Numbered from the stretch's first letter, positions 1 to 64,000 are shown. The stretch: 64,000 nucleotides of DNA from an uncultured Bacteroidaceae bacterium (GCA_944320955.1 CALUJL010000014.1:1-64000); one strand, 5' to 3'. Made by a program: numbers and translations. The notes: a model not told the origin generated them from the letters alone.

Positions 1-20
1 GACAGTCAAACATAGCGAAA

Positions 21-116
21 CGTTGAAAACTGCACGGTCTCTTAGTCGTTACCGCTACTTCTCAAATAATTTGCTAAAAGTTTATTCTTCAAACGATTGT
101 GTCAAACCGTTGAAAA
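21..116. repeat. short direct repeat CGTTGAAAA at the left edge
   Basis: CGTTGAAAA occurs at 21-29 and 108-116, each preceded by (G/C)AAAC. The second copy overlaps the last codons of the truncated barrel gene. This could be the scar of the event that removed the barrel's 3' half, or chance; the window ends too soon to tell. Confidence 0.3.
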
Positions 117-1297
117 TCTAAAATAAAACTCAGTTCGTGGTTGGTGTTGACAGAAAAGCGGTCGGGAGTAGAAGTGGAGGCCGAGCGTCCGTAGGTATCG
201 CCTCCTTCGAGGAAGTTGACCCGGCTGCCCTGGCTTTGGTAGTCCCCTTCGGTGTAGGCGAGGCGCGCATCGCCTTTGAGGTTGTATTTCCCTTCACGCT
301 GCGAGACATCGTAGCTGAATCCCCCGGTATAGCTTTTCATGACCCCCGTGGCCTGCTGCAGGGGGCTCCAGTCGCCGTTGTCGCCGGGGCTGCGGTCGTC
401 GCTCAGGTTGTTGGCGTTGCCGAAGAAAGCCAGGCGCGAATGCGGGGTGAAGCGCAGGGCGAAGAGGCGGCCGAGGAAGCGCTCGTCCGTGCAGCCGCCG
501 GCCTCGGCATTGGCTATCCAGCCTATCTGGTACTGCCGCTTCAGGCCCACGTCGAGGACGTACTGCTTGCTGTCCGGCCCGATGGCGAAGGGGTTATGGG
601 GATCCTGCTGCTCATAGGCTTTCACGTCCTTCACCATGAAGGCCGGGAGGTTGTCGAGCATGAGCTGGCGGTCGTCGCTGAAGAAGCTCTTGCCGTCGAG
701 CAGGAGCTCGTCCACCTTGCGCCCGTTGACGTAGATCTCCCCGCCCCGCTTGACTTCCATGCCGGGCAGCTGCTTGATGAGCCGGTCGAGCATCGATCCT
801 TCGGCCAGTTCGAAGGCATCGGCATTGTAGACCAGCGTGTCGCCTTTGTTGTAGAACTTGATCTGCGTGGCCTTCACCACGGCCGCCTCCAGGTGCGTCT
901 CCTTCTGCTGCCGGGTCTTCCGGATGAGGAAAGGTTCTTGGGTGTGCTCTATGCTCGTTTCGTATTTGTAGAACTTCGGGATGTCCAGTTCGTTGTACGT
1001 CGTATCGTACCCCTCGGCGGTGCAGCGCACCAGGAACTTGCCCGGCCGGGACAAGAGAAGCGAAACATAGGCCATCTTCTTAAAACTGCCTCCGCGCGTC
1101 ATATTCCCGCTCTTTCCCTCGGCCACGAGCGAACTGTCGGCCGCATCCAGGACTTCCACCTTCACCCCGAACACCGGCTCATACGTCAGGCTGTTCGCCA
1201 CGGAGCCAATCAGCCAGACTTCGCGCTGCTTTTTCTGGGCCAGAAGGGAAACAACCGGCAGTAAAAACAAAAGGGAAAATATATATAGTTTCTTCAT
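89..1297 (-). pseudogene. 3'-truncated outer-membrane beta-barrel (TonB-receptor-like) gene of the RiPP locus
   Basis: About 402 residues. It opens with a signal peptide (MKKLYIFSLLFLLPVVSLLAQ), then a carboxypeptidase-like beta-sandwich (residues about 30-140), a plug-like segment with GSMLDRLIKQLPG and IYVNGRKVDELLLDGKSFF, and the first barrel strands. I chose the internal Met at 1297 because it heads the signal peptide. The paralogue at 9038-11920 is about 960 codons and matches it through the plug, so this copy lacks more than half of the barrel. Its frame diverges just before the TGA at 89-91, and further stops follow in the first 90 bases, so a deletion or rearrangement is likely. It is the last gene of the minus-strand peptide operon and was probably the uptake or export barrel for the modified peptide (inference). 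Confidence 0.75.
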
Positions 1298-1328
1298 CGG
1301 TCTTTCAGGTTTAATTGGACGATAATGG

Positions 1329-1357
1329 GGACTGCCAAGGTATTCCCCCGGCAGTCC
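1329..1357 (-). terminator. hairpin between precursor peptide and barrel genes
   Basis: GGACTGCC and GGCAGTCC form 8-bp perfect arms around a 13-nt loop, lying between the stop of the peptide gene and the start of the barrel gene. There is no long U-tract, so it is more likely a leaky attenuator or RNA stabiliser that raises peptide over barrel expression. A hairpin sits at the same place in the sister locus (11953-11989). Confidence 0.5.
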
Positions 1358-1373
1358 TGCACTCAAATCCTGC

Positions 1374-1637
1374 TTAGAACAATCCTCCGGAGAAGAAATC
1401 CATCATGATTTTGGAAGACTTACTTGTTGAGGTAGGGGCAGGAGTAGTGGTAGCACCCGGACAAGTATTACAACTCGTACAATTATGGCAATTCCCGATA
1501 TTGAGATCCCATTTGGGAACTGGCGATACTGTACCTGATATTCCTACGAATCCTCCTCTCAATTGTCCTTCACCGTCTTTCTCTATCGGAGTCAAGTCCA
1601 CGCGGCAGTGGATAATTTCATTTTTCTTTTCGTTCAT
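1374..1637 (-). CDS. putative RiPP precursor peptide, LRGGF leader, Cys-rich core with mucin-like Thr/Ser tail
   Basis: The product has 87 residues. The N-terminal leader has LRGGF at residues 26-30, the Gly-Gly context seen in Bacteroidales natural-product precursors. It is followed by a spacer and a CxxCxxCxxC block (Cys50, 53, 56, 59). Residues 62-75 are almost all Thr, Ser, Pro and Ala and contain TTPAPT (64-69). The end is hydrophobic (IMMDFFSGGLF). The gene sits directly downstream of three glycosyltransferase genes, one with a SPASM domain, and upstream of an outer-membrane barrel gene. That architecture, small size and composition support a ribosomally made, modified peptide. Cleavage after Gly29 and O-glycosylation of the tail are inferences. 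The sister-locus remnant shares the order Cys cluster, Ser-rich stretch, hydrophobic end. Confidence 0.75.
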   Translation of the reverse strand: MNEKKNEIIHCRVDLTPIEKDGEGQLRGGFVGISGTVSPVPKWDLNIGNCHNCTSCNTCPGATTTPAPTSTSKSSKIMMDFFSGGLF

Positions 1638-1711
1638 TTTTTAATGATGTTTTTGAGTTAAAGATTAAATTGATTGATATTCTCTTCGATTTTGCTATCT
1701 GCTCCTTCCTG

Positions 1712-3055
1712 TCATGGGCCACACCTACTTTCGTCTGTTTGCTTACCTTCTATATGGACAAAGAGTCCCATAAACAGTCTGTCTATCCGTCCTTCTTCGA
1801 CAAGGCAGCGGAGACCGTAACCGGCATACCCGGCCAATCCGGCCGTGTGGTTCCACTCCATCTGCTTCGGACGGATAACTTCCGTCCGAAGCGGGAACCG
1901 CTGCCGCAGGTATTCCCGCAGGGAGCGATCCTTGCCGGTCAGGCGGTTTATCTCATTGAGCCACACAAGGGTTTCCTCGCCGTAGCGGACCGTCGCGTCG
2001 TCCAGCAAGCACTCCAATCCCGCGGCAATGCCCAACCTGCCGGTCTCGTAGGTAGGGTCGTCGGTCGTCCGCAGCTCTTCTTCGGAATAGCGCAAGGCCG
2101 CATCGCGTCCTTCGCGCAGATCCCGTCCTGCGGCCTGCCCGTAGAACTGCAAGAAGAGCGCCGCGCCGATATTCCCCAAGTACAATCCTCCGGAAAGGTC
2201 CGGCGTAATCCGTTCCCCGACGCGGCGGGCCACTTCGTCCAAGCCCAAGTTCTCCACCGGATCCTGCCCCGGCCTTTCCGCCCGGCGCAAGCAGGCTATG
2301 CCCTGCAGCAAGGTCCCGGAGACCGCCGGGTCTATTTTCCGGGCAAAGAATTTGCGCCCCTCCGCTATTCCCAGCAGGTCCGTGTGGTCGAGTACGGCCG
2401 GGTTATTGCCGTTCCGCCACCCCCAGGAGACGTAGCGCAGGTTGTCGTTGACCACCGTCCGGGCATAGGGACTGTTCATGAGGACAGTCTGGGCGAACAG
2501 TTCGTCAGGAATCCTCGCCTTGGCAAAGACATTCCGGATGTTCTCCTCCTGCTCCACCAGAAAAGCGACACACTCCCTCGTCAGACTCCACCACGCCGAA
2601 CCGCCATACCAGCGGAAACCATCGAGCAGAGAGGGGCAGTTGCGGACGCGGTCCCATCCCCCGTATGCCCAAGACTCCCGGGGCAGCGTCCCGTAGTCCA
2701 TGAAGTTTTTCCCCTCGTTCAGGAGGAAAAACCGTTTGAACGTATCGAGACCGGCCGTGAGGGCATCGGCCCCGCTGATGAGATGGAAGTAACGCAGCGA
2801 GGGGTCTTTGAGCGCTTCCCGGCAGAGATAGAGCGTGGCGGCCACGATGCCATAGCTTCCCCAATCGGCGGAGTACTCCTGCCCTACGTGCATTCCGCCT
2901 CTTCCGGCTGCGGCAAGCAACGCCCTCTCTCCGGCAGCAAGCGGATATTTCCTGTCCCAATGGAGGAAGAGGCGGAAATCCTCGTCGAAACTACCGGCAA
3001 GGCTCTCCACATACGCACGGTTGCAGTGGGCTATGATGAGGACGGCATGCTTCAT
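1712..3055 (-). CDS. GT14-family (core-2 GlcNAc-transferase-like) glycosyltransferase fused to a short LanC-like domain
   Basis: The product has 447 residues. Residues 1-250 look like a GT14 beta-1,6-N-acetylglucosaminyltransferase: MKHAVLIIAHCN at the start, HLISGAD at 91-97, and a WW pair at 155-156. Residues about 265-447 resemble a LanC-type cyclase with Gly-rich helix starts (SGGLYLGNIG, YETGRLGIAAGL, NHTAGLAGYAGYGL). Only three of the usual seven repeats are present and no Cys/Cys-His zinc site is seen, so the cyclase part is shortened and probably not catalytic. The start was chosen because ATG overlaps the TGA of the upstream gene (ATGA), giving translational coupling. The fusion may be functional or a deletion product joining two neighbouring genes. 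It is likely part of the machinery modifying the 1374-1637 peptide. Confidence 0.7.
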   Translation of the reverse strand: MKHAVLIIAHCNRAYVESLAGSFDEDFRLFLHWDRKYPLAAGERALLAAAGRGGMHVGQEYSADWGSYGIVAATLYLCREALKDPSLRYFHLISGADALTAGLDTFKRFFLLNEGKNFMDYGTLPRESWAYGGWDRVRNCPSLLDGFRWYGGSAWWSLTRECVAFLVEQEENIRNVFAKARIPDELFAQTVLMNSPYARTVVNDNLRYVSWGWRNGNNPAVLDHTDLLGIAEGRKFFARKIDPAVSGTLLQGIACLRRAERPGQDPVENLGLDEVARRVGERITPDLSGGLYLGNIGAALFLQFYGQAAGRDLREGRDAALRYSEEELRTTDDPTYETGRLGIAAGLECLLDDATVRYGEETLVWLNEINRLTGKDRSLREYLRQRFPLRTEVIRPKQMEWNHTAGLAGYAGYGLRCLVEEGRIDRLFMGLFVHIEGKQTDESRCGP

Positions 3056-5442
3056 CGGGACCGGGTATCGGCTTGTCTCAGATTGTAGAGGGCTACGATG
3101 TCCTGCACCCGGTTGCGCACCATGCGCAGCCTTTCTTCTTCGGAGAGTCCCTTGACGCAACGGTCGAACGCCTCGTAGCGCTCCAGTTTCTGCTGGCTGC
3201 ATCCCCCGTGGCAGAGCGGGAATATGCGGCAACGGCGGCAGGCCGCCCCGCCGTAGGTTACGCTGCGGCGCTTCGCGTGGTTCTCGTTCCAGAGGAAGCG
3301 GCCTGCCTCGTCGAGGATGCCGTCCTTGTTCTCTTCGGCAAAATCGCGGGCGGTACACTTGAAGAGGTTCCCGTCGTAATTGACCGTGACGGAGCAATCG
3401 TCGTCGGCATAGCAGCGTCCTACGGTATTCGACGTATAGGGGCTGACGGCGAAGCCCCGGTCGAGAAACGCGTTCTCGATTTTCCGGACGTGCTTCTCCA
3501 GCACCTCGGGCTTCACATCCGAAGCGTCCTGCCATACGCGCTGAGGATTGAACGTCAGATAAACCTTCTCATCTGCGGGCACATCCTTGAAGTCGGATAC
3601 GACATCGAGGAAGAACGGCAGCGAGGCCTCCGTGAAGTTGAGGCGTACGGTAGTGCGGAATCCGTGGCGGAGGCACAGGCGGATGCGTTCGAGGGTGGGA
3701 TGATAGGTATCGCCCCCGCTGTCCGCCGCCTTCTTCACCTTGTTGTGGACATAGGCGTTCCCGTCGAGCGGCACCTCTTTCTGCGTGAGAAGGGCGACCG
3801 GATTCTCCATCACGGCGGCTATCTCCTCCCGAAGCCGCCCGTTGCGCTCCTTCCGCTCGCGAAGCAAATCCACAGCCTGCGCATACAGCGAGGAATCGAC
3901 CGACAAGGCCACGGCATGCGCCATGCAACGGAGCGAAGCGGGGAAGAGCACATCGGCGATGAAAAGGTAGTTGTAGACCTCTTCTTCACAAAAGCGTTTG
4001 TAGGGCGAGCGGTCGCGGTAGATATGCCCGATAACTGTATCTTTCAACAAAAGGCAACGCCCTCCTTCGCCCCATACCTTGAGGCTGAGGAAAGCCTCGT
4101 CGCTCCCGTAATACATCAGCCCCTCCAGCCCCCGGATCCGCTGCCAATACCTCTTGCTGGCCGCATAGCCCGCTCCCAAGACCGCTTCTATCGGCTCGAT
4201 ATCCGCCTGCGGGTCGTGTTCGCGGCAGTTCCACGTAATGCCCGGCATGTAACCTTTCTTGTTAAATTGCAGGCAAGCCCCGTAGGTCACGGGGCAATCC
4301 TCCATGAGGTACACTTCCCCGTCCTTCTTGCCGAGGAAGCGCGTCTGGCAGCAGAGGAGGCAACGGTCGTCCTCGTCCAGAAGGCGGGCAATGCGGCGGT
4401 GCCAGCCGTCATCGTAAAAACGCATGTGGGCATCGAGCAGGAGGAAATAGGGTGTCCGGCAGAGCGACACGCCGTAATCCCGGGAGGCGGCTACGCCTTT
4501 GCGCTCGATGTTGTAGACATACGTCACATCATAAGGGCGGAGGCTCCCGCGATAGTCATAGCCATCGTTGGACTGGTCGTTGATGACCAGAATATCGACT
4601 TCCATACCGACGTGTTCCCGGATGCTCCGCACCGTTTTCGCCACTTCCTCTTTTTCATTAAGGAAAGGGATAATGACGGTCAACTTGTTGTCCGTCCGGG
4701 GTACGACGGGCGGATTCTCCCTGGCCCACGCTTCCTCCTCGCGGGCCATCCAGCGGCTGAGCAGGTTCTTGACCCCCTTGACCGCCCGGGCCTGCTCGCG
4801 GGCATGACGGAAAGTGGCCTGCGAATGGGAGAGCCGATAGCGCACCAAGACTTCGGGAAGATTGCGGATCGCAAGCCCCTGCATGGCCGCACGGGCCCAG
4901 AAAGCATAGTCCTCGGCATAAATGTACGGCCGCTCGTAGCGGATGCCGAGGCGGTCTATGGACTCCCGCCGCATCATGACGGTGGGGTGTGCAAGGCCCG
5001 AACCCCGCTCGTAGAGACTCCTGACATCCACTTCTCCCGGATAAGTCATCGTCCACTCCTCCCCTTCCCCGAAGACCCGCATGTCCCCGCCCAGGATGTC
5101 CACGCCGGGATGCGCCTCCAGATAGTCGTATTGAAGGCGCAGGCGGTCGGGCATCATGAGATCGTCGGAGTCCATACGTGCCACGTACTTGCCCCGCGCC
5201 TCATCCAGAGCGCGGTTGCAAGAGGCTATATAGTCGTGAGTCCCCCGGATCAGGCGTATGCGGGGGTCGCGGAAAGAACGTATCAGCCCGCAAGTCCCAT
5301 CGGTAGACCCATCGTCCACAATGACCAATTCGAAATCGGTGAATGTCTGCGCGAGGATGCTCTCCACGCACTCTTCTATGTATGCAGCCCGGTTATAGAC
5401 CGGCATACAGACGGATACGGCAGGTTTCATGGTACGATTCAT
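3052..5442 (-). CDS. GT2 - GT27-like polypeptide glycosyltransferase - SPASM fusion protein
   Basis: The product has 796 residues in three blocks. Residues 1-235 are a GT2 domain (VDDGS at 42-46, MDSDD at 90-94). Residues 250-530 resemble a polypeptide N-acetylgalactosaminyltransferase: LLLDAH with the DxH metal motif at 337-339, GSDEAF at 446-451, GHIYR at 472-476. Residues 553-796 are the back half of a radical SAM peptide maturase, starting at VPLDG (557-561) and HNK, with a SPASM domain carrying Cys677, 683, 696 and CxxCxxxxxCxxxC at 735-748, plus Cys762. The front half, with the CxxxCxxC that binds the SAM [4Fe-4S] cluster, is absent, so radical chemistry is not expected. The fusion is either a peptide-binding adaptor for the transferase or a deletion scar. 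It overlaps the next gene by 4 nt. Confidence 0.75.
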   Translation of the reverse strand: MNRTMKPAVSVCMPVYNRAAYIEECVESILAQTFTDFELVIVDDGSTDGTCGLIRSFRDPRIRLIRGTHDYIASCNRALDEARGKYVARMDSDDLMMPDRLRLQYDYLEAHPGVDILGGDMRVFGEGEEWTMTYPGEVDVRSLYERGSGLAHPTVMMRRESIDRLGIRYERPYIYAEDYAFWARAAMQGLAIRNLPEVLVRYRLSHSQATFRHAREQARAVKGVKNLLSRWMAREEEAWARENPPVVPRTDNKLTVIIPFLNEKEEVAKTVRSIREHVGMEVDILVINDQSNDGYDYRGSLRPYDVTYVYNIERKGVAASRDYGVSLCRTPYFLLLDAHMRFYDDGWHRRIARLLDEDDRCLLCCQTRFLGKKDGEVYLMEDCPVTYGACLQFNKKGYMPGITWNCREHDPQADIEPIEAVLGAGYAASKRYWQRIRGLEGLMYYGSDEAFLSLKVWGEGGRCLLLKDTVIGHIYRDRSPYKRFCEEEVYNYLFIADVLFPASLRCMAHAVALSVDSSLYAQAVDLLRERKERNGRLREEIAAVMENPVALLTQKEVPLDGNAYVHNKVKKAADSGGDTYHPTLERIRLCLRHGFRTTVRLNFTEASLPFFLDVVSDFKDVPADEKVYLTFNPQRVWQDASDVKPEVLEKHVRKIENAFLDRGFAVSPYTSNTVGRCYADDDCSVTVNYDGNLFKCTARDFAEENKDGILDEAGRFLWNENHAKRRSVTYGGAACRRCRIFPLCHGGCSQQKLERYEAFDRCVKGLSEEERLRMVRNRVQDIVALYNLRQADTRSR

Positions 5443-5460
5443 CTTTTTCTTCCTTCTAAA

Positions 5461-6252
5461 TCATATCCGCGGCTTGATGGGGTGGAACAACTTGTCGGGC
5501 ATTCCCAAAGCCTCCACCTCTTCTTGCCGAAAAACTGGGCGATACCGCATCGTCCCATCGTTCACTTCCACTCCCTGCACATAAAAACGGTTCCGGAAAC
5601 CCGGGAGGACAAATTCCCCCGTCCCGCCCATGTCGACCAACTTATACCCATGATGGAATAAAGCCGTCGACACGATGGTCTCGTAGTGCCCGCGGGTTCC
5701 CCTCTTCAAGAAACCGTCGAGAAAGGCCAAAGCCCTGCCGGACAGACGGGAGACGGGATTGAAAGACTTGACACAGCCATCCAAAGGCACTTCCTCCCCG
5801 GCAGGCCACTCGGCCGGCAGCCAATGGGCCCAATCGGCATTGCGCGCCGGATCGTACTTCTCGATATGGCAACTGAGCAAATCGGCATCCACCGCTTCGA
5901 AAGCTGCCGCCAGCGTATGCCAACTGCCCGTAAACACGGCATCTTCCTCTATATACCAATAGTTACGGTACTGCGGAAAAGCTCTAAAGAAGTATTGCAG
6001 AATGAAGTTGACACTGCCATAAAGCGTATCCCGGCTCAGAGGCGTATATCCCATACGCCACAAGTCGTCTTTGCTGAAGAAGAAGAAACGAATCCGGTCT
6101 TCCAGCAACCCCAACCCGATATCGGCCTCCCGCTGGAGAAGCCAATACACATCGTACAAGCCGGACGGCAAGTCGGCACACAACTTATCGTATCCCCGGA
6201 TCGTATCCCGGCAAAGATGATGGGAAACAAACAAAGCCACATCTTTTTCCAT
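5461..6252 (-). CDS. glycosyltransferase-like protein, first gene of the peptide operon
   Basis: The product has 263 residues, with no signal peptide or membrane segment. The centre has YIEEDAVF, an acidic metal-binding-like motif as in GT-A fold transferases, followed by a conserved-looking AADLLSCHIE-type block and GHYETIVSTALF near residue 190. I cannot assign a CAZy family. It is first in the operon, 18 nt before the GT fusion gene, and is the third sugar-transfer protein in the locus, so elongation or capping of a peptide-linked glycan is a reasonable guess. A DUF with unrelated function cannot be excluded. Confidence 0.6.
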   Translation of the reverse strand: MEKDVALFVSHHLCRDTIRGYDKLCADLPSGLYDVYWLLQREADIGLGLLEDRIRFFFFSKDDLWRMGYTPLSRDTLYGSVNFILQYFFRAFPQYRNYWYIEEDAVFTGSWHTLAAAFEAVDADLLSCHIEKYDPARNADWAHWLPAEWPAGEEVPLDGCVKSFNPVSRLSGRALAFLDGFLKRGTRGHYETIVSTALFHHGYKLVDMGGTGEFVLPGFRNRFYVQGVEVNDGTMRYRPVFRQEEVEALGMPDKLFHPIKPRI

Positions 6253-6390
6253 AAGCTCTTTTTTTTATCTGTTTTTCTATTATGAATAACATTTCTGCAA
6301 TAAGAAATGCAACTTTAACCGCTCACTTTTTTGCTTTTATTAGCAGACAGGCCAACTCCATCCGGCAGCATTTTGCCTACCCTGCTGCCT

Positions 6391-6423
6391 CAAATCTAAA
6401 AGGTTTCCGAATACAAATCCAAA
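6391..6423 (-). promoter_or_regulatory. promoter of the glyco-peptide operon
   Basis: On the minus strand TTTG (6423-6420) is followed after 21 nt by TAGATTTG (6398-6391), a full match to the Bacteroidota TTTG/TAnnTTTG form. It gives a leader of about 130 nt before the ATG at 6252. Confidence 0.6.
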
Positions 6424-6458
6424 TAAAATTCCTCTTTTTCCCCTTTTCAAGCCCAAAA

Positions 6459-6476
6459 ATCACCCTTTCGGGTGAT
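6459..6476. promoter_or_regulatory. palindromic operator, copy 1 (ATCACCC-TTTC-GGGTGAT)
   Basis: Perfect 7-bp arms around a 4-nt spacer. It lies between two divergent promoters and is centred about 76 bp upstream of the -7 element of the peptide operon. It has a near-identical twin at 12392-12417, at the same distance from the sister locus promoter. This is a likely binding site for one of the adjacent LuxR-type regulators (inference). Confidence 0.65.
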
Positions 6477-6492
6477 AAAAAAAACAACAGAA

Positions 6493-6524
6493 ATTGCCTT
6501 CGAACAGAAAAAAATCTATTTTTG
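6493..6524 (+). promoter_or_regulatory. promoter of the LuxR-type regulator genes
   Basis: ATTG (6493-6496), 20 nt, then TATTTTTG (6517-6524). The leader to the ATG at 6561 is about 30 nt. The operator palindrome ends 16 bp upstream of the -33 box. Confidence 0.6.
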
Positions 6525-6560
6525 CACCTACCGAAACTTTCTATTCATATTCATGACTCC

Positions 6561-7310
6561 ATGAAAAATCTCCTCTCCGCACTGCCAGCAATCGGCCCCA
6601 TCGAGGAAGAACGGTACCAAAAGGCTGAATCGCTGGTGCTGGCCGCCCAGGCTTTCGCCCGAAGCAGCCACAAGTGCGTCTACATTATCGACTACTACCG
6701 GAGAAACTTCCTGTACGCCTCAGAGGGTTTCCGCTTCTGGCTGGGGCTGGATTCTGAGGAAGTCCGCGACCTGGGATTCGAACTCTACCTCCGGCACATA
6801 CCGGACGAAGAGCTCCCCCTCTTCAAGGAATTCTGCCGGAAGAGTTTCGAGTTGCTGGAAACATTTCCCCCGGAGAGGCGGACAGAGTACAACTTCTCCT
6901 CCGACTTCCACTTCCGATGCAACAACCGCCTCCGCATGGTCAACCTGCAGTTCCTGCCTCTTGTTTTGGACCGGAAGGGGAACTGCTGGATAGCCTTGTG
7001 CACCTTTTCCTTTTCTTACCGGAAAGAATGCGGGCACCTCATGGCCAACCGGAAAGAGGATCCCTGCTATTACGAATATGTCCCGGAAGAACAACGATGG
7101 ATACCCAGACCGCACATCAAACTGACAAAAGGGGAACACGAGGTGCTGCTCCTACTGATGCAGGGACTGAATGTCAATGCCATCAGTGAACTGTGCAACA
7201 AATCTCCGAACACGGTGAAGACCGTCAAAAAGAGCTTATTCCTCAAGCTCAAAGTCCGGTCGATCCAAGAAGCCGTGGCCTGCGCCATGACGTACCAGCT
7301 GATAAGCTGA
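6561..7310 (+). CDS. PAS-like sensor/LuxR-type transcriptional regulator
   Basis: The product has 249 residues. Residues about 35-145 look like a PAS-type sensor (VYIIDYYRRNFLYASEGF, then the FLPLVLDRKGNCWIALCTFSF strand region). The C-terminal 65 residues are a LuxR/GerE helix-turn-helix (LTKGEHEVLLLLMQGLNVNAISELCNKSPNTVKT). I start at the Met at 6561, 37 nt after a good promoter; the open frame extends upstream through the promoter and operator, which cannot be coding. Divergent from the glyco-peptide operon and next to the shared palindrome, it is the best candidate for its regulator. Confidence 0.8.
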   Translation: MKNLLSALPAIGPIEEERYQKAESLVLAAQAFARSSHKCVYIIDYYRRNFLYASEGFRFWLGLDSEEVRDLGFELYLRHIPDEELPLFKEFCRKSFELLETFPPERRTEYNFSSDFHFRCNNRLRMVNLQFLPLVLDRKGNCWIALCTFSFSYRKECGHLMANRKEDPCYYEYVPEEQRWIPRPHIKLTKGEHEVLLLLMQGLNVNAISELCNKSPNTVKTVKKSLFLKLKVRSIQEAVACAMTYQLIS

Positions 7311-7350
7311 ATCCACGAAATAAAACCGAAAACTTCAAAACCCCGAAACG

Positions 7351-7812
7351 ATGAAATTCTGCTTCTTCCCCGATTTCCCGACCTGCCGGGCGGAAGACTG
7401 CGACTACAGCCTCTTCCGCAACCGAAAGTGGGAAGAAGACCCCACCGCCCTGGACGAACGCGAGAAGCACGTCCTGCGGCTGTCCATCCAGGAGCTGACG
7501 CAGAAAAAAATCGCCGACAAACTATGCCTCAGCGTGGACACCATCAAGAAAATCAAGCAAAAGTTCTTCGACAAGCTGGGCGTACACACCCTCACCGAAA
7601 CCATCCACGCCGCCGAGAAACGGGCCGCTCTTCATATCCATAACCAATTCCGTCCACAAAAAAAACCGGCAGTGACACTGCCGGTTTCCCCTGCGGCTTT
7701 TGCCGATTTGCTGCAGGGCTTTTTCCTGTTTCCGCCGCATCGCTCCGGAAGAACCGGCAGGCTACGTTCTCTTTTCTTCGGCTGCCGGACAAAATCGGAG
7801 CGACAAGCCTAA
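7351..7812 (+). CDS. short LuxR-type helix-turn-helix protein with an odd C-terminal tail
   Basis: The product has 153 residues. A GerE-type helix-turn-helix covers residues about 30-95 (LDEREKHVLRLSIQELTQKKIADKLCLSVDTIKKIKQKFFDKLGV), preceded by a short N-terminus without a sensor domain. The 6561 regulator ends soon after its HTH. This frame instead runs about 55 residues further, through a strong hairpin that terminates the convergent gene, and overlaps that gene's stop by 4 nt. The tail is Pro/Arg-rich and does not look like folded protein, so an original stop near 7660 may have been lost. It probably forms a regulatory pair with the upstream gene, 40 nt away. Confidence 0.65.
   Translation: MKFCFFPDFPTCRAEDCDYSLFRNRKWEEDPTALDEREKHVLRLSIQELTQKKIADKLCLSVDTIKKIKQKFFDKLGVHTLTETIHAAEKRAALHIHNQFRPQKKPAVTLPVSPAAFADLLQGFFLFPPHRSGRTGRLRSLFFGCRTKSERQA
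7656..7687 (-). terminator. intrinsic terminator of the 7809-8777 gene
   Basis: The arms AAACCGGCAGTG and CACTGCCGGTTT form a 12-bp stem. Read on the minus strand the stem is followed by eight T residues. It lies inside the 3' end of the convergent LuxR-type frame. Confidence 0.75.
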
Positions 7813-8777
7813 ATAATCCGTACAGCATCGCGTGCCTTCTGCCGCGTGGCAACATCCTTGACGTATATCCGGATTACGGAAACCGGCCCCGTATGCTGCC
7901 AGCCCGATTGGACAACTCCTTTGGCCAACGATTCGATATCGGCCGGACCGAACTGCAATATGGAATAAATCGCATCTCTGTCAATCGCTATCTTATCGAA
8001 ATCCCTCGTCACAACCCGGTCGTTGATGATGAATACCGGCCTCGAATAAGGAGCAAAAGGAGTGCTTTCTACAATATCCTTCAGCCTCAACATGCCGGAC
8101 TTCCCGCCGGAAGCACTCCCGTCTTTCCCTTCGGAATGGGTATTTCCGCCCTGCTGCCGTGCAAGATACTTCTTAGTCTGTATCTGCAGGACACACAGAT
8201 TCATGTCCTCCTCCCTGAAGTTATAGTTCTGGATGTCTCCCGGCCGCAGCACATCCACCTGCTTTATATACGCCTTATCCAGGCGCAGCTGGGCAAGGTC
8301 GTCGGTCAACAATATCCCGTCCACCATAAACAAACAATTCCTCACCGGCACATCAGGGGCATATTGCTTATGGATATCCGCAAGCCCCACCAACTCGGGC
8401 TTGTACGAGTCCGACCTCAAATCGATCTTCCCCTCATACAATTGCCCCTCATAAAGCACTTCCGTCTGGTTGACCCTCTTTTGCGGAATAGTAAAAGAAC
8501 TCGTATCAATGCCTACCCACGACTTGACAAACGTGCCGTTCAGGAACAGGGCATAGGGGAAATGATTCACCTCGTTATGCAGGTCCACGGCAAAATAACG
8601 GTTCTCCAGTTCGGTAATCTTTTTAGAAGGAACGCCGGCAAACTCCCCTTCCGGTATAGCTGCCACGGCCGCGGCTATTTTCTCTGCCGGAATGTTTACG
8701 ACACTGTCTCTTTCTCCTGCATGCAAAACGGTGAAACTGCCGATGAGGCAAGCCATTGATAATAACATTGTTTTCAT
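7809..8777 (-). CDS. secreted protein of unknown function between the two peptide loci
   Basis: About 322 residues with an N-terminal signal peptide (MKTMLLSMACLIGSFTVLHAG). Two stretches (PVRNCLFMVDGILLTDD and SRPVFIINDRVVTRDFDKI) resemble each other and the plug-type 'xxxINGRxV' turns of TonB-linked proteins, and each is followed by a (D/S)I(Q/E)-type segment, so the protein looks like a two-copy repeat. There is a low-complexity Gly/Ser linker around residue 225. I start at the second ATG, 9 nt after AAGGAG; the first ATG (8783) is only 3 nt from it. No specific function is recognised. A cell-surface role with the neighbouring barrels is possible. Confidence 0.65.
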   Translation of the reverse strand: MKTMLLSMACLIGSFTVLHAGERDSVVNIPAEKIAAAVAAIPEGEFAGVPSKKITELENRYFAVDLHNEVNHFPYALFLNGTFVKSWVGIDTSSFTIPQKRVNQTEVLYEGQLYEGKIDLRSDSYKPELVGLADIHKQYAPDVPVRNCLFMVDGILLTDDLAQLRLDKAYIKQVDVLRPGDIQNYNFREEDMNLCVLQIQTKKYLARQQGGNTHSEGKDGSASGGKSGMLRLKDIVESTPFAPYSRPVFIINDRVVTRDFDKIAIDRDAIYSILQFGPADIESLAKGVVQSGWQHTGPVSVIRIYVKDVATRQKARDAVRII

Positions 8778-8805
8778 AAGCATAATCTCCTTTTTTCTTT
8801 GCGGC

Positions 8806-8850
8806 CAAAGTTATATCAAAATTCCCCCCCCCGCAATACCCTATGGGGTA
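8806..8850 (-). promoter_or_regulatory. promoter of the 7809-8777 gene with an overlapping palindrome
   Basis: Minus strand: ATTG (8837-8834), 20 nt, TAACTTTG (8813-8806). TACCC-TATG-GGGTA (8837-8850) touches the -33 box. It resembles, but is not identical to, the CACCC/GGGTG operators at 6459 and 12392. Confidence 0.5.
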
Positions 8851-9037
8851 AAATTTATTTGTTCATTTTCTTCGTTGCCCCGAAGAAAACGAACCAAAAG
8901 AAGGAGGCTCACCGGCGGGAAAAAGAACTCGCTCTGCTCAAACAGCTTTTTCCCGAGGCACTCCTACACATGAGGATTCATATAAAATAAACAGATCCTG
9001 ACAATAAAACGGCTGCGGCTTTCCCGCTAATCCATAA

Positions 9038-11920
9038 TTAGTCTTTTTTCTTCGGCTGTTTGGTGAAATCGTATCGTATTTTCAACATGATGTATCGCCC
9101 GAGGGAATTGCGATAGGTTTCGGTCTGTACCTGTGGAGTGGAATCGTATCGGATATTCCCCATTTGGTCCAAGATGTCGAAAGCAACTAAACGAAAAGCC
9201 ATTTTCCCTTTCAGTATCTTCTTCTCTATATGAGCCGACCAGATGTATTCCTCGGTATTGAAACTGCGGTCCTGGTATCCGCGGTGCACATAGACCTTCA
9301 GGTCTTGCCGCATTTCCATGTTCCATGGAAGCGGTACTCTTATCACAAGCCCGCAATTCACATCGAAGAGATTCATGGTGGAGAAGAGCTTGCTCTCGGA
9401 ACGTGTGTACCGGGCGTTCAAGTTAATCCTAAGCTGGGGAAGAAAGTTATCTTTATAGAAGAAAAGTTCGAACCGTTCGGCCACGCTCAAATCCCTGACG
9501 GAATTGCGCGCGGCACTCAGCCCGTCGCTCAAGGCGGCGAACCCCACATTGTTGGCATATCGTATGTCCGTAAACGACGAGATTCTGCGGTTGGCCTTCC
9601 CTGTGGGGAAGAAATATTCGAAGCCCATTCCGGCATCCCAGTTACCGCTGGTATTTTGCGGCCGATAGGTGCGTATGCCGCTTGCCTTGTCGTACACCAT
9701 GGACTGACGTACCAGATTTTCGTAGAGATTATAATAGAATGAGAGGCTTGTGAGTCCGTAGTTTTCGCTGTTTTCCCTAAAAAGACGCAGCGATGCGTTG
9801 TGGCGCGCTGAGGCTTTCAGATCCGGGTTCCCGGAATTGACCACCAACGGGGTGGATTCATCGCGGTAGTCCACGGTCTGCAACAAGTCGGGCAAACTGC
9901 GGGTGTAGCGATACTGCCACTCGAGGCCTTTCTTTACCGGGCCGTTTTTCCGTGAGCAACTGAAATTAAGATAAGGCTCCACATAGAATTCCTTCCGCAC
10001 GGGCACGGTGTCTAAAGCAGCCCGTTCGTAGCCGAGCCTGTCGTATGAGAACAGGAATGGTATTCCTATCGTATAATCGAAACTCGTATTCGTCCAAATG
10101 GCTCCTTCGAAGGTTAATTCCGGTCCGTGCACCTTCGACATCCGCGAGGCACGGTAGGTATCTGTTCTGTCCAAGAAGGGAGAAAGGCTGCCTGCCGATT
10201 CGTGCAGCCGGTCGATGCCCATGTCCTCGAAATCGGAGTTCTCCAGATTGTAAAAGGGCCGCGAATCGGAGCGGTAACTCTGCGCGTAGGAATAGCCCAA
10301 ATTGATGTGTGTCGTACCGGGTATGCCAAAAAGCCCGTTGAGTACGTACCTGTATTGCGCCCCGAGCCGGTAATTGTATCGGTCTTGCGGGTTTTCCTCG
10401 TAATTGTACCTGTTTTCCGGGGCATCGGCGTTCCAATGGTCGTAGCTGTTCGTGCGGCGGCTGTCCGAATTGCCGTAGCTGAACGAACCGTTGAGAGTGA
10501 ATATGTCGTTGTTCGTCCCTCGCGGCCGGAATGAGACCTCCGAGTTGAAGCCGGTCGAGAGGTCGTGCCCCTTTCCATTTATACTGTTGGCCAAGGTGGA
10601 TATCGTGAAAGCCCGGAAGCGGTCTGAAAGCCCCAGGGGAGAGAATACACTGTCGAGCATCTGTCCCCGATAGGACTCCTAGATCGTCCGGCTGAAGTCG
10701 GCACTCAGCAGTCCCGAGGCATCCTTAAAGTAGCGGTAATTCAAGAAAGGGGAAACCTTGACGTAGATGCCCGTCCTGGGGGTCCACGAGACGTTGAACG
10801 CGGTATTGAGCGAAGCGTCCTTGTCGTTGCTTGCCGATGACTGCCGCTTGTAGACGTTCCCGCCGGCGAGGAATTCGGTGGACGAGAGTTGCTCCTCGCG
10901 GTCCACATCGAGCATCGTGCCCTGCGCATTGCCCTCTACCGTAAACTTCTTGTATTTGTCGTTGACCAGGATGTCCACTCCTCCCTTCACCGTTTTCATC
11001 AGCCCGTCGTCCCGGCTGTTCTCGTTCCACTGACCATCCGAGCGGTAGGTATAATCCTCGTTCACATCGTTGGCATCGGCGTACAAGGCCACCCTCGACT
11101 GGTCGGAAAAGCGCATGAGGAAGCCCCTCCCGACATAGTGCCCGTCGGTGCCGACGCCTCCTTCCACATTGCCTATCCATCCGATGCGGTACTGCTTCTT
11201 GAGGTTCACGTCCATGACCAGCGGATATTCCTGTCCTCCCTTCTGTATGCCGAGCGCCAATTCCCTGTCGCTCTGCCGCTCGTAGACCTTGATGTCCTTC
11301 ACGGTATAGGAGGGCAGATTGTCGAGCGCGATCCGGGGGTTGCCCCGGAAGAAATCGTTCCCGTTGAGCATCAGGCTACTTACCTTCTTTCCGTTGACAA
11401 ATATCTGCCCTTGCTCGTCGATGCACGTGCCGGGCAGCATCTGTACCAGCTGGTCCAGCATGGATCCTTCCGGAAGGTTGAACGCATCGGCATTGTAGAC
11501 GAGCGTATCGCCCCTGAAGTACATCTTGATCTGCGTGGGCCGCACCACCACTTGGTCCAGTACGGTTTCCTTATATTGCCGCTTCATATAGATGTAACCT
11601 AAATCTTCATAGGTTTTCCGGTATTTGACGTATCGGAACGTGCGGTTGAGGTATTCGTCGCGGTACCCCTTCCGTGAAAAACGCAAAATATACTTCCCCG
11701 GGCGGACTTTGATGTCGTGAAAATTCCACTTCCCATATTTTTCGGAATGAAAGGTGTAAAGGAGCGTGCTGTCCTCATCCAGCAGGGAGAGGGTAACACT
11801 GTCCATCAGGGTAACGGTCATGTAATCCATCACGCTGGCCTGTATTCCGAACTCTTGGGCCCGGAGGGAGGCAAGGGGCAAGAGAAGGATCAAAACAAAG
11901 GAAAAGAGTATTTTGCGCAT
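9038..11920 (-). pseudogene. outer-membrane beta-barrel (TonB-receptor-like) gene interrupted by an in-frame TAG
   Basis: Signal peptide (MRKILFSFVLILLLPLASLRAQ), carboxypeptidase-like domain, plug-like motif (IFVNGKKVSSLMLNGNDFF), then a long barrel ending in TKQPKKKD. The frame is 961 codons but carries a TAG at 10681-10679 (RTI, stop, ESYRGQ) with no frame change, splitting it into about 413 and 546 residues. TAG terminates ordinary genes in this window, so this is most simply a nonsense mutation, perhaps from CAG. The second half could restart at the Met at 10660 but has no export signal. It is the full-length paralogue of the truncated barrel at 89-1297 and follows a peptide-gene remnant, so it belongs to a decayed sister locus. 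Confidence 0.8.
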
Positions 11921-11952
11921 GGCATGGTATTTATTTACGGTTAAACGGAAAT

Positions 11953-11989
11953 CCATTCAAAGAGACCGGATTCCGGCCTCTCTGAATGG
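11953..11989 (-). terminator. hairpin between peptide remnant and barrel gene
   Basis: CCATTCA...AGAGACCGGA pairs with TCCGGCCTCTCTGAATGG with two mismatches, giving a strong stem. There is no U-tract. The position corresponds exactly to the hairpin at 1329-1357 in the intact locus, suggesting a shared attenuator or stabiliser. Confidence 0.5.
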
Positions 11990-11997
11990 CTAAACAA

Positions 11998-12234
11998 TCA
12001 AATAAAAGGCAGCCCTAATGCTTGACTACTCAATGAACTCGAAGAAGAACCATAATAAATTGTGCAACTACAATTGTTACCCGTATTAGAACACGGACGT
12101 ATCTCTTCGACTCCGTCACTTTTCAATAGAGGCAACAACTCGGGCTGGACGACTGTTATCTTCTCCGTCTAACAATTATATAAAAGAAGGAGATCTTCCT
12201 TCTTTACGATATAGGAATACTTACTCAACTTCAT
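11998..12234 (-). pseudogene. remnant: radical SAM maturase N-terminus (with TAG) joined to a peptide-precursor C-terminus
   Basis: One continuous frame of 78 codons from ATG at 12234 to TGA at 11998, broken by TAG at 12171-12169. Codons 1-21 (MKLSKYSYIVKKEDLLLLYNC) and the next 25 or so (TEKITVVQPELLPLLKSDG) match the start of Bacteroidales radical SAM/SPASM peptide maturases as I know the family. From about 12093 the frame becomes CSNTGNNCSC, then a Ser-rich run and a hydrophobic end (ALGLPFI), the layout of the peptide at 1374-1637. I infer an internal deletion fusing maturase and precursor genes, plus a nonsense mutation. A short functional peptide gene cannot be fully excluded. Confidence 0.6.
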
Positions 12235-12328
12235 ACCGCTACAGCTTATTGATGATTCATACTATTTTTCCTATGGGATAAGTGACTTTTCTTTGAATTT
12301 CAACACATAGCCCTTAACTCGACTGCGG

Positions 12329-12359
12329 CAATAATAAAAAGAAAATACAAACACACAAA
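12329..12359 (-). promoter_or_regulatory. promoter of the decayed sister locus
   Basis: Minus strand: TTTG (12359-12356), 19 nt, TATTATTG (12336-12329), one mismatch from TAnnTTTG. It is about 95 nt upstream of the remnant ATG. Confidence 0.5.
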
Positions 12360-12391
12360 ACTTTTTTCCATTTTTCCTTTGTTCTGACAGC

Positions 12392-12417
12392 AAAAATCAC
12401 CCTTTTGGGTGATTTTT
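12392..12417. promoter_or_regulatory. palindromic operator, copy 2 (AAAAATCACCC-TTTT-GGGTGATTTTT)
   Basis: Perfect 11-bp arms with a 4-nt spacer. The core is the same as at 6459-6476, with the same CAAAAATCACCCTTT flank. It is centred about 76 bp upstream of the -7 element at 12329, against 76-77 bp in locus 1. Confidence 0.65.
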
Positions 12418-12710
12418 AAATGTTAATTCCGAATTACCGCGTCATTTTTTTCACCCTCAAAGCATTTTTTCAACGAGGAGCACACGGGCTTGCAAGATGC
12501 CGCTTTTCATCCCAAAATAGAAGCCAAAAACAAGGAGTCCCGCAGGCGTGAGAAATTACATACGGAAGGAACTGTTTTTTCTCCCGTGTGGACGAAAATT
12601 TATATACGGGAGGAAATTTATTTTCTGTACTAAGGAAATACAAAGTACGTGGGCTCGGGATATTATCACACTTGTGTCTACAAAAGAATTCGATTTTAAT
12701 CTGTTTCCTT
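12418..12710. other. AT-rich intergenic stretch with no gene seen
   Basis: About 290 bases between the sister-locus operator and the hicA promoter. I see no convincing open frame, RNA or repeat. Weak open frames here lack start signals and typical composition. Confidence 0.5.
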
Positions 12711-12742
12711 TTTGCCTTGCAACTGAATTATAGTTACCTTTG
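12711..12742 (+). promoter_or_regulatory. promoter of hicAB
   Basis: TTTG (12711-12714), exactly 20 nt, TACCTTTG (12735-12742): a textbook Bacteroidota promoter, with a leader of about 12 nt to the hicA ATG. Confidence 0.7.
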
Positions 12743-12759
12743 CAGCAAACGATGACCGG

Positions 12760-13017
12760 ATGGGAACAAAAGAAAAGTTGATAGAGCGGTTCAAACGGCT
12801 GCCTTCTGATTTCACGTTCAACGAATTGGAGCGGTTGCTGTCGTTCTTTGGATATGTGAAATCGAATAAGGGAAAGACTTCCGGATCGAGGGTTATCTAC
12901 AAAAATGAAGCGGGCCGTCCCATCATGTTGCACAAGCCACATCCGGGAAACATTGTCAAGCCTTATGCTCTAAAGCAAGTGCTCGACGAACTGACAGAAG
13001 CAGGATTATTGAAATAG
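12760..13017 (+). CDS. hicA: HicA-type mRNA interferase toxin
   Basis: The product has 85 residues. The double-stranded-RNA-binding-like HicA fold is suggested by FNELERLLSFFGYVK...SGSRVIYKNEAGRPIMLHKPHPGN, with the catalytic-type His in the MLHKPHPG segment, and by the Y-A-L-K-Q-V-L-D-E-L helix near the end. It is expected to cleave mRNA when free of its antitoxin. The gene precedes hicB by 13 nt, the usual toxin-first order. It ends in TAG, which shows that TAG is a working stop in this genome. Confidence 0.85.
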   Translation: MGTKEKLIERFKRLPSDFTFNELERLLSFFGYVKSNKGKTSGSRVIYKNEAGRPIMLHKPHPGNIVKPYALKQVLDELTEAGLLK

Positions 13018-13030
13018 AAGGAATAACAAT

Positions 13031-13369
13031 ATGAATACACTGACTTATAAGGGATATATTGGCTCGGTGGCTTTCAGCGAGAAGGACAATGTGTTTTTTG
13101 GAAAGATTGAAGGAATAGACGGTTTGGTGAACTTCGAGGGAGAAAGCGTAAGGGAGCTTACCGAGGCTTTCCATGAAGCGGTGGACGACTATCTTTCTTA
13201 CTGCAAAGAAGAAGGTATTGAGCCACACAAAAGCTATTCAGGCTCACTGAACGTACGCCTTACCCCGGAGATGCACAGCCGTGTGGCCGCGCTCGCAAAG
13301 AAGATGGGCATTTCCATCAATGCCTTCATCAAGTCCGCAGTGGAAAAGCAAGTGTCGATGATGATGTGA
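13031..13369 (+). CDS. hicB: HicB-type antitoxin
   Basis: The product has 112 residues. The N-terminal partially degraded RNase-H-like HicB fold (YKGYIGSVAFSEKDNVFFGKIEGIDGLVNFEG, then the LTEAFHEAVDDYLSYC helix) is followed by a ribbon-helix-helix DNA-binding end (LNVRLTPEMHSRVAALAKKMGISINAFIKSAVEKQ). It should neutralise HicA and autorepress the promoter at 12711. This pair lies at the right boundary of the decayed peptide region. Confidence 0.87.
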   Translation: MNTLTYKGYIGSVAFSEKDNVFFGKIEGIDGLVNFEGESVRELTEAFHEAVDDYLSYCKEEGIEPHKSYSGSLNVRLTPEMHSRVAALAKKMGISINAFIKSAVEKQVSMMM

Positions 13370-13392
13370 CATTACAAGAAAGCTCCTGTCGC

Positions 13393-14529
13393 TCACAGGA
13401 GCACAGTCTTGATCCACATGCCGAAAAGTTTGTCGGTCACGGAATAGACTTTTCCATCCTCGGTAATGAGGTCCTTGTCCAACAGCTTCTTTGCCGCCGA
13501 CTGCACGGAACTGGCCGATGCGAGGCTGTGCCGGCGGATGAAGTCGGCGGAAGTGATGCCTCCGGCTTCCCCTTCGCGGGCTATGGCATAGAGCAATTCT
13601 TTCTGCTTCTCGGGAATGTTTGAAAGAATCTCCCGGAAAATAACATCGTTGGACACCACCATACCGTCGATAGCCCCCTGCACGATCTCCTCCGTGCAGT
13701 CCCCACCCTCGGGGGTATCGGCAAAGGCTGCGTTGAATGCCCGCTGAATATAATAAGTATGTCCCCTGAAAAGCGTATAGACCCTCTCCACCAGCGCCCC
13801 GTCGACGCGGCGTCCCCGCTTCCCGAAATGCCCCACGACAAAGGGGACGTACACTTCAAGCGGAATGGCTTTCAGCTCCATGATGTCCGCGCTGTGATAG
13901 AACGGGCGTGCTGCTGACAGGAACATTTCCTGCATCATGTGGCGTTCGCTTCCGGCAAAGATGAAGCGGCTGTTGTCCTGCCGCTGTATATGGGTGCGTA
14001 GCAGGGCTTCGATGTTTTTCTCCGGATACTTGGCCACTTGCTGAAACTCGTCGACCGCCACGATGCAGGGCTTGTCGGCCCCGGCCAGATAGCGGAATAT
14101 CTCGTCCAACGTGTATTCGGGACGCTCAATATCGCCCAACTCCAGACTAAAAACCGGCAGATTGGAAAGCGGGTCGAAGCCGAACTTCCCACTGAGCGAA
14201 CGGAGCGTCTGGAGAAAAGCCCGGGCCATCTTGCGGCTGCGGGGCAACAGGGTCTCGTAAATCTCCTTCCCCAGCAGGTAGGTAAACTCGCGGAGGCTCG
14301 ACGTGTGGAGTATGTCGATGAAGAACGTGTAATACTCCCGGCTTATCTCGGGTTTGTCGCAACAGAAACGGATGAGCCCGGTCTTCCCCATCCGGCGCGG
14401 GGAAATGATGACAAGGTTGTTCCCGTTGGTCACCGACTTGAGCAACCGGGCGGACTCCGCCGCCCGGTCGCAGAAATATTCCGGGGCTATCTTTCCGGTC
14501 ACGACAAAAGGATTGGGCATTCGTACCAT
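13393..14529 (-). CDS. AAA+ ATPase of the archaeal-ATPase (PF01637-like) family
   Basis: About 378 residues. Walker A-like SPRRMGKTGL occurs near residue 45 and Walker B PCIVAVDEFQQ near residue 155, followed by a sensor region (FIFAGSERHMMQEMF) and a C-terminal winged-helix-like part (LASASSVQSAAKKLLDKDLI). Such ATPases are common, often single-gene, accessory elements in Bacteroidales, with unknown role. The frame opens at 14550, but that Met lies inside the promoter -7 box, so I start at 14529 (14520 is the alternative). It is convergent with hicAB. The upstream region carries a remarkable inverted repeat. Confidence 0.8.
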   Translation of the reverse strand: MVRMPNPFVVTGKIAPEYFCDRAAESARLLKSVTNGNNLVIISPRRMGKTGLIRFCCDKPEISREYYTFFIDILHTSSLREFTYLLGKEIYETLLPRSRKMARAFLQTLRSLSGKFGFDPLSNLPVFSLELGDIERPEYTLDEIFRYLAGADKPCIVAVDEFQQVAKYPEKNIEALLRTHIQRQDNSRFIFAGSERHMMQEMFLSAARPFYHSADIMELKAIPLEVYVPFVVGHFGKRGRRVDGALVERVYTLFRGHTYYIQRAFNAAFADTPEGGDCTEEIVQGAIDGMVVSNDVIFREILSNIPEKQKELLYAIAREGEAGGITSADFIRRHSLASASSVQSAAKKLLDKDLITEDGKVYSVTDKLFGMWIKTVLL

Positions 14530-14547
14530 CGTCTGTATTCTTTCCGG

Positions 14548-14603
14548 CAAAGATAATTATCCGCTTCGAATTATGCAAATCGAATAATTCGAAGCGGATA
14601 ATT
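14548..14603 (-). promoter_or_regulatory. ATPase promoter embedded in a perfect 20-bp inverted repeat
   Basis: Arms 14555-14574 and 14584-14603 are exact reverse complements around a 9-nt loop. On the minus strand TTTG lies in the loop (14579-14576), followed after 20 nt by TATCTTTG (14555-14548) at the edge of the left arm. A protein binding the repeat would block transcription, suggesting autoregulation. Confidence 0.7.
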
Positions 14604-14632
14604 TTATTCTAACTGCTGCGCCGGGAGAGGCA

Positions 14633-16165
14633 TCAGGGGCGGAATGCGGCACGGACACCCTCGCCTTTGAGCTCGCGGGCAAAGCGCTGAGGCGAGATGG
14701 TGACGGGGCCGCTCATGAAGACGGGCAGATTGAAGGAACGGTAGAAATTGGGGTAAAACTCCGGATCGGCCTGGGGCAGGATAAAGGGCTTACGGGCCCG
14801 GCCGTCGGGGGTGATGTAGGCAAAATAGGGGCGGGTGTAGGAACCATCGTCGCGGCGGGAGCTGAAGACGAGCCAGCGGCTGTTGGAGGACCAGAAAGGC
14901 TGGGTCTCCACATCGGGGGAGCAGGCGGCATCCAGCTTCCGGGCAGAGCGCCGGGCGGCCTCCAGGTCGGAGTGGCGCGGGTCGGTGCCGAGGTCCATGA
15001 TCCAGAGATCGCTGCTCTTGTGCCAGACGTGGAAGCAACCGTAGTCGCCGAGGGCGAAGACGAGCCAGCGCCCGTCGGGGGAAATGCGCGGCATCGTGGC
15101 GCTGCGGCCCATGGAGTCGGCATCGAAGAGCAGTTCGCGCGGGCCGAATGCGCCGGAAGCGTGGTCGTAGGCCATGCGGTAGACATTGTAACGGATCGTC
15201 TGGTAGTCGTCCATCAGTTTGCGGTCGCCGCCCTCGGGGTCGTAATGGTAGCGGGCGGAGCAGAAATAGAGGTAGTCCCCCTCGGGCGACCACCAGGGGA
15301 AAGTCTCCAGTTCGTCGGGCTCGGCGGCTATCTTGCGCACGGTATTGGCCTCCACGTCGTAGAGGATGAGGTCGGAATGGCTGTCCTGCACCTCCACTTT
15401 CTGCAAGTCTTTCGTGTGGAAGCTCTGCCCGGTGGTGTTGACGGAGTAGGCTATGAGGCGTTCCTTGGGATGCCACGAGGGATAGACCCCGGCAGAAATG
15501 ACGGAACTGTCGGCCTTGAGGTCCACTTTCTTCAGCTCCCCGTCGACGACGAGCATCGTGCCGCCGTGGGTCTGGCGGGCATGAAACTGCATGTTGTCGG
15601 GCGAGTAGTTCTGATAGGCATGGCAATTGATGCACTGCCCGTCGGAGCCTTCCACTCCGAGCTGGTTGTTGTAAATCTCCGATTCCTCGAAGGAGGTGAG
15701 GTCGCGCTGGTTGATGGTGAGTGCCTCGTAGGTCACGTAGGAGGGCGCGATGAGGCGGTAGGAAAGCCAGGGGTCTATGGGTTCCTCGGCCACGTGTACG
15801 GCAAAGGGGCGGAATCGCGTCCAGCGGCCGTCGCGGCGGGCATAGACTTCCACCTCGATGTCCCCGCCCTTGGCGGCGGCAAGCAGGTCGCGCCAGTCGT
15901 CGAGCCCGGGCTTGACGGCAGCGCCGGAGCAGAGGACTTCGGTATCCGCGGCGCGGAAACGGGTGACGTACTCCTCCGCCTCGTCGCAGACGAGGAAGCG
16001 GAGGGGAGCGATGTTGGAGGGGACTGTGACGCCGCTGTAGTCGGGAGCGATGCGGGGGGCCTCCTTCCCTTCGGCATACGACGAGGGGACATCGGGGCCG
16101 CAGCCTGCCAGAAGCAGGCCGAGGAGGGGGAGGAGGAAAAGGAAGTATCGGGCGGAGTTTTTCAT
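14633..16165 (-). CDS. PD40 beta-propeller lipoprotein with a CxxCH motif
   Basis: The product has 510 residues. The lipoprotein signal (FLLPLLGLLLAGC) places it on the periplasmic face or outer surface. A beta-sandwich-like N-terminal part (to about residue 165) is followed by CINCH, a CxxCH heme-c motif, near residue 190. Then come TolB/PD40 propeller blades (SWHPKERLIAYSVN, WWSPEGDYLYFCS, RISPDGRWLVFALGD, FWSSNSRWLVFSSRRDD). Only one CxxCH is seen and no cytochrome maturation genes are nearby, so heme attachment is unproved. It lies 25 nt downstream of the DUF6057 gene in one operon; the two may work together. Confidence 0.75.
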   Translation of the reverse strand: MKNSARYFLFLLPLLGLLLAGCGPDVPSSYAEGKEAPRIAPDYSGVTVPSNIAPLRFLVCDEAEEYVTRFRAADTEVLCSGAAVKPGLDDWRDLLAAAKGGDIEVEVYARRDGRWTRFRPFAVHVAEEPIDPWLSYRLIAPSYVTYEALTINQRDLTSFEESEIYNNQLGVEGSDGQCINCHAYQNYSPDNMQFHARQTHGGTMLVVDGELKKVDLKADSSVISAGVYPSWHPKERLIAYSVNTTGQSFHTKDLQKVEVQDSHSDLILYDVEANTVRKIAAEPDELETFPWWSPEGDYLYFCSARYHYDPEGGDRKLMDDYQTIRYNVYRMAYDHASGAFGPRELLFDADSMGRSATMPRISPDGRWLVFALGDYGCFHVWHKSSDLWIMDLGTDPRHSDLEAARRSARKLDAACSPDVETQPFWSSNSRWLVFSSRRDDGSYTRPYFAYITPDGRARKPFILPQADPEFYPNFYRSFNLPVFMSGPVTISPQRFARELKGEGVRAAFRP

Positions 16166-16189
16166 CTTGCTAAACGGTTTGGGAGTGGA

Positions 16190-18100
16190 TCAGTTGGTCT
16201 GTACGTTGCGGACGAGGAAGTAGAAGTACCAGAAGGTATCGCCAAACTCGGGTCGGAGCATGGTGGCGAGCTGCTCTTCGGTATAGCGGTTGCTCCGGGA
16301 CGTGGCGGCCTGGAAGCGCTGGAAGCGCTGCTTCACATCGTCGTCGATGGGCAATTTCTCCGGGTCATACTGCCGTTCGAGGAAGGCGTAGAGCAAGGCG
16401 GCCTCCTGATAGTAGCGCGGGATGCGCTGGTGCGTGGCGGCATAGCTGAAGAAGCGGGGCCAGAAGAGGGGGATGTCCTTCATGATGAGGGTACACATCA
16501 TGGAGGCTTCCTGGTAGAGCGGATTGTCCGACCACGTGCGGGAGAAAAAGTTGAGCAGATAGAGCTCGGCGAGATTCTGGTCGGCATCGAGCTGGTCGGT
16601 ATAGACGTAGAGCTGCATGATGTCCTTGAAGAGGGGCTGCGCGTGCAGGCGGTCGGGGTGGTCGAGCAGTTGGAGCTGCTCTTCGGCCCAGTCGGAGTAG
16701 AAGAGTGTCTTGCGGAGCGTGAGGAGATACTTGCGCGCCACTTCGCGGTCGCCGGAATAGAGGGCGCAGAGGGCCATATAGCGCAGATAGTCGACCTTCC
16801 AGCCGTACTCCACGGCGTCCTCCAGTGCCCACCGGTAGCAGAAGTTGAACTTGGCGTAGTGGAAATAGACCATCTTGCCCCCCACCTGGAGCATGTGCTC
16901 GTCGAAGGCCGCGGCAGGGCGCGCGCCGCCCTGCGGGAAGCGGAACATCTCGTCGCCCCCGCGCCCGAGGCGGAGGAGGGCCAGGTTGCGGAAGAGCACC
17001 ATGAGGCGCGTGGGTTCCTGCGGCTCCATGTAGGAGCGGGTCACGATGTCTTCCCAGCGTTCCTCCTGCGCGGCGCGGAGCATGTAGAGCTCGGCGCGGT
17101 AGTTGGCGTCGTCGTACCAGAACTTACGGGCAAAGCCCACGAGCACGACGACCAGCACCGCCTGCGCGCCCCACCAGCCCCAGCGGGGCAGCGCCTTGCG
17201 CCCTGCGGCAGCGGCCGACGCCCGGCCTGCCAGGAAGAGCAGGAAGGGAGAGAGGACGAGCAGGGCGTAGGGGATGTATTGCGCGGCGTCGACAGCAGGG
17301 TCTATGTAGATGAACGGCAAGAGGCGCACGTAGATGTAAGGCAGGGACTGCTGGGTATATATATAATAGTAGGCCACGGGGACGAGGGCCACGCAGAGCA
17401 AAACCAGCCCCGCCTGCATCCAGCGGGTGCGGCGCTGCGGCTCCTCATTCCAGGCGAGCAGGGCCATGAGCAGGACGCCCAAGAGGCCGTAGAAGCCGAA
17501 GAGCGGATAGCCCGCGAGGGCGGCCACGGGGATGACACCCCAACGCGCACGGCGCGGGGCCAGCCGGTAGGCCGCCGCGAGGAGCAGGGTGCCGAGGAAG
17601 CCCACGGTGGGCAGGAAGGGGTAGCCCAGGGTCTTGAGGTGGTAGATCCAATAGCCCTGCTCCGTAAGCACGGCCATGAGGGCCACGGGGGCTATCCAGC
17701 CGCAGAGCGCCCAGCGGCGCGGCAGGCGGAAGAGCCAGAAGGAGAGGGCGAAGACGGCCCACCACAGGACTACGAGGAGGGCAATGCCGAGGGCGGGATA
17801 GTAGAGGAACTGCGTGAACCAGGCGGCCACGTAGGCGGCCAGACCTCCGGGCACGACCATCTGCTCGCGCAGAAACTGCCCGCCGGGCAGGAAGAGGGAG
17901 AGTTCCTGCGAGCGGAAGAGCATGTCGGCCTGGCCGGAGAGCAGGAAGCCGTAGGAGAGCAGGCCGCAGACGAGGGCCAGCAGCCAGGGAAGACACTTCT
18001 TCCACCCCTCGGAGCGGGGCGAAGCGGCAGGGGCGGAGGCAGGCGCCGCCTGCGTGCGGGAACGGGCCTTCTGCGGGGCCCGCGGTTTCGAAGAACTCAT
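16190..18100 (-). CDS. DUF6057-like polytopic membrane protein
   Basis: The product has 636 residues. An Ala/Pro-rich basic N-terminus is followed by about ten hydrophobic helices up to residue 345 or so, including a YYYIYTQQSLPYIYVRLLPF segment. The C-terminal half is soluble, helical and repeat-like, rich in Tyr and Trp (EEQLQLLDHPDRLHAQPLFK; LFSRTW-type blocks). It matches my memory of DUF6057 proteins of Bacteroidales, which have no known activity. It forms an operon with the PD40 lipoprotein, suggesting an envelope function. Confidence 0.65.
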   Translation of the reverse strand: MSSSKPRAPQKARSRTQAAPASAPAASPRSEGWKKCLPWLLALVCGLLSYGFLLSGQADMLFRSQELSLFLPGGQFLREQMVVPGGLAAYVAAWFTQFLYYPALGIALLVVLWWAVFALSFWLFRLPRRWALCGWIAPVALMAVLTEQGYWIYHLKTLGYPFLPTVGFLGTLLLAAAYRLAPRRARWGVIPVAALAGYPLFGFYGLLGVLLMALLAWNEEPQRRTRWMQAGLVLLCVALVPVAYYYIYTQQSLPYIYVRLLPFIYIDPAVDAAQYIPYALLVLSPFLLFLAGRASAAAAGRKALPRWGWWGAQAVLVVVLVGFARKFWYDDANYRAELYMLRAAQEERWEDIVTRSYMEPQEPTRLMVLFRNLALLRLGRGGDEMFRFPQGGARPAAAFDEHMLQVGGKMVYFHYAKFNFCYRWALEDAVEYGWKVDYLRYMALCALYSGDREVARKYLLTLRKTLFYSDWAEEQLQLLDHPDRLHAQPLFKDIMQLYVYTDQLDADQNLAELYLLNFFSRTWSDNPLYQEASMMCTLIMKDIPLFWPRFFSYAATHQRIPRYYQEAALLYAFLERQYDPEKLPIDDDVKQRFQRFQAATSRSNRYTEEQLATMLRPEFGDTFWYFYFLVRNVQTN

Positions 18101-18140
18101 ATCGTTATAAGGCGTTTCACTTTTTTCGATTCGAACCGGG

Positions 18141-18256
18141 CACTTCCGGAGAAGAGCGGCAGGGCTTTTCCGGAAAAGATGCAGGACTTTTCCCGGAAAG
18201 TGGCGGCACTTTTCGGAAAAAGCGGCAGCACTCTACGCGGAAAGCCCGGCAGCAAA
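18141..18256. repeat. CTTTTCCGGAAAAG-type repeat cluster A (about 5 units)
   Basis: Five degenerate units of 20-24 bp (for example GAAAAGATGCAGGACTTTTCCCG) between the DUF6057 gene and the EamA gene. This is the leftmost of 14 such clusters. The whole gap (18101-18407) otherwise holds only the promoter of the next gene. Confidence 0.75.
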
Positions 18257-18336
18257 AGTACATTTTATCTACCAACCGGCCAAGACGGCCGGGCAGAAAT
18301 CGGCCCGCCGGGGCGCAATATCCCGAAATTAAGCAT

Positions 18337-18344
18337 TACCTTTG
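18337..18344 (+). promoter_or_regulatory. -7 element of the EamA-yicC-gmk-nadD run
   Basis: TACCTTTG lies 63 nt before the EamA ATG. No clear TTTG is present 19-21 nt upstream. Confidence 0.45.
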
Positions 18345-18407
18345 CGCCGGAAAGCCCGCAGCCGCCCCACCGGGCCGCCGCGGCAAACGAAGACAGAACT
18401 CTCCGCC

Positions 18408-19349
18408 ATGCACGAAAAACCTACCTCCCCGTCTCCCGCCCCGCAGGCGCTCCCCGCGCCCGGCCGCGGGCTCGTGCGCTATCACCTGCTGGCCATAGCG
18501 ACCTCCGTGGTGTGGGGCACGACATTCGCCTCTACCAAGACCCTCATCCTCCACGGCCTCACGCCGGCCACCATCATGTGCCTGCGTTTCCTCCTGGCCT
18601 ATGCGGGGATGCTCCTGATAGCAGGAAAGCACCTGCGGGCACAGTCGTGGCGCGACGAGGGGCTGCTGGCCCTGGCGGGCGTGTGCGGCGGGTCGCTCTA
18701 CTTCCTGACGGAGAACACGGCGCTGCGCTACACCACGTCGTCCAACGTGGCCATCATCATAGCCATCACCCCCCTGACCACCGCGCTGCTCACGCACCTG
18801 ACAATGAAGAGCGAGCCCTTCCGCCGCAACTTCCTCGTGGGGGGCGTCATCGCCCTGTGCGGCGTGATGATGGTCGTGCTCAACGGCCATTTCGTCCTGG
18901 AGCTCAACCCGCTGGGCGACGTGCTGACGCTGGCGGCCGTCGTCTGCTGGGCCTTCTACGGCATCCTGCTCAAGAAGCTGGGGCATTACCCGGCGTCGTT
19001 CGTCACGCGCAAGGTGTTTTTCTACGGCATCCTCACCATCCTGCCCGTCTTCCTCGTAGAGCCTTTCAACGCCCGCCCCGCCGCGCTGGCCGACCCGACG
19101 GTGAGCCTCAACCTCCTCTACCTGGGGGTCGTGGCCTCCCTGCTCTGCTATCTGAGCTGGAGCCTCGTGGTGAAACGCCTGGGAGTGGTAGTGTGCACCA
19201 ACTATTTGTACCTCAACCCCATCGCCGCGCTCTGCGTGTCGGCCTTCATCCTGCAGGAACCCTTCACCCCGGTCTCCGTGCTCGGCTCGGCACTCATCCT
19301 CGCCGGCGTCTACATTTCGGAGAAGAAACGACATAAACCCACGATATGA
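18408..19349 (+). CDS. EamA/DMT-family transporter
   Basis: The product has 313 residues with ten hydrophobic helices in two EamA halves (SVVWGTTFASTKTLI... and VLTLAAVVCWAFYGILLKKLG...). This drug/metabolite-transporter superfamily exports amino acids or small metabolites; the substrate cannot be predicted. I start at 18408 after the -7 box; upstream in-frame Mets precede the promoter. Its TGA overlaps the ATG of the yicC gene (ATGA), so it is cotranscribed with it. Confidence 0.85.
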   Translation: MHEKPTSPSPAPQALPAPGRGLVRYHLLAIATSVVWGTTFASTKTLILHGLTPATIMCLRFLLAYAGMLLIAGKHLRAQSWRDEGLLALAGVCGGSLYFLTENTALRYTTSSNVAIIIAITPLTTALLTHLTMKSEPFRRNFLVGGVIALCGVMMVVLNGHFVLELNPLGDVLTLAAVVCWAFYGILLKKLGHYPASFVTRKVFFYGILTILPVFLVEPFNARPAALADPTVSLNLLYLGVVASLLCYLSWSLVVKRLGVVVCTNYLYLNPIAALCVSAFILQEPFTPVSVLGSALILAGVYISEKKRHKPTI

Positions 19350-20221
19350 TACTCTCAATGACCGGCTACGGGAAAGCCACCGTGGAGCTCCCGTCCGAGA
19401 AAATCCACGCAGAAATCCGCTCGCTCAACAGCAAGGCCATGGACCTGAGCACGCGCCTCGCGCCCGTCTTCCGCGAGAAAGAGATGGAGATACGCACCCT
19501 CGTCTCCCAAACCTTGGAGCGCGGCAAGGCCGACCTCACGCTCTGGATAGACAAAGACGAGGCCTCGGCCGCCACCCCCATCCACACCGAACTGGCCAAG
19601 GGCTACTACCGCGAGCTCTCCGCCCTGGCCGAAGAGCTCCGCATCGACCCGCCGCAAGACTGGCTCATGCTCCTCACCCGCATGCCCGACGTGCTGGCCA
19701 AGGCGGACACCGCCGAGCTGACCGACGAGGAGTGGCAGGCCGCCCGCCGCGCACTGGAGGAGGCACTGGCGCAGCACACCGCATTCCGCCGCCAGGAGGG
19801 AGCCGCGCTGGAGCTGAAGTTCCGCGAGAAAATCCAGAACATCACGCAGCTGCTCGCCTCCATAGCCCCCTACGAGGCGGAACGGGTGGAGAAGATACGC
19901 GCCCGCATCGTGGAAGGAATCGAGAAACTCGGCGCCGCCGACTACGACCGCAACCGCCTCGAACAGGAAATGATCTACTACATCGAGAAACTCGACATCA
20001 ACGAAGAGAAACAACGCCTGGCGAACCACCTGAAATACTTCGTCGAAACGCTCGAAACCGGCCACGGGCAGGGCAAAAAGCTCGGATTCATCGCCCAGGA
20101 GATGGGGCGCGAGATCAACACGCTGGGCAGCAAGTCGAACCAGGCGGAAATGCAAAACATCGTAGTCCGCATGAAAGACGAGCTGGAGCAGATAAAGGAA
20201 CAGGTGCTCAACGTGCTGTAA
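19346..20221 (+). CDS. yicC: YicC family endoribonuclease
   Basis: The product has 291 residues, starting MILSMTGYGKA, the family hallmark (S-M-T-G-[FY]-G). The C-terminal DUF1732 part contains NRLEQEMIYYIEKLDINEE and GKKLGFIAQEMGREINTLGSK, both highly conserved in the family. Known members act in RNA turnover (RnaY-like endonuclease activity). The usual neighbour is gmk, as here, 17 nt downstream. Confidence 0.92.
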   Translation: MILSMTGYGKATVELPSEKIHAEIRSLNSKAMDLSTRLAPVFREKEMEIRTLVSQTLERGKADLTLWIDKDEASAATPIHTELAKGYYRELSALAEELRIDPPQDWLMLLTRMPDVLAKADTAELTDEEWQAARRALEEALAQHTAFRRQEGAALELKFREKIQNITQLLASIAPYEAERVEKIRARIVEGIEKLGAADYDRNRLEQEMIYYIEKLDINEEKQRLANHLKYFVETLETGHGQGKKLGFIAQEMGREINTLGSKSNQAEMQNIVVRMKDELEQIKEQVLNVL

Positions 20222-20238
20222 ACCGGAGGAGACTGCCC

Positions 20239-20817
20239 ATGGAAACCGGAAAAATCATCGTCTTCTCCGCCCCCTCCGGCTCGGGAAAGTCCACGCTCAT
20301 AGGCCGCATCATGGGCGAACACCCGGAGCTGCGCCTGGCTTTCTCCGTGTCCTGCACGAGCCGCCCCCCGCGGGGAGCGGAGCGCGACGGGGTGGAATAC
20401 TTCTTCGTCAGCCCCGGAGAATTCCGCAGGAAGATAGAAAACGACGAATTCATCGAGTACGAGGAAGTCTACAAGGACCGCTTCTACGGCACCCTGCGGG
20501 CACAAGTGGAAAAACAGCTGGCGCGGGGCGAAAACGTCGTGCTCGACGTGGACGTGGCCGGCGGCTGCCGCATCAAGGAGCGCTACAGGGAGCAGGCCCT
20601 GCTCCTCTTCGTCATGCCGCCCTCGCTGCAGGAGCTGCGCCGCCGCCTCGAACAGCGCGGCACGGACAGCCCCGCCGTCATCGAAGACCGCCTGGCCAAG
20701 GCCGAATACGAGCTCGGCTTCCGCGACCGCTACGATGCAGTCGTCGTAAACGACAACCTCGACACGGCCGTCGGCGAAGCATTGGCCAAAATACGCGCAT
20801 TCATCGGGCAAAAATAG
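20239..20817 (+). CDS. gmk: guanylate kinase
   Basis: The product has 192 residues. It phosphorylates GMP to GDP with ATP. P-loop SAPSGSGKST at residues 9-18; GMP-binding SCTSRPPRGAERDGVEYFFVS; lid region with RRLEQRGTDSPAVIEDRLAKAEYEL. The start at 20239 follows a GGAGGA ribosome site 8 nt upstream. It ends in TAG. Essential nucleotide metabolism, between yicC and nadD as in many Bacteroidales. Confidence 0.95.
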   Translation: METGKIIVFSAPSGSGKSTLIGRIMGEHPELRLAFSVSCTSRPPRGAERDGVEYFFVSPGEFRRKIENDEFIEYEEVYKDRFYGTLRAQVEKQLARGENVVLDVDVAGGCRIKERYREQALLLFVMPPSLQELRRRLEQRGTDSPAVIEDRLAKAEYELGFRDRYDAVVVNDNLDTAVGEALAKIRAFIGQK

Positions 20818-20846
20818 CCCGCTACCCTCCTTTCCGAAAAACGCCG

Positions 20847-21452
20847 ATGAAATCGACCGAACCCCCTGCGGCGCTGCCCACCGTGGTCTACGGCGGCTCG
20901 TTCAACCCCATCCACCGCGGGCACATCGCCCTCGGGCAGTATCTCGTAGGCCGCGGCCTGGCCCGCGAAGTCTGGTACATGGTCTCCCCCCAGAACCCCC
21001 TGAAGCCGCCCGCCGGCCTCCTGCCCGACACCGCCCGCCTGCGCCTGGCCCGGCTGGCCGTGGAAGGACTGGAAGGACTGCGTGCCAGCGACTTCGAGTT
21101 CGGCCTGCCCCGCCCCTCCTACACGGTCCATACGCTCCGCGCCCTGCGCGCCGCCCTGCCCGGGCGGAAACTGGCCCTGCTCGTCGGCGCGGACAACTGG
21201 GTAGGCTTCCGGCGCTGGTACCGGTGGGAAGAAATCCTCGATGAAACCGCCGTTTTCGTCTACCCCCGCACCGGATACCCCGTGGACGAGGCAGCGCTTC
21301 CCCCCGGCGTGCGGCTGCTCCGCGCACCGCTCTTCCCCACATCCTCCACCGCCATACGCCAGGCCCTGCACAGCGGGCACGACGCCGAAGCCGCGGAGTG
21401 GCTCCCGCCCCGCGTCTATCAGGAAATAAAGGAAAAGGGATACTACCGCTGA
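20847..21452 (+). CDS. nadD: nicotinate-nucleotide adenylyltransferase
   Basis: The product has 201 residues. It adenylates nicotinate mononucleotide in NAD synthesis. GGSFNPIHRGH near residue 16 is the (T/H)xGH nucleotidyltransferase site, and FPTSSTAIRQAL near the end matches the family's SSTxIR motif. It is 29 nt after gmk. Its 3' end overlaps the convergent GT87 gene by 10 nt. Confidence 0.93.
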   Translation: MKSTEPPAALPTVVYGGSFNPIHRGHIALGQYLVGRGLAREVWYMVSPQNPLKPPAGLLPDTARLRLARLAVEGLEGLRASDFEFGLPRPSYTVHTLRALRAALPGRKLALLVGADNWVGFRRWYRWEEILDETAVFVYPRTGYPVDEAALPPGVRLLRAPLFPTSSTAIRQALHSGHDAEAAEWLPPRVYQEIKEKGYYR

Positions 21453-22714
21453 GCGCTTCCCTCCGCTCCGGCCGGGCGGGCACCGGCGGCATCCTCCTGC
21501 CGCGCCGGCTCCGGAGGGAGCGGCGCATAGCTGCGGAAGTTCATCTCCCACACCAGTTTCAGCCAGATGAGCACCACGGGAAGCGCCTTCAGCGCATAGG
21601 GGCGCACCCACGTCTCGCGCACATAGCGCGGGAACAAATCGGAGGGCGAGAGGCTCGTCAGGACAAAAGCGAAGACCATCAGCGCCACATCCCAGCCCGA
21701 ACGCTTCCAGGGCACGCAGAGATACCACAGGCAGATGCCCACGAAGGGAATGATATACGTGCTTGACTCGCTGCCCGTGCTGAAGAGCACCACGAACATC
21801 AGCACCGAGGCCAGCCACATCGTGCGGAACGCGCGGTAGCGGTACTGCCCGATGCGACGGTAGGGCAGCGCAAAAAGCACCAACCCGCCCAGTATGAGCC
21901 ACCAGTCGGGATAGGCGCCGCTGCCCGAAACCTTACGCACCAGCCCCAGCAAGGAGATGTTCTGCGAGGGGGCGAACAGGTTGTCGGCATTCTTGACCTG
22001 CAGGCGTTCGAACCAGGCGACGTACTGGCTCCAGACATAATCGGGCGAGCTGTAAAGCATCGGCACGGCGAAACACACCACGGCCCACACCGCGCAGCCC
22101 AGCAGGAGGCGCCCCTTGTGGCGCGAGAAGAAGAAGAAAGCCAGCCCGACCACCCCATAGAGTTTCACGAAGAGGCCCACCATGATGCACAGCGCGGCCC
22201 AGAAGTCGCGCTCTTTCTCTATGAGGACCCACGTCAGGACGATGAGCGCCGCCGTGGCCACGTTGAACTGTTGCATGAAAAGCGCCGTCAGCAGCTCGTG
22301 GGCGCAGAACCAGTAGATGAATACATGCTGCCCCTGCCGCAAGGGAAGCCGCCTCACCGCCCACCAGAGCAGCGCGGCCAGCGCGACGACCCACGCCAGC
22401 AGCCCCAGGCGCTCGGGCATCAGGGAAAAGGGCGCGATGATCAGGCTGAAGAAGGGGCCGTAATGATTGTGGTCGAAGTATTCCGCCGGATATTCCACAT
22501 AGAGGGGCAGCCGGTTCACCACGTGGTCCCAGACATAGCGGAAGATAAGGAAATTATTGTGCCGCCCGCCGCTCATCTTGGCCAGCCCGGCGGCCAGGCC
22601 CAGCAGGCACCAGAGGAAGAGAAGCGCGCGGTAGTCGCGCAGGAGGGGATGGCTAAGCGCCCGCTTCAGGGCGGGGAGCAGGCGGCTCTTCAGGGGAGAA
22701 ATCGGATTTTCCAT
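21443..22714 (-). CDS. GT87/DUF2029-family polyprenol-linked mannosyltransferase-like membrane protein
   Basis: The product has 423 residues and about ten hydrophobic helices. An early periplasmic loop holds YPAEYFDHNHYGPFFS, the acidic loop typical of GT-C glycosyltransferases, and a later one has the LFAPSQNISLLGL segment of the GT87 family. It uses a lipid-linked sugar donor at the outer face of the inner membrane. Its 5' end overlaps the upstream GT2 gene by 62 nt, and that GT2 probably makes the polyprenyl-sugar donor. Confidence 0.78.
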   Translation of the reverse strand: MENPISPLKSRLLPALKRALSHPLLRDYRALLFLWCLLGLAAGLAKMSGGRHNNFLIFRYVWDHVVNRLPLYVEYPAEYFDHNHYGPFFSLIIAPFSLMPERLGLLAWVVALAALLWWAVRRLPLRQGQHVFIYWFCAHELLTALFMQQFNVATAALIVLTWVLIEKERDFWAALCIMVGLFVKLYGVVGLAFFFFSRHKGRLLLGCAVWAVVCFAVPMLYSSPDYVWSQYVAWFERLQVKNADNLFAPSQNISLLGLVRKVSGSGAYPDWWLILGGLVLFALPYRRIGQYRYRAFRTMWLASVLMFVVLFSTGSESSTYIIPFVGICLWYLCVPWKRSGWDVALMVFAFVLTSLSPSDLFPRYVRETWVRPYALKALPVVLIWLKLVWEMNFRSYAPLPPEPARQEDAAGARPAGAEGSAQR

Positions 22715-23657
22715 TGCGGTCTGTCAGTAAAACGTCTATATGATAGCGCGGTCGTTCTTTCACTTCCACGTAAATCTTGCCTATGTATTCGCCCACCACG
22801 CCGATGGCCAGCAGCACGATGCTGCCCAGGAACCAGACGGAGAGCATGAGCGACGTCCATCCCGCCACGGCGCGCCCCGTGAAGAGGGCATAAAACACGT
22901 AGACGAACGCCGCGGCCGTCAGCAGCAGGAGCAGCAGGCCGGTAAAGAAGATGAGCCGCACGGGCTTCACGGAGAAGGAAGTGATGCCGTCCACCGCAAA
23001 GTTGAGCATCTTGCGCAGCGGGTATTTGCTCTCGCCGGCAAAGCGCTCGTGGCGGTCGTAGTAGACACACGTGGTGTTGTAGCCCAGGAGCGGCACGATG
23101 CCCCGCAGGAAGAGGTTGCGCTCCTTGAATTCCGCCAGATAGTCCAGCGCCCGGCGCCCCATGAGGCGGAAGTCGGCGTGGTTGTAGACCGAGCGCACGC
23201 CCAGGGCGCGCATCAGGCGGTAGAAGGCCAGTGCCGTACCGCGCTTGAAGGGCGTGTCCGTGCGGCGCGAGCGGCGCACGCCGTAGACTATCTCGTAGCC
23301 CTCCGCGTAGAGGTCCACCATGCGGGCGATGACCGAAAGGTCGTCCTGCAGGTCGGCATCCACCGACACCACGGCGTCGGCCATGCCGCGCGCCGTCATC
23401 AGCCCGGCCAGCAGGGCGTTCTGGTGGCCCGCATTGGCCGAGAGGCTGAGGCCCAGGACGTAGGGATTCTCCCGGTAGAGACGGCGGATGAGGGGCCACG
23501 TCGTGTCCGTACTCCCGTCGTCGACGAAGAGGACGAAGCTGCCGCTTTCCACCCGTCCCTCCGCCTCCAGCTCCTGCAAGAGCTGCGTCAGGCGGCGCGC
23601 CGTCTCGGGCAGGACGGCGCTTTCGTTGTAGCAGGGGGAGACGATGCCCAGTATCAT
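22653..23657 (-). CDS. DPM1-like polyprenyl-phosphate glycosyltransferase (GT2) with two C-terminal membrane helices
   Basis: The product has 334 residues. GT2 motifs FVDDGSTD (near residue 47) and VDADLQDD (near 99), then the GVRRSRRTDTPFKRGTA stretch typical of dolichyl-phosphate mannose/glucose synthase-like enzymes. Two transmembrane helices (about 235-260 and 270-295) match the ArnC/GtrB subtype. It transfers a sugar from a nucleotide donor to undecaprenyl phosphate. Long overlap with the downstream GT87 gene supports joint function. Confidence 0.87.
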   Translation of the reverse strand: MILGIVSPCYNESAVLPETARRLTQLLQELEAEGRVESGSFVLFVDDGSTDTTWPLIRRLYRENPYVLGLSLSANAGHQNALLAGLMTARGMADAVVSVDADLQDDLSVIARMVDLYAEGYEIVYGVRRSRRTDTPFKRGTALAFYRLMRALGVRSVYNHADFRLMGRRALDYLAEFKERNLFLRGIVPLLGYNTTCVYYDRHERFAGESKYPLRKMLNFAVDGITSFSVKPVRLIFFTGLLLLLLTAAAFVYVFYALFTGRAVAGWTSLMLSVWFLGSIVLLAIGVVGEYIGKIYVEVKERPRYHIDVLLTDRNGKSDFSPEEPPAPRPEAGA

Positions 23658-23676
23658 GTTCCTTCAGGTATTACCG

Positions 23677-23710
23677 GTTTCCGGGAAAAGCCCCGGCGCT
23701 TTTCGGCAGG
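23677..23710. repeat. weak CTTTTCCGGAAAAG-type repeat, B
   Basis: GTTTCCGGGAAAAGCCCCGGCGCTTTTCGG, about one and a half units, between the ABC exporter and the GT2 gene. Confidence 0.4.
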
Positions 23711-23750
23711 AGGGCTGCCGCCGTGCCGTGCGGGAGGCGGCGCCGCGGCT

Positions 23751-25580
23751 TCAGAGCGTCTGCATGTCGTTGAGCCGCTTGTAGTATCCGTTCTTCGCCA
23801 GCAGCTCCTCGTGGGTGCCGCGCTCCACGATTTCGCCCTCGTGCATGACGCAGATCTCGTCGGCCCCGCGTATCGTGGAGAGGCGGTGGGCTATGGCGAT
23901 CGTCGTGCGCGTCTTCATCAGCCGCTCCAGCGCCTCCTGCACCTGGCGCTCGCTCTCGGTGTCGAGTGCCGAGGTGGCCTCGTCGAGGATGAGGATGGGC
24001 GGGTTCTTCAGGATGGCGCGGGCTATGCTCACCCGCTGGCGCTGCCCGCCGGAGAGGAGGCAGCCGCGGTCGCCGATGTTCGTCTGGTAGCCGTGTTCAG
24101 AGGCCATGATGAAGTCGTGGGCGTTGGCTATCTTGGCCGCCGCCACTACTTGCTCCATCGTGGCGTTCTCCAGGCCGAAGGCTATGTTGTTGAAGAACGT
24201 GTCGTTGAAGAGGATGGCCTCCTGGTTGACGTTGCCGATGAGCGCGCGCAGGTCGTGGACGCGCACATCGCGGATGCTCACCCCGTCGATCAGGATGTCC
24301 CCGCCCTGCACGTCGTGGTAGCGGGGAAGGAGGTCGACGAGCGTCGACTTGCCCGAACCGGACTGCCCCACGATGGCCAGCGTCTGGCCCTTGCGGACGG
24401 AAAGGTTGATGTGGCGGAGCACCTGGTGCTTCCCGTCGTAGCTGAAGGAGAGGTCGCGAAACTCGATGCCCTCCTTCACTTCCGTCAGCTTCTTGGGGTG
24501 CCGGGGCTCGCGTATGGGGTTTTCGGCCAGGAGTATCTTGTCCACGCGCTCCATCGAGGCCAGGCCTTTCGGGATGTTGTAGCCCGCCTTGGAGAACTCC
24601 TTGAGCGGATTGATGATGCTGTAGAGGATGACGAGGTAATAGATAAAGGTGGGCGCCTGGATCGTGGAACTTTCGCCCAGGATGAGGCTTCCGCCGAACC
24701 AGAGCACGAGCACGATGAGGCAAGTGCCCAGGAATTCGCTCATCGGGTGCGCCAGAGTCTGCCGCGTGGCCACACGGATCGACGCGCGGCGGTAGTCGTT
24801 GCAGCAGCGGTCGAAGCGGTCGGCCATCTTCTGCTCGGCCAGGAAGGCCTTGATGATGCGCAGGCCGCCCAGAGTCTCCTCCAGTTGGCTCATCGTGTCG
24901 CTCCAACGCGCCTGCGCCGTCAGGGAGTTTTGCTTCAGCTTGCGCCCCACCACGCCCATCAGCCAGCCCATCACGGGCAGGACGAGCAGCGTGAAGAGCG
25001 TAAGCTGCCAGCTGATGACGACCAGCGAGACAAAATAGATGAGGATGAGGATGGGGTTTTTCACCAACATGTCGAGCGAGCTGGTGATGGAGTTCTCGAT
25101 TTCCGACACATCGCCGCTCATGCGCGCTATGATGTCGCCCTTGCGCTCCTGGGAGAAGAAGCCCAGCGGCAGGGAGAGCACCTTATTATACACGGAGATG
25201 CGGATGTCGCGCACGATGCCCGTGCGCAGCGGGATCATCACGGCCGACGAAGCGAAGTAAGCCCCCGTCTTGAGCAGCGTGGCCACGGCCAGGAAGAGGC
25301 CCAGGATGAGCAGCGTGAGAGAAGCGCCCTGCTGCTCGATGAGCGTCTGCACGTAGTAGTAGAAATTGTTGACCACCACGTCTTTCACCTCTCCCGAGCC
25401 CCAGGGCATGAAGGCGTAGACCCGGGTCTCCATCTCGAAGAGGATCTGCAGGATGGGGATGAGCAGGGAGAAGGAAAACACATTGAGCACGGCCGAGAGC
25501 AGGTTGAAGAAGACGGCCCAGCCCAGGTATTTCTTGTAGGGCGGTATGTACCGCCGCATCAGTCGGAAGAACTCTTTCAT
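23751..25580 (-). CDS. MsbA-like ABC exporter (fused permease and ATPase)
   Basis: The product has 609 residues. A six-helix exporter domain (to about 340) includes SLPLGFFSQERKGDIIARMSGDVSEIE, a classic coupling region. The nucleotide-binding domain has Walker A GQSGSGKSTL, Q-loop NVNQEAILFNDTF, signature LSGGQRQR, Walker B ILILDEATSALD and switch His in IAHRLSTI. Probably a lipid or glycolipid flippase; the adjacent GT2/GT87 pair suggests a lipid-linked glycan. 70 nt separate it from that pair. Confidence 0.88.
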   Translation of the reverse strand: MKEFFRLMRRYIPPYKKYLGWAVFFNLLSAVLNVFSFSLLIPILQILFEMETRVYAFMPWGSGEVKDVVVNNFYYYVQTLIEQQGASLTLLILGLFLAVATLLKTGAYFASSAVMIPLRTGIVRDIRISVYNKVLSLPLGFFSQERKGDIIARMSGDVSEIENSITSSLDMLVKNPILILIYFVSLVVISWQLTLFTLLVLPVMGWLMGVVGRKLKQNSLTAQARWSDTMSQLEETLGGLRIIKAFLAEQKMADRFDRCCNDYRRASIRVATRQTLAHPMSEFLGTCLIVLVLWFGGSLILGESSTIQAPTFIYYLVILYSIINPLKEFSKAGYNIPKGLASMERVDKILLAENPIREPRHPKKLTEVKEGIEFRDLSFSYDGKHQVLRHINLSVRKGQTLAIVGQSGSGKSTLVDLLPRYHDVQGGDILIDGVSIRDVRVHDLRALIGNVNQEAILFNDTFFNNIAFGLENATMEQVVAAAKIANAHDFIMASEHGYQTNIGDRGCLLSGGQRQRVSIARAILKNPPILILDEATSALDTESERQVQEALERLMKTRTTIAIAHRLSTIRGADEICVMHEGEIVERGTHEELLAKNGYYKRLNDMQTL

Positions 25581-25814
25581 GCGCAGGTGCTTGGAGGTTC
25601 GGCAGGTTTATCAGCGGGCAAAGATAGGGAAATATTCCGCCCCCTCCGCAGGGCACAGGCAAAAAATAGACTCCCGCCCGGCGAAATGCGGAATCCGGAG
25701 CCCCGCCATTACGCCGTCCCGCCGCCCGCAGAGGTAGACAAATCGGGAAAAGAGGTCGATTTATCCACAAGAATCGGCCCGAAATACCATAATTTCAAAA
25801 AAACGACCCCGAAA
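25581..25814. other. intergenic region upstream of the large secreted protein
   Basis: No gene seen. Part of the gap 25581-26013 between divergently placed units. Poly-A tracts occur at 25797-25832, just before the promoter. Confidence 0.5.
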
Positions 25815-25846
25815 CTTGCGAAAAAAAAAAAACGGGTATATTTTTG
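25815..25846 (+). promoter_or_regulatory. promoter of the 26014 secreted-protein gene
   Basis: CTTG (25815-25818), 20 nt containing a poly-A run, TATTTTTG (25839-25846). It implies a leader of about 160 nt. Confidence 0.6.
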
Positions 25847-26013
25847 CAGCGATTGTAGGCATTTCCACCCGCGTATGCAGAAGTCTGCCCGGCAGGCAGG
25901 AAAGGCCTACGGAAAGACCACCGCAAGCATAGCCCGGGTAAAAAGGAAGAAAAAACAGTGACTAAATAAACATAGTGTTTCATCGTTCAACATTTCTAAA
26001 ACCTTCAGTACTT

Positions 26014-29000
26014 ATGGACAAAAAAAGATTCCTGTCTTTCGCTACTGCCGTCGCCTGTCTCGCTGGCGCGGGCAGTATGGTTCCGTCTGAGCTGCGGGCG
26101 GCAGACCCCGATCCCTACGCCAACACCGTAGAGGCCGCGGACTTCGCCACCTTCGACCCCCAGACGAGCTTCTCCGTGCAGGCTGAACTGACCATCGGTC
26201 AGACCTTCAGCTGGACGGGAAGTGTCGGTTACTCATTCTCCTACACGGCCGAGGCCATGACGGTCTACAGCTTCCTCGTCGACATGGACAACCAGGAAGT
26301 CACCGTATGGCGCAGCGGTGAGGCGCTTGAAGACAAAGTTCCCCTCGTGCCCTCCTCTTTTGCCGATTCGACTTACGTGACGAACTACCCCAACCTCATC
26401 GCAGGCCAGACGGACGGCACCGGCGAGGGCATCTACAGCTCGCAGAACCTCTTCAAGAACCCGGGCTTCGAGACCTACGCCACCTACACCACGGGCGACA
26501 CGACGACACTGGCCGTGTCCAACACCCGCGGCACGCCCGCGTTCTGGGACTATGCCACCGACAACGGATGGCGCCTGCAGAACACCCGCTTCCAGGGCAG
26601 TGCCTACGATGGCATGATCCCCACCATGGAGGGCAACTCCGCCTTCATGATGCACAACGCCACCGGCCTGATCAGCCAGCACCTCAGCGGCCTGCAGACC
26701 GGACAGTGGTATAAGGTCAACTGGCGGCAGTATGCCCACGGCGACACCTCCCCCGTCACCGACTACGTGGCCTACATTCTGAAAGACACCGCCGCAGTAG
26801 TCGCCGACCGGAGCAACGTAATAGCTACTTACCGCTACAAGAGCGCCCCCGAAGGCACGGCCAACTACGTAGAACCGCTCTTCGCATTCCGCCTTCCGGC
26901 CGACACCCCCACCGACCAGATCTACTTTGCAGTGGGCAAAGAAAGCACCAACACCATCAACCACTTCGACTACATGACCCTCGTGGCCGTGAACGACGCT
27001 TCCGTAGCTCCGGCTTCTTCCCTCACCTATAATGGCACACAGATCACCTGGGTGGAAGGACTCCAAGAGCCCCAGGGCGGCGAGATCATCCAGGAAGCCG
27101 AAGACGTGACCGCACTGTACATGGTCAACCCGAGCTTCGAGGAGAACGTAGACCAGCAGGTCAACATCTCCCCGTATAACCCCGACGCCTCCATCTTCAC
27201 CGCCAAGGCCAACGACAATGGCGACGGCAACAACGGCGGTATCAACAAGCCCTACGGATGGGACGTGGCTTACTCCACCGTCATCCAGGCCGGCGACATC
27301 TGGGACCAGGCCAACGTGAACGACGGCCAGACTTGGGCTGACAAGAACAGCGGCAAGACAACACGCCTCGGCCTGCAGCCCACCGACGGCACGTACTTCT
27401 ACTACTACCGCAGCCGCTGGTATGACAACCAAGACTTCACCGTATCGCAGACCACGAAGGAACTGCCCTCCGGCTACTACAACATCACGTTCGACGCCGG
27501 TATCCCCGAAGGCAACACGCCCGTCACCGTGGAAGTGGGTGACTACATCGTGGAGATGACCAACACCACGATGGAGACCTACTCGTTCTCCGTAAACGTA
27601 GTGACCCCCGAGGCACTCCGCATCTCCTTCTCCTCCTTCAAGGAAGGCAACGGCGGAAATGCTGCCGCTACGCTCTGCGTGGACAACTTCAAAATCTACT
27701 ACTGTGGCGAGGCCAGCCCCGAAGACGCTCTGGAGTCTGCCGTACAGCAGATGGAGAGCTACTACACTCGTCTGGACGAATACAACCCGCTGTCCTATCA
27801 GGACAAGAACTCCGCTGCCGTGCAGAAGATGCTGTGGGCTGCCGACGATGCCTACATGGACGCTCCTGAGGCTACCGTGGAGAACCTCGACGCCATCCTG
27901 AACGTCGTAGCCCTCCAGAAGGCCGCCTACAACGCTGCCGTGGAGAACGAGCCGGTATTTGCCGAGATGAAAGAGAACATCGCTAACGCCGCCCCGCTCC
28001 TCGACATGAAACTCCCCGGACTGGCCGACTACCAGGCTATCTACGACGCTGCCAACGAGGCTGCCACGACCATAGCCAACGATGCTAATGACGAAGCTGC
28101 CGCCAAGTTCACTACCGCATACTGCGACAGCCTCTCCAACCTGCTCATCACCGCCAGCCGCGACTACGTGCTCTCCGGAGTCAGCTCAGCCACGGCCGAC
28201 GAGCCTTATAACATCGTGGCCAACGACCTCCTCCAGCAGGTAGTAAGCGCCCCGCAGTTTACGAAAGTGGGCGGCGACACCTCCCTTGAGGCCGACCGCA
28301 TCTCGACCGGATGGCACACCGACAACGGCGGTGCCGGCGGCGACTTCCGCCTCAACACCACCGTATGGGCACGCGCCGAGGGCGACACCGTACGCGTCAA
28401 CTGCTGGAACAACTGGAGTAACAACTTCTCCACCATGGAGCTCTACCAGGAGATCCCCAACCTGCCGGAAGGCTACTACACCATCACCGCCAAGGAGACC
28501 GACAACCAGACGGTATGGAACGACCAGCACCTCTTCGTCTCCAGCATCGCCGGCGAGGCTGTAGGCGCTACCCCGACCGTCGACATCTCCACCCGCGGCT
28601 TCGGCGAATACACCGACATGCCCGAGACGGAGAAGATCTGGGTACCCGAGGGCGGCACGCTCCGCATCGGCATGAAGTCCACCAGCGGCGGCGACGTGCT
28701 CGGCTGGTTCTGCGTGACGGACTTCGAGCTCTTCTACTACCCGGCTGAGGCTGGTGCAGGCGCAAGCGCCGTAGCCACGCGCGCTGCCGAAGTGCAGGCT
28801 CTGGCCGAGGCCAACACCGACGCCACGATGGGCGCCGAGAAGGACTTCGTAGCCTCCACCCTGGCCCAGGCAGGCACCATCACCACCGAGTCCACGAACG
28901 AGGACATCACCGCTGCGCTCAGTGCACTGCAGGTGGCTGAAGACACCATCAACTTCTGCGTAACGGAATACGCCGAGTTTACCCCCGTGCTCGAAACGGC

Positions 29001-30000
29001 ACAGACCCTCGTGGCCGACCCGAATTACGAAGGCGGCGACCGCGAAGCCTTCCAGAAGGTGCTCGACCAGGTATTGGTAGACCTCGAAGCTGCCCGCACC
29101 GCAGGTAGCGGCCTTGACATCACCTACCTCGACAGCCTCATTGCCGACATCGACGCCGGTACGGCCGACTTCGAGTACAGCTACGAGATAGCTAAGGTGA
29201 TCGAGATCGAGAACAGTGGTGTCTTGAACGGTGATCTCTCGCAGACGCCCGTCGACATGACCAGCTTCATCAAGAACCCGACCATCGAGGGTGACGACAA
29301 CAACACCGTGCCCGAAGGCTGGACGGTAGACATGACCGACTCCGGCAACGGAAGCTCCTCGAACTACAACGAGCACTACACGGGCGTGAACCCCAACCGC
29401 TACCTCGACTCTTGGAACGGTACGGCCGGCATGCTGAAAGTACGCTCCTACCAGACCATCTACGTGCCCAACGGCCAGTACATCCTCAAGTGCAAGGCCC
29501 GCACGGACGGCGAAGGCGCTTACATCTTCGCCAACGGCGACACCGTACAGATCAAGAACTACGGCAACACCGGCGGCGAGATCTGGGAGAATGCCGAGGA
29601 AGGCACGGAGCTGAAACTCGTCAACGGCGGGAACGGCTACGGATGGAGCGAATACGAAGTACGCTGCGGTGTCTACGACAACAAGCTGACGCTCGGCATG
29701 ACCACCGTTTGCGGCTACGAAGACGCTACGAAGTGGAACGGTACGTGGCTCTCCAGCGATGAATACGAACTCTGGTGCGTAGAAAAGGGCTGGAGCGTAG
29801 GCATCGAGGAAGTAGGCGCTGCTGAAGAAGGCGCTGCCTTCACCGTAACGGTAAGCAACGGCTACATCACGGTCAACGGCGCTGAGGACTACGCTGTCTA
29901 CAGCATCTCCGGCACGCAAGTGGACGCTGCACAGCAGCTGCCCGCAGGCACGTACATCGTGACGGCCGGTGGCAAGTCGGTGAAAGTAGCCGTAGACTAA
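26014..30000 (+). CDS. large secreted multidomain protein with a T9SS-type C-terminal sorting domain
   Basis: The product has 1,328 residues, beginning with a signal peptide (FATAVACLAGAGSMVPSELRAA). Three jelly-roll-like modules each open with an Asn-Pro-x-(F/I)-E segment and a later Gly-Trp (NPGFETYAT, NPSFEENVD, NPTIEGDDN...PEGW), as in carbohydrate-binding modules. Between them lie helical FIVAR-like stretches (DALESAVQQMESYYTRLDEYNP; AATRAAEVQALAEA-type). The last 65 residues (FTVTVSNGYITVNGAEDYAVYSISG...LPAGTYIVTAGGKSVKVAVD) fit a type A T9SS sorting domain. No catalytic domain is recognised, so surface glycan or mucin binding is a guess. A PorE-like T9SS component is encoded at 59120-61111. 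Confidence 0.75.
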   Translation: MDKKRFLSFATAVACLAGAGSMVPSELRAADPDPYANTVEAADFATFDPQTSFSVQAELTIGQTFSWTGSVGYSFSYTAEAMTVYSFLVDMDNQEVTVWRSGEALEDKVPLVPSSFADSTYVTNYPNLIAGQTDGTGEGIYSSQNLFKNPGFETYATYTTGDTTTLAVSNTRGTPAFWDYATDNGWRLQNTRFQGSAYDGMIPTMEGNSAFMMHNATGLISQHLSGLQTGQWYKVNWRQYAHGDTSPVTDYVAYILKDTAAVVADRSNVIATYRYKSAPEGTANYVEPLFAFRLPADTPTDQIYFAVGKESTNTINHFDYMTLVAVNDASVAPASSLTYNGTQITWVEGLQEPQGGEIIQEAEDVTALYMVNPSFEENVDQQVNISPYNPDASIFTAKANDNGDGNNGGINKPYGWDVAYSTVIQAGDIWDQANVNDGQTWADKNSGKTTRLGLQPTDGTYFYYYRSRWYDNQDFTVSQTTKELPSGYYNITFDAGIPEGNTPVTVEVGDYIVEMTNTTMETYSFSVNVVTPEALRISFSSFKEGNGGNAAATLCVDNFKIYYCGEASPEDALESAVQQMESYYTRLDEYNPLSYQDKNSAAVQKMLWAADDAYMDAPEATVENLDAILNVVALQKAAYNAAVENEPVFAEMKENIANAAPLLDMKLPGLADYQAIYDAANEAATTIANDANDEAAAKFTTAYCDSLSNLLITASRDYVLSGVSSATADEPYNIVANDLLQQVVSAPQFTKVGGDTSLEADRISTGWHTDNGGAGGDFRLNTTVWARAEGDTVRVNCWNNWSNNFSTMELYQEIPNLPEGYYTITAKETDNQTVWNDQHLFVSSIAGEAVGATPTVDISTRGFGEYTDMPETEKIWVPEGGTLRIGMKSTSGGDVLGWFCVTDFELFYYPAEAGAGASAVATRAAEVQALAEANTDATMGAEKDFVASTLAQAGTITTESTNEDITAALSALQVAEDTINFCVTEYAEFTPVLETAQTLVADPNYEGGDREAFQKVLDQVLVDLEAARTAGSGLDITYLDSLIADIDAGTADFEYSYEIAKVIEIENSGVLNGDLSQTPVDMTSFIKNPTIEGDDNNTVPEGWTVDMTDSGNGSSSNYNEHYTGVNPNRYLDSWNGTAGMLKVRSYQTIYVPNGQYILKCKARTDGEGAYIFANGDTVQIKNYGNTGGEIWENAEEGTELKLVNGGNGYGWSEYEVRCGVYDNKLTLGMTTVCGYEDATKWNGTWLSSDEYELWCVEKGWSVGIEEVGAAEEGAAFTVTVSNGYITVNGAEDYAVYSISGTQVDAAQQLPAGTYIVTAGGKSVKVAVD

Positions 30001-30055
30001 TCCCCAAGACTGACACCCTCCCCCCATCATCCCCCGCGGATGCACGGGAGTCACA

Positions 30056-30100
30056 AGAAAGCAGCGGTCGCGCCCCGAAGGCGCGGCCGCTGCCGCTTTC
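30056..30100 (+). terminator. terminator-like hairpin after the secreted-protein gene
   Basis: GCAGCGGTCGCGCC and GGCGCGGCCGCTGC pair in 13 of 14 positions around CCGAA. AGAAA upstream and TTTCT downstream extend the stem. Confidence 0.6.
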
Positions 30101-30156
30101 TGCCCCGGCCACCCTCCTCCCCAGCCACGATTCACCACACACTCGCCAAAGTGCAA

Positions 30157-30188
30157 TTTCCACAACCGGGAAAAATTTTATATCTTTG
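30157..30188 (+). promoter_or_regulatory. promoter of the small protein-GNAT pair
   Basis: TTTC (30157-30160), 20 nt, TATCTTTG (30181-30188). A CGGAGGA ribosome site lies about 8 nt before the ATG at 30225. Confidence 0.6.
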
Positions 30189-30224
30189 CCCCACAGAAAC
30201 AACTTAAAAACGGAGGACTTAACT

Positions 30225-30395
30225 ATGGCAAGGCCCATCAAAGAGACCCCGATCCTCTATGGAGAACGGGCACGGTGGTTCGAAGAACGGATGAAACAAG
30301 TCCGCCGAGAGACACCGGAAGAAAGAGAAAGACGACTGGCTGACTACAAACTCGGGCTGGAAATGCTCGAAAGAGGAAAACAAAAGCAAATATGA
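30225..30395 (+). CDS. 56-residue charged protein paired with a GNAT acetyltransferase (antitoxin candidate)
   Basis: The sequence starts MARPIKETPILYG and is mostly charged helix (RWFEERMKQVRRETPEERERRL). It has its own promoter and a good ribosome site, and ends in ATGA, overlapping the start of the GNAT gene by 4 nt. The size, charge and coupling recall antitoxins of GNAT-type toxin-antitoxin modules, although it lacks an obvious ribbon-helix-helix. Function unproved. Confidence 0.65.
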   Translation: MARPIKETPILYGERARWFEERMKQVRRETPEERERRLADYKLGLEMLERGKQKQI

Positions 30396-30964
30396 AAGCC
30401 AGCCTGCATGAACCTTTTTCATCTTACGTGGTACGTAAGTTGAAACCTGAAGAACAAGTAAAATCGTTCGATTGCGGCGATGCCGACTTGAACGATTTTA
30501 TTTTAAACGAATCCAAGCACTATCGGAAAGCACTATTGGCCGTCAGCTATGTTTTTGAAGCCCTTGACGATACGAATCATGAACATATAGCAGCCTACTT
30601 CAGCGTAGCCAACGACCGCATATCTCTGACTGACTTCCCGAACAAAACGGAATTCAACCGATTTCGCAAGCATCGGTTCGTCAACGAAAAAAGGCTAAAA
30701 AGCTATCCTGCTACCAAAATTTGCCGCTTAGCTGTGGACAATTCTACAAAAGGAGAACACATAGGACAATTTCTGATCAATTTCATCAAAAGCTATTTTC
30801 TTTCCGATAACAAGACAGGCTGCCGCTTCCTTACTGTAGACGCATACGCAGCTGCCATACCATTCTATCTCAAGCAGAAATTCATACCGCTTATTCCAGA
30901 AGAGGACAACGCTCCTACACAACTTCTCTTCTATGACTTAAACGACATTGCAGAATTTGAATAA
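30392..30964 (+). CDS. GNAT-family N-acetyltransferase
   Basis: The product has 190 residues. The start EPFSSYVVRKLKPEEQVKSFDCGDADLNDFI is the typical beginning of GNAT toxin-like enzymes ('F.c...LN.fL'), and KICRLAVDNSTKGEHIGQFLI is the acetyl-CoA pyrophosphate loop region. AYAAAIPFYLKQKFIPL matches motif B. Base composition is clearly more A/T-rich than the flanking genes, suggesting recent acquisition. It could be a toxin acetylating aminoacyl-tRNA or a small-molecule acetylase. Confidence 0.78.
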   Translation: MKASLHEPFSSYVVRKLKPEEQVKSFDCGDADLNDFILNESKHYRKALLAVSYVFEALDDTNHEHIAAYFSVANDRISLTDFPNKTEFNRFRKHRFVNEKRLKSYPATKICRLAVDNSTKGEHIGQFLINFIKSYFLSDNKTGCRFLTVDAYAAAIPFYLKQKFIPLIPEEDNAPTQLLFYDLNDIAEFE

Positions 30965-31016
30965 CACACATATAACCTTATGTGACTAAATTCCCCGGCA
31001 TCAGAACGACAAAACA

Positions 31017-31199
31017 ATGGAAAAGATAAACAAGAAACCAGGCATGAAGACCAATTGCAAGGAAGCCCTCGAACTCCTCGAACGGATAAAGAAAAACGGC
31101 GGCAAACAGAAGCTCAACAAGCTGGGCGAGTGGAGGGCAAAGAACCCTAGCCCTTTCTTCACCTGGGATGAAAAAGATTTAAAATATATCATGAGATGA
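31017..31199 (+). CDS. small hypothetical protein
   Basis: 60 residues, Lys-rich, no membrane segment (MKTNCKEALELLERIKKNGGKQKLNKLGEWRAK...). The inner Met at 31044 is an equally good start and gives 51 residues that look like a compact helical protein. No motif recognised. Located between the GNAT gene and a terminator, so it may belong to the same small accessory unit. Confidence 0.5.
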   Translation: MEKINKKPGMKTNCKEALELLERIKKNGGKQKLNKLGEWRAKNPSPFFTWDEKDLKYIMR

Positions 31200-31245
31200 A
31201 GCACTGCTTCTATGGCTGAACTTTAGACTAAAAGAAAAATAAGGC

Positions 31246-31295
31246 AATCTCCCTCTCCCGCCCTGAAGCGGAAAAGGGAGATTTGTTGTTTTTTG
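31246..31295 (+). terminator. intrinsic terminator
   Basis: AATCTCCCTCTCCCGC pairs with GCGGAAAAGGGAGATT (14 of 16) around CCTGAA, followed by TGTTGTTTTTT. It ends the 30225-31199 unit. Confidence 0.75.
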
Positions 31296-31328
31296 CACAA
31301 AAAAGCGGGGAATATACGGGGAAAGCAT

Positions 31329-31336
31329 TATCTTTG
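31329..31336 (+). promoter_or_regulatory. -7 element of the etf-acyl-CoA dehydrogenase operon
   Basis: TATCTTTG, 56 nt before the etfB ATG. No clear -33 TTTG at the right spacing. Confidence 0.45.
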
Positions 31337-31391
31337 CCGGGTTAAGAGACTGGTTTGGAAACGAAAATAACAAAATAAACATTCCCTGAAC

Positions 31392-32255
31392 ATGAGTTTG
31401 AAAATCGTAGTACTGGCGAAACAAGTACCCGACACGCGCAACGTGGGGAAAGACGCCATGAAGGAAGACGGCACGGTGAACCGCGCAGCCCTGCCCGCCA
31501 TCTTCAATCCCGAAGACCTCAACGCGCTGGAACAGGCCCTGCGCCTGAAAGACCGCTATCCCGGCTCGACCGTCACACTGCTCACCATGGGTCCCGCACG
31601 GGCTGCCGAGGTGCTGCGCGAGGGCCTCTTCCGCGGTGCCGACGCAGGCTATCTGCTGACTGACCGCGCCTTTGCCGGAGCGGACACGCTGGCCACGTCG
31701 TATGCCCTGGCCACGGCCATCCGGAAGATCAAGGACTATGACCTCATCATCGGCGGCCGGCAGGCCATCGATGGCGACACGGCACAGGTGGGCCCGCAGG
31801 TGGCCGAGAAGCTGGGCCTGACGCAGATCACGTATGCCGAGGAGATACTGGACGCGGCAGACGGACGCATCCGCGTGAAACGCCGCATCGACGGCGGCGT
31901 GGAGGTGGTGGAAGGCCCGCTGCCCATCGTAGTCACCGTAAACGGCTCGGCAGCCCCCTGCCGCCCCCGCAACGCGAAGCTCCTCATGAAGTACAAGCGT
32001 GCCATGACACCCTCGGAACGCAAGGAGAACGGAGTGGAGTGCCCCGAAGGACGCCCCTGGCTCCAGATTGCGGAGTGGAGCGTGGCCGACGTGGAAGGCG
32101 ACGTGCAGCAATGCGGCCTCAACGGCTCGCCGACGAAGGTAAAGAGCATCGAGAACATCGTGTTCCAAGCCAAGGAGAGCAAGACGCTCGGCAGCAGCGA
32201 CGAGGAGATAGACGGCCTGATGGCGGAACTCATAGCCAACCACACCATCGGATAG
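31392..32255 (+). CDS. etfB: electron transfer flavoprotein beta subunit
   Basis: The product has 287 residues. Starts MSLKIVVLAKQVPDT; the family signature VxRRIDGGVEVVEGPLPIVVTV occurs near residue 165, and the AMP/FAD-binding DLIIGGRQAIDGDTAQVGP region near 118. With EtfA it accepts electrons from the acyl-CoA dehydrogenase encoded two genes on. It ends in TAG and is separated from etfA by 57 nt. Confidence 0.93.
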   Translation: MSLKIVVLAKQVPDTRNVGKDAMKEDGTVNRAALPAIFNPEDLNALEQALRLKDRYPGSTVTLLTMGPARAAEVLREGLFRGADAGYLLTDRAFAGADTLATSYALATAIRKIKDYDLIIGGRQAIDGDTAQVGPQVAEKLGLTQITYAEEILDAADGRIRVKRRIDGGVEVVEGPLPIVVTVNGSAAPCRPRNAKLLMKYKRAMTPSERKENGVECPEGRPWLQIAEWSVADVEGDVQQCGLNGSPTKVKSIENIVFQAKESKTLGSSDEEIDGLMAELIANHTIG

Positions 32256-32312
32256 GTCCGGCACGACACACCTCTCTATTCCATATATTAACTCATAGAT
32301 AGAAAAGAAGAA

Positions 32313-33332
32313 ATGAACAACATATTCGTATATTGCGAAATCGAGGAAGGAACCGTGGCCGAGGTGAGCCAGGAACTCCTGACCAAAGGCCGCACGCTGG
32401 CCAACCGACTGGGCTGCCGGCTGGAGGCCGTCGTGGCCGGACAGCAGCTGGACGGCATCGAGAAACAAGTGCTTCCCTATGGCGTGGACGTGCTCCACGT
32501 GTTCGACGCACCGGGACTCTACCCCTACACGTCGCTGCCGCATACTTCCATCCTGGTAAATCTCTTCCGGGAAGAGCAGCCGCAAATAGCCCTAATGGGC
32601 GCCACGGTCATCGGGCGCGACCTCGGTCCGCGCGTTTCCTCGGCACTGGGCAGCGGACTGACGGCCGACTGCACGGCACTGGAGATAGGCAACCACGAAG
32701 ACCGCAAGGCGGGAAAGACGTATGAGGACTTGCTCTACCAGATCCGCCCGGCTTTCGGCGGAAACATCGTGGCCACGATCGTCAACCCCGAGCACCGTCC
32801 GCAGATGGCCACCGTGCGCGAAGGCGTGATGAAGAAGGAAATCCTGGACGAGGCTTACCCGGGCACCGTAGTGCGGCACGATGTGGAGAAATACGTGAAG
32901 GACACGGACTATGTGGTGAAAGTGATCGAGCGCCACGTGGAGAAGGCCAAGAACAATCTGAAGAGCGCGCCCATCGTGGTGGCCGGCGGCTACGGCATGG
33001 GGAGCAAGGAAAACTTCGAAATGCTCTTCGATTTGGCACGCGAATTGCATGCTGAAGTGGGCGCCAGCCGCGCCGCAGTGGACGCGGGCTTCGTAGACCA
33101 CGACCGGCAGATCGGGCAGACCGGAGTGACCATCCGCCCGAAACTCTACATTGCCTGCGGCATCTCGGGACAGATACAGCACATCGCCGGAATGCAGGAG
33201 AGCGGAATCATAATCTCCGTGAACAACGACCCCGATGCGCCCATCAATTCGATAGCGGACTACGTGATTACGGGCAACGTGGAAGATGTCGTGCCCAAAA
33301 TGATTAAGTATTACAAGAAAAACAGCAAATAA
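32313..33332 (+). CDS. etfA: electron transfer flavoprotein alpha subunit
   Basis: The product has 339 residues. The C-terminal FAD domain has VVAGGYGMGSKENFEML, GASRAAVDAGFVDHDRQIGQTGVTIRPKLYIACGISG and ISVNNDPDAPINSIADY, all classic EtfA motifs. The N-terminal domain pairs with EtfB. It stops 4 nt before the acyl-CoA dehydrogenase ATG, so the three genes form one functional unit. Confidence 0.94.
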   Translation: MNNIFVYCEIEEGTVAEVSQELLTKGRTLANRLGCRLEAVVAGQQLDGIEKQVLPYGVDVLHVFDAPGLYPYTSLPHTSILVNLFREEQPQIALMGATVIGRDLGPRVSSALGSGLTADCTALEIGNHEDRKAGKTYEDLLYQIRPAFGGNIVATIVNPEHRPQMATVREGVMKKEILDEAYPGTVVRHDVEKYVKDTDYVVKVIERHVEKAKNNLKSAPIVVAGGYGMGSKENFEMLFDLARELHAEVGASRAAVDAGFVDHDRQIGQTGVTIRPKLYIACGISGQIQHIAGMQESGIIISVNNDPDAPINSIADYVITGNVEDVVPKMIKYYKKNSK

Positions 33333-33336
33333 GAAA

Positions 33337-35067
33337 ATGGCAAACTTCTATCAAGATACTCCGGAACTCAGGCACCACCTGAACCATCCGCTGATGAAAC
33401 GGATCGTGGAACTCAAGGAACGCGACTTCCGCGACAAGGACGAATATGACTACGCCCCGGCCGACTTCTCGGACGCCATGGACAGCTACGAGAAAGTGCT
33501 GGACGTGGTGGGCGAAATCGTAGGGGAAACCATTGCGCCCAACGCCGAAGAAGTGGACCACGAAGGCCCCGTCTGCCAGAATGGCCGCGTGACATACGCC
33601 AAAGGTACGCAAGAAAACCTCGACACCTGCCGCAAGGCCGGACTGATGGGAATGGCCATGCCCAGAAGATACGGCGGCCTGAACTTCCCCATCGTGCCTT
33701 ACATCATGGCGGCTGACATCGTGAGCCGCGGCGATGCGGGCTTCGAGAACCTCTGGGGCCTGCAGGACTGCGCCGAGACGCTCTACGAATTCGGCAACGA
33801 GGACCAGAAGCAACGCTTCATCACCCGCGTCTGCAACGGGGAGACCATGTCGATGGACCTGACCGAGCCGGATGCCGGCAGCGACCTGCAGAGCGTCATG
33901 CTGAAAGCCACGTACGACGAAAAGGAACAGTGCTGGCGGCTCAACGGCGTGAAGCGCTTCATCACCAACGGCGACAGCGACATCCATCTCGTCCTGGCAC
34001 GCTCCGAGGAAGGAACCCGCGACGGACGCGGACTCTCGATGTTCATCTACGACAAACGCAACGGCGGAGTCGACGTACGGCGCATTGAGAACAAAATGGG
34101 AATCAAAGGGTCCCCGACCTGCGAACTGGTCTACAAGAACGCAAAAGCCGAACTCTGCGGCGAACGCAAACTGGGACTTATAAAATATGTAATGGCGCTG
34201 ATGAACGGGGCACGCCTCGGCATCGCCGCCCAAAGCGTGGGTCTGTCGCAAGCAGCCTACAACGAAGCATTGGCCTATGCACAGGACCGCAAACAGTTCG
34301 GCAAGGCCATCGTCGAGTTCCCCGCCGTCAGCGAGATGCTCTCCCTGATGAAAGCCAAACTCGAAGCCTCCCGCAGCCTGCTCTACCAGACCGCACGCTA
34401 CGTAGACATCTACAAAGCGCTCGATGACATAGCGAAAGAACGTAAACTCACTCCCGAAGAACGCAAGGAACAGAAGACTTTCGCCAAATTGGCCGACGCT
34501 TTCACCCCGCTGGCCAAGGGCATCGGCAGCGAATTTGCCAACCAGAATGCCTACGACTGCATACAAATCCACGGAGGCTCGGGCTTCATGAAAGACTACA
34601 CCTGCGAACGCATCTACCGCGACAGCCGCATCACGTCGATTTATGAAGGCACCACACAGCTGCAGACCGTAGCAGCCATCCGGTACGTGACCAACGGTTC
34701 ATATCTGGCCTGCATCCGCGACTTCGAACAGCAGGCCGTAGCTCCCGAACTGGAAGACCTGAAGGGAAGAGTGAAGGACATGGCCGACCGCTACGCTGCC
34801 GCCGTCACCAAAGTCACGGAAGCCAAAAACCAGGAGATGCACGACTTGGTGGCCCGCCGCCTGACGGAAATGGCCGGATACATCATCATGTGCCACCTCC
34901 TGCTGCAGGACGCTTCGAAAGACCCCGGACTCTTCAACAAGTCTGCCCAAGTATTCACCCGTTTCGCGGAAGCCGAAGTGGACAAACACTCGCTCTTCGT
35001 CTTCCGGCTGCAAGAGGCTGACCTCGCCTACTACCGCAGCGGTGAAACAAAAGGTACTGAAGAATAA
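33337..35067 (+). CDS. acyl-CoA dehydrogenase
   Basis: The product has 576 residues, longer than the usual 380 by a C-terminal helical extension. Motifs include MSMDLTEPDAGSDLQSVML (FAD-binding), WRLNGVKRFITNGD, GSPTCELVY, and the catalytic region CIQIHGGSGFMKDYTCERIYRDSRITSIYEGTTQLQ. The extended form is typical of Bacteroidota. Direct coupling with etfBA suggests electrons pass to EtfAB. The substrate chain length is not predictable. Confidence 0.9.
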   Translation: MANFYQDTPELRHHLNHPLMKRIVELKERDFRDKDEYDYAPADFSDAMDSYEKVLDVVGEIVGETIAPNAEEVDHEGPVCQNGRVTYAKGTQENLDTCRKAGLMGMAMPRRYGGLNFPIVPYIMAADIVSRGDAGFENLWGLQDCAETLYEFGNEDQKQRFITRVCNGETMSMDLTEPDAGSDLQSVMLKATYDEKEQCWRLNGVKRFITNGDSDIHLVLARSEEGTRDGRGLSMFIYDKRNGGVDVRRIENKMGIKGSPTCELVYKNAKAELCGERKLGLIKYVMALMNGARLGIAAQSVGLSQAAYNEALAYAQDRKQFGKAIVEFPAVSEMLSLMKAKLEASRSLLYQTARYVDIYKALDDIAKERKLTPEERKEQKTFAKLADAFTPLAKGIGSEFANQNAYDCIQIHGGSGFMKDYTCERIYRDSRITSIYEGTTQLQTVAAIRYVTNGSYLACIRDFEQQAVAPELEDLKGRVKDMADRYAAAVTKVTEAKNQEMHDLVARRLTEMAGYIIMCHLLLQDASKDPGLFNKSAQVFTRFAEAEVDKHSLFVFRLQEADLAYYRSGETKGTEE

Positions 35068-35091
35068 ACAGAAAGTTACTCCCCATACGCT

Positions 35092-36126
35092 ATGAAACAG
35101 GTTGCAGTCTATCGTCTCCTCATTGTCTTTCTTCTCGCGGCGGCATGCCCGTCGTGCAATTCTTCCGATGAAAAGGGACAAAACTATGCCCTCCCCGAAG
35201 AGCCGGACTATGCGGAACCCGCCATGTGGTACCGCACCCCCGACACAAAGGAGAAGGCCGCCGACGTATTCTACATCACCCCGACCTGCGTATGGGACTG
35301 GCAAGACGAGCGCGGAGCCACGTATCATTTCATGAATGTGCGTGACTCCGCGCAGCGTGCTGCCGTCGATGCCGGCGCCAACCTGCTGGCAGGAGCACTT
35401 TTCGGCAGCGACTGCCGCTTCTTCTCGCCCTACTACCGGCAGATTACCATGCAGTCCTGGTTTGAGGACGAAGCGGAAATCAACCGCCGCTACGCCGCAG
35501 CCCACCAAGACGTAGTGCGCGCTTTCCGCTACTACATGGACCACTACAACCAGGGCCGCCCCTTCCTCTTGGCGGGCCACAGCCAAGGCGGAAAAGCCGT
35601 CATCGAACTGCTGAAACATACGCTTACTCCGGCAGAACACCAGCAGATGGTGGCCGCATACGTGTTCGGTTTCCCGATAACCGAAGAAGAAATCGAGCAA
35701 TTCCCTCTCCTTATTCCGGCCCGCGGAGCCGAAGACTACGGAGTGACCATAGCCTACAACAGCATCTCCCGGCCCGAAGCCGTTTCGGCCCTGTTCCGCC
35801 ACAACGAAGCCTGCATCAATCCCCTGAATTGGGCTACCGACACGACCTATGCCCCGGCAAGTTCCAACCCGGGCTCCGTATTTTTCGACGCAGAGGGCAA
35901 GTCCGACACGCTGCGGCAGGCCGTCGGCGCACGGCTGGACACGGCACTCCACTCCCTCATCATCGACGGGCTCTCCGACGACGACTACTTCATTCCCTCC
36001 ATTGCCAGCCTCTTCCCTAAAGGGAACTACCATGTGCAGGAACTGAATCTCTACTTCCTGAGCATCCAGCAGAATCTCCGCCGGCGAATCGCCGCATTCC
36101 AAGAGAAAAAGCCCTCCGCCAACTAA
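35092..36126 (+). CDS. DUF3089 alpha/beta-hydrolase-like lipoprotein
   Basis: The product has 344 residues. Lipoprotein signal with LLAAACPSC. DUF3089 features: VFYITPTCVW near residue 60, FFSPYYRQITMQSW, and the nucleophile elbow LLAGHSQGGKAVIELLK near 160. GDxADY-type and late His residues could complete a triad. Envelope-anchored hydrolase of unknown substrate. It follows the acyl-CoA dehydrogenase by 24 nt and is probably in the same operon. Confidence 0.82.
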   Translation: MKQVAVYRLLIVFLLAAACPSCNSSDEKGQNYALPEEPDYAEPAMWYRTPDTKEKAADVFYITPTCVWDWQDERGATYHFMNVRDSAQRAAVDAGANLLAGALFGSDCRFFSPYYRQITMQSWFEDEAEINRRYAAAHQDVVRAFRYYMDHYNQGRPFLLAGHSQGGKAVIELLKHTLTPAEHQQMVAAYVFGFPITEEEIEQFPLLIPARGAEDYGVTIAYNSISRPEAVSALFRHNEACINPLNWATDTTYAPASSNPGSVFFDAEGKSDTLRQAVGARLDTALHSLIIDGLSDDDYFIPSIASLFPKGNYHVQELNLYFLSIQQNLRRRIAAFQEKKPSAN

Positions 36127-36136
36127 ACCAGGAGGC

Positions 36137-37201
36137 TCATCCCCCGTAGGCTTTCCGCTCCCGACGAAGCGGATAATTGCTGCGCAGCGACTCGAAAAGT
36201 CCCGGATTCTCCTTGAGCGCGCGGCTGTCACGCCGCGGATCGTAGGCAAACAAGGCTTGTTCCGCTGCCGTACTTCCCTCCGGGAAACGGGCTACAGGCG
36301 GTGCGGGCGGCACAATCGGAGGAATGGCGGAAAGGGGAATCCGGAAGAAACGGCACAAATTTTCGAGCGACATACGCGTAGCGTTCGCTTTCCCATCCGC
36401 CGAATAGCCGGCAATGTGGGGCGTAGCGATAAACGCTCGCTCCAACAGGGCTGGCAGCGGCCGCGGCTCGTGTTCCCATACGTCGATCACGGCATCGCCC
36501 ACCCGGCCCATCTCCAGAGCTTGCAGCAAAGCCTCATTGTCCACCACTTCGCCGCGGGACGTGTTGACCACCGTCGCGCCGGGGCGCAGGCGGGCAAAGA
36601 AAGGCGCACCGGCCAAATGGTACGTAGCGTCAGCGCCCTCCCGCGTCAGTGGCGTATGAAACGTCACAATATCCGCACTTTTAGCGATTTCATCGAGCGA
36701 TACGAAACCTTTAGCCTCTTCTTCTGCCCGGGCACGGGGCGGATCGCACAAAAACACCTCCATCCCCAACCGCCGGGCCAAAGCTGCAACGCGGCTACCC
36801 ACATGGCCCACACCGACAATCCCCACCGACAGCGAAGAAAGCAGCCGCGCCCGGCGCTCCGCGAGCAGGTAGAAAACGGACTCCATATACTGCGCCACGG
36901 AGTCGGCATTGCAGCCCGGCGCATTGGCCCAGCGGATTCCGCGCCGGGCACAATAGTCCGCATCGATGTGGTCGAAGCCGATGGTAGCCGTAGCTATGAA
37001 CCTTACCCGCGAGCCTTCGAGCAGTTGCCCATTGCAGTGCGTGCGGGTCCTTATGACCAGCGCATCACAATCTTTCACCCGCCCGGGCGTCATCTCCGAT
37101 GCCGGCAGGTAGTCTACGCTGACTCCCCCCGGAAAAGGCAAGTTCTCCACCACGCCCCGGATGAAAGGTATGCCCTTGTCGATCAAAACATGCGTATTCA
37201 T
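36137..37201 (-). CDS. pdxB: 4-phosphoerythronate dehydrogenase
   Basis: The product has 354 residues. D-isomer 2-hydroxyacid dehydrogenase fold: VGIVGVGHVGSRVA NAD-binding loop near residue 127, VVNTSRGEVVDNEALL with the catalytic Arg, a Glu in the WEHEP segment, and TPHIAGYSADGKANA with the catalytic His. The C-terminal extension after residue 275 is diagnostic of PdxB, the second step of pyridoxal phosphate synthesis. Its ATG overlaps the TGA of the ABC ATPase gene by 4 nt. Confidence 0.9.
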   Translation of the reverse strand: MNTHVLIDKGIPFIRGVVENLPFPGGVSVDYLPASEMTPGRVKDCDALVIRTRTHCNGQLLEGSRVRFIATATIGFDHIDADYCARRGIRWANAPGCNADSVAQYMESVFYLLAERRARLLSSLSVGIVGVGHVGSRVAALARRLGMEVFLCDPPRARAEEEAKGFVSLDEIAKSADIVTFHTPLTREGADATYHLAGAPFFARLRPGATVVNTSRGEVVDNEALLQALEMGRVGDAVIDVWEHEPRPLPALLERAFIATPHIAGYSADGKANATRMSLENLCRFFRIPLSAIPPIVPPAPPVARFPEGSTAAEQALFAYDPRRDSRALKENPGLFESLRSNYPLRRERKAYGG

Positions 37202-37896
37202 CGAGTCAAATCCCTAAATTGTTTCTCCAAAAGTCCTGCAGGTTCTGCAGAATTCACCAAGCGGTTTTCGCGCAATTCGCCTCGGCAAAGTATCAGAACC
37301 CGCGTCGCAATCTTCTCCGCCTCGCCAATGGTGTGGGTGGAAAACAGGATGCACTTCTTCTCCCGCAACTCCGCCAACAAGGCAAGTATCTGCTCCTGCT
37401 GGTTCGGGTCGAGGCCGGAGAGCGGCTCGTCCAGCACCAGGACCTCCGGATCCGGGAGCAGGGCGGCGGCAAGCCCCAGGCGCTGCCGGAATCCACGGCT
37501 CAAGGCGCGCACCGGTTTGGCCAACACCTCGCCCAGCAACGTGCGGGCCACCACCTCCCTCATGCGCTCCACGCGCCGGGGGACGGCATAGATACGCGCG
37601 ATGAAATCGAGATATTCCACCACATACATATCCGGATAGAGCGGATTGTGCTCCGGCAGATACCCAAACCGCCGACGCACTTCCCCGCCTGCCCCATACA
37701 CCGGCTCGCCACACACACGGGCCTCGCCCTGCACCGGGCGCAAGCTGCCCGTCAGGATGCGCAACAAAGTCGACTTTCCCGCCCCGTTGGGCCCCAGAAG
37801 GGCACAGATTTCTCCACGCCCGAGGCTGAAGTCCACATCGCGAAGCACCCTTTGTTTCCCGAAATCATGGGATAGATGAATAGCCGAGAGAGACAT
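37198..37896 (-). CDS. ABC transporter ATP-binding protein (GldA-like, short)
   Basis: The product has 232 residues. Walker A LLGPNGAGKSTLL, signature-like ALSRGFRQRLGLAAALL, Walker B VLVLDEPLSGLDPNQ, switch His in FSTHTIGEAEKIA. The sequence is closest to the GldA/CcmA-type single-ATPase class, but about 70 residues shorter than GldA, with no permease nearby. I start at 37896 (MSLSAIHLSHDFG); the upstream in-frame Met lies across the promoter region. Coupled to pdxB. Confidence 0.83.
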   Translation of the reverse strand: MSLSAIHLSHDFGKQRVLRDVDFSLGRGEICALLGPNGAGKSTLLRILTGSLRPVQGEARVCGEPVYGAGGEVRRRFGYLPEHNPLYPDMYVVEYLDFIARIYAVPRRVERMREVVARTLLGEVLAKPVRALSRGFRQRLGLAAALLPDPEVLVLDEPLSGLDPNQQEQILALLAELREKKCILFSTHTIGEAEKIATRVLILCRGELRENRLVNSAEPAGLLEKQFRDLTR

Positions 37897-37928
37897 ATAC
37901 GGAAGATAAAAACTACGGATTACAGAGG

Positions 37929-37987
37929 CAAAAGTACAAACTTTCGGAAACAACTGTTGGCCAATCACTAAAGAATGTGTAGATTTG
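37929..37987. promoter_or_regulatory. divergent promoters: ABC ATPase-pdxB (-) and DUF4254 operon (+)
   Basis: Plus strand: GTTG (37956-37959), 20 nt, TAGATTTG (37980-37987). Minus strand: -7 element TACTTTTG at 37936-37929; its -33 box is unclear. Confidence 0.55.
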
Positions 37988-38024
37988 CATCTAATTTTAA
38001 CCCCCATAAAGCCGCAACTACACT

Positions 38025-38636
38025 ATGATATCGGATTTCAGCGCATTAAGCAACCGCATTTTCCAGGCCGCCACACGCGACTACCACCTGAAAGACGACG
38101 TAAATGCCCCCATCAAAAATCCCTACGAGCGGATGACCATCGAATACTATCTGTATCTGAAGAACTGGATCGACGCCGTCCAATGGCATCTGGAAGACAT
38201 TATCCGCAATCCGCACATCGACCCCGTGGAAGCGCTGGCCCTCAAACGCCGGATCGACAAGTCGAATCAGGACCGCACCGACCTGGTAGAGATGATCGAC
38301 AGCTATTTCTACGACCAGTTCAAGTCCGTCCGCCCGCAAGCCGATGCCGTGATCAACACCGAAAGCCCCGCCTGGGCCATCGACCGCCTCTCCATCCTGG
38401 AACTGAAAATCTACCACATGACCATCGAGGCCGAGCGCGCCGACGCCCCCGAAGAGCAACGCAAGAAATGCGGAGAGAAACTTGCCGTCCTTCTCGAACA
38501 GCGAAAAGACCTCTCCTCCGCCATCGACCAACTCTTGAGCGACATACAGGAAGGAAAACGCTACATGAAAGTCTACAAACAGATGAAGATGTACAACGAT
38601 CCCTCGCTCAATCCCGTCTTGTACGGAAAGAAATAA
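38025..38636 (+). CDS. DUF4254 family protein
   Basis: The product has 203 residues, all alpha-helical and cytoplasmic. The conserved-looking features are the NPYERMTIEYYLYLKNWIDAVQWHLEDIIRNP start and NTESPAWAIDRLSILELKIYHM in the middle. This family is commonly encoded next to heptosyltransferase-like GT9 genes in Bacteroidota, as here, so a role in LPS-core or envelope glycan assembly is likely, but no activity is known. Confidence 0.82.
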   Translation: MISDFSALSNRIFQAATRDYHLKDDVNAPIKNPYERMTIEYYLYLKNWIDAVQWHLEDIIRNPHIDPVEALALKRRIDKSNQDRTDLVEMIDSYFYDQFKSVRPQADAVINTESPAWAIDRLSILELKIYHMTIEAERADAPEEQRKKCGEKLAVLLEQRKDLSSAIDQLLSDIQEGKRYMKVYKQMKMYNDPSLNPVLYGKK

Positions 38637-38655
38637 CACAAAAAAAGACAGTACT

Positions 38656-39714
38656 ATGGCACGATTGCTGGTCATCCGTTTCTCCTCCCTGGGCGATGTC
38701 GCCATGACACTCCCCGTGGTATGCGCCCTGGCCAAGGCCTATCCCGACCTGGACATCACCGTGCTGACACGCAAAGAGTACGCCTCACTGTTCTTCCACA
38801 CCCCCGAAAACGTCCATTTCATCGGCGCTTCGCTCCGCGACGAGCACCACGGGTTGCGCGGACTCCACCGGCTCTACTACGACCTCCTTGCACCCGCACA
38901 GTTCGACTGCGTGGCCGACCTCCACAGCGTACTGCGCAGCTGGGTGCTCGACCTCCGCTTCCTGCTGGCCGGCAAGCGCGTGGCCCGCATCCGGAAGGGG
39001 AGAAACGAGAAAAAGCGCCTCACCCGCTCCCGCCGCAAGCAGCTTATTCCGCTGAAGACCACCATAGAAAGATACGCCGACACCCTGGCCCGGCTGGGTT
39101 TCCCCCTGCCCCGCCCGTTGCCTTTCGCTTCCATTTTCGAAGGAGAGGCCAGCCCCTCCGCCCTGTTCCGCCCCGTCACTCCGCCCAAGCGGAAAGGCGA
39201 AATCTGGATTGGCATAGCCCCCTTTGCCCGATACGAAGGGAAATCCTACCCCGCCGCCAAGATGCACGAAATCGTGCTGCGCCTGACGGAACGCCCGGAA
39301 GTGAAAATCTTCCTCTTCGGAGCCGGAAAAGAGAAAACCCAGCTGCTCGAATGGCAGATGGAACGCCCCGGCTCGCTGTTCGTGCCCGGCGGAGCTATCG
39401 ACATGGAGGGCGAACTAGCCCTGATGAGCAGCCTGGACCTCATGGTCTCCATGGATTCCGCCAACATGCACCTGGCTTCCCTCGTCCATACCCGCGTCCT
39501 CTCCCTCTGGGGGCAGACCCATCCCTACTGCGGCTTCCTCGGCTACGGCCAACAGGCTGAAGACTGCGTGCAACTGGACGATATGCCCTGCCGCCCCTGC
39601 TCCGTATTCGGCAACAAAGAGTGCCGCTACAAGACATTCGCCTGCATGAGAGACATCCCGCAAGAGCGCATCCTGGCCGAGATAGAGCGCATTATCGGAA
39701 AATCATCAATATAA
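38656..39714 (+). CDS. glycosyltransferase family 9 (heptosyltransferase-like)
   Basis: The product has 352 residues. N-terminal LLVIRFSSLGDVAMTLPVVCAL is the GT9 signature start; the C-terminal domain has IGIAPFARYEGKSYP and VSMDSANMHLASLVHTRVLSLWGQTHPYCGF, the nucleotide-sugar-binding region. It transfers a heptose or similar sugar to the LPS core at the cytoplasmic face. Between DUF4254 and an LpxL-type acyltransferase. Confidence 0.9.
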   Translation: MARLLVIRFSSLGDVAMTLPVVCALAKAYPDLDITVLTRKEYASLFFHTPENVHFIGASLRDEHHGLRGLHRLYYDLLAPAQFDCVADLHSVLRSWVLDLRFLLAGKRVARIRKGRNEKKRLTRSRRKQLIPLKTTIERYADTLARLGFPLPRPLPFASIFEGEASPSALFRPVTPPKRKGEIWIGIAPFARYEGKSYPAAKMHEIVLRLTERPEVKIFLFGAGKEKTQLLEWQMERPGSLFVPGGAIDMEGELALMSSLDLMVSMDSANMHLASLVHTRVLSLWGQTHPYCGFLGYGQQAEDCVQLDDMPCRPCSVFGNKECRYKTFACMRDIPQERILAEIERIIGKSSI

Positions 39715-39726
39715 AAACGACGACAG

Positions 39727-40638
39727 ATGCGACTCTCCTACGCCCTCCTCTTCCTGGTCTGGTACTTGCTTTCGCTACTTCCCTTCAGAGTGCTGTATCT
39801 GATTTCCGATTTCCTCTACTTTCCCCTACGCTACTGCATCCGCTACCGGCAAACCATCATCCGGAAAAACCTTTCCGAGTCCTTCCCTGAAAAAACGACC
39901 GAAGAACTCCGGAAAATCGAGAAGGACTTCTACCATTTCTTCTGCGACTACATCGTGGAGACGCTCAAGCTTTTCTCCATCAGCAAGAAGTCGATGATGA
40001 AACACATGACCTTCAGCGGAAGCGAGCAGCTCCAGCAGGAACTGCGCACGCGCAACTGCATTCTCTACCTGGGCCATTTCTGCAATTGGGAGTGGATTTC
40101 GTCCATTCCCCTCCACTTGGGCAAAGAACGGGAAGACCCCACGCTCGTCCCCGGCCAGATTTACCACGCACTGGAGAACAAATCGTTCGATGCCCTCTTC
40201 CTCCGCCTGAGGGCGCGCTTCGGCGCAAGAAACATCGAGATGATGAGCGCCCTGCGCCATCTGGTCCAGTACCGCATGGAGGGCAAACGCTTCATCGTAG
40301 GCTTCATCAGCGACCAGGCGCCCAACTGGAACCACATACACCTCTGGACAAACTTCCTGAACCACAAGTCGGCCGTCTTCACCGGTGCAGAGCGCATAGC
40401 CAAAAGCACCAACGCCCTGGTCTATTATGTAGACGTGACGCGCATAAAACGCGGCTACTACCACGCCCGCTTCGTCAAGATGACCGACAATCCCAAGCAA
40501 TATCCCGACTTCTGCCTTACCGAGCAGTATGCCGCCCTCCTGGAGGAAAGCATCCGCAAGGCGCCGCAATACTGGCTCTGGAGCCACAACCGCTGGAAAC
40601 GGACCTACGAAGAATACCTCCGCCGACAGCACGGATAA
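39727..40638 (+). CDS. lipid A / lysophospholipid acyltransferase, LpxL/HtrB family
   Basis: The product has 303 residues. A single N-terminal membrane helix, then YLGHFCNWEW near residue 115, which contains the HX4E catalytic motif of LpxL enzymes, followed by GFISDQAPNWNHIHLWTNFLNHKSAVFTGAERIAK, the usual second block. It is expected to add an acyl chain to lipid A or an aminolipid. 12 nt after the GT9 gene, fitting an LPS-assembly operon. Confidence 0.9.
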   Translation: MRLSYALLFLVWYLLSLLPFRVLYLISDFLYFPLRYCIRYRQTIIRKNLSESFPEKTTEELRKIEKDFYHFFCDYIVETLKLFSISKKSMMKHMTFSGSEQLQQELRTRNCILYLGHFCNWEWISSIPLHLGKEREDPTLVPGQIYHALENKSFDALFLRLRARFGARNIEMMSALRHLVQYRMEGKRFIVGFISDQAPNWNHIHLWTNFLNHKSAVFTGAERIAKSTNALVYYVDVTRIKRGYYHARFVKMTDNPKQYPDFCLTEQYAALLEESIRKAPQYWLWSHNRWKRTYEEYLRRQHG

Positions 40639-40676
40639 CCTCCTTCCCCCACTACATCCCTCCTCCCCCCCACTGC

Positions 40677-42731
40677 ATGAACAGAACAAACACCCGCCGC
40701 ACAGCCAAGAGCCCCGCATCTTTCCGCGAAAAGATGCAGCGCCTTTTCCGGAGGACGCCACGCCGGGGCACCGTCCGCCGCGGCACCGCAATCGAAAACC
40801 CGCTGTGCCTCGTCTGGAACCTGCTGCTCGTCTACATCGTCTTCATGGCCTGCCGCATCGTCTTCCTCTTCGTCAACCTCAGCTACTTCCCCGACCTCAC
40901 CCCATCCGGGCTGTGGCTCATCTTCCGCGGCGGCCTGCTCTTCGACACCTCCGGCCTGCTCTACGCCAACCTGCTCTACATCGTGCTCATGCTCCTGCCG
41001 CTGCACAAAAAGGAAAACCCCGCCTACCGGCTCGCGGCGAAGTGCGTCTTCATCGTCTGCAACGCCCTGTGCGTCATAGCCAACCTGGCCGATACCGTCT
41101 ACTTCACCTACACCAACCGCCGCACGACGTCCACCGTCTTCAGCGAATTCAGCCGCGAGAGCAACCTCCCCGCCATCGTGGGGCACGAGCTGGTGTCCCA
41201 CTGGTACCTCGTCCTCCTGGCCGTCCTCTTCGTCTTCTTCCTCTGGCGCGCCTACCGCACGCCCCGCGATGCCGACATCAACCGCCGCTGGACCTACTAC
41301 CCCCTGCATACGCTCTACCTAGCGGCAGCCGTGCCCCTCGTCGTCTTCGGCATACGCGGCGGAGTGGGCCGCGCCGTGCGGCCCATCACCGTGAGCAACG
41401 CCAACCAGTACGTAGCCCACCCCATCGAGACCGCCCTCGTCCTGAACACACCCTTCTCCCTGATCCGCACCATCGGCAAGGCCGTCTTCCACGACCCCGC
41501 CTACTACTCCGACCCCGCGGAGCTGGCCGCCGTCTTCAACCCCGAGCGCCGTCCCGCCGCGGGACAGGGCCCGTTCCGGAAGAAGAACGTCGTGGTCTTC
41601 ATAGTCGAGAGCTTCGGGCGCGAATACATAGGCGCGCTCAACCGCGGCCTCGACGGCGGCACCTACCGGGGCTTCACCCCTTTCGTAGACTCCCTGCTCG
41701 CCCGGAGCCTCAGCTGGGAGGATTCCTTTTCCAACGGGCGGAAAAGCATAGACGGCATGCCCTCCATCCTCTCTTCCATACCGATGTTCGTAGAACCCTT
41801 CTTCCTCACGCCCGCTTCCCTCAACACCGTGGGCGGGCTGGCCCGCTCGCTCCAGGAAAAGGGCTACCACACGGCCTTCTTCCACGGCGCGCCCAACGGC
41901 TCGATGGGCTTCGAAGCCTTCGCCCGGGCCACCGGATTCCGGGAATACTATGGGAAAACCGAATACGACGCCGACCCCAACTACGGGGGCGAAGCCGATT
42001 TCGACGGGACCTGGGCCGTCTGGGACGAACCCTTCCTCCAGTTCTTCTGCGACCGCATGTCGGAATTCCGCGAGCCCTTCGCCACCGCCGTATTCACCGC
42101 CTCCTCCCACCATCCCTTCAAGGTCCCCACCGAATACGAAGGCAAGCTCCCCGAGGGAACACTCCCCATACACCGCTGCATCGCCTACACCGACCACGCC
42201 CTGCGCCGCTTCTTCGAGAAAGCCTCCCGCCAGCCGTGGTATAAGAACACGCTCTTCGTGCTCACCGCCGACCACCCCAACCAAAGCTCCCACCAGGAAT
42301 ACCAGACCGACCTGGGCGGCTTCCGCGTGCCCATCCTCTTCTTCGCCCCGGGCGACACGGCACTCTGCGGCAAACGCCCCGGCATAGCCCAGCAGATCGA
42401 CATATTCCCCACTGTCATGGGCTACCTCCGCTACGACCGCCCCTACCTCTCCTTCGGCTGCGACCTGCTCCACACGCCGCCCGAGCAGACCTATGCCGTC
42501 AATTACCTCAACGGCATCTACCAATACATCAAGGGCAACTTCCTCCTCCAGTTCGACGGACAACGGACCACGGGCGTCTACGACTATCGCCACGACCCGC
42601 AACTCCGCCAGAACCTTGCCGGGCAGGTCCCCGTGCAGGGCATCATGGAGCGCGAAGTCAAGGCCATCATCCAGCAATACATGGAGCGCATGATCGAAGA
42701 CCGCCTCACAGTAAAAGAGACCTCCCCATGA
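40677..42731 (+). CDS. LTA synthase family sulfatase/phosphoethanolamine-transferase-like protein
   Basis: The product has 684 residues. Five hydrophobic helices in the first 240 residues are followed by an extracytoplasmic alkaline-phosphatase-type domain: VVFIVESFGREYIG (metal site), nucleophile region FSNGRKSIDGMPS (Ser where LtaS has Thr), HPFKVP, and VLTADHPNQSS. Members transfer phosphoglycerol or phosphoethanolamine to envelope glycans or lipids. The N-terminal 35 residues (SFREKMQRLFRR) read through a copy of the interspersed repeat. Last gene of the 38025-42731 envelope operon. Confidence 0.85.
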   Translation: MNRTNTRRTAKSPASFREKMQRLFRRTPRRGTVRRGTAIENPLCLVWNLLLVYIVFMACRIVFLFVNLSYFPDLTPSGLWLIFRGGLLFDTSGLLYANLLYIVLMLLPLHKKENPAYRLAAKCVFIVCNALCVIANLADTVYFTYTNRRTTSTVFSEFSRESNLPAIVGHELVSHWYLVLLAVLFVFFLWRAYRTPRDADINRRWTYYPLHTLYLAAAVPLVVFGIRGGVGRAVRPITVSNANQYVAHPIETALVLNTPFSLIRTIGKAVFHDPAYYSDPAELAAVFNPERRPAAGQGPFRKKNVVVFIVESFGREYIGALNRGLDGGTYRGFTPFVDSLLARSLSWEDSFSNGRKSIDGMPSILSSIPMFVEPFFLTPASLNTVGGLARSLQEKGYHTAFFHGAPNGSMGFEAFARATGFREYYGKTEYDADPNYGGEADFDGTWAVWDEPFLQFFCDRMSEFREPFATAVFTASSHHPFKVPTEYEGKLPEGTLPIHRCIAYTDHALRRFFEKASRQPWYKNTLFVLTADHPNQSSHQEYQTDLGGFRVPILFFAPGDTALCGKRPGIAQQIDIFPTVMGYLRYDRPYLSFGCDLLHTPPEQTYAVNYLNGIYQYIKGNFLLQFDGQRTTGVYDYRHDPQLRQNLAGQVPVQGIMEREVKAIIQQYMERMIEDRLTVKETSP
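40713..40752. repeat. CTTTTCCGGAAAAG-type repeat C, inside a coding sequence
   Basis: CATCTTTCCGCGAAAAGATG then CAGCGCCTTTTCCGG. It is read in frame at the cytoplasmic N-terminus of the LTA-synthase-like protein. Confidence 0.6.
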
Positions 42732-42778
42732 ATCCCCCGAAAGCCTTTCCCCCCAACAAGGGAGACCCGCCGGACCGG

Positions 42779-42848
42779 CCGGAAAGTCCCTGCGGTTTCC
42801 GGAAAAAGTCCTTGGACTTTCCGAAAAAAGCCCTGCATCTTTTTTCCG
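42779..42848. repeat. CTTTTCCGGAAAAG-type repeat cluster D
   Basis: About three units between the LTA-synthase-like gene and pit, including GTTTCCGGAAAAAGTCC and GACTTTCCGAAAAAAG. Nothing else is seen in the 263-nt gap except the pit promoter. Confidence 0.7.
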
Positions 42849-42956
42849 TTCCCCCTGCGGGAAACGCCCCCTCCCCAAGCCGGGGAAAAGACAAAAAAGA
42901 ACGGGATGAAACAGAAATATAACACCCCTTTCCAACAGTCACTAACATATCTTTCG

Positions 42957-42964
42957 TAATTTTG
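42957..42964 (+). promoter_or_regulatory. -7 element of the phosphate transporter gene
   Basis: TAATTTTG, 30 nt before the ATG. The -33 box is not clear. Confidence 0.45.
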
Positions 42965-42994
42965 CAGCGAAATCTATTTCAACTATAAATTTTT

Positions 42995-45229
42995 ATGGAA
43001 ACAATCTACTTAGGAATCATCGTATTCCTATTCATCCTGGCCGTGTTCGACCTGTCGGTCGGCGTCAGCAACGATGCCGTCAACTTCCTCAACTCGGCCG
43101 TCGGCGCCAAAGTGGCCAGCTTCCGGACCATCATCATCATCGCCTCCATCGGAATCTTCTGCGGGGCCACGATGAGCAACGGCATGATGGACATAGCCCG
43201 CCACGGCATTTTCCAGCCCGCGCACTTCTACTTCAACGAGCTGATGTGCCTCTTCCTGGCCGTCATGGTGTCAGACGTCGTGTTGCTCGACGTGTTCAAC
43301 ACCCTGGGCCTGCCCACTTCCACCACCGTCTCGCTGGTTTTCGAACTGCTGGGCGGTACTTTTGTCTTGGCGCTCATCAAGATTGCCACCTCCGACGGCC
43401 TGTTGGGCTTCGGCGACTTGCTCAATACGGATAAGGCCCTCACCGTCATCCTGGGCATCTTCCTCTCCGTGGCCATCGCCTTCATCTTCGGGACAGTAGT
43501 GCAGTACATAGCCCGGCTTGTCTTTACCTTCAACTATACCAAGCGGCTGAAGTATTCCATCGGCATCTTCGGCGGCCTCGCCACCACGGCCATCGTCTAC
43601 TTCATGCTCCTCAAGGGACTGAAAGGTTCGCCCGTCGTTCCGCAGGAAACGCTGGCGTGGGTAGACCGCCACATGGCCGTGCTCGTCCTGGGATGCTTCG
43701 TCTTCTTCACCGTGCTGATGCAGATTTTCTACTGGTGCAAGATCAATGTCTTCAAGATTGTCGTCCTGCTCGGCACCTTTGCGCTGGCCATGGCCTTCGC
43801 CGGCAACGACCTGGTCAACTTCATCGGCGTTCCCCTGGCCGGCCTCTCCGCCTATCAGGACTACGTGGCCAACGGACAGGGAAATCCCGCAGGCTTCCTG
43901 ATGTCCTCGCTGAATGAATCGGCCCAAACCCCCTTCATCTTCCTCTTCCTCTCGGGCATCATCATGATCGTGGCCATGACCACTTCGAAAAAGGCGCAGA
44001 ACGTCATCAAGACCTCCGTCGATCTGGCCCGCCAGAACGAAGGGGAAGAGATGTTCGGCACCTCGGCCGTGGCCCGCAGCCTCGTGCGCGCCAGCACGAA
44101 CACGGGCGCCTTCATCGCACAGTACATGCCCAAACGGCTGGGCCGCTGGCTCGACAGCCGCTTCAACCAGGACGTCATGATCCTCAAACCCGGCGCCGCC
44201 TTCGACCTGGTGCGCGCCTCGGTCAACCTCGTGCTCGCCGGACTGCTCATCGCGGCCGGCACGTCGATGAAACTGCCGCTCTCCACGACGTACGTCACCT
44301 TCATCGTGGCCATGGGCTCCTCACTGGCCGACCGCGCGTGGAGCCGCGAGAGCGCCGTCTTCCGCATCACCGGCGTACTCTCCGTAATAGGCGGATGGTT
44401 TATCACTGCCGGGGCCGCCTTCACGCTCTGCTTCCTTATCACACTCATCATGTACTACGGCGGATTCGTGGCCATGCTTGTCATGATAGGCGTGGCCGTT
44501 CTGGCACTGCTCAAGAGCAACGCGCTCTTCCAGAAGCGCAAAAAGGCCGAACGTGAGGACGAAGTATTCCAGCAGTTCGCCACTTCGCAGAACAAGGCCG
44601 AGGTCTTCTCCCTGCTGCGCACGCACTACGCCACGACGCTCAGCAACAGCGTGGACTTCGCGCTCAACAACTACTGCCTCCTGACCGATGCCTTCATGAG
44701 CGAAGACCTCAAGCGCCTGCGCAAAGCCTCGGCACAACTCGAGACGGCACGCGACCAACTCAAGAAAACCCGCCGCAAGGAAATCATCGGCCTGCGCCGC
44801 ATCGACAAGAGCCTGGCCATCGAGAAGAACACATGGTTCCACCTCGGCATCAACAGCTGCGAGCAAATGCTCTACTGCCTCAAGCGTATGTGCGACCCCT
44901 GCAAGGAACACGTGGACAACCACTTCAACCCCCTGCCCAAGCAGTGCGCCGAGGAATTCATCCCCCTGCGTGACGAACTGGCGACCCTCATGGGCCAGGC
45001 GCGCGACATCCTCATGCAGAACAACTATGCCGAGGCCGACAAGGTGCTGACCGACGGCGATGCGCTGAAAGAGAAGTTCTCCGCCCTGCGCAAACTGCAG
45101 ATGAACCGCATACAGGAGGAAGAGGGATACGAAAATGTATCGCTCGTCTATCTCAACCTCCTGCAGGAATCGCAAGAACTCGTCAGCGTGTGGCGGCATC
45201 TGCTGCGTGCCGGGCGCAACTTCAAGTAA
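42995..45229 (+). CDS. inorganic phosphate transporter (PiT family) with PhoU-like C-terminal domain
   Basis: The product has 744 residues. Two PiT signature repeats: GVSNDAVNFLNSAVGAKVAS near residue 25 and AFAGNDLVNFIGVPLAG near 270, with GLPTSTTVSLVFELLG and LPLSTTYVTFIVAMGSSLADRAW matching the conserved PST(H/T)-type loops. About ten hydrophobic helices. Residues 520-744 are soluble and helical, PhoU-like (QLETARDQLKKTRRKEIIGLRR). The fused form is common in Bacteroidota. It imports phosphate with a cation. Confidence 0.9.
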   Translation: METIYLGIIVFLFILAVFDLSVGVSNDAVNFLNSAVGAKVASFRTIIIIASIGIFCGATMSNGMMDIARHGIFQPAHFYFNELMCLFLAVMVSDVVLLDVFNTLGLPTSTTVSLVFELLGGTFVLALIKIATSDGLLGFGDLLNTDKALTVILGIFLSVAIAFIFGTVVQYIARLVFTFNYTKRLKYSIGIFGGLATTAIVYFMLLKGLKGSPVVPQETLAWVDRHMAVLVLGCFVFFTVLMQIFYWCKINVFKIVVLLGTFALAMAFAGNDLVNFIGVPLAGLSAYQDYVANGQGNPAGFLMSSLNESAQTPFIFLFLSGIIMIVAMTTSKKAQNVIKTSVDLARQNEGEEMFGTSAVARSLVRASTNTGAFIAQYMPKRLGRWLDSRFNQDVMILKPGAAFDLVRASVNLVLAGLLIAAGTSMKLPLSTTYVTFIVAMGSSLADRAWSRESAVFRITGVLSVIGGWFITAGAAFTLCFLITLIMYYGGFVAMLVMIGVAVLALLKSNALFQKRKKAEREDEVFQQFATSQNKAEVFSLLRTHYATTLSNSVDFALNNYCLLTDAFMSEDLKRLRKASAQLETARDQLKKTRRKEIIGLRRIDKSLAIEKNTWFHLGINSCEQMLYCLKRMCDPCKEHVDNHFNPLPKQCAEEFIPLRDELATLMGQARDILMQNNYAEADKVLTDGDALKEKFSALRKLQMNRIQEEEGYENVSLVYLNLLQESQELVSVWRHLLRAGRNFK

Positions 45230-45270
45230 GCCCTCCGGCTGCTCCGACACGCACCCCTCCCCCATCTCCC

Positions 45271-45301
45271 GAAGCCCCGGCCCCGCAAAGGCCGGGGCTT
45301 C
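45271..45301 (+). terminator. terminator of pit
   Basis: Perfect 12-bp arms GAAGCCCCGGCC / GGCCGGGGCTTC around a 7-nt loop, 42 nt after the pit stop. U-tract weak. Confidence 0.7.
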
Positions 45302-45370
45302 CTGCACCCTTACCCGCGCCCTGCGGCCGGAAAATCCCGATGAAAAGGGAAAAAACAGCCTCCCCCGCAC

Positions 45371-45495
45371 AGGAAAAGCGCTGCCGCCGATGGCAAAAAC
45401 ATGCAGCGCTTTCTTCGGAAAGTGCCTGCACTTTTTGCCGCTGGCACTGCCGCTTTTTCCGACCCGGCGCAGGGCTTATCGGCAAAATGCAGGAG
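45371..45495. repeat. CTTTTCCGGAAAAG-type repeat cluster E (diverged)
   Basis: Four to five degenerate units (ATGCAGCGCTTTCTTCGGAAAG, GCCTGCACTTTTTGCC, ACTGCCGCTTTTTCCG) filling most of the 358-nt gap after pit. The rest holds the terminator above and an AT-rich lead-in to the next gene. Confidence 0.6.
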
Positions 45496-45588
45496 AAAAA
45501 TTAAGGAATCTGCTTTGCTTTTTAGCTTTTAATCCTTCAATTTACGGGCAAATCACTTTATGTCTCACCTTTTAAACCAAGAAGCATT

Positions 45589-46161
45589 ATGAAGAAGTTC
45601 TTAGTTTTCGTGCTCGCCCTGGCGGGCGTTTTGGGATTTACCCTTCCTGTTTCCGTGCATGCTCAAGGCCCTAGCCCGTACAATGGGGTGTTCGAACTGG
45701 AATTAGACGGCTGGGTCGGCGACGGCGGCACCTACGGAGTGTTTGTCGGCATGAGGATAAAAAGCGGATCGTATTCCTTTCCGTGCGGCTTCACGGTAGA
45801 ATACGCCCTCCATAAGTACGACAATTCCGAGCATTTGACCGGCAGAGTCCATTATAAACCGCATGCAACTTATCCGGCATCCATCAATGGGGAGGAAACA
45901 AAATACTACTTCACCATGGACGACGACAGGCCTTTTCTGCTGCTTGATGAAATCGCTCCCGACTTTCGCCCTGCCGGTATGGCTTCCATGACGGTAACAA
46001 TCACTCCGGACAACAGCGACTATAAAAGTTTTTTTGACCAGATTATCTTGGATGCCACGCCGTTTATTGAACGGCTGCATAACTCCGGCAATGTTTACCT
46101 AAAAGGGGAACCGGTAGGACGACCGCCGGAAGAATGGTCTTTTAACTACTTTATTAACTAA
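45589..46161 (+). CDS. secreted protein of unknown function
   Basis: The product has 190 residues. Signal peptide FLVFVLALAGVLGFTLPVSVHAQ, then a mostly beta-strand mature domain with few charged clusters (FELELDGWVGDGGTYGVFVGMRIKSGSYSFPCGFTVEY). No domain recognised. It stands alone, with a bidirectional terminator shared with the convergent lipoprotein gene. Confidence 0.7.
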   Translation: MKKFLVFVLALAGVLGFTLPVSVHAQGPSPYNGVFELELDGWVGDGGTYGVFVGMRIKSGSYSFPCGFTVEYALHKYDNSEHLTGRVHYKPHATYPASINGEETKYYFTMDDDRPFLLLDEIAPDFRPAGMASMTVTITPDNSDYKSFFDQIILDATPFIERLHNSGNVYLKGEPVGRPPEEWSFNYFIN

Positions 46162-46168
46162 ATAATGG

Positions 46169-46202
46169 GGCGGCAAGGAATTTTGGGAAGTTCCTTGCCG
46201 CC
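46169..46202. terminator. bidirectional terminator
   Basis: Perfect 12-bp arms GGCGGCAAGGAA / TTCCTTGCCGCC around a 10-nt loop, between two convergent genes. Confidence 0.75.
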
Positions 46203-46227
46203 TTGCCTTTACTGAAGTTTCCGGTTT

Positions 46228-47571
46228 CTACTCCGTTACCGGACGGACGGGGCACATGCCGTGATGATGCCACTCGTAGCTCAAGATGATTTCGTCTCTT
46301 AATACGCCATTTACCGTAGCCTTAAAACGATAAATAAGTGCATACCGGTTCCTCGTGCCGCTGAGGAACTGCAGATGTTCGTAATAGCCGGGCCAAAGTT
46401 GCCCGAGGTCGGCCAGAATATAGCCCACGAAGTAGAAGCAAAGCCGCTGCCCGGTGGTCTTGCTGGTGAGCCAGACGCGGCATTCCGACAGGTCGGTATC
46501 GAACTCCACGGTGCAATTCTCATAAAGCCGCTGCCACTCTGTCTCCGTCGGCAGCCGCCAGTTCCCGCCCAGTTGGGCGCGGGCCACGTCGTAACGCGCG
46601 TCGCCGCTGATTTCATTCGGCAGGGAACTGACGTTCAACGCATCCCATTCCGGGGAAAAATAGTGTATCCGTCCTGTGATATCGCCCCAAGAAAAGAGAT
46701 CCCATTCCAGCGCATTGTCCTCGAATACGCGGTGCTCGGGGACGAAAGTGGGGTCGTGGGCGATGTAAGCGCGGGCGTATCGGCGGACAATGAGGTTGCC
46801 CGAGGCCCAGTAGAGGGGCTTGCCGGAGTCGGAAAGCACGCCCATGTCGACGCGGCGGTCTACGGTGTCGAGCGGCGAGTCGTAGGTGAAAGTCGTGGAG
46901 TCCGTGCCGAAAACGGGGCGGACGGAGCAGCCTTGGTAGCGGTAGTCGCTGCTGATCTGCCCGCCCGTGCTGCCGCCCACGTGCAGGGACACGGCGCCCG
47001 TGGCGCCCGGCTGCCGCGTGCCCGTCCAATAGTAGCCGCGCCGGCCCTGTTCGTAGGGCTCCGCGCCCACACGCATGCCCGCCATGGGGAGGAAAATGCT
47101 GCGGCCGTTGGGGCCCGTCACCGTATATCCCTTCACGCCCTGCCGCGTCTCTTCGCGCCAGACGCAACGGTCCACCAGCTCACGCGCCTCGGCTTCGGAG
47201 GGCAGGCGCCAGCAACCGCCCAGGCTCATGTGGGGCAAATCATAAATGGTGCGGCAGATGTCGGGCATGGGGTCTGCGCCGCCGTAGAGGGGAGAGGTCC
47301 AATTGTAGTCTTCATCGTGCACTTGGTCGGTCACGGCCTGCCCCGTGGGGTCGGCCCAGCCGTAGAGCCCGCCGGCTTCGTGCGGCGCGGCGGCCCCCAT
47401 GTTGCACGCGGCCCAGCGTACGCTCAACCCCAGGTCGACGGCCTCGGCCTCCGTTTCGCCGCCCCCGCCGCCGGGAGCGGACGGCTGCGGCTCGTCGCCG
47501 GAACAGGCGGGGAGGCACATCAGACTGAGAAGGACGGATAAAAGGCGGAAATGCAGGAGGGCTTTTTTCAT
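46228..47571 (-). CDS. lipoprotein with two FISUMP-type domains
   Basis: The product has 447 residues. Lipoprotein signal SLMCLPACSGDE. Two related modules, each with VDLGLSVRWA or VDMGLSDSGKPLYWASGN-like openings and GxWRLP(S/T)E(A/T)E blocks (GGCWRLPSEAEARELV, GGNWRLPTETEWQRLY). This is the pattern of the Fibrobacter-succinogenes major paralogous domain, a surface protein fold of unknown role. I start at 47571, directly before the signal peptide; the longer frame crosses the promoter. Cell-surface display is likely. Confidence 0.75.
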   Translation of the reverse strand: MKKALLHFRLLSVLLSLMCLPACSGDEPQPSAPGGGGGETEAEAVDLGLSVRWAACNMGAAAPHEAGGLYGWADPTGQAVTDQVHDEDYNWTSPLYGGADPMPDICRTIYDLPHMSLGGCWRLPSEAEARELVDRCVWREETRQGVKGYTVTGPNGRSIFLPMAGMRVGAEPYEQGRRGYYWTGTRQPGATGAVSLHVGGSTGGQISSDYRYQGCSVRPVFGTDSTTFTYDSPLDTVDRRVDMGVLSDSGKPLYWASGNLIVRRYARAYIAHDPTFVPEHRVFEDNALEWDLFSWGDITGRIHYFSPEWDALNVSSLPNEISGDARYDVARAQLGGNWRLPTETEWQRLYENCTVEFDTDLSECRVWLTSKTTGQRLCFYFVGYILADLGQLWPGYYEHLQFLSGTRNRYALIYRFKATVNGVLRDEIILSYEWHHHGMCPVRPVTE

Positions 47572-47605
47572 GGCTGCATGGGGGATTAGGGGGTTAACGT
47601 TGCGC

Positions 47606-47613
47606 CAAAGATA
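47606..47613 (-). promoter_or_regulatory. -7 element of the FISUMP lipoprotein gene
   Basis: TATCTTTG on the minus strand, 34 nt before the ATG. It directly abuts repeat cluster F. Confidence 0.45.
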
Positions 47614-47620
47614 CATTTCC

Positions 47621-47720
47621 CGCGGCACTTTTCCAAAAAAGCGGCAGGGCTTTTCGGGAAAAGTGCTGCATGTTTCCGGAGAAAGTACTGCATGTTTCCG
47701 GCCAAACAGCCGGGGAAAAG
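47621..47720. repeat. CTTTTCCGGAAAAG-type repeat cluster F
   Basis: About four units (GCGGCAGGGCTTTTCGGGAAAAG, TGCTGCATGTTTCCGG, ACTGCATGTTTCCGG) between the lipoprotein gene promoter and the 3' end of dnaG. Confidence 0.75.
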
Positions 47721-47725
47721 AGGGC

Positions 47726-49894
47726 TCAGGCCGAGTGCCCGCCGCCGCGGAGCACTACGCGGTCGCCCAGGCGGCGCTCCATGCAGTTGCGTATGTCCTG
47801 CAACTCCTTGATGCGCTGCATCGTGGCGGCCAGCTCTTCGGCCGGGGCATCTTTCAGCGTACGCAGCGAGCGGATCAGGGAGTTCAGCTCGTCGGTGATC
47901 AGAGCGTTCTTGTAGTCCATCACGAGGCGCGGGGCTATCTCCACGAGGCGCTCCCCTTCGTCCACTCCCTCCAGCCCGCTCTCCGTATAGAGGCGGCTCA
48001 GGGAGTCGCGGTCCGTGGCCAAATCCACGGCCAGGGCGCTGACTTCCGGGTCGGGATGCTGGATAAAGTAGCGCTCGCTGCTGAAGCCTGCCGTGCGGAT
48101 GCCGTACAGAAGCTCGTCGAGCATGCGGCGGTGAAGTCCTTCTTGGAGGGGCATTTCGTCTTCCTCCAGGCTGCCGTGGACGAATTCGGCCACCGTCACC
48201 GCCACCGGCTCCCCGCCTTCCTCGGGTTCGGCCTCATAGAGCGTGCGCCCGCCGTAGCGCACGAGAAGCCTCATCAGCAGCCGCTCCTGCTCTTCGCCCG
48301 CCTTTTTCTGCCGAAACAGGCGGCTGACGTCCGGCCCCGGTTCTGCTCCGGCCGGCTCCTGCCCGGCCTCCGGCGGCGGGACGGCAGGCCCGGGGGGGAG
48401 AACGGGGGGTACTTCTTCCGACGGCGGAGGGGGAAACTCCGGCGGCACCTCCCCGCCCTCAGGCGACGGGGGCACTCCGCCCGCCCCGGCGGCAGCACCG
48501 GCAGGCGGAGCAGGCGCCGCGGTGTCCGGACGGCGGCGGTATTCCTCCTGGCGGCGGCGCACCTCTTCCTGCCGTTCCTCTTCCCTCTTGCGCCGGGCGA
48601 TGTCGCGGTTCACCTCCTGCAGCAGCAGTCCTTCCTCGACCGCCATGAGTTGGCTGCATTCGCGGATATAAACCGAACGGACGATGCCCTCGGGTATGAC
48701 GGAGATGCTGCGCACGATGTTTTTTATCAGCTCCGCCCGCTTCAGCGGGTCGCTGCCCGCCTCGTCGAGCAGCAGGGCGGTCTTGAAACGGATAAAGTCG
48801 GTCTCGTGCCGGTGCAGGTATTCCTGGAATTCCTCAGCCGTATGCTTGCGGGCGAAGGAGTCGGGGTCGTCGCCGTCGGGCAGCAAAAGGACTTTCACAT
48901 TCATCCCTTCCTCAAGGAGCATGTCGATTCCGCGAAGAGAGGCCTTGATTCCGGCCGCATCGCCGTCGTAAATCACCGTAATGTTGGGGGTAATGCGGTG
49001 AATCATGCGTATTTGTCCCGTCGTAAGGGAAGTTCCGGACGAGGCCACTACATTCTCCACGCCCGACTGGTGCATGGAAATCACGTCGGTGTAGCCCTCT
49101 ACGAGAAAGCACTTGTCCTCGCGGCGGATGGCGTTGCGGCCGAGGTAGATGCCATAGAGCTCGTTGCTCTTGCTGTATATCTCCGATTCGGGAGAGTTGA
49201 CGTACTTTGCCTTTTTCTTGTCGGTCTTCAGGATTCTCCCGCCGAAGGCTACGACTTTTCCGGCAAGGGAATGGACGGGAAAGATGACGCGGCCGTGGAA
49301 ACGGTCGGCCAGAGTGTGGTCTTCGCGCTCGTAGCAGAGGCCGGTCTTGAGCAGGAATTCGCGTTTGTAGCCCTTGTTTTGCGCATCGCGGGAGAGGGCA
49401 TCCCAACTTTCGCTGCAGTATCCGAGCTGGAACTTGCGTATCGTGTCGTCGCGAAAGCCCCGTTCGCGGAAATAGGCCATGCCGACGGCCCGCCCCTGCG
49501 GGTCATCGTGGAGCATGCGGCAGAAGTAATCGCGGGCGTACTCGTTGACGATATACAAACTCTCGCGCAAACTGGAGGCTTGCCGCTCCTCGTCGGTCTG
49601 CTCGCGGTCGACAACTTCGATTCCGTACTTCTGCCCCAGGCGTTTGAGGGCCTCCACGTAGGTAATGCCCTGCAGCTCCATGAGGAAGTGGACGGCGTTG
49701 CCGCCCTTTCCGCAGCTGAAGCATTTGCAATACTGCTTGGCGGGGGAGACGGTGAAGGAGGGCGTTTTCTCGTTGTGGAAGGGGCAGAGGCCGACATAGT
49801 TGACGCCGCGCTTGCGAAGCGTGACGAAATCGGACACGACCTCTACGATATTGGCCGTGGAGAGTATGCGGTCGACGACGGAACGGTCTATCAT
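47726..49894 (-). CDS. dnaG: DNA primase
   Basis: The product has 722 residues. CHC2 zinc finger with Cys37, His40, Cys58 and Cys61; catalytic core RVIFPVHSLAGKVVAFGGRIL; Toprim domain FLVEGYTDVISMHQ and VIYDGDAAGIKASLRG. It makes the RNA primers of replication. Odd feature: between the core and the C-terminal helicase-binding domain is a Pro/Ala/Gly/Glu-rich linker of about 90 residues (genomic 48300-48560), much longer and more proline-rich than usual for DnaG. The last 170 residues look like a normal DnaB-binding domain. Confidence 0.94.
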   Translation of the reverse strand: MIDRSVVDRILSTANIVEVVSDFVTLRKRGVNYVGLCPFHNEKTPSFTVSPAKQYCKCFSCGKGGNAVHFLMELQGITYVEALKRLGQKYGIEVVDREQTDEERQASSLRESLYIVNEYARDYFCRMLHDDPQGRAVGMAYFRERGFRDDTIRKFQLGYCSESWDALSRDAQNKGYKREFLLKTGLCYEREDHTLADRFHGRVIFPVHSLAGKVVAFGGRILKTDKKKAKYVNSPESEIYSKSNELYGIYLGRNAIRREDKCFLVEGYTDVISMHQSGVENVVASSGTSLTTGQIRMIHRITPNITVIYDGDAAGIKASLRGIDMLLEEGMNVKVLLLPDGDDPDSFARKHTAEEFQEYLHRHETDFIRFKTALLLDEAGSDPLKRAELIKNIVRSISVIPEGIVRSVYIRECSQLMAVEEGLLLQEVNRDIARRKREEERQEEVRRRQEEYRRRPDTAAPAPPAGAAAGAGGVPPSPEGGEVPPEFPPPPSEEVPPVLPPGPAVPPPEAGQEPAGAEPGPDVSRLFRQKKAGEEQERLLMRLLVRYGGRTLYEAEPEEGGEPVAVTVAEFVHGSLEEDEMPLQEGLHRRMLDELLYGIRTAGFSSERYFIQHPDPEVSALAVDLATDRDSLSRLYTESGLEGVDEGERLVEIAPRLVMDYKNALITDELNSLIRSLRTLKDAPAEELAATMQRIKELQDIRNCMERRLGDRVVLRGGGHSA

Positions 49895-49921
49895 TTTCGG
49901 TTTTTGCCTTTCATCTTTTTG

Positions 49922-50011
49922 TCAAAAGCGGCAGCGGTTTTCCGGAAAACATGCTGCACTTTTCCCGGAAAGATGCAGCGCTTTTGCGGAAGAGTGCCGC
50001 ATCTTTCCGCC
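49922..50011. repeat. CTTTTCCGGAAAAG-type repeat cluster G
   Basis: Four units (GCGGCAGCGGTTTTCCGG, ATGCTGCACTTTTCCCGG, ATGCAGCGCTTTTGCGG, TGCCGCATCTTTCCG) fill the gap between dnaG and miaB. Confidence 0.75.
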
Positions 50012-50012
50012 C

Positions 50013-51347
<1,335 letters not shown>

Positions 51348-51397
51348 TTCCTCGGATGCGGCGGCAAGAGACAGTATGCCTTGCCCCCAAGCGGGCA

Positions 51398-51455
51398 CAA
51401 AGATACGAAAAAGCGGGCATCCACTTTGTCCGTTTTCCGAAATTCCCTACCTTTG
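51398..51455. promoter_or_regulatory. divergent promoters: miaB (-) and the 51499 gene (+)
   Basis: Minus: -7 TATCTTTG at 51405-51398. Plus: TTTG (51425-51428), 19 nt, TACCTTTG (51448-51455). Confidence 0.6.
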
Positions 51456-51498
51456 AAGCCTGAAGTACTCCTCCTTTCCCAAAAAAGCCCGCACCCGT

Positions 51499-51948
51499 AT
51501 GGAACAACTCCTGCCCGTACTCATCATCGTCGCCGTCCTTCTGGTCCGCCTGCGCAAGGGGATCAAGGAACAACAGGAAAGCGAAATCCCGCCCGTGCCC
51601 CACTTCCCGCCGGTCCCCATGGGCGGGGAAGAGGCGAAGCGCCCCGTCCCCCCGGCAGCCGCCCCGCAGCGGCCACAAGCGGCGGGAAAAAGCCCTGCGG
51701 CTTCCGGCGAAAAGCCCCGCAACTTTCCTGAAAAAGCGGCAGCGCTTTTCCAGAAAAGCCCTGCACCTCCTGCCCGGCCGAAACCCGCGTCCGCCCGGCC
51801 CCAGCCGCACGCCGCACGCCCGGCGGCGCAGCCCGCCCCGCCCGCGACAGCCGCAACAGCCGAAGAGGGCGAGGCCGTCAGCCTCTCCACGCCCGAAGAG
51901 GCACGCCGAGCCTTCATCCATTCCGAAATCTTCCGGCGGAAATACTGA
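51499..51948 (+). CDS. small single-pass membrane protein with a repeat-derived linker
   Basis: The product has 149 residues. An N-terminal membrane helix (LLPVLIIVAVLLVRL) is followed by a long Pro/Ala linker and a short conserved-looking C-terminus (STPEEARRAFIHSEIFRRKY). Residues about 60-92 (AAGKSPAASGEKPRNFPE and KAAALFQKSPAPPARP) are encoded by a copy of the interspersed repeat read in frame. Function unknown. It shares a divergent promoter region with miaB. Confidence 0.68.
   Translation: MEQLLPVLIIVAVLLVRLRKGIKEQQESEIPPVPHFPPVPMGGEEAKRPVPPAAAPQRPQAAGKSPAASGEKPRNFPEKAAALFQKSPAPPARPKPASARPQPHAARPAAQPAPPATAATAEEGEAVSLSTPEEARRAFIHSEIFRRKY
51679..51772. repeat. CTTTTCCGGAAAAG-type repeat cluster H, inside a coding sequence
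   Basis: About four units (AGCCCTGCGGCTTCCGGCG, AAAAGCCCCGCAACTTTCCTG, AAAAAGCGGCAGCGCTTTTCC), read in frame through the linker of the 51499-51948 protein. Confidence 0.7.
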
Positions 51949-52006
51949 CACCCGCCCCATTGCCGACAGTCAACGATAAACATAAAATAAATAAAACCCT
52001 AACGAA

Positions 52007-53503
52007 ATGTCCTACAACTACATGACCGCCGAGGAGGTAGCCGCACACATCAAAGACGGATACACCGTAGGATTGAGCGGATTCACCCCCGCCGGCACAC
52101 CAAAGGCCGTCACCCTGGCCCTGGCCAAGCAGGCCGAAGAAGAACACCAGGCCGGAAAACCTTTCCAAATCAACCTGCTCACCGGCGCTTCCACAGGCCA
52201 GTCGGCCGACGGCGCCCTCGCCCTGGCCCACGCCCTGCGCTTCCGCGCGCCATACACCACCAACCCCGACTACCGCGCCGCAGTCAACAACGGCGAAATC
52301 GACTACGAAGACATCCACCTCTCCGAGATGGCGCAGGAAATACGCTACGGCTTTCTCGGACACGTCAACACCGCCATCATAGAGGCCTGCGACATTACGC
52401 CCGACGGCAAGGTCTTCCTGACCGCCGCGGGAGGCATAGCGCCCACGATCTGCCGCCTGGCCGACGAAATCATCATCGAACTCAACGCTTTCCACAGCAA
52501 GAATTCCATCGGGCTGCACGACGTCTACGAACCCCTCGACCCCCCGTACCGCCGGGAGCTGGCCATTTACGCGCCTTCCGACCGCATCGGGCAGACTTTC
52601 GTGCAGGTCGATCCGAAAAAGATCATCGGCATTGTGGAAACCAACCTGCCCGACGAGGCACGGGCCTTCAGCAATCCGGATCCGGTGACGGACAAAATCG
52701 GACAGAACGTGGCCGATTTCCTGGCGGCGGACATGAAACGCGGAAAAGTGCCCTCCACTTTCCTGCCGCTGCAGAGCGGAGTGGGAAATATTGCCAACGC
52801 CGTGCTGGGAGCGCTGGGGCAAAATCCCACAATCCCTGCGTTTTCCATGTTTACCGAAGTGATTCAGGACTCTGTGATTGCACTTATGCGCGAGGGACGC
52901 GTGCGCTTCGGCAGCACCTGCGCCCTGACGGTGACAAACGACTGCCTGCGCGGCATCTACGACGACATGGATTTCTTCCGCGACAGGCTGGTCCTGCGCC
53001 CAAGCGAAATATCGAACAACCCGGAGCTGGTGCGCCGTCTGGGAATCATCTCCATCAACACGGCCATCGAAGCAGACCTTTACGGGAATGTCAACTCCAC
53101 GCACATCGGCGGCACCCGCATGATGAACGGGATAGGCGGCTCGGCCGACTTCACGCGCAATGCCTATCTCTCCATCTTCACCTGCCCCTCCGTGGCCAAG
53201 GGCGGCAAGATCAGCGCCATCGTGCCTATGGTTTCCCACGTGGACAGCAGCGAACACTCCGTGGACATCCTCGTCACCGAGCAGGGAGTGGCCGACCTGC
53301 GCGGCAAGAGCCCCAAGCAGCGTGCCCAACTCATCATAGACAACTGCGCACACCCCGAGTACCGCCCGCTCCTGCGCGACTATCTCCTGCACGCCGGCGC
53401 CAAGCGCCAGACGCCGCACGCCATAGGGGCCGCCCTCGGGATGCACGTCACTCTGGAAAAGAAGGGCGACATGCGCCTGACCGACTGGTCGGAATACCTC
53501 TAA
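52007..53503 (+). CDS. acetyl-CoA hydrolase / succinyl-CoA:acetate CoA-transferase family protein
   Basis: The product has 498 residues. Starts with YMTAEEVAAHIKDGYTVGLSGFTPAGTPKAV; LTGASTGQSADG follows; the C-terminal half has HIGGTRMMNGIGGSADFTRNAYLSIF and VTEQGVADLRGKSPKQRAQLII, the conserved class I CoA-transferase blocks. It moves CoA between acetate and another acyl group, typical of succinate/acetate-producing Bacteroidales fermentation. Transcribed alone, with a strong terminator. Confidence 0.92.
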   Translation: MSYNYMTAEEVAAHIKDGYTVGLSGFTPAGTPKAVTLALAKQAEEEHQAGKPFQINLLTGASTGQSADGALALAHALRFRAPYTTNPDYRAAVNNGEIDYEDIHLSEMAQEIRYGFLGHVNTAIIEACDITPDGKVFLTAAGGIAPTICRLADEIIIELNAFHSKNSIGLHDVYEPLDPPYRRELAIYAPSDRIGQTFVQVDPKKIIGIVETNLPDEARAFSNPDPVTDKIGQNVADFLAADMKRGKVPSTFLPLQSGVGNIANAVLGALGQNPTIPAFSMFTEVIQDSVIALMREGRVRFGSTCALTVTNDCLRGIYDDMDFFRDRLVLRPSEISNNPELVRRLGIISINTAIEADLYGNVNSTHIGGTRMMNGIGGSADFTRNAYLSIFTCPSVAKGGKISAIVPMVSHVDSSEHSVDILVTEQGVADLRGKSPKQRAQLIIDNCAHPEYRPLLRDYLLHAGAKRQTPHAIGAALGMHVTLEKKGDMRLTDWSEYL

Positions 53504-53549
53504 ACACACGGCCCGGCCCGCGCCGGGCAGCAGGCCCCCGTCAGCCGTT

Positions 53550-53605
53550 CCCCCCGTCCTCTCCTCCCGCCCGCTGCGGGAAGAGCCCGGACGGGGGGAT
53601 TTTTC
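53550..53605 (+). terminator. terminator of the CoA-transferase gene
   Basis: CCCCCCGTCC and GGACGGGGGG form perfect 10-bp arms, followed by ATTTTTCTT. The loop is long and itself contains a CCCGC/GCGGG stem. Confidence 0.75.
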
Positions 53606-53676
53606 TTCTCCGCCCCGGCAGCACTATGCCCGGGAAACCGCGCAACCCACAAACACAAGCGGCAGTGACCGCCGCA

Positions 53677-53764
53677 GGAAGCGGCAGGGCTTTGCCTGAA
53701 AAGATGCAGCACTTTTCCTGAAAACCGCTGCATGATTTTCCGAAAAGTGCTGCATCTTTCTGTC
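53677..53764. repeat. CTTTTCCGGAAAAG-type repeat cluster I
   Basis: Four units (GCGGCAGGGCTTTGCCTG, ATGCAGCACTTTTCCTG, CCGCTGCATGATTTTCCG, TGCTGCATCTTTC). It is the main content of the 390-nt gap 53504-53893 besides the terminator; nothing else is recognised there. Confidence 0.75.
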
Positions 53765-53893
53765 AATACCTCAAAGGCTCCTGTACGAAAAGAGCCGATG
53801 AAATCGTATATTCCGGAAGTCCGCCCACGGGGAAATGCCCGATGGAAAGGCCGAAAACCGCCGATGAAACCGGGGAAAACGCCCCTCCCGCGC

Positions 53894-54484
53894 TCAGAGC
53901 CGCGCAGCGGCCTCCTGCAAGAGGCGCAGGCGGCCGACGGGGTCGCCCTGCCAGACGTAGCCCAAGACGGCAGCGCCGCCGAATCCCCAGGCTGCCACCT
54001 GCCCCAGAAGCTCGGGGCGGATGCCGCCGAGGGCCACGACGCGCTGCCCGTCCAGCACACCCGCTTCCCGGGCCGCGGCCAGCGCTTCGGGGGGAAAGGC
54101 AGCCCGGTAGCCGCGCTTGGAGAGGCTGTCGAAGACGGGGCTGAGGAACAAATAGTCGAAGCCCTCGCGCTTTCGCCCGGCCAGCTCCTCCAATGAGTGG
54201 CACGAGGCGCTCCTCTGCCCCGCGAAGCCCGGGGGAGGGAGGGGATTGCGCCCGTTGAGATGGACCCCGCGCAGGCCGAAACGCGCGACGAGGCCGAAGT
54301 GGTCGTGCGTCACGATGCGCCCGCGGCAAAACGGCGGGAGCTGCTCCAGCAGCGCGCCGCACTCTTCGGCAGAAGAGGCAGGCTTGCGCAGGTGGAGCAG
54401 CTCCAGTCCGGCCCGGAAGAGGGCCTCTATGCGGGCAGCCTCTCCGGCAAAGAAGTAAGGCTGCGTCACTACGATCAGTTTCAC
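53894..54484 (-). CDS. ThiE/TenI-like thiamine phosphate synthase paralogue
   Basis: The product has 196 residues. TIM-barrel of the TenI/ThiE type: LHLRKPASSAEECGALL, VHLNGRNPLPPP, SCHSLEELAGRKREGFDYLFLSPVFDS, VVALGGI. The start is GTG at 54484, overlapping the TGA of thi4 (GTGA). It lacks the usual GPxFxTxTK diphosphate region of true ThiE (FLSPVFDSLSKRG instead), so it may be a TenI-type aromatase or a diverged copy. Last gene of the riboswitch-controlled operon. Confidence 0.8.
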   Translation of the reverse strand: MKLIVVTQPYFFAGEAARIEALFRAGLELLHLRKPASSAEECGALLEQLPPFCRGRIVTHDHFGLVARFGLRGVHLNGRNPLPPPGFAGQRSASCHSLEELAGRKREGFDYLFLSPVFDSLSKRGYRAAFPPEALAAAREAGVLDGQRVVALGGIRPELLGQVAAWGFGGAAVLGYVWQGDPVGRLRLLQEAAARL

Positions 54485-55251
54485 TTGAGGCGGGCGATGA
54501 TTTCGTCGGCCACTTTCTTCCCGCTCATCAGCATGCCGCCGAAAATGGGCCCCATGCGCGGCGTGCCGGAGACGGCGGAAGCGGCCATACCGCAGACGTA
54601 AAGCCCGGGATACACTTCCTTCGTGCCGCGAACCACTTCGGCTTCGCCGGAAACCACGTCGAGCGAACGCTCGCCGATGACGCCCCCCGTCTCCGTATCG
54701 AGGCGCACTCCGTTTTTCCGGGCTACGGTGCGGCAGATTTCGCTGTCGTGGCCCGTGCCGTCCACTACCACTTTGGCCAGGATGTTGAGCGGGTCGACGT
54801 GCAAGCCCTCGCGCAGGACGGGCGTCCAGTTGACGACTACGCCGCTGACCGCACCGTCTTTGAAGATGACGTCCTCCACCGAATAGCAGTTAAACAAGGT
54901 GGCGCCGGCGTGGACCGCATGGTAGAGCAGCGCGGAGGTGCTCTCCACGGAGTCCATCACGTGCAGCCCCTCGTCGAAAGGCTTGTGGTTGATGCCGAAT
55001 TCTTCCACGATGTCCATGGCTTCCTGCTGGATGACAATCTGGTTGAACATCATCGCTCCGCCCCACATGCCGCCGCCGGGGGAGAGTTTACGGTCGAATT
55101 GCGCCACTCGCAGCCCGGCTTTAGCCAGATAGTAGGCAGCCACGATGCCCGAAGGGCCGCCGCCTACGATGGCCACGTCCAGCTCCAGATTGTTTTCCAA
55201 CTTCTCGAAATAGGTACGGATGATACCTTTTGAAACTTTTGTCTCGATCAT
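54481..55251 (-). CDS. thi4: Thi4-type sulfide-dependent thiazole synthase
   Basis: The product has 256 residues. FAD-type fold: VAIVGGGPSGIVAAYYLAKAG near residue 26, LSPGGGMWGGAMMFNQIV, CGMAASAVSGTPRMGPIFGGMLMSG. At the position where yeast Thi4 has its sacrificial Cys, this protein has His151 (EGLHVDP), as in archaeal catalytic enzymes that use free sulfide. It makes the thiazole half of thiamine from NAD and glycine. No thiG, thiH or thiS gene is seen nearby, so this replaces that route. I start at 55251; upstream residues come from repeat cluster J. Confidence 0.9.
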   Translation of the reverse strand: MIETKVSKGIIRTYFEKLENNLELDVAIVGGGPSGIVAAYYLAKAGLRVAQFDRKLSPGGGMWGGAMMFNQIVIQQEAMDIVEEFGINHKPFDEGLHVMDSVESTSALLYHAVHAGATLFNCYSVEDVIFKDGAVSGVVVNWTPVLREGLHVDPLNILAKVVVDGTGHDSEICRTVARKNGVRLDTETGGVIGERSLDVVSGEAEVVRGTKEVYPGLYVCGMAASAVSGTPRMGPIFGGMLMSGKKVADEIIARLK

Positions 55252-55296
55252 TTTTTTCGTTTGCTTTATGTGTTTTTGGTTTTGTTGCAGGTGTTC

Positions 55297-55410
55297 TCCC
55301 GGAAAGTCCCGGCACTTTTTCCGAAAAGCGGCGGCACTTTTTCCGAAAAGCGGCAGCACTTTTGCCGGAAAGCGGCAGGGCTTTTTCCGGGAAGGGGCAG
55401 CACTCCCGGA
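55297..55410. repeat. CTTTTCCGGAAAAG-type repeat cluster J
   Basis: Five regular units (GGAAAGTCCCGGCACTTTTTCC, GAAAAGCGGCGGCACTTTTTCC, GAAAAGCGGCAGCACTTTTGCC, GGAAAGCGGCAGGGCTTTTTCC) between thiC and thi4, inside the operon. One of the best-preserved clusters. Confidence 0.8.
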
Positions 55411-55414
55411 CGCC

Positions 55415-57178
<1,764 letters not shown>

Positions 57179-57262
57179 TCATGCAGGGCTTCCGCCGGAA
57201 AGATGCAGCGCTTTTCGGGAAAAGTTGCAGCACTTTTCGGAAAAAGACGCAGCGCTTTTCCC
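57179..57262. repeat. CTTTTCCGGAAAAG-type repeat cluster K
   Basis: Four units (ATGCAGGGCTTCCGCCGG, ATGCAGCGCTTTTCGGG, TTGCAGCACTTTTCGG, ACGCAGCGCTTTTCC) between thiE and thiC within the operon. Confidence 0.8.
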
Positions 57263-57279
57263 GCCCCGGCAGGGGGCGC

Positions 57280-57903
57280 TCACTCGCCCAGCGCGGCGCA
57301 GACGGCCCGCATCTCCGCCACGGGGTCGGGGGCGCGCAGGATGCTCCCGCTCAGGGCTATGCCGGAGACTCCCGTTTCGAGCAGGGCGGGGATGTCGGCG
57401 CGCCCGATGCCGCCGATGGCCACGAGGGGCAACGTGACGCCCGCGGCCTTCATCCCGGCGAGAACCGCGCGGTATCCCTCCAGCCCCAGCAGCGGGGCGA
57501 GGTTCTGCTTGGTGGTGGTGTAGCGGAAAGGGCCGCAGCCTATGTAGTCCGCCCCGGCGCGGAAGTGGGCTTCGGCCTCGGCCGCCGTGTTGGCGGTGCC
57601 GCCGATGAGGAAACCGGGGCCGAGCCTGCGGCGCGCTTCGGCAATGGGCATGTCGTTTTTCCCCAGGTGCACGCCGTCGGCATGCAGCTCGCGGGCCAGC
57701 TCCACGCGGTCGTCCACGACGAACGTGGCGCCCCGCTCGCGGCAGAGGCGTTGCACTTCGAGGGCCACGGGGCGCACCTCGTCGTCCGTGGCGCCCTTCA
57801 TGCGCAGCTGGATCCAGCGACAACCGCCCTCGAGCGCCAGTCGCGCGGAGTCGAGATAGGAGTACTTTTCGGTAAAATGAGTGATGAATTGCAGTCGGGC
57901 CAT
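57280..57903 (-). CDS. thiE: thiamine phosphate synthase
   Basis: The product has 207 residues. Joins the HMP-PP and thiazole-P halves. IQLRMKG near residue 31, FVVDDRVELARELHADGVHLGKNDMP near 60-90, IGGTANTAAEAEAHFRAGADYIGCGPFRYTTTK with the diphosphate-binding GPFxxTTTK, and VAIGGI near 165. First gene after the TPP riboswitch. A second, diverged homologue ends the operon. Confidence 0.93.
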   Translation of the reverse strand: MARLQFITHFTEKYSYLDSARLALEGGCRWIQLRMKGATDDEVRPVALEVQRLCRERGATFVVDDRVELARELHADGVHLGKNDMPIAEARRRLGPGFLIGGTANTAAEAEAHFRAGADYIGCGPFRYTTTKQNLAPLLGLEGYRAVLAGMKAAGVTLPLVAIGGIGRADIPALLETGVSGIALSGSILRAPDPVAEMRAVCAALGE

Positions 57904-57969
57904 AGTCCTTTTCCTTTTTAAATAAAGGGCGGAAAGAGCGCGGGCTGCACGGAATGGAGGAGAGGACGG

Positions 57970-58062
57970 GGAGAATACAATCCCTTCGGCGGTACTGGCC
58001 GCATCAGGTTCTTAGGGTATAATCTCAGCACACCTCCGCTTTCGAGGGGCACCCCTTTGCTT
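57970..58062 (-). promoter_or_regulatory. TPP riboswitch (THI element)
   Basis: Read on the minus strand: GGGGTGCCCC at the 5' side, GTGCTGAGATTATACCC, GAACCTGATGCGG, then GTACCGCCGAAGGGA. These are the conserved TPP-aptamer segments in order, including CTGAGA and ACCTGAT. It precedes thiE-thiC-thi4-thiE-like by about 65 nt and should switch the operon off when thiamine diphosphate is plentiful. Confidence 0.95.
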
Positions 58063-58072
58063 TCGCCGCAGG

Positions 58073-58080
58073 CAAAGGTA
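58073..58080 (-). promoter_or_regulatory. -7 element before the TPP riboswitch
   Basis: TACCTTTG on the minus strand, 11 nt before the aptamer begins, so the operon has its own promoter and thiD is probably a separate unit. Confidence 0.55.
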
Positions 58081-58119
58081 GGAAGAAGATGGGAGCGGAG
58101 GGGCTTTTTTTCAGACTTT

Positions 58120-58980
58120 TTATCTCTTTATGAGCGGCTGCGGGGCAAAAAAATGATTGAGCGGCCCGTTGGGCCCCGTGCCCAGGCATACGTCGGCGGC
58201 CGAGCGCAGGGCTTCGGTCAGGAAGTGCTTGGCCTCCCCCACGGCCCCGGGCAGCGCCCGTCCGCGGGCCAAGAAGGCGGCGATGGCGGAGGAGAGGGTA
58301 CAGCCCGTGCCGTGCGCATTGCGCGTCGAAAGGCGCGGCGCGCTGTAGACGAAGGCCTCCTCCGCGGCGGCGTCCCAAAGCAGGTCGTCGGCCGCGGGGC
58401 CGGCGCTGTGCCCCCCTTTGAGCAGCACGGCCCGCGGCCCGAGGGCGGCTATGCGGCGGCAGGCCTGCAGGCGGAAGCCGGCGGCGGAGGCAGGAAGGCC
58501 GCTGAGCACCTCGGCTTCCGGCACATTGGGCGTCACGAGCGAACAGAGCGGCAGGAGCCGCTCCCTGACGGCCTGCAGGGCTTCCGGCTCCATGAGGCGC
58601 GCCCCGCTGCTGGAGACCATCACCGGGTCGTAGACCACCCATGCGGGACGGTAGGCTTCGAGCGCGTCGGCCAGGATTTCCACCTGCGCGCGGCCGAAAA
58701 CCATGCCCACTTTCACCGCTCCGGGGCGCACGTCGCTCAAGACGGCCTCCAGTTGTGCCCTCAGGCAGGCCTCACCGGCGGGAAAGACGGCCTGCACGCC
58801 GCGCGTGTTCTGCGCCGTGAGCGCCGTCACTGCGGTCATCCCGTAGACGCCCAGCGCCGAAAATGTCTTCAGGTCGGCCTGGATGCCCGCGCCCCCGCAG
58901 CTGTCCGATCCGGCCACGGAGAGGACGGTACACAGCGTGTGCGCCGCGCGGGGCGGAATGTCCGGGGTGTTTTCTTCCAT
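58120..58980 (-). CDS. thiD: hydroxymethylpyrimidine/phosphomethylpyrimidine kinase
   Basis: The product has 286 residues. Ribokinase-fold: SVAGSDSCGGAGIQADLKTFSALGVYGMTAVTALTAQNT near residue 20, VVYDPVMVSSSGARLM near 120, LLKGGHSAGPAADDLL near 195, and STRNAHGTGCTLSSAIAAFLA with the catalytic anion hole. Phosphorylates HMP twice. I start at 58980 after a TACCTTTG box (59007-59000). Upstream of the riboswitch, so not under its control unless transcribed from elsewhere. Confidence 0.94.
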   Translation of the reverse strand: MEENTPDIPPRAAHTLCTVLSVAGSDSCGGAGIQADLKTFSALGVYGMTAVTALTAQNTRGVQAVFPAGEACLRAQLEAVLSDVRPGAVKVGMVFGRAQVEILADALEAYRPAWVVYDPVMVSSSGARLMEPEALQAVRERLLPLCSLVTPNVPEAEVLSGLPASAAGFRLQACRRIAALGPRAVLLKGGHSAGPAADDLLWDAAAEEAFVYSAPRLSTRNAHGTGCTLSSAIAAFLARGRALPGAVGEAKHFLTEALRSAADVCLGTGPNGPLNHFFAPQPLIKR

Positions 58981-59010
58981 CACAGTAGGGGTTTTCCCGC
59001 AAAGGTAGGC

Positions 59011-59100
59011 CTTTCCCGGCAAAAAGCGCTGCCGCTTCGCGAAAAAAGTGCTGCATCTTTTCCGGAAAAGCGCCGCATCTTTTTCCCCGAAGCGCCGCAG
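59011..59100. repeat. CTTTTCCGGAAAAG-type repeat cluster L
   Basis: Four units (GCGCTGCCGCTTCGCG, TGCTGCATCTTTTCCGG, CGCCGCATCTTTTTCC, AGCGCCGCAGG) between thiD and the porE-like gene. Confidence 0.75.
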
Positions 59101-59119
59101 GAAGGGGGAAAGCGGCGCG

Positions 59120-61111
59120 CTACTCGTAGAGCCCGTAGGTAGTGCGCACGACGCGAAACTCCGTGCGGCGGTTCAGCGAGTTGCAGACGTCCTGCTCCTC
59201 GGGCGGGAGCTTGAGGATAAAGTCCTCGGTCAGCGTGTCGCCCACCTGCAGGAACGGCACGAGGCGCGCCAGGCTCTTGGTGATTACCTTGGGCTGCGTC
59301 TCGCCGTAACCCTTGGCGCTGAGGCGGTCGGGCGCTATGCCGCCGGCCTCCAGGTAGCGCACCACGCTCTCGGCACGCCGCTGGGAGAGGCGCAGATTGT
59401 AGCCATCGTTGCCGAAATAGTCGCAGTGCGCGCCCAGTTCGATGGTCACGTTCGGGTTGTCCTGCAGGAGCTTGATGAGCTGGTCGAGCGCGGCGGACGA
59501 CTCGGGGGTGAGCGTCGCCTTGTCGAATTCGTAGAAGATGTTCTCGATAAGTACCGGGCGTGTGATGGAAGCCATGGGGAACTCCAGCTCGTAAGTCAGC
59601 TTCTCTTCCACCGTGTCCGTCAGCAGTTCCTGGCGCGAGTTGAGGTAGCCGCGGCAGTTGGCCATAAGGGCGTAGCTGACGCCCCGCCCCACTTTTTGCG
59701 AGAAGTAGCCGTCGCCGTTGACACTCACCTTGAGGTACGTCCCGTCGTCGCCTACGATACTGACCACCGCCCCGGGCAGAGGGTCGCCATCCCTATCATA
59801 AACCCAGCCGACAAGCGTATAGTCCAGCTCGTCGCCTATGAACTCGTAGATGTGATCCCAGCCCCTGCGGTCGCGGCGGTTGGAGGAAAAGAAGCCGCGG
59901 TTGCGCTCCGGCTCGAAAGTGATGCCGAAGTCGTCGGCCGAAGAGTTGAGGGGATAGCCCAGATGTTCTACCCGCCACTCCCCGGAGAGCGAGTCCTCTT
60001 CGGCACGGAACAAGTCCAACCCGCCCATTCCGGGCCATCCGTCGGAGGCAAAGTACAGCGCCCCGTCGTCGCGCACATAGGGAAACATCTCGTCGCCCTC
60101 CGTGTTGAGCGAAGAGCCCAAGTTCTCCACCGGGCCGAAGCTGCCGTCTCCCAGGATCATGCAGCGCCAGATGTCTTTTCCGCCCATCCCGCCGGGCATA
60201 TCGGAAGTGAAGTAGAGCCAGACCCCGTCGGGCGATACGGCCGGATGCGCCACGGACGAGAGCGTGTCGTTGATGATTTCGCATTTCTGCCCCGCGCCCC
60301 AGTTGGCGCCGCTGCGCGCCGACGAAAAGATCTCGGCAAATACCGGAGAGGTGGGGGACTCCCGGCAACGGGTGAAGAACATTGTCTCGCCATCGGGCGT
60401 GAAACTGCAAGCGCCGTCCTCGTATTCGGAATTGATGTCGGACTCTATGATCTCCGGCTTCTGCCATTGCTTGTTTTCGTTGCGGCGGGCCATGAAAATG
60501 TCGGCGCTTTTCATGCCGGTTATGCCGTTGAGCGTCTCTCCCCTTGCATCATCGCGCGTAGAGGTGAAGTAAACCCGGTCGCTGTCCGTGCGGTTATACG
60601 AAGGGCAGTACTCCGCGCGGCGGGAGTTGAAGAGGTCGTACTTCTTGACGGCAAAGCGCGGTGTCTCCTGCTTGCGGCTGTCGGCCGTCTGCGCCGAGAG
60701 AAGCCCGGCCTGGGCCAGCGGAGTGAGCGGATTGTCGGGCACGGACTGGAGGTAGAGGCTGAAGTTTTCTCCGGCCTCGCGGTACTTTCCCTGTTCGAGC
60801 TGCACCTGGGCCAGCCAGAGGAGCAGCGTGCTGTCGGGATAGCCGTAGCGCAAGGCGTTGCGGTAGCCTGCTTCGGCGCGGGCGGCGGAGCTGATGAAGC
60901 GGTTTGTCTGGCCGATCATGTAGGCCAGCCGCGCCCGTTTCTCGCGTTCCTTGGGGGGAGTCTTGGAGTAGGCCGTGCGGTAGTAGCGCGAAGCGTCGTA
61001 GTATTCGCCCAGGGCATAGCTCTCTTCGGCGGCTTTCTCGTAGTTGTGGCAGGCGGGAAGCAGGCAGGAAGCCAACACCAGGATCGAGGCCACGAGGGCC
61101 CCGGCGCGCAT
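59120..61111 (-). CDS. PorE-like T9SS protein (TPR-PD40 propeller-CRD-OmpA)
   Basis: The product has 663 residues. Lipoprotein signal LVLASCLLPAC. TPR-like helices to about residue 150 (SYALGEYYDASRYYRTAYSK), then a WD40/PD40 propeller (YFTSTRDDARGET, FTPDGETMFFTRC, VSPDGVWLYFTSDMPGGMGGKDIW, YFASDGWPGMGGLDLF), a carboxypeptidase-like domain (GWVYDRDGDPLPGAVVSI) and an OmpA peptidoglycan-binding end (NIFYEFDKATLTPESSAALDQL, ERLGAHCD-like ELGAHCDYFGNDGYN). This order matches PorE (PG1058) of the type IX secretion system. I start at 61111, because the 50 upstream codons are repeat cluster M. Confidence 0.83.
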   Translation of the reverse strand: MRAGALVASILVLASCLLPACHNYEKAAEESYALGEYYDASRYYRTAYSKTPPKEREKRARLAYMIGQTNRFISSAARAEAGYRNALRYGYPDSTLLLWLAQVQLEQGKYREAGENFSLYLQSVPDNPLTPLAQAGLLSAQTADSRKQETPRFAVKKYDLFNSRRAEYCPSYNRTDSDRVYFTSTRDDARGETLNGITGMKSADIFMARRNENKQWQKPEIIESDINSEYEDGACSFTPDGETMFFTRCRESPTSPVFAEIFSSARSGANWGAGQKCEIINDTLSSVAHPAVSPDGVWLYFTSDMPGGMGGKDIWRCMILGDGSFGPVENLGSSLNTEGDEMFPYVRDDGALYFASDGWPGMGGLDLFRAEEDSLSGEWRVEHLGYPLNSSADDFGITFEPERNRGFFSSNRRDRRGWDHIYEFIGDELDYTLVGWVYDRDGDPLPGAVVSIVGDDGTYLKVSVNGDGYFSQKVGRGVSYALMANCRGYLNSRQELLTDTVEEKLTYELEFPMASITRPVLIENIFYEFDKATLTPESSAALDQLIKLLQDNPNVTIELGAHCDYFGNDGYNLRLSQRRAESVVRYLEAGGIAPDRLSAKGYGETQPKVITKSLARLVPFLQVGDTLTEDFILKLPPEEQDVCNSLNRRTEFRVVRTTYGLYE

Positions 61112-61140
61112 CCCGCTGCCGGGGGCGGCGCGGCGGGCGG

Positions 61141-61238
61141 GAAAAGCGGCGGCGCGGCGGGAAAAAAGATGCAGCGCTTTTCGGAAAAAGCGGCAGCACT
61201 TTTCGCCGAAAGCGCAGTGCTTTTCGCGGAAAGCCTCG
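61141..61238. repeat. CTTTTCCGGAAAAG-type repeat cluster M
   Basis: Four units (ATGCAGCGCTTTTCGG, GCGGCAGCACTTTTCGCCG, GCGCAGTGCTTTTCGCGG). Open in several frames, so it creates false N-terminal extensions on both strands. The rest of the gap 61239-61365 holds nothing recognised. Confidence 0.8.
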
Positions 61239-61365
61239 GGGGCAGGGTGCAGGAGGGGCATGGTTTCTCTACGAGTGGGGTTGTATTATAAACTGAAAGT
61301 CGCCCCGTTTATTGCCCTGCGCCCCGCGCTTTCTCCCGGGAGCGGGGCAGCGGGGCGGACGGGCG

Positions 61366-62541
61366 TCAGAGCCTCGTGAGCCCGAGGCCGGGCCGGTCGT
61401 TGAGGACGAGGCGCCCGTCTTCCACGAGGACGCCGCGGAAGCGGTCGTTGGCGATGAGGAGGTTGCCGTCGAGGTCGGCATAGTCGGCCGCGGGGCTGAG
61501 CTGCGCGGCGGCGCTGACGGCGCAGGAAGTCTCCGTCATGCAGCCCACCATCACTTTCAGCCCCAGCGCCCTGGCCAGGTTCAGCATCTTCCACGCCTCG
61601 CGCATGCCGGTGCTTTTCATGAGTTTGATGTTGATTCCGTGGCAAGCGCCTGCGATGCGGCGCACGTCGTCCAGCCGTTTCACCGATTCGTCCGCAATGA
61701 TGGGCAGCGGGCTGCGCTCCGCGAGCCAGGCCATGCCGTCGATGTCCTCCTTGGGCAAGGGCTGCTCGACGAGCACTACGCCCTGTTCCTTGAGCCAATG
61801 CACCATGTCGAGCGCAAAGGCCGGGTCTTTCCAGCCTTGGTTGGCATCGACGGCCAGGGGGAGGGAGGTGACCTGGCGCACGGCGCGGATGTTCTCCCGG
61901 TCGCCCGGCAGGCCTACTTTCACTTTCAGCATGCGGAACCGCCCTTCCACCTCGCGCGTCTTGAGTTTCATCTGCTCCGGCGTGTCGATGCCGATGGTGT
62001 ACGTCGTCAGCGGGGCGCGCTTTTTGTCCAGCCCCCATATCTTCCACCAGGGCGCCCCCAGCAGTTTTCCCACGAGGTCGTGCAGGGCTATGTCGACGGC
62101 GGCCTTGGCGGCGTTGTTTCCCGGCCCGATCGCGTCCACATAGGCCAGGATTTCCTCCAGGGCGCAGGGGTCGCTGAAGCGGGAAAGGTCCACTTTCGAG
62201 AGAAAGGCCACGACCGAATCCACCGTCTCCCCCAGGTAAGGCGGCATCGATGCCTCGCCGTAGCCCACGAGGCCTTCGTATCCTACGCGGACCTGCACGC
62301 CGGGCGTCGCCGTGCGGCTGTAGGAAGCCACGGTGAAGACGTGTTTCAGCTCCAAGGGGTAGGGCTCGAAGTCCATTGCGAGCCCCTTCCGGGAAAAGGG
62401 GAAGGGCTTTTCGGGAAAAGCGGCAGCACTTTTTCCGGAAAGCGCTGCATCTTTCTGGAAAAAGGGGATGGCCTTTTCGGGCACGGCGGCGGCGGAGAGG
62501 GCCAGGAGGCCTGCGGTCCGGAGGAAATTTCTGCGCTTCAT
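61366..62541 (-). CDS. exported dipeptide epimerase (enolase superfamily, MLE subgroup)
   Basis: The product has 391 residues. Enolase-superfamily barrel: LKVKVGLPGD with the KxK bases, VDANQGWKD, VEQPLPKED, PIIADESV, and NIKLMKSTG with the opposite-face Lys, the pattern of L-Ala-D/L-Glu epimerases. A Tat/Sec-like signal (MKRRNFLRTAGLLALSAAAV) suggests export, as in Bacteroides homologues that process murein peptides. Between signal and barrel are about 35 residues (FFQKDAALSGKSAAAFPEK) encoded by an in-frame repeat cluster. The catalytic domain is intact. Confidence 0.87.
   Translation of the reverse strand: MKRRNFLRTAGLLALSAAAVPEKAIPFFQKDAALSGKSAAAFPEKPFPFSRKGLAMDFEPYPLELKHVFTVASYSRTATPGVQVRVGYEGLVGYGEASMPPYLGETVDSVVAFLSKVDLSRFSDPCALEEILAYVDAIGPGNNAAKAAVDIALHDLVGKLLGAPWWKIWGLDKKRAPLTTYTIGIDTPEQMKLKTREVEGRFRMLKVKVGLPGDRENIRAVRQVTSLPLAVDANQGWKDPAFALDMVHWLKEQGVVLVEQPLPKEDIDGMAWLAERSPLPIIADESVKRLDDVRRIAGACHGINIKLMKSTGMREAWKMLNLARALGLKVMVGCMTETSCAVSAAAQLSPAADYADLDGNLLIANDRFRGVLVEDGRLVLNDRPGLGLTRL
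62388..62482. repeat. CTTTTCCGGAAAAG-type repeat cluster N, inside a coding sequence
   Basis: Four units (GAAGGGCTTTTCGGG, AAAAGCGGCAGCACTTTTTCC, GGAAAGCGCTGCATCTTTCTGG, GGGGATGGCCTTTTCGGG). Read in frame between the export signal and the catalytic domain of the epimerase. Confidence 0.75.
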
Positions 62542-62587
62542 GGTCGGGAGGGAGGTAGAGGTTTCGGGAGGAAGGTGAGCAGCCCGG

Positions 62588-64000
62588 TCAGCGGCGGCCC
62601 AGGTCGTCGTAGACGGACTGCAGGATGGCCTTGGCGCGGCGCAGGCGAAGGGCGGAAGCGGGCGTGGAGGGCTCTTTCATCCCCGCCGGGCGGGAGGGGA
62701 AAGAGGCGGCCTCGCCGGGCGAAGAGAGGGAGTCTTCGTAGATTACGGCCTGCGCGGCGTTGTCGAAGACGGTGCACCCCGTGGAATCGCGCAGGGCCAT
62801 TCCGTTGTTGTAGGCATAGTAGGCAAAGGGATAGCGGTAGGCCGTTCCCAGGACGTTGCGGCTGAAGGTGAAGTCGGCGTAGGGCAGGCCCATCTGCGCC
62901 AGCAGCGTGGCGGGCAGGTCGCTCTGGTTCATCAGCAGGGGCACGGTGCGGCTTTCGCGCACGGCACCGCCGGTCCAGAGCATCGGGATATGGAAAAAGC
63001 GGGGCGACTGCGAGAGCCCCTCGCGCGGATAGTAGTAGCCGTGGTCGGGAACGCATACGACCAGCAGGTTTTCCCACACGGGGAGCTGCCGCAAGCGCCC
63101 GATGAAATCGCCCAGACAGGAGTCGGTGTAGGCAAAGGAGTTAGGCACTTTGTCCTCCAGGCGGCTGAAGGGCACCTCGAAAGGCTCGTGGCTGCTGAGC
63201 GTGAGCACCGCCGTATGCCACGGCCGGGCCGGGGGATTTGCCGACCGCTCCCGCATCGTCTCCAACAGACGGGCGAAGACATATTCGTCCGCCACGCCCC
63301 ACTCGCCCGTCTGCTGCAGGGCGAAGGGGAAATCCGTGTCGGCCGTGATCTGCCGGTAGCCGCCCGTGCGCAGGTAGCCCTGCATGTTGGTGAAGTTGAT
63401 GTCGCCGCCGTAGATGAAATCCGTATCGTATCCCGCCTCCGCCAGGCGCCCCGCCAGGCAGGGGAGGGTGCGGCTTTTGGCCGGGACCTTCATGACCGAC
63501 ACGTCGGGCAGGCCCAGATATCCGCCCAAGGCGCAGACCAGTCCGCGGTCGGTGCGGAAGCTGTTGGCATAACAGTTGGAGAACCACACGCCTTCCCGCG
63601 CAAGACGCCCCAGATTGGGCGCCACACCGGGCAGGCCGCCCAGCTCTTCTACGAAAGTGCCGCTGAAGCCTTCCAGGATGATGAGCAGCACGTCGGGCCT
63701 CGGCGTGCGCAGGAGGGAGACAGAGAGGGAGTCTTCCCGCGCGGGATACAGCCCTTCGAAGAGCGCGCGGCGCTCGGCCTCGGGAAAGTAGTCGAAGCGG
63801 GCGGCAAAATCGTCGCCCTTTCCCAGAGAAGCGAGGAAGCTGAAGGCGGGATTCACTGCCGCATGGTTGAGAAAGAGGTCGCCGCTGTAGTAAACCTTGC
63901 CCACGTTCGACGTAGACTCCCCCACTCCTCCGCGAATGGCCAGGAACAACAGCCCCGCCGTGCAGCAGAATCCCACGACGAGGGCCGGCACCCGCCGGCA
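62588..64000 (-). CDS. LTA synthase family sulfatase-like protein (5' end outside the window)
   Basis: 470 or so residues visible; the frame runs open past 64000, so the N-terminal membrane part is missing. The catalytic domain has VLLIILEGFSGTFVEELGG, nucleophile region NSFRTDRGLV (Thr, unlike the Ser of the 40677 homologue), ALTLSSHEPFEVP-like and VCVPDHGYYYP. It probably transfers a phospho-group (phosphoglycerol or phosphoethanolamine) in the periplasm. The second such gene in the window. 46 nt upstream of the epimerase, so possibly one operon. Confidence 0.83.
   Translation of the reverse strand, partial: CRRVPALVVGFCCTAGLLFLAIRGGVGESTSNVGKVYYSGDLFLNHAAVNPAFSFLASLGKGDDFAARFDYFPEAERRALFEGLYPAREDSLSVSLLRTPRPDVLLIILEGFSGTFVEELGGLPGVAPNLGRLAREGVWFSNCYANSFRTDRGLVCALGGYLGLPDVSVMKVPAKSRTLPCLAGRLAEAGYDTDFIYGGDINFTNMQGYLRTGGYRQITADTDFPFALQQTGEWGVADEYVFARLLETMRERSANPPARPWHTAVLTLSSHEPFEVPFSRLEDKVPNSFAYTDSCLGDFIGRLRQLPVWENLLVVCVPDHGYYYPREGLSQSPRFFHIPMLWTGGAVRESRTVPLLMNQSDLPATLLAQMGLPYADFTFSRNVLGTAYRYPFAYYAYNNGMALRDSTGCTVFDNAAQAVIYEDSLSSPGEAASFPSRPAGMKEPSTPASALRLRRAKAILQSVYDDLGRR

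Follow-up and report, generated by a model that had tools for sequence, protein, structure and literature searches.

The window, by which we mean the whole stretch of 64,000 nucleotides analysed here, carries a partly deleted and fused version of an operon that recurs in gut-type Bacteroidales. We consider it probable, at roughly 0.6, that the intact operon directs the synthesis of a glycosylated, Cys-crosslinked RiPP and that the copy in the present genome is a deletion derivative from which the radical-SAM chemistry has been lost. The first base of the window is also that of contig C14, from a genome of 2.65 Mb, and the operon is transcribed from the minus strand in the order P0003, P0002, P0001, an 87-aa peptide and the N-terminal half of a barrel, with the P0002 and P0001 genes overlapping by 4 bases (Table 1). 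An earlier note on this DNA had described an operon with a small LRGGF-leader peptide, two fusions involving glycosyltransferase domains, a third glycosyltransferase-like protein and an outer-membrane barrel. The operon is there and so is the peptide, complete with its four-Cys block and T/S/P tail; the 5' start, however, is at 6252 rather than 6423, the genes continue outside the window on contig C33, and the barrel gene is present only as an N-terminal half that breaks off at the contig start, with the rest on C33. Two LuxR/GerE-type regulator genes (6282-7812, plus strand) lie divergent from the operon and are possible regulators of it; a further gene (7809-8783, minus strand), encoding a 324-aa, probably secreted protein with no Pfam match, sits between these regulators and a decayed barrel.

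Table 1. Features of the operon and of its decayed second copy, in window coordinates.
Feature	Position	Strand	Basis
P0003, 263 aa, DUF3405-like putative third glycosyltransferase, at the head of the operon	5461-6252	-	ORF
P0002, 796 aa, GT2 + GT27-like + radical SAM/SPASM C-terminal half	3052-5442	-	single stop-free frame
GT2 domain of P0002, residues 1-245	4708-5442	-	PF00535 2e-53; AlphaFold residues 1-550 pLDDT 92.9
GT27-like domain of P0002, residues 250-512	3907-4695	-	phmmer, profile, invariant D337xH339/E449/H473, fold
Fusion junction in P0002, ~residue 550-555	3780-3795	-	BLAST against triple fusions and radical-SAM proteins
Radical-SAM barrel C-terminal half and SPASM in P0002	3055-3786	-	TIGR04085 over cut-off
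P0001, 447 aa, GT14 domain and short tail, tentatively LanC-like	1712-3055	-	PF02485 4.2e-20
Precursor peptide A1, 87 aa	1374-1637	-	LRGG leader (28-29), Cys block C50-C59, T/S/P tail 60-76
Barrel A N-terminal half, TonB-receptor-like outer-membrane protein, interrupted	~125-1297	-	barrel homology
Non-barrel sequence at the end of contig C14, probably an insertion terminus	1-124	.	barrel homology ends at 125; single copy in assembly
Radical-SAM N-terminus remnant with in-frame TAG, decayed second operon copy	12094-12234	-	in-frame TAG
Second-copy barrel C, decayed, interrupted by in-frame TAG (10681-10679)	9038-11956	-	in-frame TAG

Contig C33 carries the C-terminal half of barrel A (G000:C33:~150-1839), a 105-aa precursor, an intact barrel B, an exporter and a 140-aa gene, and we place it next to C14 because the two contigs hold complementary halves of one barrel gene. 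The precursor has an EGHLRGGF leader, a Cys about every fifth residue and a PTPTPTPTP tail, and the exporter contains a C39-peptidase domain (PF03412, PCAT) and shares 72% identity with its counterpart in a related locus (L102). An LRGG leader and a C39-peptidase ABC exporter are therefore found in one operon, a feature of PCAT-exported GG-leader RiPPs. Since sequence foreign to the barrel occupies both contig ends (window 1-124 and G000:C33:1-~150), an insertion is likely, and it probably broke both barrel A and the assembly; a search for a multi-copy IS with the C14 contig-end sequence found one copy only in the assembly. A second copy of the operon (9038-12234, minus strand) has decayed, leaving 46 residues of a radical-SAM N-terminus, interrupted by a TAG, together with a barrel that a TAG splits in frame. 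We considered recoding of the in-frame TAGs in three barrels and rejected it: barrel B ends regularly at its TAG, and the others belong to the decayed copy.

Mucin-type O-glycosylation is regarded as a eukaryotic trait, and in animals it is started by GT27 enzymes. The middle domain of P0002 is GT27-like. When the second glycosyltransferase domain is searched alone with phmmer, polypeptide GalNAc-transferases come first (E ~4e-9); with a profile of 26 relatives, the top 15 PDB matches are all GT27 polypeptide GalNAc-transferases, at 5e-21 to 4e-14 and over the whole domain, and ordinary GT2s align to the same profile mostly over the first ~90-140 columns. D337, H339 and H473, which line up with the DxH motif and the distal His in GT27 (GALNT) enzymes, are invariant in 28/28 sequences, as is E449; DxH and the Asp/His/His metal ligands have been described for GALNT1 (PMC4202792). 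The AlphaFold model of residues 1-550 matches GalNAc-T2, T12, T10 and Toxoplasma GalNAc-T3 in fold. The unusual domain assignment of the earlier note thus stands when residues 250-530 are checked against the ordinary GT2s of polysaccharide synthesis, as does the wider proposal that P0002 combines GT2, GT27-like and SPASM domains, the last of these scoring 34.9 bits against a cut-off of 27 (NCBIfam TIGR04085).

One might still suppose that these glycosyltransferases make a surface polysaccharide, the tandem arrangement working like chondroitin polymerase, and that their RiPP neighbours are there by chance. PF00535 spans the first domain, and for residues 1-550 Foldseek ranks tandem GT-A polymerases (K4CP chondroitin polymerase, heparosan synthase) first by E-value. 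Those matches, however, span both domains at an rmsd of ~21 and arise because both are tandem GT-A folds, whereas the second domain alone is GT27 by profile and has DxH, not DxD. Moreover, a LanC domain is fused and a radical-SAM gene adjoins in 25/26 loci, with precursors between, so that we regard a polysaccharide function as very improbable.

How widespread is the operon from which the window copy derives? Using the GT27-LanC protein of a relative as query, we recovered it from 21 of 399 same-family genomes (~5%), representing 10 of 30 genera and including the window's own, and from three further genomes in the order. A scan of named genomes yielded 78 loci, among them loci from Paraprevotella xylaniphila, Prevotellamassilia timonensis, Alloprevotella, Bacteroides fluxus, B. 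acidifaciens and Parabacteroides faecis. The canonical locus comprises a GT2-GT27-LanC fusion (~800 aa), a radical-SAM/SPASM gene, at least one precursor, a ~970-aa barrel and a C39-peptidase ABC exporter. Within the stretch fetched around intact triple fusions, the radical-SAM gene lies alongside in 25/26 cases and the barrel in 25/26, the exporter count there being limited by contig ends and flank length. Radical SAM or exporter is present in 57 of the 69 Bacteroidota-type loci. Nine GT27-like loci of other phyla have no radical-SAM, exporter, LanC-like or barrel neighbour. Stand-alone GT27-like proteins lacking RiPP neighbours occur in Kordiimonas, Sphingomonadales, Saccharibacteria, Thiomargarita and Melioribacteraceae (L219, L221-L227, L229). 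Decay of such operons is common, three related ones (L040, L110, L169) having broken GT14 or radical-SAM genes.

Set against its relatives, P0002 falls into two parts. BLAST against 26 triple fusions gives a match up to ~residue 549, where LanC would be expected to start, and BLAST against 37 radical-SAM proteins gives a match from ~556 on, beginning at radical-SAM residue ~200. P0002 has neither the LanC domain nor the radical-SAM N-terminal half, and the CxxxCxxC cluster motif, present in 42/42 relatives, is absent from it; a search of the rest of the genome for a complete radical SAM of the system's family found one remnant only. Judged from these alignments, P0002 looks like a deletion chimera in which an ancestral GT2-GT27-LanC protein became joined to its neighbour's SPASM half. 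Because the two genes adjoin in relatives, a single in-frame deletion of ~1.4 kb would explain the fusion. The GT27-SPASM combination listed in the earlier note is not supported as the design of the system; it is unique to the window copy, with no second case among the 78 loci of named genomes and ~27 more (partly overlapping).

Could the fusion nevertheless be a functional new architecture, in which the SPASM half, with its Fe-S clusters and no radical-SAM core, binds the precursor for the glycosyltransferases? The 796-aa frame is open, all seven SPASM Cys are kept (CRRCRIFPLCHGGC at residue 735), GC and GC3 are alike on both sides of the junction, and, measured against GT27, the SPASM half is not strongly accelerated (residuals with a mean of -3.0 and an sd of 6.7, compared with -15.5 for a frameshifted relative). 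Together, the retained Cys and the want of clear acceleration imply that the fusion is either recent or useful, and the residuals fit either alike. We nonetheless think a working fusion unlikely, although far from negligible, given that it has no counterpart among the relatives, that neighbouring genes are decaying, and that a recent deletion accounts equally for the conservation.

With the radical-SAM core missing, the radical-SAM step must be absent here, barring an unrelated enzyme that takes it over, and any peptide that the genome still makes would carry sugars but no crosslinks. It may also be that there is no product and that the window locus is a pseudo-operon: radical-SAM core and LanC have been lost, barrel A is interrupted, and the second copy contains in-frame TAGs. 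Yet the frames of P0003, P0002, P0001, both precursors, barrel B and the PCAT exporter are all intact, and any acceleration of the SPASM half does not go beyond the scatter. A defunct locus is a serious possibility, though less likely than not.

The remaining enzymes bear on how much of the proposed glycan chemistry is general. P0001, which had been described as a GT14-LanC-like fusion, does contain a GT14 domain (72.8 bits against a gathering threshold of 23.4); its nearest PDB relative is xylosyltransferase 1 (5e-5), and a PDE motif at residue 183 recalls the SPDE motif of GT14 (PMC4202792). The tail of ~190 aa is LanC-like only tentatively, with E = 0.026 for NCBIfam LanL and a weak hhalign match (E = 5e-4, probability 32%). 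An orthologue of P0001 sits in the Paraprevotella xylaniphila operon. By our own profile, GT14 occurs in 4 of the 69 Bacteroidota-type loci; core-2-style branching, put forward in the earlier note, is therefore not a general step, and GT14 is better seen as an occasional accessory. The first matches of the GT14 search, GT14-methyltransferase-like fusions, were set aside as a family separate from GT14-LanC. Such fusions to an apparent methyltransferase (L041 9911-11416, L045 9446-10954, L056 11485-12918) are common in the bacterial family and are also found beside peptide-export genes. Another locus, L208, has two GT14-GT2 fusions (6367-8151 and 13841-15610) along with GT27-LanC, radical SAM and PCAT. 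As for P0003, its reading as a glycosyltransferase is weakly backed: it matches PF11885 (DUF3405) at 3.6e-5, under the cut-off, and has no relative in the PDB. Homologues of P0003 adjoin GT14/PCAT genes in L045, L058 and L109.

In the triple fusions, Pfam LANC_like matches the LanC-like domain in 17 of 20 cases, and the fold agrees loosely, the 18 best PDB fold matches of an AlphaFold model (pLDDT 90) being all LanC or LanC-like (TM 0.34-0.46, E of at least 0.01). There is no conserved Cys or His in the alignment of these domains that would correspond to the LanC zinc ligands (C...CH).

What, then, would the glycosyltransferases act on? Precursors across loci have EGxLRGGF-type leaders, a Cys block in which five is the commonest spacing, usually a Thr/Ser/Pro-rich tail (for example TTTTTTTTTT, PTPTPTPTPT or TTTPAPTSTSKSS) and a hydrophobic end. 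No NCBIfam model exceeded its cut-off for the 10 precursors tested, one of which is weakly CefA-like. Small LRGGF peptides of the kind the earlier note expected are present in homologous loci, and Thr/Ser/Pro tails recur with GT27. Using peptides of same-family radical-SAM loci without GT27 as controls, we find a median of 8 for the highest T+P count per 15 residues with GT27 (24 loci) versus 3 without (17 loci), with a per-locus p = 4e-7 that, like the other p-values for the tail, overstates independence because loci share ancestry. T/P clustering in the core (p<0.05) is seen in 18/31 precursors with GT27 versus 0/18 controls, keeping in mind that the peptide sets were chosen by eye from ORF lists and that GT27-positive precursors and cores are longer than controls; a strict T/P threshold is reached by 16/31. 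In GT27 lineages outside the triple-fusion clade, a tail is found in 7/21 loci versus 0/17 controls (p = 0.009), and in Bacteroides acidifaciens (L211) a different leader goes with a PSTKPTDKPTESPTVEPTAKP tail in what looks like an independent case. Among radical-SAM peptide loci, then, the Thr/Ser/Pro tail is associated with GT27.

SunS-type RiPP glycosyltransferases are GT2 enzymes that act on Cys. The present enzymes might likewise glycosylate Cys, in the manner of glycocin S-glycosylation, and the tail might serve as a spacer only, a reading with which the Cys-rich, tail-less precursors of some GT27 loci would agree. We find it distinctly unlikely, however, since among radical-SAM peptide loci the tail goes with GT27 and since it is Thr/Ser transferases that have the GT27 fold and its ligands.

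Returning to the glycosylated, crosslinked RiPP that we favour, we infer the chemical steps, their order, the sugars and the biological role as follows. A leader-GG precursor whose block of Cys repeats is accompanied by a tail rich in Thr, Ser and Pro would be modified in the cytoplasm, the radical-SAM/SPASM enzyme acting on the Cys block, probably to form thioether or related crosslinks. The GT27 part of the GT2-GT27-LanC fusion would add the first sugar to Thr/Ser of the tail, and the GT2 part, or sometimes GT14 or DUF3405-type enzymes, would extend it, although the GT2 part could act on a target other than the peptide; the LanC-like part would hold the substrate rather than cyclise it. The C39-peptidase ABC exporter would then cleave after GG, and at the outer membrane the TonB-receptor-like barrel may pass the product on, anchor it or take it up. 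In the present genome, the in-frame deletion would have run the GT2-GT27 gene into the SPASM half of the gene that follows it; what is left are the glycosyltransferases, both precursors, one intact barrel and the exporter. A more specific proposal strikes us as evenly balanced: that these are 'mucin-like' RiPPs, exported to the cell surface with radical-SAM crosslinks in their Cys repeats, and that the O-glycans on their Thr/Ser/Pro tail are built by a polypeptide HexNAc-transferase that is homologous to animal GT27 and shares one chain with a further glycosyltransferase and a LanC-like domain for substrate binding. If true, it would open peptide O-glycosylation to genetic work in bacteria, many of them from animal guts, and provide a candidate class of glycopeptide natural products with possible molecular mimicry of host mucins; the Bacteroidales LanC-like proteins without zinc ligands that were noted earlier would gain a use.

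In a search of the open literature, with subscription papers and preprints outside its scope, we found no paper naming a GT27-RiPP, bacterial GT27 homology, the triple fusion or mucin-like tails; for these topics and for Cef peptides, only PMC10352776 and reviews of a general kind came up. The P0002 domain resembles GT27 of CAZy along the whole catalytic domain, in the DxH...H ligands and in E449, which is WGGEN-like; it differs in being bacterial, at ~18-20% identity in fold alignments, and it lacks the C-terminal ricin-type lectin domain of animal GT27, having SPASM in that place where relatives have LanC-like sequence. Over residues 54-220, including the PDE motif, P0001 resembles core-2/I-branching enzymes and xylosyltransferases (GT14), but it has a LanC-like tail, and GT14 belongs to few loci of the system. 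Regions combining radical SAM, LanC and glycosyltransferases in Bacteroidales are already published: the accessible part of PMC10352776 describes areas of interest with rSAM and LanC (plus GlyS), BGC3-5, LanC proteins without zinc ligands, and no LanB in Bacteroidales. BGC3-5 share with the present system radical SAM and a LanC without Zn ligands, glycosyltransferases, GG-leader peptides and, as far as that part of the paper reports, the absence of LanB, whereas GT27, triple fusions and mucin-like tails are not named in it. The Cys-every-fifth RiPPs (CefA NF038108, CefB NF038107) share the commonest Cys spacing, and their maturase CefB is related to ours (9e-46); scores nevertheless fall far under the curated NCBIfam cut-offs (156 versus 600 bits; 13 versus 30 bits), and the present system adds GT27-LanC, the tail and the barrel.
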